A DNA stretch of 40,485 nt, from assembly GCA_028709305.1 (NCBI GenBank), contig JAQVXE010000009.1, positions 1 to 40,485 of the forward strand, given 5' to 3'. Numbering within the stretch: position 1 is the first letter of the stretch; every line of letters begins with the position of its first letter. Source of the stretch: Bacillota bacterium (GTDB lineage Bacteria; Bacillota; DTU025). Positions 1-40,485 of the stretch are shown in pieces. The translations under genes and the position numbers were made by a program. Below the pieces are notes generated by a model. The model ran no database searches. It was not told where the DNA came from and saw only the letters and a list, made by a program, of their open reading frames with translations.

Positions 1-21
1 GCATGCATCATAGATGGCAGA

Positions 22-56
22 CACAAAAAGAGGACCGCACTCGCTCGAGTGCGGTC
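22..56 (-). terminator. Rho-independent terminator of tRNA operon 1
   Basis: A perfect 10-bp stem (33-42 with 47-56) closes a 4-nt loop. Read on the minus strand it is followed by a CTCTTTTTGTGT tail. It sits just past the last tRNA of the cluster and ends that operon. Confidence 0.9.
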
Positions 57-64
57 GGACAAAG

Positions 65-141
65 TGGAGCCCGCGATCGGAATCGAACCGATGACCTCAT
101 GCTTACCATGCATGCGCTGCTACCGACTGAGCTACGCGGGC
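65..141 (-). tRNA. tRNA-Thr (anticodon GGT)
   Basis: A complete cloverleaf can be folded: the acceptor arm starts GCCCGCG, the anticodon loop is ATGGTAA (anticodon GGT), and the T arm is canonical. The discriminator base is T and the CCA end is encoded (65-67). It reads ACC and ACT codons. It is the last gene of tRNA operon 1. Its anticodon matches the ACC specifier of the T-box in front of thrS in this window, and its UCCA end matches the T-box UGGA sequence, so it is the likely effector tRNA for that switch. Confidence 0.95.
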
Positions 142-169
142 GCTAGCCCAATATGAGCCGCTTAACAAT

Positions 170-246
170 TGGTTGCGGGGGCTGGATTTGAACCAGCGAC
201 CTCCGGATTATGAGCCCGACGAGCTACCGAACTGCTCCACCCCGCG
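170..246 (-). tRNA. Initiator tRNA-Met (CAT), copy with G31:U39
   Basis: The acceptor arm begins CGCGGGG and position 1 (C) faces A72, the unpaired first position typical of bacterial initiator tRNA. The anticodon loop is CTCATAA and CCA is encoded (170-172). It differs from the neighbouring copy at 276-352 by one base (207), which turns the third G:C pair of the anticodon stem into a G:U pair. That run of three G:C pairs is an initiator hallmark, so this copy is a slight variant. Confidence 0.93.
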
Positions 247-275
247 ACAAACTCTAAGAGCTGACTCTATCAAAT

Positions 276-352
<77 letters not shown>

Positions 353-372
353 ACAAACATAAAACCTAATCA

Positions 373-448
<76 letters not shown>

Positions 449-461
449 AATTGACTCAAAA

Positions 462-547
462 TGGTGGAGAGGGGAGGATTCGAACCTCCGAACCCGTCCG
501 GGAGCAGATTTACAGTCTGCCGCCTTTAACCACTCGGCCACCTCTCC
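462..547 (-). tRNA. tRNA-Tyr (anticodon GTA)
   Basis: This is a class II tRNA of 86 nt with a long variable arm. The acceptor is GGAGAGG, the anticodon loop is CTGTAAA (anticodon GTA), the discriminator is A and CCA is encoded. It is the second gene of tRNA operon 1 in transcription order. Confidence 0.95.
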
Positions 548-564
548 GTAAACACTGCAAAACT

Positions 565-640
565 TGGAGCCGACGATGGGACTCGAACCCGCAACCTGCT
601 GATTACAAATCAGCTGCTCTGCCAATTGAGCTACGTCGGC
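565..640 (-). tRNA. tRNA-Thr (anticodon TGT)
   Basis: The acceptor is GCCGACG and the anticodon loop is TTTGTAA (anticodon TGT, reading ACA and ACG). The discriminator is T and CCA is encoded at 565-567. It is the first gene of tRNA operon 1, 24 nt after the promoter -10 element. Confidence 0.95.
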
Positions 641-664
641 AAGCAATCGTGCCGTGCGAAGCTT

Positions 665-693
665 AGAATACCACATGCTTTCCAAGAAGTCAA
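665..693 (-). promoter_or_regulatory. Promoter of tRNA operon 1
   Basis: On the minus strand there is a TTGACT -35 element (688-693), a 17-nt spacer and a TATTCT -10 element (665-670). It points into the six-tRNA operon that ends at the terminator at 22-56. Confidence 0.82.
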
Positions 694-755
694 CAATCCA
701 GAGATTACTTCTTCTGGCTTCACGAATCCTTTAGAATATCCAAGCTTCTCGTGCC

Positions 756-1646
756 TCAGTTCTCATCCTGCCAGTCAAGAGCCTTCTGCCGCAGCACGTA
801 CATGAGAATGGCGGCCGCCGCTGCCACATTCAAAGACTCAACATCCCTGGCCATCTCTATCTTCACCCAAGCAGTGGCATGGCTCCTAACCACGTTACTG
901 ACCCCATCAGCCTCAGAACCGACCACGAGCAAGGCCAAGCCCCGCTGTGAGCTTGCATCTTCCTGCCCACCACGGCCAGCAGGAGACCCAAAGACGGGCC
1001 ACACCAACCTCTCGATCCCCACTCCCCTTTGTGCGTCTGACACAATGACCTCGCAGCCGAGCCCTGCAGCGTGGAGAAGGAACTCTTCAACCTCGCTGAT
1101 CTGCGCAACTGGCATACGAAACATCGAGCCCATAGAAGCCCTCACTACCTTCGGGTTAGTGAGGCCTGCGCATCTAGGCCCGGCCATCACTCCTGAGGCG
1201 CCCAAAGCGGCAGCCGTGCGGATTATCGTTCCCACATTGCCAGGATCGGATACTCCGTCTAGAAAGACTCCAAAAGACGGCCGTCCACGCTGTCGTGCCT
1301 GAGCAAGCAATTCCGAACCGGAAAGGGGCTTCCAGCGAGCCAACGCAAACACACCCTGAGGAGTGCGTGTGTCAGCCATCCTCTCAGCAACCGATCGTGA
1401 GACCATCACAACTTTCGCCCCCGCGCGGCGAGCCTGTGACAGGATACGGCCGCCAACAGCCTCGGCACTCACGTCAATGTCCTCAGACAAGTAGAGGGTG
1501 TCCAACAATATCCCGGCAGCAAGAGCATCTTCTACGAGCCTCATGCCCTCAAGCGGAACAGAATGCGGCAAACCCCGAGTCACGCACTGTTTGTAGGTGC
1601 GGACCGCGGGGTTTTTCATGCTGCTGATTGCATACAATTCACTCAC
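756..1646 (-). CDS. TrmH/SpoU-family RNA methyltransferase
   Basis: This 296-residue protein is predicted to methylate a ribose 2'-OH of rRNA or tRNA, using S-adenosylmethionine through a C-terminal trefoil knot (SPOUT fold). An N-terminal substrate-binding part (about 1-115) is followed by the SpoU signature: a DGVSDPGNVGTIIRTA segment near residues 129-144, then VVGSEADG and the closing ESLNVAAAAAIL motif. It starts at a GTG eight bases after rplT and so belongs to the infC operon. The same arrangement of a SpoU methyltransferase after rplT is common in clostridia. The exact rRNA position modified cannot be read from sequence. RlmB-like and YsgA-like assignments are both possible. Confidence 0.88.
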   Translation of the reverse strand: MSELYAISSMKNPAVRTYKQCVTRGLPHSVPLEGMRLVEDALAAGILLDTLYLSEDIDVSAEAVGGRILSQARRAGAKVVMVSRSVAERMADTRTPQGVFALARWKPLSGSELLAQARQRGRPSFGVFLDGVSDPGNVGTIIRTAAALGASGVMAGPRCAGLTNPKVVRASMGSMFRMPVAQISEVEEFLLHAAGLGCEVIVSDAQRGVGIERLVWPVFGSPAGRGGQEDASSQRGLALLVVGSEADGVSNVVRSHATAWVKIEMARDVESLNVAAAAAILMYVLRQKALDWQDEN

Positions 1647-1654
1647 CGCTCATG

Positions 1655-2017
1655 CTAGTTGGCCGCTTCCTGTTGCTGAGCCACAGCAACTAGCTGCTCA
1701 AATGCGGCACCGTCGTTGACTGCCAGGTCTGCTAGCATCTTGCGATTAATATCGACACCGGCCTTCTTCAATCCAGAAATGAACCTGCTGTAGGACATGC
1801 CATTCATGCGAGCGGCAGCATTAATCCTTGAAATCCAAAGCTGCCTGAAATCGCGTTTCCTCGTACGCCTGTGGGCGTATGAGTAATCCATTGCATGCAT
1901 TACTGCCTGGTTAGCCCTCTTATGTGAGACACGGTTTATCCCAGTGTATCCCTTTGCAAGCTTCAAGGTTTTGTTGTGCCTGCGTCGCAAATTTGTGCCG
2001 CGCTTCACCCTCGCCAT
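1655..2017 (-). CDS. rplT: 50S ribosomal protein L20
   Basis: This 120-residue, strongly basic early-assembly protein of the large subunit binds 23S rRNA. It is colinear with L20 over its length: an Arg/Lys-rich N-terminal helix, an [17 protein letters not shown] segment and the conserved [18 protein letters not shown] block. The C-terminal tail (QQQEAAN) is slightly longer than usual. It is third in infC-rpmI-rplT. In low-GC Gram-positives L20 represses this operon through the leader RNA, and the infC leader described below is a candidate target. Confidence 0.98.
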
Positions 2018-2066
2018 CGTAAATCAACTCCCTCCGGCCATCATGCGAAACAATATGTCGAACAAG

Positions 2067-2264
2067 CTACTTATACGGAATTAGCTGACGCGCGACCTTC
2101 TCGTCGGCCTTCGTCAGGACAGCAGGTTTCCGCATGTTTCGCTTCCTCTTAGCGGTTTTAACACCAAGCTTGTGCCTGCGCCCGGCCTTGTTTCGCACGA
2201 TCTTCCCGGATCCGGTCGCTTTGTATCTCTTCGCCGCCGCCTTGTTCGTTTTCATCTTAGGCAT
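2067..2264 (-). CDS. rpmI: 50S ribosomal protein L35
   Basis: This is a 65-residue basic protein of the large subunit. It has the typical MPKMKTNKAAAKR start, a KAGRRHKLGVKTAKRKR centre and a VARQLIPYK end. It lies 39 nt after infC and 49 nt before rplT, the standard position and order. Confidence 0.98.
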   Translation of the reverse strand: MPKMKTNKAAAKRYKATGSGKIVRNKAGRRHKLGVKTAKRKRNMRKPAVLTKADEKVARQLIPYK

Positions 2265-2303
2265 AGCTGCTCCCTCCTCAACTCAATCCGCGCAGAAAAC
2301 AGA

Positions 2304-2825
2304 CTACCCCTCTTGCTCCTGCTTCGGGGAGAGAATCATGATCATGTTTCTGCCTTCAACCCTCGGTTGACGCTCCACCGAACCTACATCTGCAAGGCTT
2401 TCAGCCATCTCCATTAGAAGCTTCCTTGCAAGATTACTGTGGACGATTTCACGCCCCCTGAACCTGACAGTGACTTTGACCTTATCGCCGTCACGAAGGA
2501 ACCTCTCCGCATTCTTCGTTTTCACGCTGAAGTCGTGATCCTCAATCTTAGGAGTCATGCGGACTTCCTTTATGTCGACCACATGCTGCCTCTTTCTTGC
2601 CTCCCGCTCGCGTTTGCTCTGCTCATACTTGTATCTGCCATAATCCATGATGCGGCAGACGGGCGGTCGTGCCGTAGGTGCAACCTCCACGAGGTCCAGG
2701 TCCCTATCCGCGGCAACTCTAATGGCTTCTCTAACTGGCATTATACCCAGCTGCTCACCATTTTCATCCACAACGCGGACTTCCCTGGCCCTGATCGCCT
2801 CGTTGATGAAAAGCTCCCTACTGAT
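2304..2825 (-). CDS. infC: Translation initiation factor IF-3 (ATC start)
   Basis: IF-3 binds the 30S subunit, prevents premature joining of 50S and checks start-codon and initiator tRNA pairing. The protein is 173 residues. It has the N-domain (FINEAIRAREVRVVDENG), a Lys/Arg-rich linker around residues 75-90 and the C-domain beginning near VVDIKEVRMTPK. The first ATG/GTG in frame (GTG at 2771) would delete 18 conserved residues. Translating upstream recovers them, with no ATG, GTG or TTG before an in-frame TGA just upstream. A GGGGGTG ribosome site lies 7 nt before an ATC codon at 2823-2825. AUU and AUC starts are known for infC and serve IF-3 self-repression, so ATC is chosen. Confidence 0.93.
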   Translation of the reverse strand: MSRELFINEAIRAREVRVVDENGEQLGIMPVREAIRVAADRDLDLVEVAPTARPPVCRIMDYGRYKYEQSKREREARKRQHVVDIKEVRMTPKIEDHDFSVKTKNAERFLRDGDKVKVTVRFRGREIVHSNLARKLLMEMAESLADVGSVERQPRVEGRNMIMILSPKQEQEG

Positions 2826-3040
2826 AGTTTGTCACCCCCACAAAAATCTCATCGTTTGAATGTCCCCAAAATAAAGAACAAGCGGGTGATCCACCCGCCC
2901 ACAATGACAGAGCATGCGACGACATGGCAACCTCGCCAGCTCGCAGATAGTCAAGTGAACCGGCCTGGCTGAAGCTGTATACAACGCCGACCGGTGAGAA
3001 GCGGATGGCTTCTACTTCAAACATGTATCCTAGATTTGCA
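2826..3040 (-). promoter_or_regulatory. infC operon leader RNA (L20/infC-type candidate)
   Basis: About 215 nt lie between the predicted transcription start and the infC ATC codon. The leader ends in a terminator-like hairpin placed before the ribosome site, the layout of a transcription-attenuation leader. In Bacillus the same operon has such a leader that binds L20. I see the position, promoter and hairpin. I could not fold the upstream half reliably or match it to the known L20 leader consensus, so the regulator is inferred. Confidence 0.55.
2860..2898 (-). terminator. Attenuator-like hairpin in infC leader
   Basis: A 7-bp perfect GC-rich stem (2882-2888 with 2892-2898) has a 3-nt loop. 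On the minus strand it is followed by TTGTTCTTTATTTT. It lies between the infC promoter and the infC start, so it would stop infC transcripts rather than thrS transcripts only. Confidence 0.65.
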
Positions 3041-3046
3041 AGACAG

Positions 3047-3075
3047 AGTATAACACAGGCATGGCCCCACGTCAA
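3047..3075 (-). promoter_or_regulatory. infC operon promoter
   Basis: The -35 element is TTGACG (3070-3075) and the -10 element is TATACT (3047-3052), with an exact 17-nt spacer. The TGA inside the -35 element is the stop codon of thrS, so the promoter overlaps the end of the upstream gene. Confidence 0.85.
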
Positions 3076-5000
3076 ACCTCTTCGCAAGACCGGGAATCGA
3101 CTCCGATGCGAAGCATGTTGGCAAAGTCGTCCACCGTCATCGCGCCCTGATCACCGCCCTTGCGGGCTCTGACCGCAACCTGACCTGCCTCCATCTCCCT
3201 GTCGCCAACGACTAGCATGTACGGAACCTTCTGAAGCTGTGCTTCACGTATCTTGTACCCAATCTTCTCATCGCGGGCATCCACTTCCACCCTGAAGCCT
3301 TGCTCGGCAAGGATGCTAGCGACACGCCTTCCATACTCCGCGTGGCGGTCGCCTATGGAAAGGATCTTAGCCTGCACCGGAGCAAGCCAAAGAGGCAGGG
3401 CGCCAGCATACTGCTCAATAAGGCATCCCATGAACCTCTCCATGCTGCCAAGAACCGTTCTGTGTATCATTATTGCCCTGTGTTTTTCCCCATCTTCGCC
3501 GATGTAGTTTACGTCGAATCTTTCGGGCAAGTTGAAGTCGACCTGAATCGTTGGCCCCTGCCAGAGACGGCCGAGAGAGTCCTTGAGCTTGGTGTCAATT
3601 TTGGGGCCGTAGAATACGCCTTCTCCCGGGTCCATGGTATACTCAAGCCCATGATTCTCCAACGCATCTCGGAGAGCCAGTGTCGCACGTTCCCAGTTCT
3701 CGTCTGATCCCACCGACTTTTCCGGCCTGGTTGACAGGAAGAACTGGTATTCCGAGAACCCGAAGCTCTTCAGCATGAACCTGGTAAGGTCTATTACGCC
3801 CACTATCTCGTCACGCAGTTGCTCGGGGGTGCAGAAGATGTGCGCATCATCCTGAGTGAACCCTCTAACCCTGAGCAGCCCATGAAGGGCTCCGGATCGT
3901 TCGTATCTGTATACGGTTCCAAGCTCGCAGTAGCGGATCGGCATATCCCGGTAGCTTCGAGTGGCAGTCTTGTATACCAATATATGCCCCGGACAATTCA
4001 TGGGCTTGAGAACATATTCCTTCTCGTCAATGGGCAAGTAGTACATGTTCTCCTTGTAGAATTCGTTGTGCCCTGAAATAGTCCAAAGTGTTGACTCAGC
4101 AATATGCGGAGTAATAACAGGTTTGTACCCCCGCGCGATATGCTCGCGCATCCAGAAGTCCTCTATGGAGTAGCGAATAGCGGCGCCATGAGGGTGATAG
4201 AAGATCAGGCCCGCACCTGCCTCCTCATGAACGCTGAATATATCAAGATCCCGTCCGAGATGCCTGTGGTCTCTTTTGGCCGCCTCCTCCAGAACACGCA
4301 GATGCTCATCGAGCTCCTTCTTTGTGTGATAGGCAGTTCCGTATATTCGGGACAGCATGGGCCTATTTTCGTCCCCTCGCCAATACGCGCCGGCCACGTT
4401 CAGGAGCTTGAAGGCTCCAATCATCCCTGTTCTCGGCAGATGGGGCCCTCGACACATGTCAGCAAACTCGCCCTGTCGATAAAAACTGACCTTGTTCTCG
4501 TCAAGTTCATTGAGGAGCTCGATCTTGTATGTCTCGTCTCCGCGCTTAAGCATAGCCAACGCCTCATCCCAGGTTGCCTCTTCGCGAACTATGGGGAGAT
4601 CCTCAGCGATGATCCTTCCCATCTCTGCCTCAATCTTCTCCAAGTCGTCAGGGGTGAAGGCATGATCGATATCGAAATCATAGTAGAATCCGTTCTCAAT
4701 CGTGGGCCCTATTGCTAGCTTGGCAGAGGGGAACAGCCTCTTCACAGCCTGGGCCATCACATGGCTGGCCGAATGCCGCATTGCATCGAGCCCTTCCTCA
4801 GATGTCGCGTCCAATATGGTCACTCGACAATCCTCAGTAATAGGGAATGAAAGGTCAACAGCAGTGTCGTCCACAAGACCGACAACTGCCTGTGCAGCCA
4901 GTCTCCTGCCTATGCGAGCCGCCAGCTCGCCCACAGTAGTCCCTGAAGGAATCTCGACAATACTGCCGTCCGGCAAAGTCACCTTAACGTTTTCCACCAC
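3072..5000 (-). CDS. thrS: Threonyl-tRNA synthetase
   Basis: This cytoplasmic class II synthetase of 642 residues charges tRNA-Thr. In order it shows a TGS domain (about 1-62), an editing domain with the HxxxH pair at H76/H80 and a later CRGPH motif, and a catalytic core. The core has the NCPGH zinc/active-site loop, motif 2 around RYCELGTVYRYE, and motif 3 around GSMERFMGCLIEQY. The C-terminal part is the anticodon-binding domain. Length and domain order are those of a full-length bacterial ThrRS. It is transcribed alone behind a T-box and is followed without a gap by the infC promoter. Both tRNA-Thr isoacceptors encoded in this window are its substrates. Confidence 0.98.
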   Translation of the reverse strand: MVENVKVTLPDGSIVEIPSGTTVGELAARIGRRLAAQAVVGLVDDTAVDLSFPITEDCRVTILDATSEEGLDAMRHSASHVMAQAVKRLFPSAKLAIGPTIENGFYYDFDIDHAFTPDDLEKIEAEMGRIIAEDLPIVREEATWDEALAMLKRGDETYKIELLNELDENKVSFYRQGEFADMCRGPHLPRTGMIGAFKLLNVAGAYWRGDENRPMLSRIYGTAYHTKKELDEHLRVLEEAAKRDHRHLGRDLDIFSVHEEAGAGLIFYHPHGAAIRYSIEDFWMREHIARGYKPVITPHIAESTLWTISGHNEFYKENMYYLPIDEKEYVLKPMNCPGHILVYKTATRSYRDMPIRYCELGTVYRYERSGALHGLLRVRGFTQDDAHIFCTPEQLRDEIVGVIDLTRFMLKSFGFSEYQFFLSTRPEKSVGSDENWERATLALRDALENHGLEYTMDPGEGVFYGPKIDTKLKDSLGRLWQGPTIQVDFNLPERFDVNYIGEDGEKHRAIMIHRTVLGSMERFMGCLIEQYAGALPLWLAPVQAKILSIGDRHAEYGRRVASILAEQGFRVEVDARDEKIGYKIREAQLQKVPYMLVVGDREMEAGQVAVRARKGGDQGAMTVDDFANMLRIGVDSRSCEEV

Positions 5001-5087
5001 TTCTTCTGCGCCTCCTCACGTGTTTCAGCGCCTAGACAATTGGGTAAAAGGTCAAAATCATCAGCGCGTCACCACATATTTCGTCTG

Positions 5088-5134
5088 GATAAAGAAACCC
5101 CCGTCCCTAGCTGATCCAACATCGGGACGGGGGT
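5088..5134 (-). terminator. T-box terminator hairpin
   Basis: An 11-bp stem (5097-5107 with 5124-5134) has a 16-nt loop and is followed on the minus strand by TTTCTTTAT. It competes with the T-box antiterminator and controls readthrough into thrS. Confidence 0.9.
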
Positions 5135-5356
5135 CAACCCGCGGTTCCACCCGGTTTGGCGCACACAGCGCCCTCTCTCAGGCCGCATAACGGGGGCCAG
5201 CCGTACCGGCATATTCCCGCGCAGGCGGTTTCAGCCGAAAGCTCAGAGGTGGTTTTCAGCAATCTACACCCCGGCAGGCTCCCACCACTCGGCCCGCCGT
5301 CTCTGAGGGTTCGCAGAGCTTACTCGTCCTCATCATCGCCGTCTATCTGCTTGATT
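5088..5356 (-). promoter_or_regulatory. Threonine T-box riboswitch of thrS
   Basis: The leader shows the T-box landmarks in order on the minus strand. Stem I has a GACGAGTAAG element and a GAGTGGTGGGAGCC element, and the specifier segment reads GAAA-ACC-ACC. The antiterminator box GGGTGGAACCGCGG follows (5139-5152), then a strong terminator. The specifier ACC (5251-5253) encodes Thr and would pair with anticodon GGU. The UGGA of the box pairs with the U73-CCA end of both tRNA-Thr genes in this window. Uncharged tRNA-Thr would stabilise the antiterminator and switch thrS on. Confidence 0.93.
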
Positions 5357-5362
5357 ACACCT

Positions 5363-5392
5363 ATTCTAGCTTGACCAAGAGGAATATGTCAA
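5363..5392 (-). promoter_or_regulatory. thrS promoter
   Basis: There is a TTGACA -35 element (5387-5392), an 18-nt spacer and a TAGAAT -10 element (5363-5368). It lies directly upstream of the T-box leader and about 40 nt after the ytxC stop. Confidence 0.83.
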
Positions 5393-5435
5393 TACGTGCG
5401 CGCTGCCAAGCAAAACAGGTTGGGGCATTGGCATG

Positions 5436-6368
5436 TCACCGTCTCCTCACAGGCTCTACGGGATCCTTGCCAGCCAGGTCGGGGATGCGCAGTTCGCAGC
5501 CTGCAAAAGCGCATTTCGGATCAGAGCATCTCGACACTCGCCCTTCGAATACGCTTTCCAGCGTCTCAGCAACATCCTCCTCAGGCTCGAAATGAAGGAC
5601 AACCTTTCGAGGGGCCACTGTTATCAGGGCGCTGATCAGCAAATCGACAATCTCCACGCCCTCACCTAAGAGGTCTGCCGCCAAGGATGCGACGTAATCG
5701 CCCTCTATCGGTCTTCCTCCGGCCGACTTGATGTCGAACCCTCTGCCACTACCTCGAACTACGTGAACCTCGTCCTCCCGATCCTCCTGAACATCAACGA
5801 AGTACTTGAGCAGCTTGACGAACTCCTTACGCTCTCTTTCAGCCACGAACTTCCCAAGAGCCTCCTCCGTGGAGCTGCGCAGCTCATCTAGATACTCCCT
5901 CATCCTGAAGCGCACAAAACCTTCAATCACCAGCAAGCTTGAGTCACGCAGATAGCTTTCGATATCGGCTGCCACTTCACCCAGGCGAATTGACGGCTCC
6001 AGCATGCCAAAAATCCCCTCGTTGAGGATAGCCACTGCGTAGCTTGCCACCTCCTTGCCCTCGTCATCGTCAATCTCAGGGTGGCGATTCCTGAGGGTTT
6101 CGAAGATGAACGACTTCTCCAGCTCCTCGAAGATTAGGCGAGCCACAACGGCAGCAAGACGCCGCCGGAACGCGCACCGAAGCTCTTGTTCGTTGAGGAA
6201 TCTGTCTGCACGGCTACTGGCCGTGCATTCTACTAACGTTAACTCGCCCAGAGTTCTCATCTGCACCGACACATCCAATCCCTGAGCGCGCATCACGTCT
6301 AACTCGCTAAAGAGCCGCCGTCTCAACGAGTCGGCGGCAAGGTAGGAGCCGATATGGACACAGTCCAT
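5436..6368 (-). CDS. ytxC: Sporulation-associated protein YtxC family
   Basis: This 310-residue soluble protein has no catalytic motif I recognise. The middle part, around FVRFRMREYLDELRSS and the following KEFVKLLKYFVDVQE, matches what I recall of the YtxC family. In Bacillus ytxC lies directly upstream of thrS, and here it does too, which supports the call. YtxC is annotated as a putative sporulation protein without a known biochemical role. The C-terminal part (about 255-310) holds CSDPKCAFAGC, a cysteine pair whose meaning is unclear. An ATG start at 6368 is preceded by a GGGGGGCAAGG ribosome site. I saw no convincing promoter, although a TATACT sits near 6393-6398 with a weak -35. Confidence 0.75.
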   Translation of the reverse strand: MDCVHIGSYLAADSLRRRLFSELDVMRAQGLDVSVQMRTLGELTLVECTASSRADRFLNEQELRCAFRRRLAAVVARLIFEELEKSFIFETLRNRHPEIDDDEGKEVASYAVAILNEGIFGMLEPSIRLGEVAADIESYLRDSSLLVIEGFVRFRMREYLDELRSSTEEALGKFVAERERKEFVKLLKYFVDVQEDREDEVHVVRGSGRGFDIKSAGGRPIEGDYVASLAADLLGEGVEIVDLLISALITVAPRKVVLHFEPEEDVAETLESVFEGRVSRCSDPKCAFAGCELRIPDLAGKDPVEPVRRR

Positions 6369-6939
6369 CGCGCCTTGCCCCCCTTCAGCGACTAGTATAT
6401 GTTGGGGGCAACAGGCGTATACAATCTGCGGACATGGGGCATAATGCCTCCATACGTGGTATCAACGTCAATGCCGGCATTAAATGTATTTTCCCGAATC
6501 AATGGGTTTTATTCAAGCTTCGACGTTTCTAGCCACTCGCGGACCACCATGGGCATCTTCAAGTTCTTCAGCGCTCCTGACTTTACGTCCACTTACGTGC
6601 CAAGTCCATATGCCAGCTTACATTTGGCAAGTAGCACATTACTGCCAATGCCATTTTTCCTCGAGCAGAACCGGACCGATGGCCGCGTGAAGGGTGTCAT
6701 CCTCTCCCCGATCACGGGCACCAACGGCGCATCGACACCCTCAAACAGTTATGGTAATCCAGGCCAGTCGGCGAGCCTAGGCTTTCGCTCTTGGAAGGCA
6801 ACATGGGAGATGTGCCCGAACGAATCCAATCTGCCATAGCTCCCAGTATGGCTCCCCGCTGCGGAGTGTGTGATAGACATGAAAATGCCCCGAAGCACCG
6901 CCTTGCTAAGGAGATACCTCGGGGCCAAAAACCATCTAA
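6369..6939. other. 571-nt stretch without a recognisable gene
   Basis: Between ytxC and tRNA operon 2 neither strand gives a protein with recognisable motifs. The open frames on both strands have odd composition, and one runs into a tRNA. The part next to ytxC probably holds its promoter (TATACT near 6393-6398). The part next to the tRNAs holds a possible terminator. It could include decayed coding sequence, but I cannot identify any parent gene. Confidence 0.5.
6887..6925 (-). terminator. Possible terminator of tRNA operon 2
   Basis: A 7-bp stem (6887-6893 with 6919-6925) has a large loop and is followed on the minus strand by ATTTTC. It lies about 15 nt past the last tRNA. The loop is long and the tail short, so the call is weak. 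Confidence 0.4.
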
Positions 6940-7016
6940 TGGTGGGGTGCAGTGGAATTGAACCACTGGCCTCAACGATGTCAACGTTGCGCTCTAGCCA
7001 ACTGAGCTAGCACCCC
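6940..7016 (-). tRNA. tRNA-Val (anticodon GAC)
   Basis: The acceptor is GGGGTGC and the anticodon loop TTGACAT (anticodon GAC) sits on a CAACG/CGTTG stem. The discriminator is A and CCA is encoded at 6940-6942. It is the last gene of tRNA operon 2. Confidence 0.95.
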
Positions 7017-7031
7017 AAGCCTGATCTAATC

Positions 7032-7106
7032 TGGAGGCGACACCCGGATTCGAACCGGGGAATAGCGGTTTTGCAGACCGCTGCCTTACCACTTGGCTAT
7101 GTCGCC
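7032..7106 (-). tRNA. tRNA-Cys (anticodon GCA)
   Basis: The acceptor begins GGCGACA and the anticodon loop is CTGCAAA (anticodon GCA). CCA is encoded at 7032-7034. It is the only cysteine tRNA in the window. Confidence 0.95.
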
Positions 7107-7144
7107 GGCAAATGACACGGCCCGTGGGCCGTGAGTAAATTCTA

Positions 7145-7219
7145 TGGAGCGGAAGACGGGATTCGAACCCGCGACCCTCGCCTTGGCAAGGCGATGCTCT
7201 ACCGCTGAGCCACTTCCGC
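7145..7219 (-). tRNA. tRNA-Gly (anticodon GCC)
   Basis: The acceptor is GCGGAAG and the anticodon loop is TTGCCAA (anticodon GCC, reading GGC and GGT). CCA is encoded at 7145-7147. It complements the TCC isoacceptor of operon 1. Confidence 0.95.
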
Positions 7220-7233
7220 AGTCTTCACAATAG

Positions 7234-7309
7234 TGGTGCCGAGGGGCAGAATCGAACTGCCGACACGGGAATTTTCAGTCCCCTGCTCTACCGACTGAGC
7301 TACCTCGGC
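7234..7309 (-). tRNA. tRNA-Phe (anticodon GAA)
   Basis: The acceptor is GCCGAGG and the anticodon loop is CTGAAAA (anticodon GAA). The discriminator is A and CCA is encoded at 7234-7236. Confidence 0.95.
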
Positions 7310-7329
7310 TTGCTATGGTTCGTAAAAAA

Positions 7330-7406
7330 TGGCGGAGGCGACGGGACTCGAACCCGCGATCTCCTGCGTGACAGGCAGGCATGTTCAACCGCTACACTAC
7401 GCCTCC
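7330..7406 (-). tRNA. tRNA-Asp (anticodon GTC)
   Basis: The acceptor is GGAGGCG and the anticodon loop is CTGTCAC (anticodon GTC). The discriminator is G, as expected for Asp, and CCA is encoded at 7330-7332. Confidence 0.95.
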
Positions 7407-7432
7407 GCACAACCTAAAACCTTTTTTCAGAA

Positions 7433-7508
7433 TGGTGGGCGAAACAGGGCTCGAACCTGTGACCCCCTGCGTGTAAGGCAGGTGCTCTCCCAACTGAGCT
7501 ATTCGCCC
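7433..7508 (-). tRNA. tRNA-Val (anticodon TAC)
   Basis: The acceptor is GGGCGAA and the anticodon loop is CTTACAC (anticodon TAC). CCA is encoded at 7433-7435. It is the first gene of tRNA operon 2, 21 nt after the -10 element. Confidence 0.95.
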
Positions 7509-7529
7509 TTTCCCGCCCGGCGCTTCATC

Positions 7530-7558
7530 ATTATAACGTACACTTGCGGGGCATGCAA
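7530..7558 (-). promoter_or_regulatory. Promoter of tRNA operon 2
   Basis: There is a TTGCAT -35 element (7553-7558), a 17-nt spacer and a consensus TATAAT -10 element (7530-7535), pointing into the six-tRNA operon. It starts about 50 nt after the glycosylase stop codon. Confidence 0.85.
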
Positions 7559-7605
7559 GGGGGCAAACTCGACTTTTCAAATATGCGCCCATCCGGGTGC
7601 CCCGG

Positions 7606-8610
7606 CTAACCCTTCCTGAGCTTCTCGGGTATTTCCTCACGGGCATAAGCGAACAGGTACTCCTGGGCGTGTCCGGCAATCTGACCGAACTTGCCTGCAG
7701 CCCATTTGCGAATCTCCCGGTGGGAGATCTCCACGCCATCAAAGTACAGATGCCTGACGGCCCTTTCAATCCACACATCCACAGGGAACGCTTCGTGCTT
7801 GCCCATGGAAAACAGGAGCACACAGTCTGCAACCTTCTCGCCGACGCCACGTAATCGCATCAGCTCTTCCTTTGCAAGAGGATAGTCCAAGGACGCAATC
7901 GTGTCAAGGTCAATCTCACCAGATGACACTCTACAGACCGCCTCCCACACTGATCTTGCTCTGAAGCCGGTCTTGCATTCCACCAAGTCTTCCACCGTAG
8001 CGCTGCCCATCTCGTCAGGCCCGGGAAAAGCGTGTGGCGTCAACCTCTCGCCAACGTCGCAATTCCCGTTGTCCCACTGCTGACACATTGTCTGGTCTGC
8101 CAGCTCATCATGGCACGCGCAATCACTTGGGGCTCGGACGTCGCAGATGGGAGCGCCCCAAATCTGAGCTATTCTCTCCACCGTCCGGGAAATCTGGCGT
8201 ATGCTGTTCCTCGCCGAGATAATGTAGGATATCAGGCATTCCCAGGGCTCTTGCGCCACAATCCGAAGGCCTCGATTCCTCTCAACCGCCGCGCGCATTA
8301 TCTCATCAGTCCCAGCTATGGCCTCCTCCATTGGACCATGCGGAAAACGGAGGCGAAAATAGTCGATGACTATCTTGACAGCTTCCTCATCCACAGGCGG
8401 GTGAAGCAATAGCATGTCTGAGCACTGCTCCAGCCGAAGGAGTTTGCCGCGAACGACGCCTTCCTCGATTTGCCCTTTCGGGCCCGACCTGCGCCAGCGA
8501 AACGCCTGCCCACAATGGCATGACGAGTGCAGGTCGAAGCTGTCGAATCCCGTAATAGCGCACGCGCCATCCTCCCATGTGATGTCAAGTTCCAGTTCGG
8601 CCTTTTCCAC
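7606..8610 (-). CDS. ogg: 8-oxoguanine DNA glycosylase/lyase (OGG1 family)
   Basis: This base-excision repair enzyme removes 8-oxoguanine and nicks the abasic site. The N-terminal domain carries the GQAFRW segment (34-39). The core has PWECLISYIISARNS (122-136), the helix-hairpin-helix LRGVGEKVADC (253-263), and PVDVW (276-280). By alignment with OGG1 the catalytic lysine is K259 and the catalytic aspartate D278. At 334 residues it is longer than clostridial OGG proteins of about 290. The extra length is a cysteine-rich insertion at about 155-190 (C156, C164, C166, C176, C184). It starts at a GTG 20 nt after the UPF0182 gene, so the two are probably cotranscribed. Confidence 0.92.
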   Translation of the reverse strand: MEKAELELDITWEDGACAITGFDSFDLHSSCHCGQAFRWRRSGPKGQIEEGVVRGKLLRLEQCSDMLLLHPPVDEEAVKIVIDYFRLRFPHGPMEEAIAGTDEIMRAAVERNRGLRIVAQEPWECLISYIISARNSIRQISRTVERIAQIWGAPICDVRAPSDCACHDELADQTMCQQWDNGNCDVGERLTPHAFPGPDEMGSATVEDLVECKTGFRARSVWEAVCRVSSGEIDLDTIASLDYPLAKEELMRLRGVGEKVADCVLLFSMGKHEAFPVDVWIERAVRHLYFDGVEISHREIRKWAAGKFGQIAGHAQEYLFAYAREEIPEKLRKG

Positions 8611-8630
8611 TGCGGTATCTCGCCCCTTGC

Positions 8631-11348
8631 CTATTCCTCGTCCGCCATAGACCTCAGTAATTCCTCTATCTCCCTTTGTATGCTATCATAGCCTGCCAGG
8701 TCGCCGGCTCTTAGGCGCTCGCGAGCCTGTTCATAAAGGTCAAGCGCATCCCGTGCAACTTTCCTTGCATCGGCAGGTCCATCCCCATCTGGAGCACCGC
8801 CTTCCATTTCCTCGCCAGCTTCTGAAAGCATCTGCGAAAGCGCGCTCCACAGATCATGGCCTATGGCAACCTTCGTGCCATCACACAGCACAACACGCTT
8901 CAACTGGGGTAGTTGGCTGGTGTGAGCAGCAAGGAATAGCGGTTCTACGTAGAGCAGTCCTCCTCCGATCGGGTATACAAGCAGATTGCCCCTTATCACC
9001 GTTGAGCCACTCTGATTCCACAAGGACAGCATCTTGGAGATCTCCGCGTCCTGATCTATCTGCGCTTCGATCTGCATGGGACCGAATACAACTCTCTGCT
9101 TTCCGAACTTGTACGCCACCATCCGGCCGAAATTATCCATGTCGCTATTGACTGCAAGCCAGGCAACCATGTTGTTCTTCCTCGAGGGCGTAAACGGAAC
9201 AAAGAGGACGAAGCTCATGTCAGATTCGCCCGGAAGCGCCAGACGGACGTAGTATGGATTCACCTCGCGCTCTGCGCCGCCATACAGCTCGTTTGGAATT
9301 GCCCAAAGGTCTTCCTTGTTGTAGAAAACCTCAGGATCTCTCATGTGATACATTCCATACATCTTTGCCTGAATCGCGAAAAGATCCTCCGGATAGCGGA
9401 CGTGTGCGCGTATGCTCTGCGGCATCTCCTCAGCCTTCTTAAAAAGACCGGGGAAGATCTTTGAGTACGTTACCGCCACCGGATCGCCGTGGTCGATGAT
9501 GTAAAACTCTGTTTGGCCCGTATACGCGTCCACCGTAACCTTTACCGAGTTCCTGATGTAATTGATCCCGCCCACGTATCTCTCGGCGAAAGGATAGGCG
9601 TCTGATGTAGTCAAACCGTCCATGATCCACACAAGCCTGCCGTCGGCTATCGCAATATAGGGATCGCTGTCGTAGATGAGGAATGGCGCTATCTTCCTTA
9701 CTCGTCTGCCTATCTCTCTGTCAAACAGAACTCTGCTATTTGAAGTAATGTCAGATGACAGTAGTATGCGGACATCAGAGAACTTGCTGGCAAACATTGC
9801 GCGCCTCAGAATGTGTCCAATGCGCACCCCAGCGTCGGCGGCATATCGCGTTGACTTGTTCGTGTCACCTATGGGGTGGTCGAACTCCTCAGTCTTGGTG
9901 TTCACAATCACCCAGTCTCGTGTGAGCTCGCCAAAGTATATTTCAGGCCTCTCCAGCTCAAGGCCCTCAGGACCCGCAGGCGGAATGTCGCGCAGAAGAA
10001 ACGTTGGAAGCCCGTCAGGACCTATCTCGTTAACAGGACTCACGCAAATACCGTAACCGTGGGTGTATTTCAGGCGCCTGTTGACCCATGTTTGTGCCTG
10101 CGGAGGAAGGCTCCCCGCATCGAGCTCTCTTGCAGCCAACATAACCTGAACAAGTTTGCCGTCTATGTCGTACCTGTCAACATCTACATCATTGAAGCTG
10201 TAGTAGAGCCGCATCCCCTGAAGCTGCCCGTAAGTGGCGAGCAAAGGTTCCCAATCCCAAAGCCTTATGCTGTCAACTGTGACCCTTGCCGAATCAATGT
10301 CAGCCCTTGTAAGGTCCGGGGCGACAGCGTACTCCTGCTCCACTATTCGGTCGAGCCCAAATGCGCTCCTCGTGAAATCGATGTTGTACGCAATGTACTC
10401 CTCTTCGGCCCTAAATTCGTTGGGCGTAACATAAAGCCGTTGGACTAAGCCCGGGTATACGTCGATTGCCAGGAAGGATAGAACGGCCATGGCCACAACC
10501 GTGCTTGCCATCAATCCCACCGTCGGGACCCGAGTACGAGTGTGAGGCAATCCTGAGATGATCATGAGAACGGCAGCAGCTACTGAGACGAAGAACATGG
10601 CGCGCATGCCCGGCAGGGCGCCATGGACATCTGCATAGCTGGCACCAACGCCGACTCCCCTGTCAGAGTAGACCAGTCCTCGCATTGCAAGCCAGTAACC
10701 GCATGCCACCACACAGAAGACGATAGCCAGAAGTATGCCTATATGAAGCTTAGCCCGAGGATCCGCTTGCTCCAGAATGAGCCTCCCGCGTCTGGGCCTT
10801 CTGCGGCGGTTGCCCATCGGAGGTTCCTCAACCCGCTCCCGGCTAAACCTGATAAGCGATCCAGAAAACAGGTACACGAGAATGACAAAGACCGAGCTCA
10901 AGCCCACGACCCAAACTGCGCCTCTGTAAACTTCTCTCAAAAAGGGGTATCTGAAAAGATAGAATCCTACATCGTGGCCGAAGATAGGATCCGTTTTTCC
11001 AAAGGGCGTGGCATGAACAAACTGCTGGAATTCCATCCATAGACCTGTGGAAAATCCCGCAGCAAGCACTCCGGCAATAGAAGCTAGGATAAGCGACGCA
11101 CGCCTGGGCATGGCCCGGGACGCAGACTTCATGGATAGAAGGTTCACAGCAACAAAGAGAAATGTGACGGCGAATATCGTCACGGCCACAGCAATCCTTG
11201 CCTCCATACTCTTCCAGAACACACCGAGATACCCTAAGTCTTGGTACCAGAGATATTCAGTCGCAATATTGGCAATTGTCTTCCACCCAACTATCACGAC
11301 GACGATAGTCACAATGAGAACCCTGGCCCATACCGGTATCTTGTCCAT
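8631..11348 (-). CDS. UPF0182 family membrane protein
   Basis: This protein of about 905 residues has no known function. The N-terminal third holds about seven hydrophobic spans, starting with VWARVLIVTIVVVIVGW. A large region outside the membrane follows, with conserved-looking segments such as YGICVSPVNEIGPDG and NPYYVRLALPGE. The C-terminal 70 residues are acidic and probably helical (EEMEGGAPDGDGPADARK and onwards). Length and order of parts match UPF0182 (COG1615). The ATG at 11348 is chosen over an upstream ATG at 11399 because AAGGGTGAGG lies just before it and it places a normal short N-terminus before the first span. It follows the rpmA terminator, and its own promoter was not found. 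Confidence 0.9.
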   Translation of the reverse strand: MDKIPVWARVLIVTIVVVIVGWKTIANIATEYLWYQDLGYLGVFWKSMEARIAVAVTIFAVTFLFVAVNLLSMKSASRAMPRRASLILASIAGVLAAGFSTGLWMEFQQFVHATPFGKTDPIFGHDVGFYLFRYPFLREVYRGAVWVVGLSSVFVILVYLFSGSLIRFSRERVEEPPMGNRRRRPRRGRLILEQADPRAKLHIGILLAIVFCVVACGYWLAMRGLVYSDRGVGVGASYADVHGALPGMRAMFFVSVAAAVLMIISGLPHTRTRVPTVGLMASTVVAMAVLSFLAIDVYPGLVQRLYVTPNEFRAEEEYIAYNIDFTRSAFGLDRIVEQEYAVAPDLTRADIDSARVTVDSIRLWDWEPLLATYGQLQGMRLYYSFNDVDVDRYDIDGKLVQVMLAARELDAGSLPPQAQTWVNRRLKYTHGYGICVSPVNEIGPDGLPTFLLRDIPPAGPEGLELERPEIYFGELTRDWVIVNTKTEEFDHPIGDTNKSTRYAADAGVRIGHILRRAMFASKFSDVRILLSSDITSNSRVLFDREIGRRVRKIAPFLIYDSDPYIAIADGRLVWIMDGLTTSDAYPFAERYVGGINYIRNSVKVTVDAYTGQTEFYIIDHGDPVAVTYSKIFPGLFKKAEEMPQSIRAHVRYPEDLFAIQAKMYGMYHMRDPEVFYNKEDLWAIPNELYGGAEREVNPYYVRLALPGESDMSFVLFVPFTPSRKNNMVAWLAVNSDMDNFGRMVAYKFGKQRVVFGPMQIEAQIDQDAEISKMLSLWNQSGSTVIRGNLLVYPIGGGLLYVEPLFLAAHTSQLPQLKRVVLCDGTKVAIGHDLWSALSQMLSEAGEEMEGGAPDGDGPADARKVARDALDLYEQARERLRAGDLAGYDSIQREIEELLRSMADEE

Positions 11349-11374
11349 CCACCTCACCCTTTCAGATCGAGTGA

Positions 11375-11424
11375 CAAAGAGAAGAAGAAAGGGCCCCACA
11401 CCAAGCGTCCCTGATGCGAGCCCT
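11375..11424 (-). terminator. Terminator after rpmA
   Basis: A long imperfect stem is formed by AGGGCTC with GGGCCCT, with inner pairs CATCA/TGGTG. On the minus strand it is followed by TTTCTTCTTCTCTTT. It ends the rplU-prp-rpmA unit about 27 nt after the rpmA stop. Confidence 0.75.
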
Positions 11425-11450
11425 TCAGCCTCTGACCCGGCCTAGACTGA

Positions 11451-11741
11451 TTAGACAACTGGCAATTCAGGCACTACGGATACCTTCTTGCTTCGCTTTC
11501 CATTCTGTTCGAACTTGACATATCCATCAGCGAGAGCAAAGAGCGTATAGTCCTTTCCCAGTCCGACATTTGCGCCGGGGTGCACCTTTGTCCCGCACTG
11601 TCTGACAATGATGTTGCCAGCGGTAACGTATTGTCCGCCAAACCTCTTTACTCCAAGCCTTTGCGAACGAGAGTCGCGACCGTTTCGGGAGCTTCCGACT
11701 CCCTTCTTCTTCGCAAACAGCTGAAGGTCCATTCTGATCAA
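11451..11741 (-). CDS. rpmA: 50S ribosomal protein L27 (cleavable N-terminus)
   Basis: L27 reaches the peptidyl transferase centre with its N-terminus. With a TTG start at 11741 the protein is 96 residues and begins [17 protein letters not shown], which lines up residue for residue with the Bacillus form MLRLDLQFFASKKGVGS. A GGGAGG ribosome site lies 8 nt before this TTG. A GTG at 11750 would overlap the ribosome site and is rejected. The LQLFA motif is the cleavage signal of Prp, encoded just upstream. Removal of this extension is required for functional ribosomes in Staphylococcus. Lysine stands where Ser or Ala usually follows FA. Confidence 0.96.
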
Positions 11742-11838
11742 TTGAAACACCTCCCGAATTCCATTTCAATTCAGCCTGGCTCCTGCGCGAGGAGCATCAA
11801 ACTCGTGCCTGTGTGCCTAACATGCGTTAGCAAGCACA

Positions 11839-12162
11839 TCAGGTATCAATGACTGAAACATTCTCCGGGTATTCCTGCGAAATGGCGCGAATCCCGGAAA
11901 TCATGGTCTCCAATATAGCATCTGCTCTCGCACGCGCGTCCGCCGACGGGGAGTTCAAGATAGAGCAATCGAAGTATCCGGAACGTTGCCTCACGGCGCG
12001 AGATACGCCAGCGTGCTGCAGAAGCCCATTGGCCGCCGCAATCACCAAAGCGGATGTCGCAGCACACACAAGGTCCGAACCATGCTCTCCGCATTCTGCG
12101 TGGCCGCGAAGGGTAAATCGGGTGACATGGCCGCCCGAACGCCTAATACGAAGCTCAACCAC
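11839..12162 (-). CDS. prp: Ribosomal-processing cysteine protease Prp
   Basis: Prp cuts the N-terminal extension from L27 during ribosome assembly. The 107-residue protein has the family signature: a GHAECG motif with the catalytic histidine H21 and a [10 protein letters not shown] motif with the catalytic cysteine C33. It lies between rplU and rpmA, the invariant Bacillota order (ysxB in Bacillus). The match between this protease and the cleavable L27 next to it makes the assignment firm. Confidence 0.95.
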
Positions 12163-12199
12163 AGTGTGGACCTCTCTTCACAACCATCATTGGCCTAAG

Positions 12200-12514
12200 C
12201 TAGGCCATAGCAATAGATCGGATTTTCACTGCCGTATACGGCTGCCTGTGACCTGTTTTTGTTCGGACGCGCTTCTTGGCCTTATATCTAAACACATAAA
12301 TCTTCTTGGCCTTTCCATGCTCAACAACGGCGCCGATAACCTTCGCTCCATCGACAACTGGATTGCCTACCCGAATCCCATCATCGCCCGCTACCATGAG
12401 CACACGGTCGAACTCGACGCTATCGCCGACTTCGGCATCGAGTTTCTCGATTCGGACAACCTGCTCTGGTTCAACGCGGTACTGCTTTCCACCGGTTTCA
12501 ATAATCGCGTACAC
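12200..12514 (-). CDS. rplU: 50S ribosomal protein L21
   Basis: This 104-residue protein binds 23S rRNA together with L20. It begins with [13 protein letters not shown] and contains [22 protein letters not shown] near the end. The start is the GTG at 12514, preceded by an AGGAGG site 10 nt upstream. Longer readings up to 12670 would run through the leader hairpin and the region of the predicted transcription start, so they are not used. It is first in rplU-prp-rpmA. Confidence 0.97.
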
Positions 12515-12655
12515 TACATCTCTACCTCCTCGCACTCTTGGCTCGCCGGGATGAAACACAAAAACAGAAGGCAGGCGCGCCGCCACATTCGCGGCTGCTC
12601 CATTTGCAGGCCTTCCCCGAGCGGCTTGAGGCGACACGCGAGGTCGCCCGCAGCG
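12515..12655 (-). promoter_or_regulatory. L21 leader-type RNA
   Basis: About 140 nt separate the rplU promoter from the GTG start. The leader ends in a GC-rich hairpin with a U-rich tail, placed before the ribosome site. Bacillota commonly carry an L21 leader at this place, and autoregulation by L21 is the accepted inference. I did not verify the covariance consensus. Confidence 0.6.
12551..12598 (-). terminator. Attenuator-like hairpin in rplU leader
   Basis: The stem GCAG-C-CGCG pairs with CGCG-C-CTGC (12571-12579 with 12590-12598) around one C:C mismatch. On the minus strand it is followed by TTCTGTTTTTGTGTTTC. It is a plausible stop point ahead of rplU. Confidence 0.6.
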
Positions 12656-12660
12656 GTTAA

Positions 12661-12689
12661 AATATAGCACATGCTGCCCTTGCTGTCAA
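12661..12689 (-). promoter_or_regulatory. rplU promoter
   Basis: A consensus TTGACA (12684-12689), a 17-nt spacer and TATATT (12661-12666) make this one of the strongest promoter matches in the window. It lies downstream of the rng terminator, so rplU-prp-rpmA has its own start. Confidence 0.87.
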
Positions 12690-12780
12690 ACAGACTTTCG
12701 GCTGTTCCGGCTCTGCTTACCTCCACGGTACAAGGCATCTCGGGCCCCCGCAATAGACACGCTCGTGCTCATCAGGCACA

Positions 12781-12811
12781 ATCGAAAAGGAGGCGGCGCC
12801 AAAGCGCCGCC
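12781..12811 (-). terminator. Terminator after rng
   Basis: A perfect 8-bp GC stem (12792-12799 with 12804-12811) has a 4-nt loop, with TCCTTTTCGATT following on the minus strand. It separates the long morphogenesis operon from the rplU unit. Confidence 0.85.
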
Positions 12812-12919
12812 ATGAACTCTATATTCCTTTGGAGGGAAGGCTCGTGGGCCTGTAGGCCTCTCCGTTGCCGCCGCAGCTACGTTCTGTCGGAATGCCCAGA
12901 CCGCGTTTTCAGGTCCATA

Positions 12920-14959
12920 CTATCCCTTCTGGGTACTACGCGTCTGGCTGCTCCCTGCAGCCGCGTCACTCGTCTTCTCTCCTCCGCGAGAGTCGCTGGG
13001 CTGCTGCGATTTGCGGCCGCGACTTCGCCTGCTCCCACGCCTTCTGCGCTTTGCAGGTTTCTCGCCACGATCCGGCTCGCCCTTTTTCTTCTCTTCCTTG
13101 TTGCTACTTTGGCCACCACTTGAGGAACTGCCCTTTTGCCCTGCTTTCTTCTTGCCACTTTGTTTGCTGTTCTGTCCGCCTTCTTGCTTCTCTTCTGCGA
13201 CATCTTCTTGTTGCTGCTTCCCATCACCCTCCGAGTCTTCTTTGACCATTCGCGCCCTGGCGTAGGTCTTGAAAACCTTCGTTACCTCAACAGGAAGCTT
13301 CTCTCCGATTAGCCGGCCCGCACCTTCCACATCTATCACGTATCCTTCGAGCCTTGCAATCCCGTCCCTGCTGTTGCTCACATGAGGCTCTTCTATAACC
13401 ACTTCCAGCCTGTCACCGGCTGAAACGGGCAATGCCTTCTTCTCTACATCTTCCTTTGATCCGACGGCGGCAATCACTATGTCCTCCACCTTCTGATCAA
13501 AGCTGCCCTTTACATATATGGTTTTCCCCGTCTCCTGCTCGAGCGCAGAAAGATTGGATCCACCGGCACCTATAAGCATTGCTGCAACTGATGGATGCAG
13601 CAGAACGAGCATAGCAGGCTGGTCGGTGGAGAGAGCCTCCTTCTTGATGGCACGTATAGCACGAAACGAGAGAGTCTCTTCTGAAAGGATCCTTCCTCTT
13701 CCGTCACATGTCGGGCAGACCTTCGTCATCGACTCAGCTAGGCCCTCTTGCACCTTCTTCCTTGTCATCTCCACGAGGCCAAGATGGGTGAACCCCAGCA
13801 CAGTCGCTTTAGTCTTATCCCGGGCAAGAGCCTCCTCCAGCTTGTCAATGACCTTGCGCTGGTGAGTATCGTCCTCCATGTCAATGAAGTCGATGACTAT
13901 TATCCCGCCGATATTTCTCAGCCTGAGCTGCCTTGCAATCTCCTCAGCCGCCTCCAGATTAGTCTTGAAAACAGTATCCGCGAGGCTCGTAGATCCGATA
14001 TACTTCCCCGTGTTGACGTCTATAGCAGTGAGAGCCTCTGTGTTGTCGATAACAATATACCCGCCACAAGACAGCCAAACCTTGCGCCTCAAGGTCCTGG
14101 CTATCTCCTCCTCCAGGCCATAAGCGTCGAAGATCTGTTCTTGGCCTGTATGGAGGTGGATTCGATCCCGCATCGTCTCAGAATACATTCTGGACAGGTC
14201 GAGCACCTTTCTATGCTCTTTGGGATCATCCACAACGAACTTGGCTACGTCAGCAGCGAAATGATCACGGACCAGCCTGAATGCCAGGTCATACTCTTGA
14301 TGAAGCAAGGTGGAGCCACGTGCTCTTCGGTTTCTTCCCTGAATGCGTCTCCACAGCTTCACAAGGAACTGAATATCGGACGCAATCTCCTCCTGGCTCT
14401 TCCCCTCAGCGACCGTCCTCACTATTACACCGACTCGGCGCGGTTTGGAAGACTGGGCTATCTTCCGCAATCGCTCGCGCTCACCCTCTTCCTCTATGCG
14501 CCGAGATACGCCAACGTAGTCCACTGTAGGCATGAGAACTACATACCTGCCCGGCAAAGTCACATCCGTTACGACCCTAGCACCTTTGGTGCCAATGGGC
14601 TCCTTGGTGACTTGAACCATGATCTCCTGACCGGGTTTGAGAATATCCTTGATCGACGTCGATTTCTTTCTTGGAACCGATATCTCTTCTCCGTCCGCCT
14701 CCCGCACCACACGGGAATTGCGGCCGTTGCGCCCCGCAAGGGCATCATCTACATACAAAAACGCGTTGCGCTCCAAACCTATATTGACGAAGGCCGCTTG
14801 CATCCCAGGGAGAACATTTTCAACTACTCCCTTGTAGATATTCCCCGCATATCGGGGATGAACTGACCTCTCCACAAAAAGATCCACAAGCTTTCCGTTC
14901 TCAAGGATGGCGGCCCTTACTTCGCCATTGTCGGAGTTGACAACAATCTCTCTCGCCAT
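12920..14959 (-). CDS. rng: Ribonuclease E/G family protein with TRAM domain
   Basis: This is an endoribonuclease for RNA processing and decay. An S1-like domain (about 36-135) precedes the RNase E/G catalytic core. The core contains TAIDVNTG with D314 and IVIDFID with D357, the expected magnesium-binding pair, and the zinc-link CPTC (415-418). Residues about 513-572, from GDRLEVVIEEP through GYVIDVEGAG to a final alternating-hydrophobic strand, look like a TRAM RNA-binding domain. A tail rich in Lys, Arg, Gln, Gly and Ser (573-679) follows. A typical RNase G is near 490 residues, so the C-terminal 170 are extra. ATG follows the upstream stop directly, with AAGGAG inside that gene's end. Confidence 0.93.
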   Translation of the reverse strand: MAREIVVNSDNGEVRAAILENGKLVDLFVERSVHPRYAGNIYKGVVENVLPGMQAAFVNIGLERNAFLYVDDALAGRNGRNSRVVREADGEEISVPRKKSTSIKDILKPGQEIMVQVTKEPIGTKGARVVTDVTLPGRYVVLMPTVDYVGVSRRIEEEGERERLRKIAQSSKPRRVGVIVRTVAEGKSQEEIASDIQFLVKLWRRIQGRNRRARGSTLLHQEYDLAFRLVRDHFAADVAKFVVDDPKEHRKVLDLSRMYSETMRDRIHLHTGQEQIFDAYGLEEEIARTLRRKVWLSCGGYIVIDNTEALTAIDVNTGKYIGSTSLADTVFKTNLEAAEEIARQLRLRNIGGIIVIDFIDMEDDTHQRKVIDKLEEALARDKTKATVLGFTHLGLVEMTRKKVQEGLAESMTKVCPTCDGRGRILSEETLSFRAIRAIKKEALSTDQPAMLVLLHPSVAAMLIGAGGSNLSALEQETGKTIYVKGSFDQKVEDIVIAAVGSKEDVEKKALPVSAGDRLEVVIEEPHVSNSRDGIARLEGYVIDVEGAGRLIGEKLPVEVTKVFKTYARARMVKEDSEGDGKQQQEDVAEEKQEGGQNSKQSGKKKAGQKGSSSSGGQSSNKEEKKKGEPDRGEKPAKRRRRGSRRSRGRKSQQPSDSRGGEKTSDAAAGSSQTRSTQKG

Positions 14960-15679
14960 TCAACTCAACTCCTTGGGCTTCCAACCCTTAGCGATGACCA
15001 AATCTTTGCATTTATAAGCCATAGGGGAAACTAGATCCCCATTCTCAACAAAAAACAATCCAGTGCGATGTATCCGAAACCGCTTGCCATTCGGATCAGC
15101 TCCGGCAATCGAATACAGATGCGCAAGGAGGTTCTCAGGTCTGAGATGGGCGCGCCCGCCACATGCGCAGACGAACTCCAATGCGTCACTGTCTGACACT
15201 GATATTTCGCGCACGAGCTTTCTGATGTCTATCTCTTTCTGCCCACTCTTCGTAGTGATCGTTCCTGTAGAGGTGTCCAGGCCCATGAACACAGATGCCG
15301 CATCCTTCAATTCCGGGCATGCGCTCGTGCGATAGGATGCGTACTCTACGCGGGAGGCCAGGGAAGGTTTGCCCCAATATGAGCAGGCTTCCACCACGGC
15401 CAGTCCCGGCGGCATCTTGGTATCCAGCGCATCAAGAGCTTCCTCAACACTGATCTGCGGCCCGCCGGGATCAATCTGAATATCAGCATATTCAGCTTCG
15501 CTGGTAACGCCTACACCAAGAGCGGTAGCAAACGAGAACTTAGGCAGGGGGTGATAGCCTTCAGAATATGCTACTGGAATCTCGGCGCGCCTCATGGCGC
15601 GTTCAAAAGCTCTCATAAACCCCAGGTGCGAAACGAACCGGGCTTCCTCGCCTTTCACAATGCGCACTCTCAACACCAT
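14960..15679 (-). CDS. Radical-SAM-linked DUF2344-type protein (TIGR03936 family)
   Basis: This 239-residue protein is of unknown function and is usually encoded right after, or fused to, the TIGR03960 radical SAM protein, as here. It starts VLRVRIVKGEEARFVSHLGFMRAFERA and contains YSEGYHPLPKFSFA, both typical of the family. The ATG at 15679 has a GGAGGTG site 8 nt upstream and lies 7 nt after the preceding gene. A longer frame up to 15967 is only overlap with that gene. It ends where rng begins, so translation is probably coupled. The repeated link with rng and ribosomal genes suggests a role in RNA modification, which is inference. Confidence 0.85.
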   Translation of the reverse strand: MVLRVRIVKGEEARFVSHLGFMRAFERAMRRAEIPVAYSEGYHPLPKFSFATALGVGVTSEAEYADIQIDPGGPQISVEEALDALDTKMPPGLAVVEACSYWGKPSLASRVEYASYRTSACPELKDAASVFMGLDTSTGTITTKSGQKEIDIRKLVREISVSDSDALEFVCACGGRAHLRPENLLAHLYSIAGADPNGKRFRIHRTGLFFVENGDLVSPMAYKCKDLVIAKGWKPKELS

Positions 15680-15686
15680 GCCCAGT

Positions 15687-17492
15687 TCACCTCCACGCCT
15701 TACCGGCCAGGCGGGTTCTAGCGCCGTCTGTGCATGCGCCACAACCCGTACAGACGCCAGCACGACAATCGGGGGTAAGCTCAGCTTTGGCGGCACGCTC
15801 CGCCTCACGCCTAAGAAAATCCTTCGATACCCCCATGTCAACGTGATCCCAAGGCAATTGTTGATCAAAGGAATAGGAAGCATTGGCCCATTTTGAAGGG
15901 TCGACCCCAACTTCGCTGAAGGCCTGCTTCCATAAATCGGCGCGGAACCGGTCAGACCATCCGTCAAATCTGCATCCCAAAGCCATTGCCCGTTCTATTG
16001 CAGGAGCAAGCTCCCGGCCTCCCCTGGCAAACGCAGCTTCCAGGAAGCTTGCCTCAACATCATGAAACGAGACTGACAGGCCCCGCATGCGCATGCGCTC
16101 CTTAAGGTAGTTCTGCTTTCTCGTCAGTTCCTCCCGCAAGTTCTGCCCATACCATTGGAATGGGGTATGGGGTTTGGGCACAAACGACGAGACGCTTACG
16201 TTCACTCGGACCCTGCCCGCCTTTCCTCTTTTCCTCGCTGTACTTCGCCCTAGCTCCAATACACGACGGGATAGGTCGGCAATACCATCCAAATCCTCAT
16301 CGGTCTCATGTGGCAGGCCTATCATGAAATAGAGTTTGACAAGATCCCATCCCGACTCAAAAGCATCTCCTGCGGCAGACATCAGGTCTTCTTCGGTAAC
16401 TCCCTTGTTGATCACATCTCGCATCCTTTGGGTTCCGGCCTCGGGGGCAAAAGTAAGGCCCGTCCTTCGAGATTTCTCCAACTCCTTGGCAAGCTCAAGA
16501 GAGAAGGAATCCACACGCAAAGAAGGCAGGGAGACTGCCACTCCCCTCTTGGCGTGTTCTTCGACAAGCCTTCTGCTAAGCTCCGTTACTTGGGTGTAGT
16601 CTGCGCTTGAAAGCGAAAGCAAGGATATCTCGTCGTAGCCCGTGCTCTTGACAAGGTCGTCCGCCAGCGAACACAGGTTGTGTAGCCCGCGTTCCCGCAC
16701 CGGCCGGTATATCATGCCCGCCTGACAAAAGCGGCACCCTCTGGTACAACCCCTCATCACTTCCAAGGCAACCCTGTCATGTACAGCCTCAAGAAACGGC
16801 ACCACAAACTTTCTGGGAAACTCGGCCTCATCCAAATCCGTCACCACTCTGCGCCTGACAGGGTTCTTTTGGCGCGGGCAGTAGACGCCGCTGATCTCCG
16901 AAAGGCTGTCGACTATGTCAGAGCGTTCGGCCCCCTCTCTTTTTTTTCTGGCCACTTCCGACATTATCTCCATAATCACTTCTTCCCCGTCACCCACCAC
17001 AACCAAATCAAAAAAAGCCGCGATAGGCTCCGGGTTTGACGCGCACGGCCCGCCGGCAATAACTATCGGATCATTATTCGTCCTGGCATCCGCTCTCAAA
17101 GGCACGCCTGCCAGTTCAAGCATAGCCAGGACATTTGTGTAGGTGAGTTCATACTGGAGGGTGAATCCAATCACATCAAACGACCTCGCCGACGCATATG
17201 TCTCGAGGCCGTAAAGGGGGAGATTGTAGAGGCGCATCAGCGCCTCCATATCGGGCCATGGAGCAAACGCGCGCTCAGCAACGAACTCGGGCCTGCTGTT
17301 GACTATCTCGTACAGGATCTTGAACCCTATGTACGACATCCCCACTTCGTAAACGTCGGGAAAAGCCAACATGATGCTAGCCTCGGCTTCGCTTGCATTG
17401 CGGCGTACAGAATTGAGTTCATTCCCAGCATATCGCACTGGTTGCGATACCTGAGGCAATATCTCCTCGTATAGAATCTCCTTATCAATCAT
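15687..17492 (-). CDS. B12-binding-type radical SAM protein (TIGR03960 family)
   Basis: This 601-residue protein has an N-terminal B12-binding-like region (about 40-180, with GGPCASNPEP and VVVGDGE) and then the radical SAM core. The cluster motif is CTRGCRFC (C249, C253, C256), followed by LTFAPEAGT and KLYFMIGLPHETDED segments. The C-terminus adds four closely spaced cysteines in CRAGVCTGCGAC. The family lies next to rng and rplU in many Bacillota, but its substrate is unknown. It is first of the pair with the TIGR03936 protein. Confidence 0.88.
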   Translation of the reverse strand: MIDKEILYEEILPQVSQPVRYAGNELNSVRRNASEAEASIMLAFPDVYEVGMSYIGFKILYEIVNSRPEFVAERAFAPWPDMEALMRLYNLPLYGLETYASARSFDVIGFTLQYELTYTNVLAMLELAGVPLRADARTNNDPIVIAGGPCASNPEPIAAFFDLVVVGDGEEVIMEIMSEVARKKREGAERSDIVDSLSEISGVYCPRQKNPVRRRVVTDLDEAEFPRKFVVPFLEAVHDRVALEVMRGCTRGCRFCQAGMIYRPVRERGLHNLCSLADDLVKSTGYDEISLLSLSSADYTQVTELSRRLVEEHAKRGVAVSLPSLRVDSFSLELAKELEKSRRTGLTFAPEAGTQRMRDVINKGVTEEDLMSAAGDAFESGWDLVKLYFMIGLPHETDEDLDGIADLSRRVLELGRSTARKRGKAGRVRVNVSVSSFVPKPHTPFQWYGQNLREELTRKQNYLKERMRMRGLSVSFHDVEASFLEAAFARGGRELAPAIERAMALGCRFDGWSDRFRADLWKQAFSEVGVDPSKWANASYSFDQQLPWDHVDMGVSKDFLRREAERAAKAELTPDCRAGVCTGCGACTDGARTRLAGKAWR

Positions 17493-17507
17493 GTAAAACG
17501 CTTCTCC

Positions 17508-18449
17508 TCAATCTTTGCGGCCGGCCAGAACTTCACAGACTGCAGCATTGGGCCCCAATAATGAAATGCCCTCGAGCAGTTCAAGCTCGGACAGACGTCC
17601 GATCTCACGGCCCTCTGCGCCTATGACCGAAACAATCGTGAAGTCAGATGACGTCACTTTCCGGAGCAAGTCGCGGGCGACCATGTCGGGGGCTGCTGCC
17701 AGCAACCTCGCTGGAAGTGCGCCTCGTTCTCGCAATGAAGCGCGTTTGCCCATCACCGACTTTAGCCCTGCATAGGCTGCAGATTCGCTCTCACGCCCCG
17801 CGGCTATCCAAATAAACAGCCCCAGCGCCGGCACCAACAGATTAAAATATCTTGCGGCAAAGCCTGCCACACCCAAAATTGTTATCGCAATCCCAATAAC
17901 ACGCGACAAGGCAATCGCCTTGTGCGTGGCGGAAGCAACGCCCAACTCCTCAGCCATAAGGGCTCTGAGGACCCGCCCGCCATCGAGCGGAAATGCGGGA
18001 ATGAGATTGAATATGGCCAAAGCAATATTGGCGCCTACGAAAAACTCAACCTTATCCCTATCAGCATTACCATAAAGCAGAAGAAGATAACCTAAGGCTG
18101 CAAGAATGAGCGAAGTCATGGGACCGGCCATAGCCACAGCCGCCTCTGCCTCCGGACGGCTGTGGATTTCGCCCTCCAATGAAGCCACGGCCCCAATAGG
18201 AGTAATGCTGATTCGGGCCACCGCATGTCCAAACCCTGCTGCAGCCATGGCATGCGAACCCTCGTGCACAACTAGTGAAGCAAAGACAAACGCCCACTGC
18301 CAAAAGCTCCCTGCGAGTGCATATAGAACTGCAAACACAACTACCAGCGGGTCTACATGAAGCTCGATCCCGAATACCCGCACGATCCCGGCAAGGCCAG
18401 GACCCTCCCCAACCCATGCACGCCTCACCTGCCCACCTCCAGTGCTCAC
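17508..18449 (-). CDS. spoIVFB: Site-2-type metalloprotease, SpoIVFB-like
   Basis: This M50 intramembrane protease of 313 residues has the zinc motif HEGSH (62-66) in one hydrophobic segment and the second motif NLIPAFPLDGG (148-158, with D156 as the third ligand) in another. Several more membrane spans follow. The C-terminal 80 residues resemble the CBS-type domain that binds ATP in SpoIVFB. In Bacillus, SpoIVFB cuts pro-sigma-K in the mother cell. Its position between rodA and the radical SAM pair is the usual one. No spoIVFA gene lies upstream, so control of this protease must differ. A general M50 protease outside sporulation cannot be excluded. Confidence 0.85.
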   Translation of the reverse strand: MSTGGGQVRRAWVGEGPGLAGIVRVFGIELHVDPLVVVFAVLYALAGSFWQWAFVFASLVVHEGSHAMAAAGFGHAVARISITPIGAVASLEGEIHSRPEAEAAVAMAGPMTSLILAALGYLLLLYGNADRDKVEFFVGANIALAIFNLIPAFPLDGGRVLRALMAEELGVASATHKAIALSRVIGIAITILGVAGFAARYFNLLVPALGLFIWIAAGRESESAAYAGLKSVMGKRASLRERGALPARLLAAAPDMVARDLLRKVTSSDFTIVSVIGAEGREIGRLSELELLEGISLLGPNAAVCEVLAGRKD

Positions 18450-18532
18450 CCGAGCAAAGGGGGCGGCAGACCCCCCAAGAAGGCCTGCAGCCTCATATGC
18501 TTACATGAGATTATACTGCCGCCTCTGGAACG

Positions 18533-19651
18533 CTAGAAGATGATCTTCTTCCTCCTCATGTACACATTCTGCACAATAGCTATTGAAATCATCATGCTCA
18601 TCAACGAGCTCCCGCCGGCGCTAAAAAATGGTAACGGTATCCCTGTGCACGGCGATACGTTCATAGTCATTCCCGCATTCACGAAAACATGGACGAGCAT
18701 GACCGAGGTCAGTCCCACAACCAGGAGGGCGCCGAACCTGTCGCGCGCTTCCTGGGCGATGCTGTAGCCTCTATGCACTATGAAAAAGAGGACTGCCAAA
18801 GCTGCAGTCGCCCCGAAAAACCCCAACTCCTCAGCGATCACGGAGAATATGAAGTCGGTGTGGTGTTCCGGCAGGAAATTCAGCCGTGCCTGAGTGCTCT
18901 GACCATACCCCTTCCCGAAAAGCCCCCCTGATCCAATGGCTATCACCGACTGCGTCACATTATACCCGAATCCGCGCGGATCAAGGCCCGGATTGAAGAA
19001 CACCTTGATTCTCATCTGTTGATGAGGCTGAAGCAGAAAGACGTACGAGAGCGGAGCTATCACCAGAATAATTGCCCCAACGATCGTCAGCAAGAGCTTC
19101 GTATCAGCTCCTGCGGCATACATCATTGCGAAAAAGACGGGCGCAAGCACTAGAGCCGAGCCCAAGTCATTTTGGGCAACCACAAGCCCCATTGGGGCCG
19201 CCACGATTAGGGCAGGCACAATGAAACTGCGCAGATCGGAAAGATCGTCCTGCTCAGAAAGGTACGCAGCGAGAGCTACAACCACCCCAATCTTGACATA
19301 TTCAGAGGGCTGTATGGCCAATGAACCTATTCTAATCCAACTCATGGCACCTTTCGTCCGCGTTCCAAGGACAAAGACGCTCGCGAGCAGAACTAGGCTG
19401 ATCACATAAATCCATTTGGAAAACCGTTCTAGGTAGTGATAGTCAACAGTCAGGATGACGAGAGACCCAGCAGCCCCCAGCGCGACAGCTACCAACTGCT
19501 TCTTAACATAGAGAAACGGGTTTCCTGCCGTGAGGCGAATGTTCCATCTTGTTGCGCTATATATCATGGCGCAACCGAACAAAACTGCAATGGCTACTGC
19601 TCCAAGCAGTGCGTAATCAAGATTCCTGAGTAGCCTCCTATCAATCAACAT
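18533..19651 (-). CDS. rodA: Peptidoglycan glycosyltransferase RodA
   Basis: This SEDS-family membrane enzyme polymerises glycan strands for cell elongation with PBP2. The 372-residue protein shows about ten hydrophobic spans. The signature stretch GKGYGQSTQARLNFLPEHHT contains the site before D266, equivalent to the catalytic aspartate of characterised RodA. The C-terminal part has GIPLPFFSAGGSS, the family's last signature. It follows minE by 55 nt in the operon, with its partner PBP2 encoded three genes upstream of minE. Confidence 0.95.
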   Translation of the reverse strand: MLIDRRLLRNLDYALLGAVAIAVLFGCAMIYSATRWNIRLTAGNPFLYVKKQLVAVALGAAGSLVILTVDYHYLERFSKWIYVISLVLLASVFVLGTRTKGAMSWIRIGSLAIQPSEYVKIGVVVALAAYLSEQDDLSDLRSFIVPALIVAAPMGLVVAQNDLGSALVLAPVFFAMMYAAGADTKLLLTIVGAIILVIAPLSYVFLLQPHQQMRIKVFFNPGLDPRGFGYNVTQSVIAIGSGGLFGKGYGQSTQARLNFLPEHHTDFIFSVIAEELGFFGATAALAVLFFIVHRGYSIAQEARDRFGALLVVGLTSVMLVHVFVNAGMTMNVSPCTGIPLPFFSAGGSSLMSMMISIAIVQNVYMRRKKIIF

Positions 19652-19706
19652 ACTACGGCCTCCTGCGAGCTAAGACAAAGGTGCACCGCCGGACTGGCAA
19701 ATCAGG

Positions 19707-19988
19707 CTAGAACGCTCCAGCCGACTCACGTTTGATTTCCTTGACCGGAATGCTCGCCACCAAAGCGACGGATGCATCAGACGTGTCAAGCTCGACGCGC
19801 ATGTCCCCTTCATCGATATCCAAGTATCTGCTAATCACTTCAATAAGTTCGCTCTTCAACTGCTCCATAACATGCGGGGAGAGGGTAGCGCGGTCCTGCA
19901 CCAAGACCAATCTCAACCTGTTCCTAGCGCATTCCCTGCTTGTTTCGGTTTCCACTCGCCCGAAGAGCCGTGCGAGAAACTCCATCAT
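19707..19988 (-). CDS. minE: Cell division topological specificity factor MinE
   Basis: MinE stimulates the MinD ATPase and drives or positions the MinCD division inhibitor. The 93-residue protein starts with a hydrophobic MMEFLARLFG helix that would bind membrane, then a contact helix region containing RNRLRLVLVQDR, and a C-terminal beta domain ending in SVALVASIPVKEI. The ATG at 19988 has AAGGGGG 8 nt upstream and lies 5 nt after the minD stop. The longer reading from 20018 is out of keeping with the family. Confidence 0.93.
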   Translation of the reverse strand: MMEFLARLFGRVETETSRECARNRLRLVLVQDRATLSPHVMEQLKSELIEVISRYLDIDEGDMRVELDTSDASVALVASIPVKEIKRESAGAF

Positions 19989-19993
19989 GGCGT

Positions 19994-20800
19994 CTACCCC
20001 CTTGATATTCCTAGCCACTTAGCGAATCGAGCAAGCCAGTCATCTGGTTCGAGCATTGCCGCTATGGGCACATCATTGCCCAATATTCGTGCAGCGATAT
20101 CGCGAAAAGCCCGCCCTGCACGGGACTTCTCCTCCATTACTGCCGGAACCCCGCGGTTGGTCGAAACAATGATGGATTCATCATCCGGAACGACTCCAAG
20201 GAGTTCCACCTTGAGGAAATCCAAGAGGTCATCAACATTCATCATGTCATGCCTCTTTACCATATCAGGGCGAATCCTGTTGACTATGAGCCATGGATCT
20301 CTGATCTGCTCTGATTCCAACATTCCGATAATTCTATCGGCATCTCTTACCGCCGACATTTCCGGAGTGGTGACGACAATCGCTTTGTCTGCTCCGGAAA
20401 TCGCGTTCTTGAATCCTTGCTCAATCCCTGCCGGACAGTCAAGTATCACGAAATCGAAACTCTCTCTAAGGGTCATTGTGAGAGCCTTCATCTGATCCGG
20501 CGTGACTGCTGTTTTATCCCTTGACTGTGCAGCCGGCAGAAGCGAAAGATTGTCGATATGCTTATGACGTACAAGTGCCTTCTGAACATCACAGGCGCCT
20601 TCAACTACGTCGACTAGGTCGTACACTATCCTGTTTTCGAGCCCAAGCACAAGGTCGAGATTGCGAAGCCCAATATCCGCATCGACCAGCGCTACAGTGG
20701 GCCCCGACATTGCGAGCCCCGCGCCGATGTTGGCCGCTGCTGTAGTTTTGCCAACACCGCCTTTGCCGGAAGTCACTACTATGGCAGTCCCGCTCATCAT
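19994..20800 (-). CDS. minD: Septum site-determining ATPase MinD
   Basis: MinD is a membrane-bound ParA-type ATPase that recruits MinC to the pole. The 268-residue protein has the deviant Walker A motif KGGVGKTT (13-20), a VDADIGLRNLD segment, and a C-terminal amphipathic helix (about 253-264) for membrane targeting. It overlaps minC by four bases, the usual sign of translational coupling. The first codon may be either of two adjacent ATGs. Confidence 0.97.
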   Translation of the reverse strand: MMSGTAIVVTSGKGGVGKTTAAANIGAGLAMSGPTVALVDADIGLRNLDLVLGLENRIVYDLVDVVEGACDVQKALVRHKHIDNLSLLPAAQSRDKTAVTPDQMKALTMTLRESFDFVILDCPAGIEQGFKNAISGADKAIVVTTPEMSAVRDADRIIGMLESEQIRDPWLIVNRIRPDMVKRHDMMNVDDLLDFLKVELLGVVPDDESIIVSTNRGVPAVMEEKSRAGRAFRDIAARILGNDVPIAAMLEPDDWLARFAKWLGISRG

Positions 20801-21489
20801 ACTAACACCGTCCCCGTATGAGTTGTCCAGGGTTCTATTACTATCGACCCTTCGCGCAAATAAGCTACTTCCGGACCCTGAGGCATCTGCATTTCGTCAT
20901 CAGGCGCCCTCGTAATCTTGTCGGCTATGCGAAGCTGCGTTGGAATCAGACGCAGCGCGACAACACACGCATCAACTTTTCCAGCTGAGCCTGCATGTGC
21001 AATTCCTCGCAACGATCCGAACACAACGATATCACCGGTAGCCAAAACTTCGGAGCCCGGATTGACATCTCCCATGACGACAACATTGCCATCGAACGAC
21101 ACTGCCTGCCCTGACCTGAGGGTTCGTCGGACAAGTATCGTATCGCCATGCCGAGACAGTTCCCCGCTTGCCGAACCGCCATCATTTTGAACCTTCTTGG
21201 CCCTAGATGCGCCCAAGCCAGAAACGCGCTGCTGCTTGCTCCCGGCCGGCTTCCCCTCGCTCAAGGACAACCCGTACTCCTCCAAGATCATCCTGACCTC
21301 CTCCACCCACTCGGGCGGGACGACAGCCCCGCGCGTATCCAACCTTACCCTGGCGCCTGAATAAAAACCGTCAGCTTCCTGAAGCCGTCGGTGGAGAGAG
21401 CCCTTCAAGTTTTCGATATTCTCATCTGCATGTATGACTAGTCGAAGCCCGTCCCTTGTTCCCTTAAAGATAACTTCCTGCGCTTTCAT
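20797..21489 (-). CDS. minC: Septum site-determining protein MinC
   Basis: MinC inhibits FtsZ polymerisation. It has an N-terminal FtsZ-interacting domain (IFKGTRDGLRLVIHADEN at the start), a variable linker rich in Ser, Gly and Lys, and a C-terminal beta-helix (RSGQAVSFDGNVVVMGDVNPG) that dimerises and binds MinD. The ATG at 21489 is chosen because a GGCGGTGG site precedes it and the N-domain then begins as in other MinC proteins. An ATG at 21543 would add 18 residues and is possible. Confidence 0.93.
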   Translation of the reverse strand: MKAQEVIFKGTRDGLRLVIHADENIENLKGSLHRRLQEADGFYSGARVRLDTRGAVVPPEWVEEVRMILEEYGLSLSEGKPAGSKQQRVSGLGASRAKKVQNDGGSASGELSRHGDTILVRRTLRSGQAVSFDGNVVVMGDVNPGSEVLATGDIVVFGSLRGIAHAGSAGKVDACVVALRLIPTQLRIADKITRAPDDEMQMPQGPEVAYLREGSIVIEPWTTHTGTVLV

Positions 21490-21554
21490 AGCAACCACCG
21501 CCGATTCAGCCTGTCCATGTTTGATTCTCCAGCAGGAATGCATTTCCTTCCCGC

Positions 21555-23357
21555 CTATCTGTCTGGGCTGTGGAAATAGGCCTCCATGATCCTTCGAGCA
21601 ACAGGCGCCGCAGCTGAACCGCCGCCCCCACCACGCTCAATCAACACGGCCACAACTATCTCAGGATCATCCACAGGCGCCCACCCCACAAACCATCCGT
21701 GCGGATCTCCCGGGGGCACCTCGGCAGTTCCGGTCTTTCCTGCAACGGGAATCCCAAAGCCTTGGAAAGCATAGGCTGCCGTTCCCACCCGAGGAACCTG
21801 GCTGAGACTGTCGTGCAGATAATCCCATGTGCGTTCGGAAAGAACCGCAGTCCGCATTATCTCAGGAGCAAACTGCTCTACGACTGACCCATCAGCCGAT
21901 ATCGCGTCTCTGACCAAATGAGGCCGATGAATCAAGCCACGAGTGGCAATGCCGCCGTAAGCAACAGCCATCTGAAGTGGAGTAACAGTAACCTGCTGTC
22001 CAATGGCATAGCTTGCGAGTTCACCCGGCATGAACTTTCTCACACTGGAATCCGGCACAGCCCCCGAGGCCTCCATTGGCGTAAAGCGCAAGCCCGTCGG
22101 ATACGAAAGCCCAAAATTCTTTGCCGCCGAGGCCATCTGATCCGCGGTCAGCCTCCCCCCCAACTCGTAGAAGACAATGTTACAGGAATTGATCATGCCT
22201 TCAGTTAGATTCTGACGCCCATGGGTGCGCCCTGAAGACCAAATGGCACATCTCTTCCTGAAGTAGCGCGAGGAGACCGAGGGCGAGCAAAGAACCGTCT
22301 CCGTCAGGTCGGCCACGCCGGCTTCAAGCGCAGCCATGGCAGTAAATGGCTTGAAGATGGAGCCAGGCGGATAAGCGCCTGACACCGCTCGGTTGAACAG
22401 GCCCGACACGCCAGTGCTCACTTGGCGCCAGCGCTCATCTGAAATCCTCGGAACAAACCAACCCGGATCGAAACCGGGCTCGGTCGCCATGGCGATAATC
22501 TCGCCTGTCCGTGGATCCAGCGCAACGGCAGCGCCGGCCTTCGCACCCTTGTACTTGCCAGATTGAAGCTTCGCCAGCTGTTCCTGGAGGGCGTTCTCAG
22601 CCGTCTTCTGCACGTTTCCATCAAGAGTCAGCACCAATGTGTAACCAGCCACGGGTGCCTCGGCGCCCACCGTTGCGACAGGTCTGGAAAGCGAGTCTAC
22701 CTCGACTTCAGTGACCCCATCCTGCCCACGCAGATACTGCTCGTACTCGCGTTCGATTCCACTCTTTCCAATCCGGTCGCGGGATCGATACCCTCTCTCT
22801 GCAAAGCTTGCAAGTTCTTCCTGATTGATCAAGCCAACATATCCAATAATGGGCCCTGCAAGAGTGCCACAAGGATAGCTCCTATAAGGCTCCTCTTCGA
22901 TGATAACCCCGGGCAGCTCAACTCTGTGCTCAGATACCCTGACCAGAATATGGGGCGGAGCGTCTTCAATAAGGCGAGCCGGAACATAAGGCACGCCATA
23001 CCGGCCCTCAGTCTGCCCTGCTATCTTCGCTTCAATCTCCTCAACCGGCATTTCCAAGAGCTCAGATAGGAGCTGCACCTCTGCCTCTCGATCCGAAAAC
23101 TCCTGCGGAACCGCAGATATGGTGTACGCCATCCTGCTGGTGGCAAGAATCTCGCCATGTCTGTCAGTAATGATCCCGCGCGGCGCTGATATCGGCACAA
23201 GTGCAAGCCTATTGGCTGTGGCCCTCCGCTCGTAGTAGTCGCCCTTGATGATCTGAAGCTGCCACAGCCTGCCCGCTAGAACTGCAAACAGACATAAGGC
23301 AAAGATCTGGAATACCCGGAGCCGGCGATCACTCCGCGTTCGCCTGCGATTCATCAT
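21555..23357 (-). CDS. mrdA: Penicillin-binding protein 2 (transpeptidase)
   Basis: This class B PBP crosslinks peptidoglycan during elongation, as partner of RodA. The 600-residue protein has a cytoplasmic basic N-terminus, one membrane anchor (about 13-35), a dimerisation domain, and the transpeptidase domain. The active-site motifs are SIFK (S333, K336), SCN (391-393) and KTG (541-543). It sits in the mreBCD operon, which supports the elongation role over a division or sporulation role. Confidence 0.95.
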   Translation of the reverse strand: MMNRRRTRSDRRLRVFQIFALCLFAVLAGRLWQLQIIKGDYYERRATANRLALVPISAPRGIITDRHGEILATSRMAYTISAVPQEFSDREAEVQLLSELLEMPVEEIEAKIAGQTEGRYGVPYVPARLIEDAPPHILVRVSEHRVELPGVIIEEEPYRSYPCGTLAGPIIGYVGLINQEELASFAERGYRSRDRIGKSGIEREYEQYLRGQDGVTEVEVDSLSRPVATVGAEAPVAGYTLVLTLDGNVQKTAENALQEQLAKLQSGKYKGAKAGAAVALDPRTGEIIAMATEPGFDPGWFVPRISDERWRQVSTGVSGLFNRAVSGAYPPGSIFKPFTAMAALEAGVADLTETVLCSPSVSSRYFRKRCAIWSSGRTHGRQNLTEGMINSCNIVFYELGGRLTADQMASAAKNFGLSYPTGLRFTPMEASGAVPDSSVRKFMPGELASYAIGQQVTVTPLQMAVAYGGIATRGLIHRPHLVRDAISADGSVVEQFAPEIMRTAVLSERTWDYLHDSLSQVPRVGTAAYAFQGFGIPVAGKTGTAEVPPGDPHGWFVGWAPVDDPEIVVAVLIERGGGGGSAAAPVARRIMEAYFHSPDR

Positions 23358-23391
23358 GCATCAACTCCGGAAAAGCTCATCTTTGGAAACT

Positions 23392-23907
23392 CTACACGGA
23401 CGTAGTCGAACCTGAGCGCTCTCGCTCGCGTGGAAGAAGGTACATCCAGCGGTGGAGGAGAGCTCCTGTGCAGCAGTTCAACACAGTAATCCACGGGATC
23501 ACGACTCCGAAGGCCCTTACCAAGTCGATGCCGGCCCCAAACGACCAGATGACAAATATGTAGATCGCCTCGCGGATCACCGTTCCCGCCCCCACAATAA
23601 CTGCGGGCGTAACCAGGTTTTCTTTGAACAGCTGAGGCTCCACAAACCCAATCATCCCTGCTACAGCCATGTTAGCGCCGGCACTTGCCCCAATGAACGT
23701 TCCAGTGAGAGCATCCTGGCAAAGACCTCCGAGTAGCGCAACTGCAACACCCGGACCAGTTCCCGCTATTATCGATACCACCGCCGAAAAGCAGAACACC
23801 AGGTCAGGCACCACCCATCTGGGAAAAAGCACAGGGAGAACAGCTGCTTGAAGCAACAGTGCAGCGAAGATCCCAAGAACGATCCAAAGGTTCTTAAGCC
23901 TTCTCAT
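23392..23907 (-). CDS. mreD: Rod shape-determining protein MreD
   Basis: This small integral membrane protein of 171 residues has about five hydrophobic spans and belongs to the MreBCD elongation complex. Sequence conservation in this family is low. The call rests on length, topology, the GGLCQDALTGTFIGASAG segment, and a start that overlaps the mreC stop (TAATG). Confidence 0.9.
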   Translation of the reverse strand: MRRLKNLWIVLGIFAALLLQAAVLPVLFPRWVVPDLVFCFSAVVSIIAGTGPGVAVALLGGLCQDALTGTFIGASAGANMAVAGMIGFVEPQLFKENLVTPAVIVGAGTVIREAIYIFVIWSFGAGIDLVRAFGVVIPWITVLNCCTGALLHRWMYLLPRERERSGSTTSV

Positions 23908-24755
23908 TATTGCATCTCCCCGAGGGTTCCTTCGATCTGGTCGGCCAAGACCAGAACCTCATCGAGCCTGTCGAAATCCACTCGTGGCCTCGCAAAGGCC
24001 GATTTCGATACCCCGTATTTCCCCGGTTCGACAGAGATGATGTCGCCAAGCACGTAACCTCTTGGGTAGACTCCGCCAAGACCGGATGTGATAATAACGT
24101 CTCCTGGCTCGAGATCGTTCTCTGCTCCAAGCGGGCGCACATGGAGCAAGCCAGATCCGTCGCCCAAACCTTCAACCAGGACAAGGTCACGGGATCTCAC
24201 GTCAATGCCCCCAACAGCGCTTCTCGAATCAACTGCCAGAACCACAGTTGCAGTGTTGCAAGTTACAGATGTGGTTCTTCCCACAACTCCGCGGTCAGTG
24301 ACGACTGGGTATCCACTTGAAACTCCATCGTCAGAGCCTTTGTTAATCACGACTGAATCAAGCCAGTTCCCAGGGTCACGGTAGCTTACTTTCGCCACGA
24401 CTGCGCTACCCCCGAGCACATCCTTGAAGTCAAGCAAGACCTTCAGCCGCTCGTTTTCGCGCACGGCCTCGTCCATTTGCAGGTTCTCGTGGCGCAACGC
24501 ATCGAGCTCACTGCGGAGCCTCTCATTCTCAGCCTTTGTTTCGCCTATTGAAGCCAGGTATGAGGCCCATGACGAAATTTCTCTGACTATCTTACTCGCC
24601 CCTCGGGCTATGGGAGAGAATATCTCACGCGCCACCCTTTCTGCGATGGAGAGTCTGTCACGGTCTCTTGCCGTAAAGTAGATCAAACATATCAATACTA
24701 TGGCACAGATCACCGTAACCACGATTCTTCTCTTGATCAAAGGTTGTTGCTTCAT
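23907..24755 (-). CDS. mreC: Rod shape-determining protein MreC
   Basis: MreC links the cytoplasmic MreB filaments to the cell-wall enzymes outside. The 282-residue protein has one N-terminal membrane anchor (about 9-27) and a coiled-coil region (about 68-110, ENERLRSELDALRHENLQ). A beta-rich periplasm-equivalent domain follows, with segments such as VVINKGSDDGVSSGYPV and GDVIITSGLGGVYPRGY. It is second in mreBCD, 21 nt after mreB. Confidence 0.96.
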   Translation of the reverse strand: MKQQPLIKRRIVVTVICAIVLICLIYFTARDRDRLSIAERVAREIFSPIARGASKIVREISSWASYLASIGETKAENERLRSELDALRHENLQMDEAVRENERLKVLLDFKDVLGGSAVVAKVSYRDPGNWLDSVVINKGSDDGVSSGYPVVTDRGVVGRTTSVTCNTATVVLAVDSRSAVGGIDVRSRDLVLVEGLGDGSGLLHVRPLGAENDLEPGDVIITSGLGGVYPRGYVLGDIISVEPGKYGVSKSAFARPRVDFDRLDEVLVLADQIEGTLGEMQ

Positions 24756-24776
24756 GGGAGTGCCCCCTCCGGGCCC

Positions 24777-25817
24777 TTACTTGAGTCTCCCTGACGATAC
24801 AAGGACCCTCCTATAGGTCGCAAGGTGTTCAACGACGTTTCCAGCTCCCCGAGCAACACATGTCAGTGGGTCCTCAGTAAGGTAAACAGGCATGCCGGTT
24901 ACGTCAGCGAGCAGTCGGTCAAGACCCTCCAGCATAGATCCGCCGCCTGTCATCACGATTCCTTTGTCAATCACATCTGCCGAAAGCTCCGGCGGAGTCT
25001 TCTCCAAAGTCATTCGCACAGCGTTGACTATCTCACCGACCGGATCGGAAAGCGCCTGCTGTATCTCGGTATTGGAAATATTCACAGTCTTGGGAAGGCC
25101 ATTGACTATGTCACGCCCACGCGCTTCCATGGTCTCTTCATGCTGCGAAGGATAGGCTGATCCCACAGTCTTCTTTATCTCCTCTGCCGTCCGCTCACCG
25201 ATCATCAGATTGTAATTGCGTTTCATGTAGTTGACGATAGCCTCATCCATCTTGTCTCCGGCGATCGTAATGGACTTGGCGGCCACGATTCCGCCCAAGG
25301 AGATGACTGCGACCTCCGTAGTTCCCCCGCCAATATCTACGACCATGTTGCCAGTGGCATCCTCCACAGGAAGCCCAGCGCCGATTGCGGCAGCCATCGG
25401 CTCTTCGATCAGGAATGCTTCCTTCGCCCCCGCCTGTATTGCCGAATCATGTATTACTCGGCGTTCTACCTGTGTAACGCCTGACGGAACCCCTATTACC
25501 ACTCTCGGTTTAAAAACACCGTGCCTCTTTGAAGCCTTCTCTATGAAATGCCTCAACATCGTGACGGTTACATCAAGGTCGGCTATTACACCGTCCCTCA
25601 TTGGCCTCACCGCCACAATGCTCGCAGGCGTTCTCCCTACCATTTTCTTGGCGTCGTATCCGACAGCCAGGATCTCCTGGGAGTCACGGTCAATCGCAAT
25701 TACTGAAGGTTCCTGAAGCACTATGCCTTTGCCTCTCACATATACAAGTGTGTTTGCGGTGCCAAGGTCAATTCCCATGTCCCTGGCCAGGCCGCCGAAG
25801 AGCGAAGCGCATGCCAT
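24777..25817 (-). CDS. mreB: Rod shape-determining actin homologue MreB
   Basis: This actin-like ATPase of 346 residues forms membrane-associated filaments that guide elongation. Nucleotide-binding motifs are present: GIDLGTANTLVYV near the N-terminus, VVDIGGGTTEVAVISLGG in the middle and GIVMTGGGSMLEGLD near the C-terminus. A GAAGGGAG site stands 9 nt before the ATG. The N-terminal extension of about ten residues (ACASLFGGLARD) could be the membrane-binding helix. Confidence 0.98.
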   Translation of the reverse strand: MACASLFGGLARDMGIDLGTANTLVYVRGKGIVLQEPSVIAIDRDSQEILAVGYDAKKMVGRTPASIVAVRPMRDGVIADLDVTVTMLRHFIEKASKRHGVFKPRVVIGVPSGVTQVERRVIHDSAIQAGAKEAFLIEEPMAAAIGAGLPVEDATGNMVVDIGGGTTEVAVISLGGIVAAKSITIAGDKMDEAIVNYMKRNYNLMIGERTAEEIKKTVGSAYPSQHEETMEARGRDIVNGLPKTVNISNTEIQQALSDPVGEIVNAVRMTLEKTPPELSADVIDKGIVMTGGGSMLEGLDRLLADVTGMPVYLTEDPLTCVARGAGNVVEHLATYRRVLVSSGRLK

Positions 25818-25851
25818 GATGAATGGCTCCCTTCTATGTCAAGATTGTTTA

Positions 25852-26571
25852 TCAGCCAAAATTCATGAACCCTTTTTCCTTGAAGCTGACATACAGATTG
25901 TCACCGATTATTATGTGATCCAGCACTTCTATCCCGATCAAAGCCCCCGCTCGTACAAGCCTCTTTGTGATCGCAATATCCTCCGGGCTTGGAGCAGGAT
26001 CTCCACTAGGATGGTTGTGGGCTACAATCACCCCTGCACTGCCAACGCGAATGGCCGCCCTGAACACCTCCCTCGGATGCACTATGGAGGAGTTCAGTGT
26101 GCCAACTGAGATGGTTGCATTGTCGATCACACGATTTCTGGTGTCCAAGAAGATAGTGCGAAACTCTTCCTTCTCCAGATAGCGCATTGCAGGCATCAGC
26201 AAATCCGCTACATCTTTCGCGCTCGAGATAGCGAGCCTAGACTCTCCTTCTGATACTACAACCCTTCTGCCGAGCTCTATAGCGGCCACTATCTGCGCGG
26301 CTCGAACCGGCCCTATGCCAGGTATTTTCAGCAGTTCATGCACTCCCGCAGTGGCCAATTTCCTCGCCGTGCCGCACTTGGAAAGCACACGAGCCGCAAC
26401 ATCAACTGCGCTTTCGCCCGGGCGTCCACACCTTATTATCACTGCTATCAGTTCCGCAGTGGAAACCGATTCAGGGCCGAACTCTAGCAGCCTTTCCATT
26501 GGCCTTTCGCTTGGAGGCATCTCCCTGATGCCACGGCCCACTACATTACGTTCAGAACCAACTCGGCTCAT
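25852..26571 (-). CDS. radC: RadC family JAB-domain protein
   Basis: This protein has a helix-hairpin-helix region (LLKIPGIGPVRAAQIVAAIELGR split over about 81-103) and a C-terminal JAB1/MPN+ domain. The metal motif is HNHPSGDPAPSPED (from about residue 185). The RadC family is common, but its function is unsettled, and the old DNA-repair label is not well supported. The ATG at 26571 has a GAGGTG site just before it. The longer reading to 26610 lacks one. It lies between maf and mreB, a standard order in Bacillota. Confidence 0.93.
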   Translation of the reverse strand: MSRVGSERNVVGRGIREMPPSERPMERLLEFGPESVSTAELIAVIIRCGRPGESAVDVAARVLSKCGTARKLATAGVHELLKIPGIGPVRAAQIVAAIELGRRVVVSEGESRLAISSAKDVADLLMPAMRYLEKEEFRTIFLDTRNRVIDNATISVGTLNSSIVHPREVFRAAIRVGSAGVIVAHNHPSGDPAPSPEDIAITKRLVRAGALIGIEVLDHIIIGDNLYVSFKEKGFMNFG

Positions 26572-26637
26572 TATCACACCTCGCCTGCATTTTCTTGCAA
26601 GCGATGCCACGGCGAGGCGCTCCTGAAGCAGGTGTTC

Positions 26638-27213
26638 TCAAAGCACTACATAGCCAAACTTCCTGAGCATAGATGCCAGCCTACCAAGGGGAAGACCTAC
26701 CACGCAATTGTAGTCGCCCGCTATTGACTCTACGAGCAGGCCGCCGATTCCTTGAATAGCATAGGCTCCCGCCTTACCCATTGGCTCCCCGGTTTCAACG
26801 TATCTGAGAATGCTTTCATCAGAAAGGGGTCTGAACTTTACCGTAGTCATCTCGTATTCAGTCACCGAATCGCCACATCCGGCATCGATCACCGAAACTC
26901 CCGAGTAAACCTGGTGCGCCTTATCTGAGAGCGCACGCAGCATTCGAAAGGCATCGTCAGAGTCCACCGGTTTCCCCAACACTCGGCTATCTGAAACAAC
27001 TATTGTGTCAGCCCCGATAACGAGCCCCTGGTCAACCCCCTGCGCCACGTCAGCTGCCTTGGCATATGCCAACCGCATGACAAGATCGGCCGGGCCGACG
27101 CCGTTAACTTCTTCCTCTGAAACATTGCTCGGGATGACCTCGAAATCCAACCCGATACCGTGCAACAGCTGGGAACGCCTGGGAGATGCAGATGCCAGAA
27201 TCAGCCTACTCAC
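26638..27213 (-). CDS. maf: Maf-like nucleoside triphosphate pyrophosphatase
   Basis: Maf proteins hydrolyse dTTP, UTP or modified nucleotides and so keep them out of nucleic acids. With the GTG at 27213 the protein is 191 residues, the normal family length. It begins SRLILASASPRRSQLL, the Maf signature, followed by GADTIVVSDSRVLGKP with the catalytic acidic residue. A GGAGG stands about 12 nt upstream, slightly far. A longer frame to 27330 adds 39 residues without family similarity. It is first of the maf-radC-mre-min operon. Confidence 0.93.
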   Translation of the reverse strand: MSRLILASASPRRSQLLHGIGLDFEVIPSNVSEEEVNGVGPADLVMRLAYAKAADVAQGVDQGLVIGADTIVVSDSRVLGKPVDSDDAFRMLRALSDKAHQVYSGVSVIDAGCGDSVTEYEMTTVKFRPLSDESILRYVETGEPMGKAGAYAIQGIGGLLVESIAGDYNCVVGLPLGRLASMLRKFGYVVL

Positions 27214-27465
27214 AACAGCAAAATTCCTCCATGCCCCACAAGAGCGATGCCAAGCGGCACCGCCCAAAGGGCCTCTCTTTGCCTTTATTAAGTCTACCAT
27301 TTGAATTCCACGTTTACAAGAATGTCGCATCGATCAAGACATGGAATACAGAGAGCGGGCTCCCAAGAGTGGAAGCCCGTCTGCAAGATTCTAGCTCCGT
27401 TCGCCGCACCGCATAAGACTCTGACACTCAACGGAGACTAATCCCTGAGCCATTGCCAGCCTGCC
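27214..27465. other. Intergenic region between rnfB and maf
   Basis: A 9-bp hairpin (27356-27364 with 27371-27379) read on the minus strand is followed by CTCTCTGTATTCC, a poor U-tract, so it is at best a weak rnf terminator. A TAGAAT (27388-27393) could be a -10 element but has no good -35. I did not find a convincing promoter for the long maf to rng operon here, so some readthrough from rnf is possible. Confidence 0.45.
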
Positions 27466-28302
27466 TCATACTGCCGCCTTTTTCCCGCTGATTGGTGCAG
27501 CCTCTCCTGAGGCAGCGAAGTCGAGAATGCATTTTTGAGGGCACTTCTCTATGCAAAGGCCGCATCTTGTGCACTTGGACTGGTCTATTACAGCAAGGTT
27601 ATCAATCATCTCTATGGCCTTCTCAGGGCAATTCTTGGCACACATTCCACATCCAATGCACCCTACTGAACATGCCTTCCGCACCTCAGGGCCTCGCGCA
27701 TGCGACTTGCATACCACATTGACCGATTCAGATGCCGTGCGAAGCTCAATCAGTTGCCGCGGACAAGCTGCAACACACTTTCCGCATCCTGTGCAAAGCG
27801 CTTCGTCTACTATAGGCAGCCCCTCATCGCCCATTGACATTGCACCAAACGGGCATGCTGCCACACACGATCCAAGGCCAAGGCAACCATAGGTGCACAC
27901 CTTGGCACCTCCCCCAGTAATCTGGGCAGATCGGCAATCCTGAATTCCCCTGTAATCATAAAGCTCCGCAGCGTGCTCACGGCTTCCTCGGCATAGCACC
28001 CTGGCGTACTTTGGCTCAGCCGCAGCGCACTCCACTCCCATTATCTTGGCAATCTTCTCCGCTATCGCGCTTTTCCCGACAGGGCAGCCGGTTACGGGCG
28101 CATCGCCTGAGACTATGGCGCCAGCAAGGGCAGAGCAACCTGCAAATCCACAACCCCCGCAATTGGCGCCTGGCAACACTTCCATTATCTGATCGATCCT
28201 CGGGTCCTGGTCAACCGCTAGTTTCTTTGACGCGGCTCCAAGTGAAAGCCCAAAGATCAGCCCCATAGCCCCCATGCTCAACAACGCACTAAGACTGCTC
28301 AT
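27466..28302 (-). CDS. rnfB: Rnf complex ferredoxin subunit RnfB
   Basis: RnfB accepts electrons from reduced ferredoxin for the Rnf complex. The 278-residue protein has an N-terminal membrane helix and a 4Fe-4S motif with C48, C51, C56 and C73 (CGGCGFAGC then CP). Several ferredoxin-type motifs follow: CGKCVAACP, CGMCAKNCP and CGLCIEKCP, plus a first set around CTYGCLGLGSCVAACP. It closes the rnfCDGEAB operon, 51 nt after rnfA. Confidence 0.97.
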   Translation of the reverse strand: MSSLSALLSMGAMGLIFGLSLGAASKKLAVDQDPRIDQIMEVLPGANCGGCGFAGCSALAGAIVSGDAPVTGCPVGKSAIAEKIAKIMGVECAAAEPKYARVLCRGSREHAAELYDYRGIQDCRSAQITGGGAKVCTYGCLGLGSCVAACPFGAMSMGDEGLPIVDEALCTGCGKCVAACPRQLIELRTASESVNVVCKSHARGPEVRKACSVGCIGCGMCAKNCPEKAIEMIDNLAVIDQSKCTRCGLCIEKCPQKCILDFAASGEAAPISGKKAAV

Positions 28303-28353
28303 CTATGTCACCCCTATCTACAAGCAAACCCATGAGTCAAAACGCCCTGTTCG

Positions 28354-28950
28354 CTACAGTCCAACAAACCTGGCAACATCAAATCCCGAAAACCCAAGAA
28401 ACGCCATGGCCAGCAGCCCGGTTGTCACAAGGGCTATGGGAAATCCCTGCATGGCTCTGGGAACAGGCGCAAGTCTTTGCCTCTCCCTGATGGCCGCAAA
28501 GAGAATGATCGCAAGGGCCCATCCGAGACCACCGGCCGCGCCGCTCACTGCAGACTCCAACAGGGTGTAGTTGGCCTGGTAGTTGATTATTGCCACACCC
28601 AACACCGCGCAGTTAGTCGTGATGAGCGGAAGGTATATTCCAAGAGCCCGGTACAAAGACGGGCTTGATTTTCTTATGACCATCTCTATCAGCTGGACAA
28701 GGGCCGCAATTACCAGTATGAATGAGACTGTTTGCAGATAAGCCATGTTGAGCGGGTTCAGTATGAAGTTCTGAACCAGCCATGTAATGGCTGATGCTAC
28801 AGTCATGACAAATACAACAGCAAGGCTCATGCCGGTCGCAGTCTCCACCTGTTGGGATACGCCAATAAACGGACATGTTCCAAGTATCCTGGATAGCATG
28901 AAGTTGTTGACCAAAGCCTGGCTGAACAGAATTACCAACAGCTGACGCAC
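28354..28950 (-). CDS. rnfA: Rnf complex membrane subunit RnfA
   Basis: This 198-residue integral membrane protein has about six spans. The first half contains NFMLSRILGTCPFIGVS, including the cysteine that in Rnf/Nqr helps hold an iron centre within the membrane together with RnfE. It pairs with RnfE as an inverted-topology homologue. It lies 13 nt after rnfE. Confidence 0.97.
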   Translation of the reverse strand: MRQLLVILFSQALVNNFMLSRILGTCPFIGVSQQVETATGMSLAVVFVMTVASAITWLVQNFILNPLNMAYLQTVSFILVIAALVQLIEMVIRKSSPSLYRALGIYLPLITTNCAVLGVAIINYQANYTLLESAVSGAAGGLGWALAIILFAAIRERQRLAPVPRAMQGFPIALVTTGLLAMAFLGFSGFDVARFVGL

Positions 28951-28963
28951 TTACGAACACCCC

Positions 28964-29593
28964 CTAGCAGCCATGCTTGTCGTTTTTCTTCATCGTGATC
29001 AGATTGACCAAACCAAGCAAGAGGCCAAAGGTGATAAAGCCTCCAACTGGCTGAGTCACAACAGACGCCGCGTACTCGGCCGGGAACAGCCTTATGCCCT
29101 CAAACCCCAGATCAGGCGCTGCAAACAGGATCCCTGTACCCAGAGGCTCTCTGATGATGGAGATCGCACACAGCGCCAACGTAAAGCCGAGCCCCATGCC
29201 GAGCCCGTCCATGATCGACGCGCCAGGCCCATTCTTGGACGCAAAGGCTTCAGCCCGTGCCAGGATGATGCAGTTGACAACTATCAATGGCACAAATACG
29301 CCAAGCACCTGATGGAGTTGGGGCAAGTAGGCCTCCATGGTCAGGTCTACTATTGTTACGAAAGTTGCGATCACCACAATGAAGCAGGGTATTCGTATCT
29401 CGGAAGGTATGAGCTTCCGAAGAAGCGATATTATCAAGTTAGACCCCACAAGAACAAAGGTTGCCGCAAGACCCATCCCTATTCCATTCGATACCGCAAG
29501 CGAAACCGCTATCGTAGGACACAGCCCCAAAACAAGCCTGAATATCGGGTTCTCCTTGTATATCCCGTTGGTGAAGGCCGTAAGCGGACTCAT
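28964..29593 (-). CDS. rnfE: Rnf complex membrane subunit RnfE
   Basis: This 209-residue polytopic protein is homologous to RnfA. LVLGLCPTIAVSLAV carries the matching cysteine, and VNCIILARAEAFASKNG is a family signature. The short C-terminal KKNDKHGC tail is cytoplasmic. It overlaps rnfG by four bases. Confidence 0.97.
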   Translation of the reverse strand: MSPLTAFTNGIYKENPIFRLVLGLCPTIAVSLAVSNGIGMGLAATFVLVGSNLIISLLRKLIPSEIRIPCFIVVIATFVTIVDLTMEAYLPQLHQVLGVFVPLIVVNCIILARAEAFASKNGPGASIMDGLGMGLGFTLALCAISIIREPLGTGILFAAPDLGFEGIRLFPAEYAASVVTQPVGGFITFGLLLGLVNLITMKKNDKHGC

Positions 29594-30177
29594 CTGCCAA
29601 CACCTCCAGCTATGCCGAGGGCACTGACTAGATCACGGACGAGATTTACGCCGGTTACCATGCCTCTCGACGAAATAGTTGCTCCAGATATGCTGGAAAT
29701 CTCCCCGCCATCCTTGTCCACAGCGAGCGAACGGGCACCGCCCTTGCCGACAAACTGCGAGGTAAACTCCGTCTTGGCAATGTTCGCTCCAAGCCCGGGA
29801 GTCTCGCTGTGTCCGAGCACCTGAAGCCCTGTTACAATGAGCTCTGAATCCATGCCAACGAGCAAGCTGATCTTCCCGCCGTATCCAGGCGCCTGCACCT
29901 TGGCCACAACTCCGACTGGCGAACCGTCCGCAACGCCTTCGAACACTTCGTCGACGCCAGCGAATCTCGGGTCGGCTTTGATCGAGGCAAGCTCCTCATC
30001 GTCGAGGCTCTCAAAGCTCTCAGCTGACGGCAGCACGACGCGCATTGCTTCTGCAACTTCCTGAGCCTTGCGCTCATCAATGATTTCGCTGGTCACGCCA
30101 TGTACGTAAGCAAGAAGCCCTCCCGAAATCGCGCATATGACCATCAGCACTAGTCCTAGTTTGAGCACGTCACGCAC
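29590..30177 (-). CDS. rnfG: Rnf complex flavoprotein subunit RnfG
   Basis: RnfG carries a covalently bound FMN outside the membrane and passes electrons within the complex. The 195-residue protein has one N-terminal membrane anchor (about 7-26) and the FMN attachment motif SGATISS, with T167 as the expected phosphoester site. It overlaps both neighbours (8 nt with rnfD, 4 nt with rnfE), so stoichiometric translation is likely. Confidence 0.96.
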   Translation of the reverse strand: MRDVLKLGLVLMVICAISGGLLAYVHGVTSEIIDERKAQEVAEAMRVVLPSAESFESLDDEELASIKADPRFAGVDEVFEGVADGSPVGVVAKVQAPGYGGKISLLVGMDSELIVTGLQVLGHSETPGLGANIAKTEFTSQFVGKGGARSLAVDKDGGEISSISGATISSRGMVTGVNLVRDLVSALGIAGGVGR

Positions 30178-31153
30178 GGTCGGTCACCTCCCCAAATCTC
30201 TTCGGGCGCGTGAGCCTGTCAATAAGCGGCACTGCGGAGTTCATGATCAATATGGAGTAGCAGACACCCTCAGGATATCCGCCGAACATCCTTATCAATG
30301 CCGTCAAGATCCCACATCCAATCCCGAAGATCACTTGGCCCTTGGGATTCATCGGAGATGTCACGTAGTCAGTGGCCATGAAGAAAGCTCCAAGAATCAA
30401 CCCGCCCGAAAGAACGTGGAAGAGGGGGTCTTGACCATACAGCCCCGTTATTACAGCCACCGTCACAACATAGGTAACAGGTATCCTCAGAGATATGTGT
30501 TCTCTCCAGAGGAGATAGAGAGCACCTATGAGCAATGCCAATGCAGATGTTTCGCCCAGCGACCCGGCTATGTTCCCCATGAAGAGCGGGCCATAGAACT
30601 TAGTCATCGCAGCTCCGCCTATGTCTCCCATCTTCCATAGAGTGAGGGGCGTCGCGGTGCTCATAGCATCGAACCCCCTCGCAGCCCAAAGGGCCCCCTC
30701 TGCAGACGCCGGCCAAATGTAACCGGCCGTAGCCAAGGCAGGCCATGCAGCGGTCGCAAAAGCGCGTCCTGCTAGAGCAGGGTTGAATACGTTGTGACCA
30801 AGCCCTCCGAAGAGTAGCTTGACTACGCCTATCGCAAAAACTCCTGCTATGATCGGTATCCACAGAGGCACATGCGGTGGAAGAACCATCGCAATCAGGA
30901 GGCCTGTTACTGCGGCGCTCCAGTCGCCTATGGTGACCGGCTTATTCGCAATCTTCTCAAAGATGTATTCAGCGCCCACTGCCGCAGCCACGCTGCAGAC
31001 AATTGAAACCGCCGCGCGAAGGCCGAAGAAGTACACCCCGGAGATCGCTGCCGGCAGCAAGGCAATAACAACATCTCTCATTATTACAGGCGTGCTAGCT
31101 CCGGACCTTATGTGCGGTGCCGGTGCTACTTGCAGTTTGGTGTTTGCCATCAC
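30170..31153 (-). CDS. rnfD: Rnf complex membrane flavoprotein RnfD
   Basis: This 327-residue protein has up to ten spans and covalent FMN. The motif STATPLT (165-171) holds the likely flavinylated threonine near 168. GGLGHNVFNPALAGRAF and MATDYVTSPMNPKGQ are family signatures. It overlaps rnfC by four bases. With RnfA, E and G it forms the ion-translocating part. Whether Na+ or H+ is pumped cannot be told from sequence by eye. Confidence 0.97.
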   Translation of the reverse strand: MMANTKLQVAPAPHIRSGASTPVIMRDVVIALLPAAISGVYFFGLRAAVSIVCSVAAAVGAEYIFEKIANKPVTIGDWSAAVTGLLIAMVLPPHVPLWIPIIAGVFAIGVVKLLFGGLGHNVFNPALAGRAFATAAWPALATAGYIWPASAEGALWAARGFDAMSTATPLTLWKMGDIGGAAMTKFYGPLFMGNIAGSLGETSALALLIGALYLLWREHISLRIPVTYVVTVAVITGLYGQDPLFHVLSGGLILGAFFMATDYVTSPMNPKGQVIFGIGCGILTALIRMFGGYPEGVCYSILIMNSAVPLIDRLTRPKRFGEVTDRA

Positions 31154-32490
31154 TTACCCCCCCGTTCCCTGGCGGCACGGCGCCTAGCCGATATCTCGAA
31201 CTTGGCGCGCTTAATCGCCTGGACCAAGTTGCGCCGGGATGGGCATACATAGGTGCACACACCGCACTCAATACAATCCATTGCATGGTAAGCCTCGGCC
31301 TCATCCCACAGGCCTGCCCCACTCCACTGATGTAGAAAGGCCGGCTCCAGCCGCATAGGACACGCATCAACACATTGGCCACACTTGATGCACGGCATTT
31401 CCTTAAAGGCCACCGACTCCTCCTGGCTCATTACCAGGATACCGGAGGTGCCTTTGCCCGTAGGCACATCGGCCGAGGGCACAGCCATACCCATCATCGG
31501 GCCTCCAAAGATTATCTTGCCAGGTTCGCCCACAAAGCCCCCACACGCTTCTATCAATTCACTTGCTGGAGTTCCTATCTTGGCGATCAGGTTCATCGGT
31601 GTGGCCACAGCCGACCCGGTCACAGTGACGACTCTTTCAATTAGGGGCAGCCCGCGGTCGAAACGATCGGAGACTGCTGCCGCAGTGCCGACATTGCTCA
31701 CAACCACTCCCACCGAAAAAGGCAGACGTCCCGGGGGAACCTCCCGTCCTAGCACGGACTTGATAAGGTGCTTCTCGGACCCTTGAGGATACCTGGTCTT
31801 AACAGGTACAACCTCTACTCCGGCGGCACTCACTTCAGCGTCCCTCATGGCATTGATCGCATCGGGCTTGTTGTCCTCGATGCCTATGCGCGTGCGCATA
31901 ACACTAATAGCCCTCATGAGAATCTGCGCTCCGCGGACAATATCTCGGGGACGCTCTACCATAAGCCGGTGATCGGCTGTAAGGTATGGCTCACACTCCG
32001 CCCCGTTAAGGAGGAGCGTGTCGACTTCCACCTTTGGCGGCAACGAGAGTTTTATGTGCGTCGGGAACTCCGCGCCCCCCATGCCGACTATGCCAGCCTC
32101 CCGGATTATCTCAATGAGCTTTTCGGGCGGCTGGGAAAAAACATTGTCGACAGGCACACACGACTCGTCCAACACATCTTCGCCGTCAGGTTCAATGAAT
32201 ATGGCCTGGTCTTGAGCGCCGAAGGCAGTTCGCACTAGGCCTATGGAGGCAACCTTGCCGGAAACCGGGGAATGAGAAGGCACTCCCCACTTCGCCTCAG
32301 TATCGGCAATCTTCTGCCCCATTCGAACATGGTCTCCTCTGGCGACCGTAGGTGTCAGAGGACAATTAGAGCCCTGATGAAGCAGTACTACAACCTGAGA
32401 CGGCCGCCGGGCGACGACAGTGCGCAATGCGGCTGTTCTCTCTTTGTTCTCCGGAGGATGAACTCCCCCTCGGAACGATCCCTTGGGCAT
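31150..32490 (-). CDS. rnfC: Rnf complex NADH-binding subunit RnfC
   Basis: RnfC exchanges electrons with NAD+/NADH in the cytoplasm. The 446-residue protein begins with the FRGGVHPPENK element, has a Gly-rich nucleotide/FMN-binding part around GIVGMGGAEFPTHIKL, an SLBB-like middle, and two 4Fe-4S motifs (C367, C370, C373, C377 and C406, C409, C412, C416). The ATG at 32490 has a perfect AAGGAG site 8 nt upstream. The longer frame to 32622 runs through the structured leader and is rejected. It is first in rnfCDGEAB. Confidence 0.97.
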   Translation of the reverse strand: MPKGSFRGGVHPPENKERTAALRTVVARRPSQVVVLLHQGSNCPLTPTVARGDHVRMGQKIADTEAKWGVPSHSPVSGKVASIGLVRTAFGAQDQAIFIEPDGEDVLDESCVPVDNVFSQPPEKLIEIIREAGIVGMGGAEFPTHIKLSLPPKVEVDTLLLNGAECEPYLTADHRLMVERPRDIVRGAQILMRAISVMRTRIGIEDNKPDAINAMRDAEVSAAGVEVVPVKTRYPQGSEKHLIKSVLGREVPPGRLPFSVGVVVSNVGTAAAVSDRFDRGLPLIERVVTVTGSAVATPMNLIAKIGTPASELIEACGGFVGEPGKIIFGGPMMGMAVPSADVPTGKGTSGILVMSQEESVAFKEMPCIKCGQCVDACPMRLEPAFLHQWSGAGLWDEAEAYHAMDCIECGVCTYVCPSRRNLVQAIKRAKFEISARRRAARERGGK

Positions 32491-32649
32491 GCACCTCACT
32501 CCTTTTGCTTCTACAAACCTGCCTGTGGAGCCTAAACATAAGACAATGAAAAGCCTCGTGCGAGGCACAAAATAATAAAGCCCGCCCCGTGAACAGACCA
32601 GCTTTACGCATCCAAGCAGCACTTTGGCCCAGACGCCTAAAGCCGGTCT
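32491..32649 (-). promoter_or_regulatory. Structured leader of the rnf operon
   Basis: Just after the predicted -10 element there is a 55-nt element (32595-32649). A 12-bp stem (32595-32606 with 32638-32649, one G:U) continues past a single G:G mismatch into 5 more pairs (608-612 with 632-636 of 32xxx) and closes a 19-nt loop. About 30 nt later a small hairpin (32553-32557 with 32562-32566) is followed by TTTTCATTGTC, like a weak terminator. Together they look like a regulatory leader. I do not recognise a known riboswitch class. Confidence 0.5.
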
Positions 32650-32650
32650 A

Positions 32651-32679
32651 ATTGTACACCACGGGACAAGCTAGTGCAA
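32651..32679 (-). promoter_or_regulatory. rnf operon promoter
   Basis: There is a TTGCAC -35 element (32674-32679), a 17-nt spacer and a TACAAT -10 element (32651-32656). It gives rnfCDGEAB its own start downstream of the hydrogenase operon. The predicted start would fall inside the outer part of the long leader stem. Confidence 0.7.
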
Positions 32680-32701
32680 GAATGCTGAGCTTATCAGCTT
32701 A

Positions 32702-34432
32702 TCAGGATTTCTTTGCCGTGTAGTGCGTATGAAGCAGTTCGTGTGAGCGTTCCGAGAGAGGCCGCCCCAGGAACTCCTCATATAGCTTCAGTACTGCAGG
32801 GTTAGTATGAGATGTCCTCAAGGGCATGTCCCTGTCCACCTCATAGAGGGCTTCCCCGCGGTCAGCACGGCTTGACATCACCGTTCCTATCGGCTGCCCG
32901 CCTCCGCCGACACATCCACCTGGACAACACATTATCTCCACAAAATGCCACGGGGCGTCACCCGCACTGATCCTCTCCATTACCTTTCTCGCATTCGACA
33001 GCCCATGGGCGACTGCAGCCCTGATAGTAGCTCCTTCGATTTCGACTGCAGCCTCCTTGATGCCGTCCAGACCCCTTACATCATGAAACTCCATCCCATC
33101 CTCAGGAAGCTCCGTCCCAGTCACCACTGCATACACAGTGCGAAGGGCGGCCTCCATTACCCCACCCGTAGCGCCGAATATGGCCGCGGCTCCCGTAGAG
33201 ATCCCAAGGGGATCATCGTAGTCCTCTTCAGACAAAGACTCGAAGTCTATGCCAACCTCACGAATCATCCTGCCCAGTTCTCGTGTGGTAAGGACCACGT
33301 CCACATCCTGGAACCCGCTGGATCTCATCTCTGGCCTCACGCACTCGTACTTCTTAGCTGTGCAAGGCATTATCGAGACAACGAAGAGCCTACCCGGGTC
33401 GATTTCGGCATGCTCAGCATAGTAGGTTTTTGCCACAGCTCCAAACATCTGCTGGGGAGATTTGCACGTCGATACATGCGGAAGCAGATCGGGATAGAAA
33501 CGCTCTATGAAGTTGATCCAGCCCGGACTGCAGGAGGTCAGGAGCGGCAGCGGAGCGTCGCCTTTCTCTATTCGCTCGAGAAGTTCATGACCTTCTTCCA
33601 TAATCGTAAGGTCAGCAGTGAAGTCAGTATCGAACACTCGGTCAAATCCTAGCCTACGCAGTGCGGCCACGAGCTTGCCGGTGACTACGGTGCCAGCAGG
33701 CAGCCCCAATTCCTCGCCGAGCGATGTCCTTATGGCCGGGGCGGTTTGGACTATGACATGGATTTCGGGATCGGCCAGCGCGTCCCATACTCTTCTCGTG
33801 TCATCGCGCTCGGCTATGGCCCCTGTCGGGCAGGCCAACGTGCATTGTCCGCAGAAGACGCAGACGACCGAATTGAGATCATCACCGAAGGCAGGAAGCA
33901 CAACAGAGTCGAATCCACGGTTTGCAGTGGACAGCACGGCCACGCCTTGAACATCCTCACAAGCTTCAATGCACCGCCTGCAGTTTATGCACTTGTCAGC
34001 GTCGCGCACAAGAGATGGAGACGACTCATCCTTGGGCAGCTCCCTCAAAACCCGTTCGAACCTGATCTCCCTTATTCCAAAGTCGGCCGCCAGCTGCTGT
34101 AATTCGCACTTGAGGTTGCGCTGGCAAGAAAGGCAGTCGTCAGGGTGGTGGGCGAGCAGCAATTCAACTGCCATGCGCCTTGCCTTTCTCACCTTCGGAG
34201 TATTGGTGCGCACTACCATACCCTGGCTTACAGGATAAGAGCAGGCTGGCTGCAAAGTGTTCTGGCCCTCTATTTCCACCACACACACCCGGCAGACCGA
34301 CGGCTTGCCCAGGTCTTCATGCCAACAGAGGGTGGGAATCCTTATCCCTACGGTGCGCGCAGCGTCAAGGATAGTCATCCCGAGCGATGCGCAAACAGAC
34401 TTGCCATCGATAGTCAGAGCAATGTCAGACAT
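32702..34432 (-). CDS. hndD: [FeFe] hydrogenase catalytic subunit (HndD/HydA type)
   Basis: This subunit makes or consumes H2 at an H-cluster. The 576-residue protein has an N-terminal 2Fe-2S domain (C36, C47, C50, C64), a His-Cys3 4Fe-4S site (H96, C100, C103, C109) and two 4Fe-4S ferredoxin motifs (C148-C158 and C191-C201). The H-cluster domain follows with TSCSPGW (299-305), MPCTAKKYE (355-363) and a third motif including C503 and C507. The C-terminal 50-residue segment is the small-subunit-like tail. With hndA and hndC it forms an NAD(P)-linked, probably electron-bifurcating enzyme. The ATG at 34432 has AGGAGG 10 nt upstream. Confidence 0.96.
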   Translation of the reverse strand: MSDIALTIDGKSVCASLGMTILDAARTVGIRIPTLCWHEDLGKPSVCRVCVVEIEGQNTLQPACSYPVSQGMVVRTNTPKVRKARRMAVELLLAHHPDDCLSCQRNLKCELQQLAADFGIREIRFERVLRELPKDESSPSLVRDADKCINCRRCIEACEDVQGVAVLSTANRGFDSVVLPAFGDDLNSVVCVFCGQCTLACPTGAIAERDDTRRVWDALADPEIHVIVQTAPAIRTSLGEELGLPAGTVVTGKLVAALRRLGFDRVFDTDFTADLTIMEEGHELLERIEKGDAPLPLLTSCSPGWINFIERFYPDLLPHVSTCKSPQQMFGAVAKTYYAEHAEIDPGRLFVVSIMPCTAKKYECVRPEMRSSGFQDVDVVLTTRELGRMIREVGIDFESLSEEDYDDPLGISTGAAAIFGATGGVMEAALRTVYAVVTGTELPEDGMEFHDVRGLDGIKEAAVEIEGATIRAAVAHGLSNARKVMERISAGDAPWHFVEIMCCPGGCVGGGGQPIGTVMSSRADRGEALYEVDRDMPLRTSHTNPAVLKLYEEFLGRPLSERSHELLHTHYTAKKS

Positions 34433-34449
34433 TACTCGCCCGCCTCCTC

Positions 34450-36123
34450 TCACTTGATCCCGCCGCCCGTCTGCGACGTTGCACAGACCGCTTCATCCGC
34501 GCCTGTAGGGAGTCGCCTGCATACGCCGGCGGGACAACACCCTTCAAGGTGGGCTTCGATCTCATCTGCATAATGGTCCATAATGGTGAAAAGTGGAACT
34601 GCAACGGATTGGCCCAGAGCACACAAGGAAGAAGACTGCATAACCTCCGCAAGCTCCCTTGCAAGCTTCAGGTCGTCCTCTGTTGCAGCAAGCTCCCGCG
34701 TCTTGCGGAAGATATCGCATAACCGCCGCGTTCCCTCTCTGCAAGGCGTGCACTGCCCGCAGGATTCATGTTCGAAGAAGCGCAAGAGCGTACAGGCTAT
34801 GTCAACTATGCAATGGCTATCGTCGATTATCAGGAGCGCTCCTGAACCAAGCGCAGACCCCGCCTTCTGGAGGTTCTCGTAGTCCATTGGAATGTCGAGA
34901 TGCGCCTCTGACAGACAGCCGCCTGCAGTCCCGCCCGTCTGGGCCATCTTAAAGCGGCGCCCCCCGGGAATGCCGCCCCCGACACCATAAATGACCTCCC
35001 GGAGAGTGATTCCCATGGGAACTTCTATCAATCCCTTGTTGTTCACATCGCCAGTGAGGGTGTACACCTTCGTTCCAGGGCTCGTAGGAGTTCCAAACTG
35101 CCTGAACCAGTCGGCTCCACTACGGATTATCGGCGGGACGTTCGCAATAGTCTCCACATTGTTTACGACAGTAGGCTTGCCCCATAGGCCGCACGTTCCC
35201 GGATAAGGAGGCTTCTGCCTGGGTTCACCGCGCTTGCCCTCCATCGATTCAATCAGCGCAGTCTCCTCCCCGCACACATACGCTCCGGCCCCCTTCTTTA
35301 CTTCGATATCGAAGTTGAAGCCCGAGCCGAACATGTCAGCCCCCAGGAGTCCGTATTTGCGCGCCTCTTCGATTGCGCGCTCTATGCGCTCTATTGAGAG
35401 ATAATACTCTCCTCGAATGTACACATACCCCATGGAAGCGCCTACTGAGTAGCCCAAGATGACCATCCCTTCGATCACCTTGTGCGGATCCCCTTCGAGT
35501 ATCAGACGGTCTTTGAATGTTCCAGGCTCGCCCTCATCAGCATTGCATACTATGTACTTCTGATCAGCCCCCGCCCGAGCTGTAAACCCAAGTTTCACAC
35601 CAGTCGGGAAAGCGGCTCCCCCACGGCCTCGAAGGCCCGAAGACTTGATGGTTTCGATGACCTCATCTGGCGACATGGATGTGAGAGCCACGCCTGCAGC
35701 ATGGTACCCGTCGCGGCCGATGTACTCTTCAATACTGTCAGGATCGATCAGTCCCACATTCTCGAGGACAATCCTCTCCTGAACCTCGAAGTAATCAGTC
35801 CGCTTGTCGTCGGTCAAAGACACCGAGGGAAGATGCCCGGTATACTCCAAACGTCTGACAGCCCGCCCCTTTAGCAGATGTTCATCTACGATCTCACTCG
35901 CATCACCCACTGTGACGCGGGCATACACAGTCCCTTCAGGGTACACAACAACGATCGGTCCAAGGTCGCACGGACCCAAACATCCTGTCTCAACAACGCG
36001 GACTTCGCGCTCGAGCCCATGCTCCTTGACCGATCGTTCGATTGCGTCACGCACCGCCCGGCAACCAGCGGCAACACATGGGAATCCGCCGCACACCAGG
36101 ACATGCGCTCGGTAGAAAGCCAT
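34450..36123 (-). CDS. hndC: Hydrogenase flavin subunit (HndC/NuoF type), short C-terminus
   Basis: This subunit binds FMN and NAD(P)H and is the proposed bifurcation site. The 557-residue protein has an N-terminal thioredoxin-like 2Fe-2S domain (C11, C16, C48, C52) and the NuoF core. The core has GLRGRGGAAFPTG (163-175) and NADEGEPGTFKDR (194-206), then an SLBB domain and the N3-type 4Fe-4S site (C455, C458, C461, C501). Typical HndC/HydB proteins continue with a C-terminal two-cluster ferredoxin domain. Here the protein stops about 25 residues after CCPAGVC, so that domain is absent. It sits 17 nt before hndD. Confidence 0.95.
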   Translation of the reverse strand: MAFYRAHVLVCGGFPCVAAGCRAVRDAIERSVKEHGLEREVRVVETGCLGPCDLGPIVVVYPEGTVYARVTVGDASEIVDEHLLKGRAVRRLEYTGHLPSVSLTDDKRTDYFEVQERIVLENVGLIDPDSIEEYIGRDGYHAAGVALTSMSPDEVIETIKSSGLRGRGGAAFPTGVKLGFTARAGADQKYIVCNADEGEPGTFKDRLILEGDPHKVIEGMVILGYSVGASMGYVYIRGEYYLSIERIERAIEEARKYGLLGADMFGSGFNFDIEVKKGAGAYVCGEETALIESMEGKRGEPRQKPPYPGTCGLWGKPTVVNNVETIANVPPIIRSGADWFRQFGTPTSPGTKVYTLTGDVNNKGLIEVPMGITLREVIYGVGGGIPGGRRFKMAQTGGTAGGCLSEAHLDIPMDYENLQKAGSALGSGALLIIDDSHCIVDIACTLLRFFEHESCGQCTPCREGTRRLCDIFRKTRELAATEDDLKLARELAEVMQSSSLCALGQSVAVPLFTIMDHYADEIEAHLEGCCPAGVCRRLPTGADEAVCATSQTGGGIK

Positions 36124-36160
36124 GTGGATCCCTCCCAAGCATCATTCGGAAAACCGGGAA

Positions 36161-36682
36161 CTAGCGATAGCGACGTAGAATCGCCGGCAGATCCTCTGCA
36201 AGAAGATTGCCGTATACCACATCGTCGATCATGATGGCTGGCGCAACACCGCACACACCCAAACAGGATGATGTTTCCACAGTGAACATCCTGTCCGATG
36301 TTGTACCTCCCATCTCCACTCCGAGCTCGTCCAAGAGCGAGTCAATGATTTCCGCAGCCCCGGCTACGTGGCACGGAGCCGACTCGCAAATCCTGATGAT
36401 ATGGCGTCCCCTGGGACTTGTTGAGAACATTGAATAAAACGTAGCTACTCCATAAACTCGGCTTTCGGGTACGTCGAGGGTGCGTGCCACTACACGCAAA
36501 GCCTCGCGCGGAAGGTAATTTCGGAGCGATTGCACATCATGAAGAGCTTGCACTAGGTCTTCCGGTCGTCCTCGATACGAAGATACAACTTTCTCCACTT
36601 TGCTCAAGAAGACGTCGTCGCACTCACACTTACAAACAACACTGGGCCCTCCTGGGCCAGCAGGACCGCGCATTTCCGACAT
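36161..36682 (-). CDS. hndA: Hydrogenase NuoE-like 2Fe-2S subunit
   Basis: This thioredoxin-fold subunit carries one 2Fe-2S cluster and contacts the flavin subunit. The 173-residue protein has the ligand set C99, C104, C140, C144 (ICESAPC and SSCLGVC) and the NuoE signature VYGVATFYSMF. The N-terminus adds CKCEC (17-21), a cysteine group not part of the usual motif. The ATG at 36682 has GGGGAGGG 7 nt upstream. The frame stays open to 36793 without a good ribosome site, so a longer form cannot be fully ruled out. Confidence 0.93.
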   Translation of the reverse strand: MSEMRGPAGPGGPSVVCKCECDDVFLSKVEKVVSSYRGRPEDLVQALHDVQSLRNYLPREALRVVARTLDVPESRVYGVATFYSMFSTSPRGRHIIRICESAPCHVAGAAEIIDSLLDELGVEMGGTTSDRMFTVETSSCLGVCGVAPAIMIDDVVYGNLLAEDLPAILRRYR

Positions 36683-36808
36683 GCTCGGACCCTCCCCTTC
36701 TATCCGGCCGACGCCGGGCTTGTCGAGATTGTGCTGTTTTTCACAAAGCTCCGCAACAGAATACCCCGTGAGGCTCCCCCTGGCATCTCCCATTACTGGG
36801 CCCGTTGC

Positions 36809-37171
36809 CTATTTGGAGGATATTACGAGGTCGCCTACAACCTGTCCATTCACAACATGACTCGCAATTATCTGGCGAGCCTTCTCCGGCGTAACACGCC
36901 CATAGGTCACCTTGGGCTCCCCTTGCCTGATTACATCTACTATTGGCTCGTATTCGCACATTCCAATGCATCCTGTTTGCGTCACTGCAACATGCCGAAG
37001 CTTGCGCGTGTTGATCTCATCAACAACCGCCGCAAGTGTATCGCGCGCTCCAGCCGCAATTCCGCAGGTGCCCATTCCAACAACGATCCTAGTCTCCTCT
37101 GTGCCCTCACGCAACTCAGTCATTGCCTGAGCACGTTCCTTGATCTTCTTGAGGTCATTAAGCGACTTCAT
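36809..37171 (-). CDS. hndB: Hydrogenase accessory 2Fe-2S ferredoxin (HndB type)
   Basis: This is a 120-residue thioredoxin-like ferredoxin of the kind encoded with NADP-linked hydrogenases. VVGMGTCGIAAGARDT (31-46) and TQTGCIGMCEYEP (64-76) are the family motifs. Three cysteines are visible (C36, C68, C72) where a full 2Fe-2S site would have four. It is the first gene of hndB-hndA-hndC-hndD and follows the operon promoter directly. Confidence 0.92.
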   Translation of the reverse strand: MKSLNDLKKIKERAQAMTELREGTEETRIVVGMGTCGIAAGARDTLAAVVDEINTRKLRHVAVTQTGCIGMCEYEPIVDVIRQGEPKVTYGRVTPEKARQIIASHVVNGQVVGDLVISSK

Positions 37172-37211
37172 ATGCCAGCACTCCCTTCACGTGTTGAGTG
37201 ACCACATCAAA

Positions 37212-37240
37212 AGTATACAGCATGAAGTGCTCCAGAACAA
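37212..37240 (-). promoter_or_regulatory. hnd operon promoter
   Basis: There is a TTGTTC -35 element (37235-37240), a 17-nt spacer and a TATACT -10 element (37212-37217). It lies about 40 nt before hndB and after the terminator hairpin of the small membrane protein genes. Confidence 0.75.
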
Positions 37241-37288
37241 TGCTCTTAATCCATATTCACCTTCTCATCCCATAACCTGCATAGGAAA

Positions 37289-37316
37289 TCAACCGTGCCG
37301 CAAGCGGCACGGTTGA
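37289..37316 (-). terminator. Terminator between small ORFs and hnd operon
   Basis: A perfect 12-bp stem (37289-37300 with 37305-37316) has a 4-nt loop. On the minus strand it is followed by TTTCCTAT. The stem is very strong and the U-tract short. It lies 20 nt after the first small ORF stop. Confidence 0.75.
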
Positions 37317-37335
37317 CCGTAGAGGCTGCCTTGCG

Positions 37336-37476
37336 CTACCAGCAGAACCTGGGCAAGAATGCTGCCAAGACGATTATGGCGAGCAGGATTAGAAGCATAC
37401 CCCATGATCCAAATCCGAGCCCAATCCCGCCAGGTCCTGGATCCGGAGCAGCCTTGATGACATCACCGATTGTCAT
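37336..37476 (-). CDS. 46-residue single-span membrane protein, YjcZ-like
   Basis: The peptide has a Gly/Pro-rich N-terminal half (GPGGIGLGFGSWG) and one hydrophobic span (MLLILLAIIVLAAFL, about 27-41), ending in PRFCW. A perfect AAGGAGG site stands 8 nt before the ATG, and a strong terminator follows, so it is very likely translated. The layout of a glycine-rich start plus one span with GFG or similar resembles the small YjcZ-type sporulation proteins of Bacillota. The function is unknown. It is the second gene of a pair with the peptide at 37509-37616. Confidence 0.75.
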   Translation of the reverse strand: MTIGDVIKAAPDPGPGGIGLGFGSWGMLLILLAIIVLAAFLPRFCW

Positions 37477-37508
37477 GTGCGTGTCCTCCTTTTGAGTCGT
37501 AGCTTAGA

Positions 37509-37616
37509 TCACCAAGGAAACCAGAAGACTGCGATCACTATTATGCCTAGAAGAATCAACGCCAGGTTCCAGGCGAAGAACCCCCTGAAACCCCCGCCGA
37601 AAACTGCGCTTTCCAC
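37509..37616 (-). CDS. 35-residue single-span membrane protein, YjcZ-like
   Basis: The peptide starts at GTG, with GGGAGG about 10 nt upstream, and reads ESAVFGGGFRGFF followed by a hydrophobic span (LALILLGIIVIAVFWF) and ends PW. Like its neighbour it combines a Gly/Phe-rich N-terminus with one span and a Trp at the very end. The two genes are 32 nt apart and probably cotranscribed. Function unknown. The shared layout suggests a duplicated small membrane protein, perhaps sporulation-related. Confidence 0.7.
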   Translation of the reverse strand: MESAVFGGGFRGFFAWNLALILLGIIVIAVFWFPW

Positions 37617-37673
37617 CGCAATCGCTCCTCCCGTGAGAGTTTTACATCCGCGGGTCATCCCGCAGGTTGATAT

Positions 37674-37681
37674 ATAGTATG
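37674..37681 (-). promoter_or_regulatory. Possible sigma-E/K-type -10 element
   Basis: CATACTAT matches the CATAnnnT -10 pattern of the mother-cell sigma factors and lies about 60 nt before the 35-residue ORF. A -35 match is not convincing beyond an AC pair about 15 nt upstream. A GCGGG-ATGA-CCCGC hairpin follows in the leader. Confidence 0.3.
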
Positions 37682-37753
37682 ATAGTAGGCCTTCTTGTGT
37701 CGCTAAAACGCCACATTGCACAATCAGTTGCAGGTCGCATGCGCATATGAACA

Positions 37754-37785
37754 GCGCGCCCTCAGAAATCTATCTGGGGGCGCGC
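37754..37785 (-). terminator. Possible terminator after fhs
   Basis: An 8-bp GC stem (37754-37761 with 37778-37785) has a 16-nt loop. The tail on the minus strand is TGTTCAT, which is weak. Its place 64 nt after the fhs stop fits a terminator. Confidence 0.5.
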
Positions 37786-37848
37786 CACTTGTCATTTCAT
37801 TTTGGCTGGATTTCTTCACGAAAGGCTCAGGCCGCAATTGCGAAGGAT

Positions 37849-39519
37849 TTAGAAGAGGCCCACTATTGTGCCGTCCTCGTCTATGTCGACGCCTTCCGCA
37901 GCCGGCCTCTTCGGCAAGCCGGGCATCGTCATTATGTCTCCCGTGAGAATCACGAGGAAGCCTGCGCCTGCCGACACGCGAACGTCTCTGACAGTCAGAG
38001 TCCAGCCTGTAGGGGCACCCTTCATGTCAGGATCATCCGTCAGTGAATGCTGCGTCTTGGCGACGCATATGGGCATCTTGTCGAAGCCCAGCTTGGTTAG
38101 GCGAGCGATCTCCTTGTCAGCCGACGGCGTGTATACCACTCCCTCTGCGCCGTAGATCTCCTTCGCCAATGTCTCGATCTTCTCCCGTATGGGCATCTCA
38201 GGATCGTAGATGGGTTTGAAGGTATTATCGTCTTTGTCCAAGGCTTCGAGAACCTCTTTGGCCAGCTCGATTCCGCCCTCCCCGCCCCGTGCCACAACAT
38301 CTGAAAGTGCGCTGCGAACGCCAAGGGCATCGCAATGCTTCTTTACAAGTTCCAGCTCTTCAGGGCTATCTGTGGGGAATCTGTTGATGGCTACGACTAT
38401 CGGAAGCCCGAACTTCTTAAGATTCTCTACGTGTTTGTCCAGGTTAGCACAGCCCTTCTCGAGGGCATCGAGATTCGTCTCTGCAACCTTGGCCTTTGGA
38501 ACGCCTCCGTGCATGTTGAGGGCGCGAATAGAAGCGACAAGAACTGCCACATCCGGCGTAAGCCCCGTAAACCTGTGAACTATGTCGAAGAACTTCTCAG
38601 CACCCAGGTCGGCAGCGAATCCGCCCTCCGTCACCACGTAGTCAGAGAGCTTCAGCGCCATCTGTGTGGAGATCACTGAGTTGTTGCCGTGCGCGATGTT
38701 TGCAAACGGCCCGCCGTGGACGAATGCTGGCTGGCCTTCGACAGTCTGAACCAGGTTAGGCTTGATTGCATCCTTGAGAAGAACGGCCATTGCGCCCACT
38801 GCCTTGAGATCTCCAGCTGTCACAGGTTGTCCGTCTCGCGTGTAAGCCACAACGAGTCGGCCAAGGCGAGCCTTGAGATCTTGCATGTCGGAAGCCAGGC
38901 ACAATACGGCCATTATCTCCGAAGCAACGGAGATGTCAAAGCCGGACTCCCTCGGCGTGCCGTTTGCCCTGCCCCCTAGTCCACAAACGATGCTCCGCAG
39001 CTGCCTTTCGTTCATGTCCATGACACGTCGCCAGACAACCCTATGTATGTTGATATTCAAGTCATTGCCCTGGTGAATGTGGTTGTCAAGCATGGCAGCA
39101 AGCAGGTTATGGGCCGTGCTTACGGCGTGGATATCACCTGTAAAGTGCAGGTTGATGTCATCCATGGGGAGGACCTGGGAGTAGCCGCCGCCCGCCGCTC
39201 CGCCTTTGATGCCGAACGTGGGTCCGAGCGAAGGCTCACGGACGCATACTACGGTGTTCTTGCCCAGTTTCCCCAGGGCCTGGGTCAAACCCACGGCTGT
39301 ACACGTCTTTCCTTCTCCCGCTGGTGTTGCTGTTATTGCAGTAGTATAGATAAGCTTTCCGTTTGGACGGTCCTTGAGGCGATCGAAGACGTCAAGGGAA
39401 ACCTTGGCCTTGTATTTGCCGTAATGTTCGATCTCGTCTTCTGTCAAACCCAACTCTCTTGCAACATCACCTATCGCTCTGAGTTTCGTGGATTGCGCTA
39501 TTTCGATGTCGCTCAACAC
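37849..39519 (-). CDS. fhs: Formate-tetrahydrofolate ligase
   Basis: The enzyme joins formate to tetrahydrofolate with ATP, the entry of formate into the methyl branch of the Wood-Ljungdahl pathway and into one-carbon metabolism. The 556-residue protein is full length. The P-loop TPAGEGKT is at 65-72, followed by [19 protein letters not shown], and the C-terminal half holds IKIP-like conserved segments around [26 protein letters not shown] start has GGAGGT 11 nt upstream. It lies 21 nt after the NfnB/GltA-type gene and is probably cotranscribed with it. Confidence 0.98.
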
Positions 39520-39540
39520 TTCTAAGCTACACCTCCAGCA

Positions 39541-40485
39541 TTATGACTTGGACCGAAGCCACTTGTCGATGCCCCTGGCTGCACGCTTTCCAGCCCCCAT
39601 AGCAGATATGACCGTTGCTGCGCCTGTAACTATGTCGCCGCCTGCCCACACGCCAGGGATGCTCGTCGCTCCGTATTCGTCATGCACCTCAACGTTCCCT
39701 CTACGGTTGAGATCCAAATCTCTGGTGCGTTGGGTTAGCAGGGGGTTAGGCCCTTGGCCTACAGCCACAATAACGGTGTCCACATCCACAATAAACTCCG
39801 ATCCCTCTATTGGCACTGGGCGCCTCCTGCCGCTCGCATCCGGCTCTCCCAGCTCCATGCGAATGCATTCCATACCCTCAACTCCGCCATGGCCGTCTGA
39901 AATAATGCGCACAGGATTCGTAAGCAGCATCATCTCCACGCCTTCCTCTTCGGCATTCTCGATCTCCTCGAGCCTGGCCGGCATCTCCGCGCGTGAGCGG
40001 CGATAGACTATCTTCACTTCCTCGGCACCCAGGCGCAGAGAAGTGCGTGCCGAATCCATGGCAACGTTGCCCGCCCCCACAACGGCAACCTTCGAGCCTA
40101 TGTTGACGGGAGTGTCATATTCCGGGAACATGTAAGCTTTCATCAGATTAACCCTGGTAAGAAACTCATTGGCGGAGTAAACTCCATTCAAGTTCTCCCC
40201 CGGTATGCCAAGGAAATAAGGAAGGCCTGCACCTGTGGCAATGAACAGGGCCTGATACTCACCTGAGTCCAGCATTTCGCTCACATCCAACGTGAGCCCC
40301 ACAACCACATTGGTGAAGATTCGCACGCCCAAGCTACGCACGTACTCAACTTCCTCATCAACAATGGATTTCGGAAGCCTGAACTCGGGAATGCCGTACC
40401 GCAAGACCCCTCCGGTATCGTGCAAGGACTCGAACATGTCGACCTTGTATCCCATGAGAGCCAAGTCTGCAGCGCAAGTAAGCCC
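39541..40485 (-). CDS. NfnB/GltA-type FAD-NADPH oxidoreductase (5' end cut by window)
   Basis: This flavoprotein is related to the small subunit of glutamate synthase and to NfnB, the NADPH-binding subunit of the NADH-dependent ferredoxin:NADP+ oxidoreductase. The frame is open to the window edge (about 314 residues seen). The first visible codons read GLTCAADLALMG, the end of the FAD-binding GxGxxG region, so the N-terminal Fe-S domain is missing only because of the cut. YGIPEFRLPK, VVGAGNVAMDSARTSLRLGAE (NADPH site, residue run given in two parts: VVGAGNVAMD and the following SARTSLR) and AGGDIVTGAATVISAMG are family motifs. NfnA/B seems likelier from context, but NfnA would lie outside the window. 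Confidence 0.9.
   Translation of the reverse strand, partial: GLTCAADLALMGYKVDMFESLHDTGGVLRYGIPEFRLPKSIVDEEVEYVRSLGVRIFTNVVVGLTLDVSEMLDSGEYQALFIATGAGLPYFLGIPGENLNGVYSANEFLTRVNLMKAYMFPEYDTPVNIGSKVAVVGAGNVAMDSARTSLRLGAEEVKIVYRRSRAEMPARLEEIENAEEEGVEMMLLTNPVRIISDGHGGVEGMECIRMELGEPDASGRRRPVPIEGSEFIVDVDTVIVAVGQGPNPLLTQRTRDLDLNRRGNVEVHDEYGATSIPGVWAGGDIVTGAATVISAMGAGKRAARGIDKWLRSKS

Follow-up and report, generated by a model that had tools for sequence, protein, structure and literature searches.

The hyd-rnf locus

The window (the whole stretch of 40,485 nt analysed here) carries on its minus strand the neighbouring hyd and rnf operons, with a gap of 211 nt between the hydA stop (32702) and the rnfC start (32490). 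The hyd operon encodes a 2Fe-2S ferredoxin, a NuoE-like protein, a NuoF-like protein and HydA, with hydA as the last gene. In the rnf operon, rnfD, rnfG, rnfE and rnfB were recognised downstream of rnfC, and the RnfC match (Table 1) upholds the identification of the intervening stretch as an rnf leader, made in a preliminary description of this DNA. The same neighbour, hydA, is found directly upstream of rnf in L004, L005/L086, L087, L088 and L091. The ~37 nt up to and including the rnfC start (32490-32527, minus strand) are nearly invariant among three genus members, and AAGGAGTGAG before the rnfC start is retained even in another family (L092-L094). The mean pairing of the Shine-Dalgarno sequence ranges from 0.49 to 0.74 across all leaders, with no clear difference among the relatives. 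Elsewhere, the window contains a T-box leader (5120-5345, minus strand; Rfam RF00230, 104.8 bits) upstream of a 642-aa frame (3072-5000), and 12 tRNA genes in two clusters (68-640 and 6943-7508).

Table 1. Features of the hydA-rnfC junction, with positions in the window
Feature	Position	Strand	Remarks
hydA, NADH-dependent [FeFe] hydrogenase group A6	32702..34453	-	NCBIfam NF040763, E=1e-268
-35 hexamer TTGCAC	32674..32679	-	TTGCRC or TTGCAG, 17-18 nt from -10, in 8/8 family/order rnf leaders
Outer helix, 5' strand AGCUUGUCCCGUGG	32659..32672	-	pairs with 32579-32592; inside promoter spacer
-10 hexamer TACAAT	32651..32656	-	17-nt spacer (18 in L091); TACAAT or TAAAAT in 8/8
Inner stem, 5' strand UAGACCGGCUUUA	32638..32650	-	pairs with 32594-32606; spans predicted start site
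Conserved start GGCTTTAG, family pattern GGNTTTNG	32637..32644	-	6 nt past -10 (5 in L091); 8/8 leaders
Apical stem, 10 bp	32608..32636	-	32627-32636 with 32608-32617; 9-nt loop CAAAGUGCU, 32618-32626
Inner stem, 3' strand UAAAGCUGGUCUG	32594..32606	-	overlaps 5' strand of alternative terminators
Outer helix, 3' strand UCACGGGGCGGGCU	32579..32592	-	stops exactly at U-tract
T1, extended alternative hairpin	32576..32606	-	-12.8 kcal/mol; fold prediction
T1', short terminator-like hairpin, 9 bp	32579..32599	-	-8.2 kcal/mol; followed by TTATTATTTT; found by terminator scan
U-tract UUAUUAUUUU	32569..32578	-	common to outer helix and shorter terminator-like hairpins
Small GCCUC/GAGGC hairpin, then UUUU	32553..32566	-	intact in L004, damaged in L003
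Shine-Dalgarno AGGAG of rnfC	32499..32503	-	inside conserved AAAGGAGTGAGG; sequence and relatives
rnfC, first gene of rnfCDGEAB	31153..32490	-	TIGR01945, E=4e-159

The rnf promoter and its conservation

The pattern TTGC[AG][CG]-N17/18-TA[CA]AAT-N5/6-GGNTTT precedes rnfC in each of the eight family- or order-level genomes that allowed this leader to be examined, whose rnfC is 65-100% identical to that of the window, and is absent from all other rnfC upstream regions compared; shuffled controls gave 0.05 hits per set. In the window the start motif reads GGCTTT. Both hexamers are conserved within the 16-18 nt spacing of a sigma-70-type promoter, which is kept at 17-18 nt in the eight genomes. The -10 matches the consensus at 5/6 positions and the -35 at only 3/6, and the latter was missed by a consensus scan. 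In the window's genome GTGGTGTANAAT occurs once, the combination of -10 and start pattern is likewise unique, and genome-wide pattern searches found no promoters of the same type elsewhere. Being conserved upstream of rnfC and unique in the genome, the promoter thus belongs to rnf. It is still present where rnf lies behind a small YjcZ-like open reading frame instead of hydA (G005, leader L089); in L092-L094, of the same order, rnf lies behind other genes after a short gap, without such a promoter. Transcription is predicted to start at G 32644 or 32643, and the rnf transcript would then begin inside the inner stem, likely at G 32644. The hairpin had been described earlier as beginning beside a predicted -10, and TACAAT does directly abut the inner stem.

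Architecture of the hairpin

The minus strand from 32672 to 32579 can fold into one interrupted 37-bp hairpin, composed of an outer helix of 14 bp, an inner stem of 13 bp and an apical stem of 10 bp closed by a 9-nt loop. Within it lies an inverted repeat of 18 nt, with arms at 32595-32612 and 32632-32649 that are 83% complementary and 19 nt apart. The 12-bp stem with five further pairs and a 19-nt loop given in the preliminary description is present, but this understates the structure, as the stem runs on to the 9-nt loop and is continued outwards by the 14-bp outer helix. As in an intrinsic terminator, a GC-rich stem stands directly before a U-tract (outer helix base at 32579, then UUAUUAUUUU); the U-tract is broken by two A residues, and in L004 it carries one A-to-G change.

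The fold is exceptionally stable, with a z-score of -6.55 for 32585-32670 (0/200 dinucleotide shuffles fold as well) and rank 1 among 4040 100-nt segments covering both strands of the window, after GC correction. The full structure reaches -56.8 kcal/mol, versus -8.2 kcal/mol for T1', and shuffling the promoter spacer alone costs ~7-10 kcal/mol (p<0.001, <0.001 and 0.004).

Several other stable folds were noted in the window. The second strongest (35941-36040, minus strand, -51 kcal/mol) lies in the gene for the NuoF-like hydrogenase subunit and has the form CGAACGATCGGTC.../...GGACCGATCGTT; it is possibly an internal regulatory or processing hairpin, or a chance fold. A long near-perfect hairpin at 37261-37360 (minus strand), GGTCAACCGTGCCGC TTGC GGCACGGTTGATTT followed by CC, is located 5' of the hyd operon and 3' of small open reading frames whose products end in a hydrophobic stretch of the GFGSWGMLLILLAIIVLAAF type (37350-37610, minus strand; YjcZ-like by eye), and is probably the terminator of these frames. 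On the plus strand, 28721-28820, opposite the rnfA/rnfE region, gives a fold that is unusually stable for 43% GC.

Pairing kept within the genus

Conservation of the structure was assessed with the window and its same-genus relatives L003 and L004 (rnfC 92% and 87% identical), among which the whole leader aligns without gaps. In the two relatives, 17/20 base-paired cells that differ from the window still pair. By helix, and with p-values from a random-substitution null devised in this analysis, pairing is kept in 6/7 changed cells of the outer helix (p=0.008), 8/9 of the apical stem (p=0.001; here one U-A pair has become C-G and one G-U pair U-G) and 3/4 of the inner stem (p=0.14, not significant alone). 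In a dedicated covariation count, pairing was found in 97.3% of cells, against 34-48% in slid controls; two pairs are changed on both sides, a number equalled by 97/500 shuffles of the three sequences. The check on rnfC leaders proposed in the preliminary description, which would have counted a lack of covariation against a regulatory RNA, thus found the stem kept through substitutions. Together these comparisons support, at the level of three sequences, a hairpin structure conserved in the genus.

The loop AAAGUGCU is invariant in the three genomes. When 12 genomes of the order were searched with a covariance model for additional copies, only the three rnf leaders were significant (E<1e-39); the other matches were weak, two of them being the opposite strand of the same hairpin. 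The L003 contig begins ~110 nt ahead of the rnf promoter, and its first part (L003:1-105) is unlike hydA; promoter and hairpin are intact despite this upstream sequence, which could reflect either another rnf neighbour in that genome or a wrong contig end.

Predicted terminator-like hairpins in the rnf transcript

RNA starting at 32644 could form a shortened 5' hairpin together with T1', which contains many G-U pairs and is worth -3.2 kcal/mol in L004, or the alternative T1 (-11.6 to -12.8 kcal/mol), in either case ahead of the U-tract that also follows the outer helix. T1 pairs in all three genus members, with 3/3 changed cells kept (p=0.06). The U-tailed hairpin that the preliminary description placed near 32545 was found at 32553-32566, with its stem damaged in one of the two same-genus relatives; T1', absent from that description, is better placed. 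Fold prediction for the window depends on the start position. With a start at 32648 or further upstream the full inner hairpin is favoured (0.5-2.3 terminator-type pairs), and with a start at 32647 or downstream T1'/T1 are favoured (6.6-10.6 terminator-type pairs); similar flips are predicted for L003 and L004. Starts at least 4 nt upstream of 32644 are thus predicted to hold the 3' arm within the 5' hairpin, so that the terminator is lost.

Leaders beyond the genus

Outside the genus the leaders cannot be aligned; the promoter and a structured leader are kept, and the stem and loop sequences are unrelated. In most clades the leaders fold better than shuffles; the p-values are <0.004 for the window, 0.003 for L091, 0.010 for L087, 0.017 for L089, 0.067 for L088 and 0.20 for L086. 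Taking the predicted start, the first 9 nt are predicted to be mostly paired in the leaders of the window, L085, L089 and L091, the 5'-terminal stems of L089 and L091 being unrelated to the window's in sequence; for L086-L088 fold prediction gives no support for a 5'-terminal stem.

An outer helix that includes the promoter spacer was also found in L091, which belongs to another family and has hydA ~20 nt upstream of the promoter (p=0.035). This helix differs in sequence from the window's and stands before CUUUGUUC, a U-rich run in which a simple scan called no terminator. No spacer-containing outer helix was found in L087 or L088, where the long hydA-rnf gap holds a separate hairpin, or in L089, whose rnf operon does not follow hydA and has a strong terminator-like hairpin ahead of it. 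In L086 the spacer has an effect (p=0.004) although no U-tract is present, and in L087, of the same genus, it has none; a single helix of this kind can therefore be a chance product. No U-tailed hairpin was found between promoter and rnfC in L086-L089; the ones detected in L087 and L089 are located ahead of the promoter.

A proposed terminator with a promoter in its stem

The reading that we favour, with moderate confidence, is that the element is the intrinsic terminator of the hyd operon and that its stem incorporates the rnf promoter. Because the promoter spacer supplies the 5' strand of the outer helix, the full hairpin can form only in RNA begun upstream, in hydA; the outer helix is kept although rnf-initiated RNA lacks this strand, which points to a role in upstream-initiated RNA. 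The upkeep of this helix, its end at the U-tract and the dependence of the fold on the spacer sequence all fit a hyd terminator with a nested rnf promoter. The 22 nt from the hydA stop to the rnf -35 moreover leave no room for another terminator there.

A polymerase arriving from hydA would produce RNA that includes the promoter spacer and could form the full 14 + 13 + 10 bp hairpin with its base against UUAUUAUUUU, at which hyd transcription would stop or the hyd 3' end would be fixed. By contrast, a polymerase that begins at the rnf promoter, with its predicted +1 at G 32644, would produce RNA without the outer strand, able to form only a 5'-terminal hairpin and the weak 9-bp terminator-like hairpin, and a good part of it would run into rnfC. 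In this way rnf would become independent of hyd read-through within the 211-nt gap, and the rnf mRNA may be protected by its 5'-terminal hairpin. Against this nested arrangement stand the occurrence of the alignable structure in just three genomes, with thin covariation, the two A residues that break the U-tract, the spacer effect of L086 described above, the L091 run in which the simple scan called no terminator, and the L003 upstream sequence, which is not recognisable as hydA (contig end) and yet is followed by an intact outer helix.

In the frd/ampC pair of Escherichia coli, the promoter lies wholly before the terminator, and both transcripts therefore meet the same hairpin; here, unlike in that pair, the promoter spacer is itself a strand of the outer helix, and only the upstream transcript is predicted to form the full hairpin. 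The two cases are alike in that the downstream promoter is found where the upstream operon ends, ahead of a U-tract (here promoter 32651-32679, hydA stop 32702 and U-tract 32569-32578), and in that one hairpin, here a putative terminator, would both end the upstream transcript and sit in the downstream leader. The last frd gene contains the ampC promoter, and the frd terminator doubles as attenuator of ampC (PMC6045580, PMC11838884). A junction of the ampC type would further have the hairpin attenuate the downstream gene, with regulated antitermination; T1 and T1' are candidates for this role that depend in silico on the start site and are not conserved beyond the genus. The nearest documented case is frd/ampC, the new elements here being a promoter within the predicted base-paired region and a hairpin that would vary with the origin of the RNA. 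In Burkholderia nlpD1-penA, the upstream terminator acts on the downstream co-transcribed gene and an adjacent promoter bypasses termination (PMC6045580); that promoter arose by mutation in resistant isolates, whereas here the promoter is the operon's conserved one. The parts of the rnf and acetogen literature that we saw report no comparable leader, and a literature search on promoters inside or overlapping terminators, or on start-site control of attenuation, which lay mostly outside subscription journals, returned nothing relevant.

Alternative explanations

A possible but unlikely alternative is that rnf is controlled by transcription attenuation that depends on the precise 5' end. The initial nucleotides of the rnf RNA would determine whether the 3' arm UAAAGCUGGUCU is held in the 5' hairpin, giving read-through, or is left to pair with GGGCGGGCU(UUA) as T1/T1' ahead of the U-tract, giving termination; the switch would be a shifted start site, extra nucleotides at the 5' end or the binding of a factor. 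The T1 pairing in the three genus members, the predicted flip of the fold with start position in the window, L003 and L004, and the conservation of GGNTTT at the predicted +1 to +6 of eight leaders are consistent with such a switch. Pyrimidine genes under start-site or 5'-end dependent control are known (E. coli pyrC, Bacillus subtilis pyrG), and here, too, a few 5' nucleotides are predicted to be able to decide which hairpin forms; those systems concern different genes, and the effect here is a prediction. However, T1/T1' share sequence with the outer and inner strands, which are themselves conserved, and may have been kept as a side effect of this, T1' is weak, and starts 2-4 nt past the -10 are unusual for a sigma-70-type promoter. 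Simple nesting, in which hyd stops and rnf passes, was ranked above attenuation because L086-L089 have no comparable U-tailed hairpin between promoter and rnfC.

We consider equally improbable a purely structural element without termination, in which a 5' hairpin protects the rnf mRNA and/or a stem-loop protects processed hyd 3' ends, the U-run being incidental. In its favour, the family leaders outfold shuffles in most clades, and the 5' end is predicted to be largely paired in the four leaders named above. 5'-terminal stem-loops of the E. coli ompA type reportedly stabilise mRNA (Emory 1992, listed in PMC6239172); as there, the predicted 5' end here lies in a stem, with unrelated sequence and a stabilising effect that is putative. 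Selective RNA processing and stabilization in Clostridium cellulolyticum involves very stable intergenic stem-loops among genes of functionally linked complexes (PMC4423207), and processing stem-loops of this kind are the main structural alternative. They are situated within a single operon and for the most part have no U-run, whereas the present hairpin has a U-tract and a conserved promoter. The structural explanation leaves unaccounted for an outer strand that lies in the promoter spacer and a helix that ends at the U-tract, and the 5'-terminal stem is unsupported in L086-L088.

The preliminary description had raised the idea that the leader responds to a redox or metabolite signal, and a riboswitch of this kind controlling rnf now appears highly improbable. 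The leader is structured, has mutually exclusive helices and carries the invariant loop, but such invariance among three close relatives is fairly often expected by chance; the element is a single long hairpin with neither a multi-branch junction nor a conserved pocket, and has no second copy in the 12 genomes of the order. Consistent with the earlier statement that no known riboswitch was recognised, the window's leader has no Rfam match at gathering threshold (below it, only implausible animal-miRNA hairpins and one weak atpB match were found). Stem and loop sequences are replaced within the family and conserved in one genus only (three genomes). The lack of loop conservation beyond the genus argues against a metabolite sensor, and the anatomy of the element suggests instead a terminator/promoter nest that it shares with the hyd operon upstream. 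Just as remote is a reading in which the conserved part is the promoter plus a protein-binding DNA site around -10 to +8, the hairpin being secondary: promoter and GGNTTTNG are the only part conserved over eight genomes and are unique in the genome, but no clear DNA palindrome is found there, and this reading would not explain why the apical and outer pairs are kept within the genus.

Implications

Hydrogenase and Rnf are two central enzymes balancing ferredoxin and NADH in such anaerobes, and how neighbouring hyd and rnf operons can be expressed independently within ~210 nt is a practical question, to which a nested promoter would be a compact answer. The nested arrangement predicts that one U-tract stops one class of transcript and passes the other, and the frd/ampC case suggests, by analogy, that junctions of this kind can become regulatory points. 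A further step, in which the terminator discriminates by RNA origin, being complete for hyd read-through and disabled for RNA that begins within it, and is tunable by rnf start shifts of a few nt (conserved GGNUUU), is distinctly doubtful; if true, the choice of start site, and not a ligand, would set the balance between bifurcating hydrogenase and Rnf.
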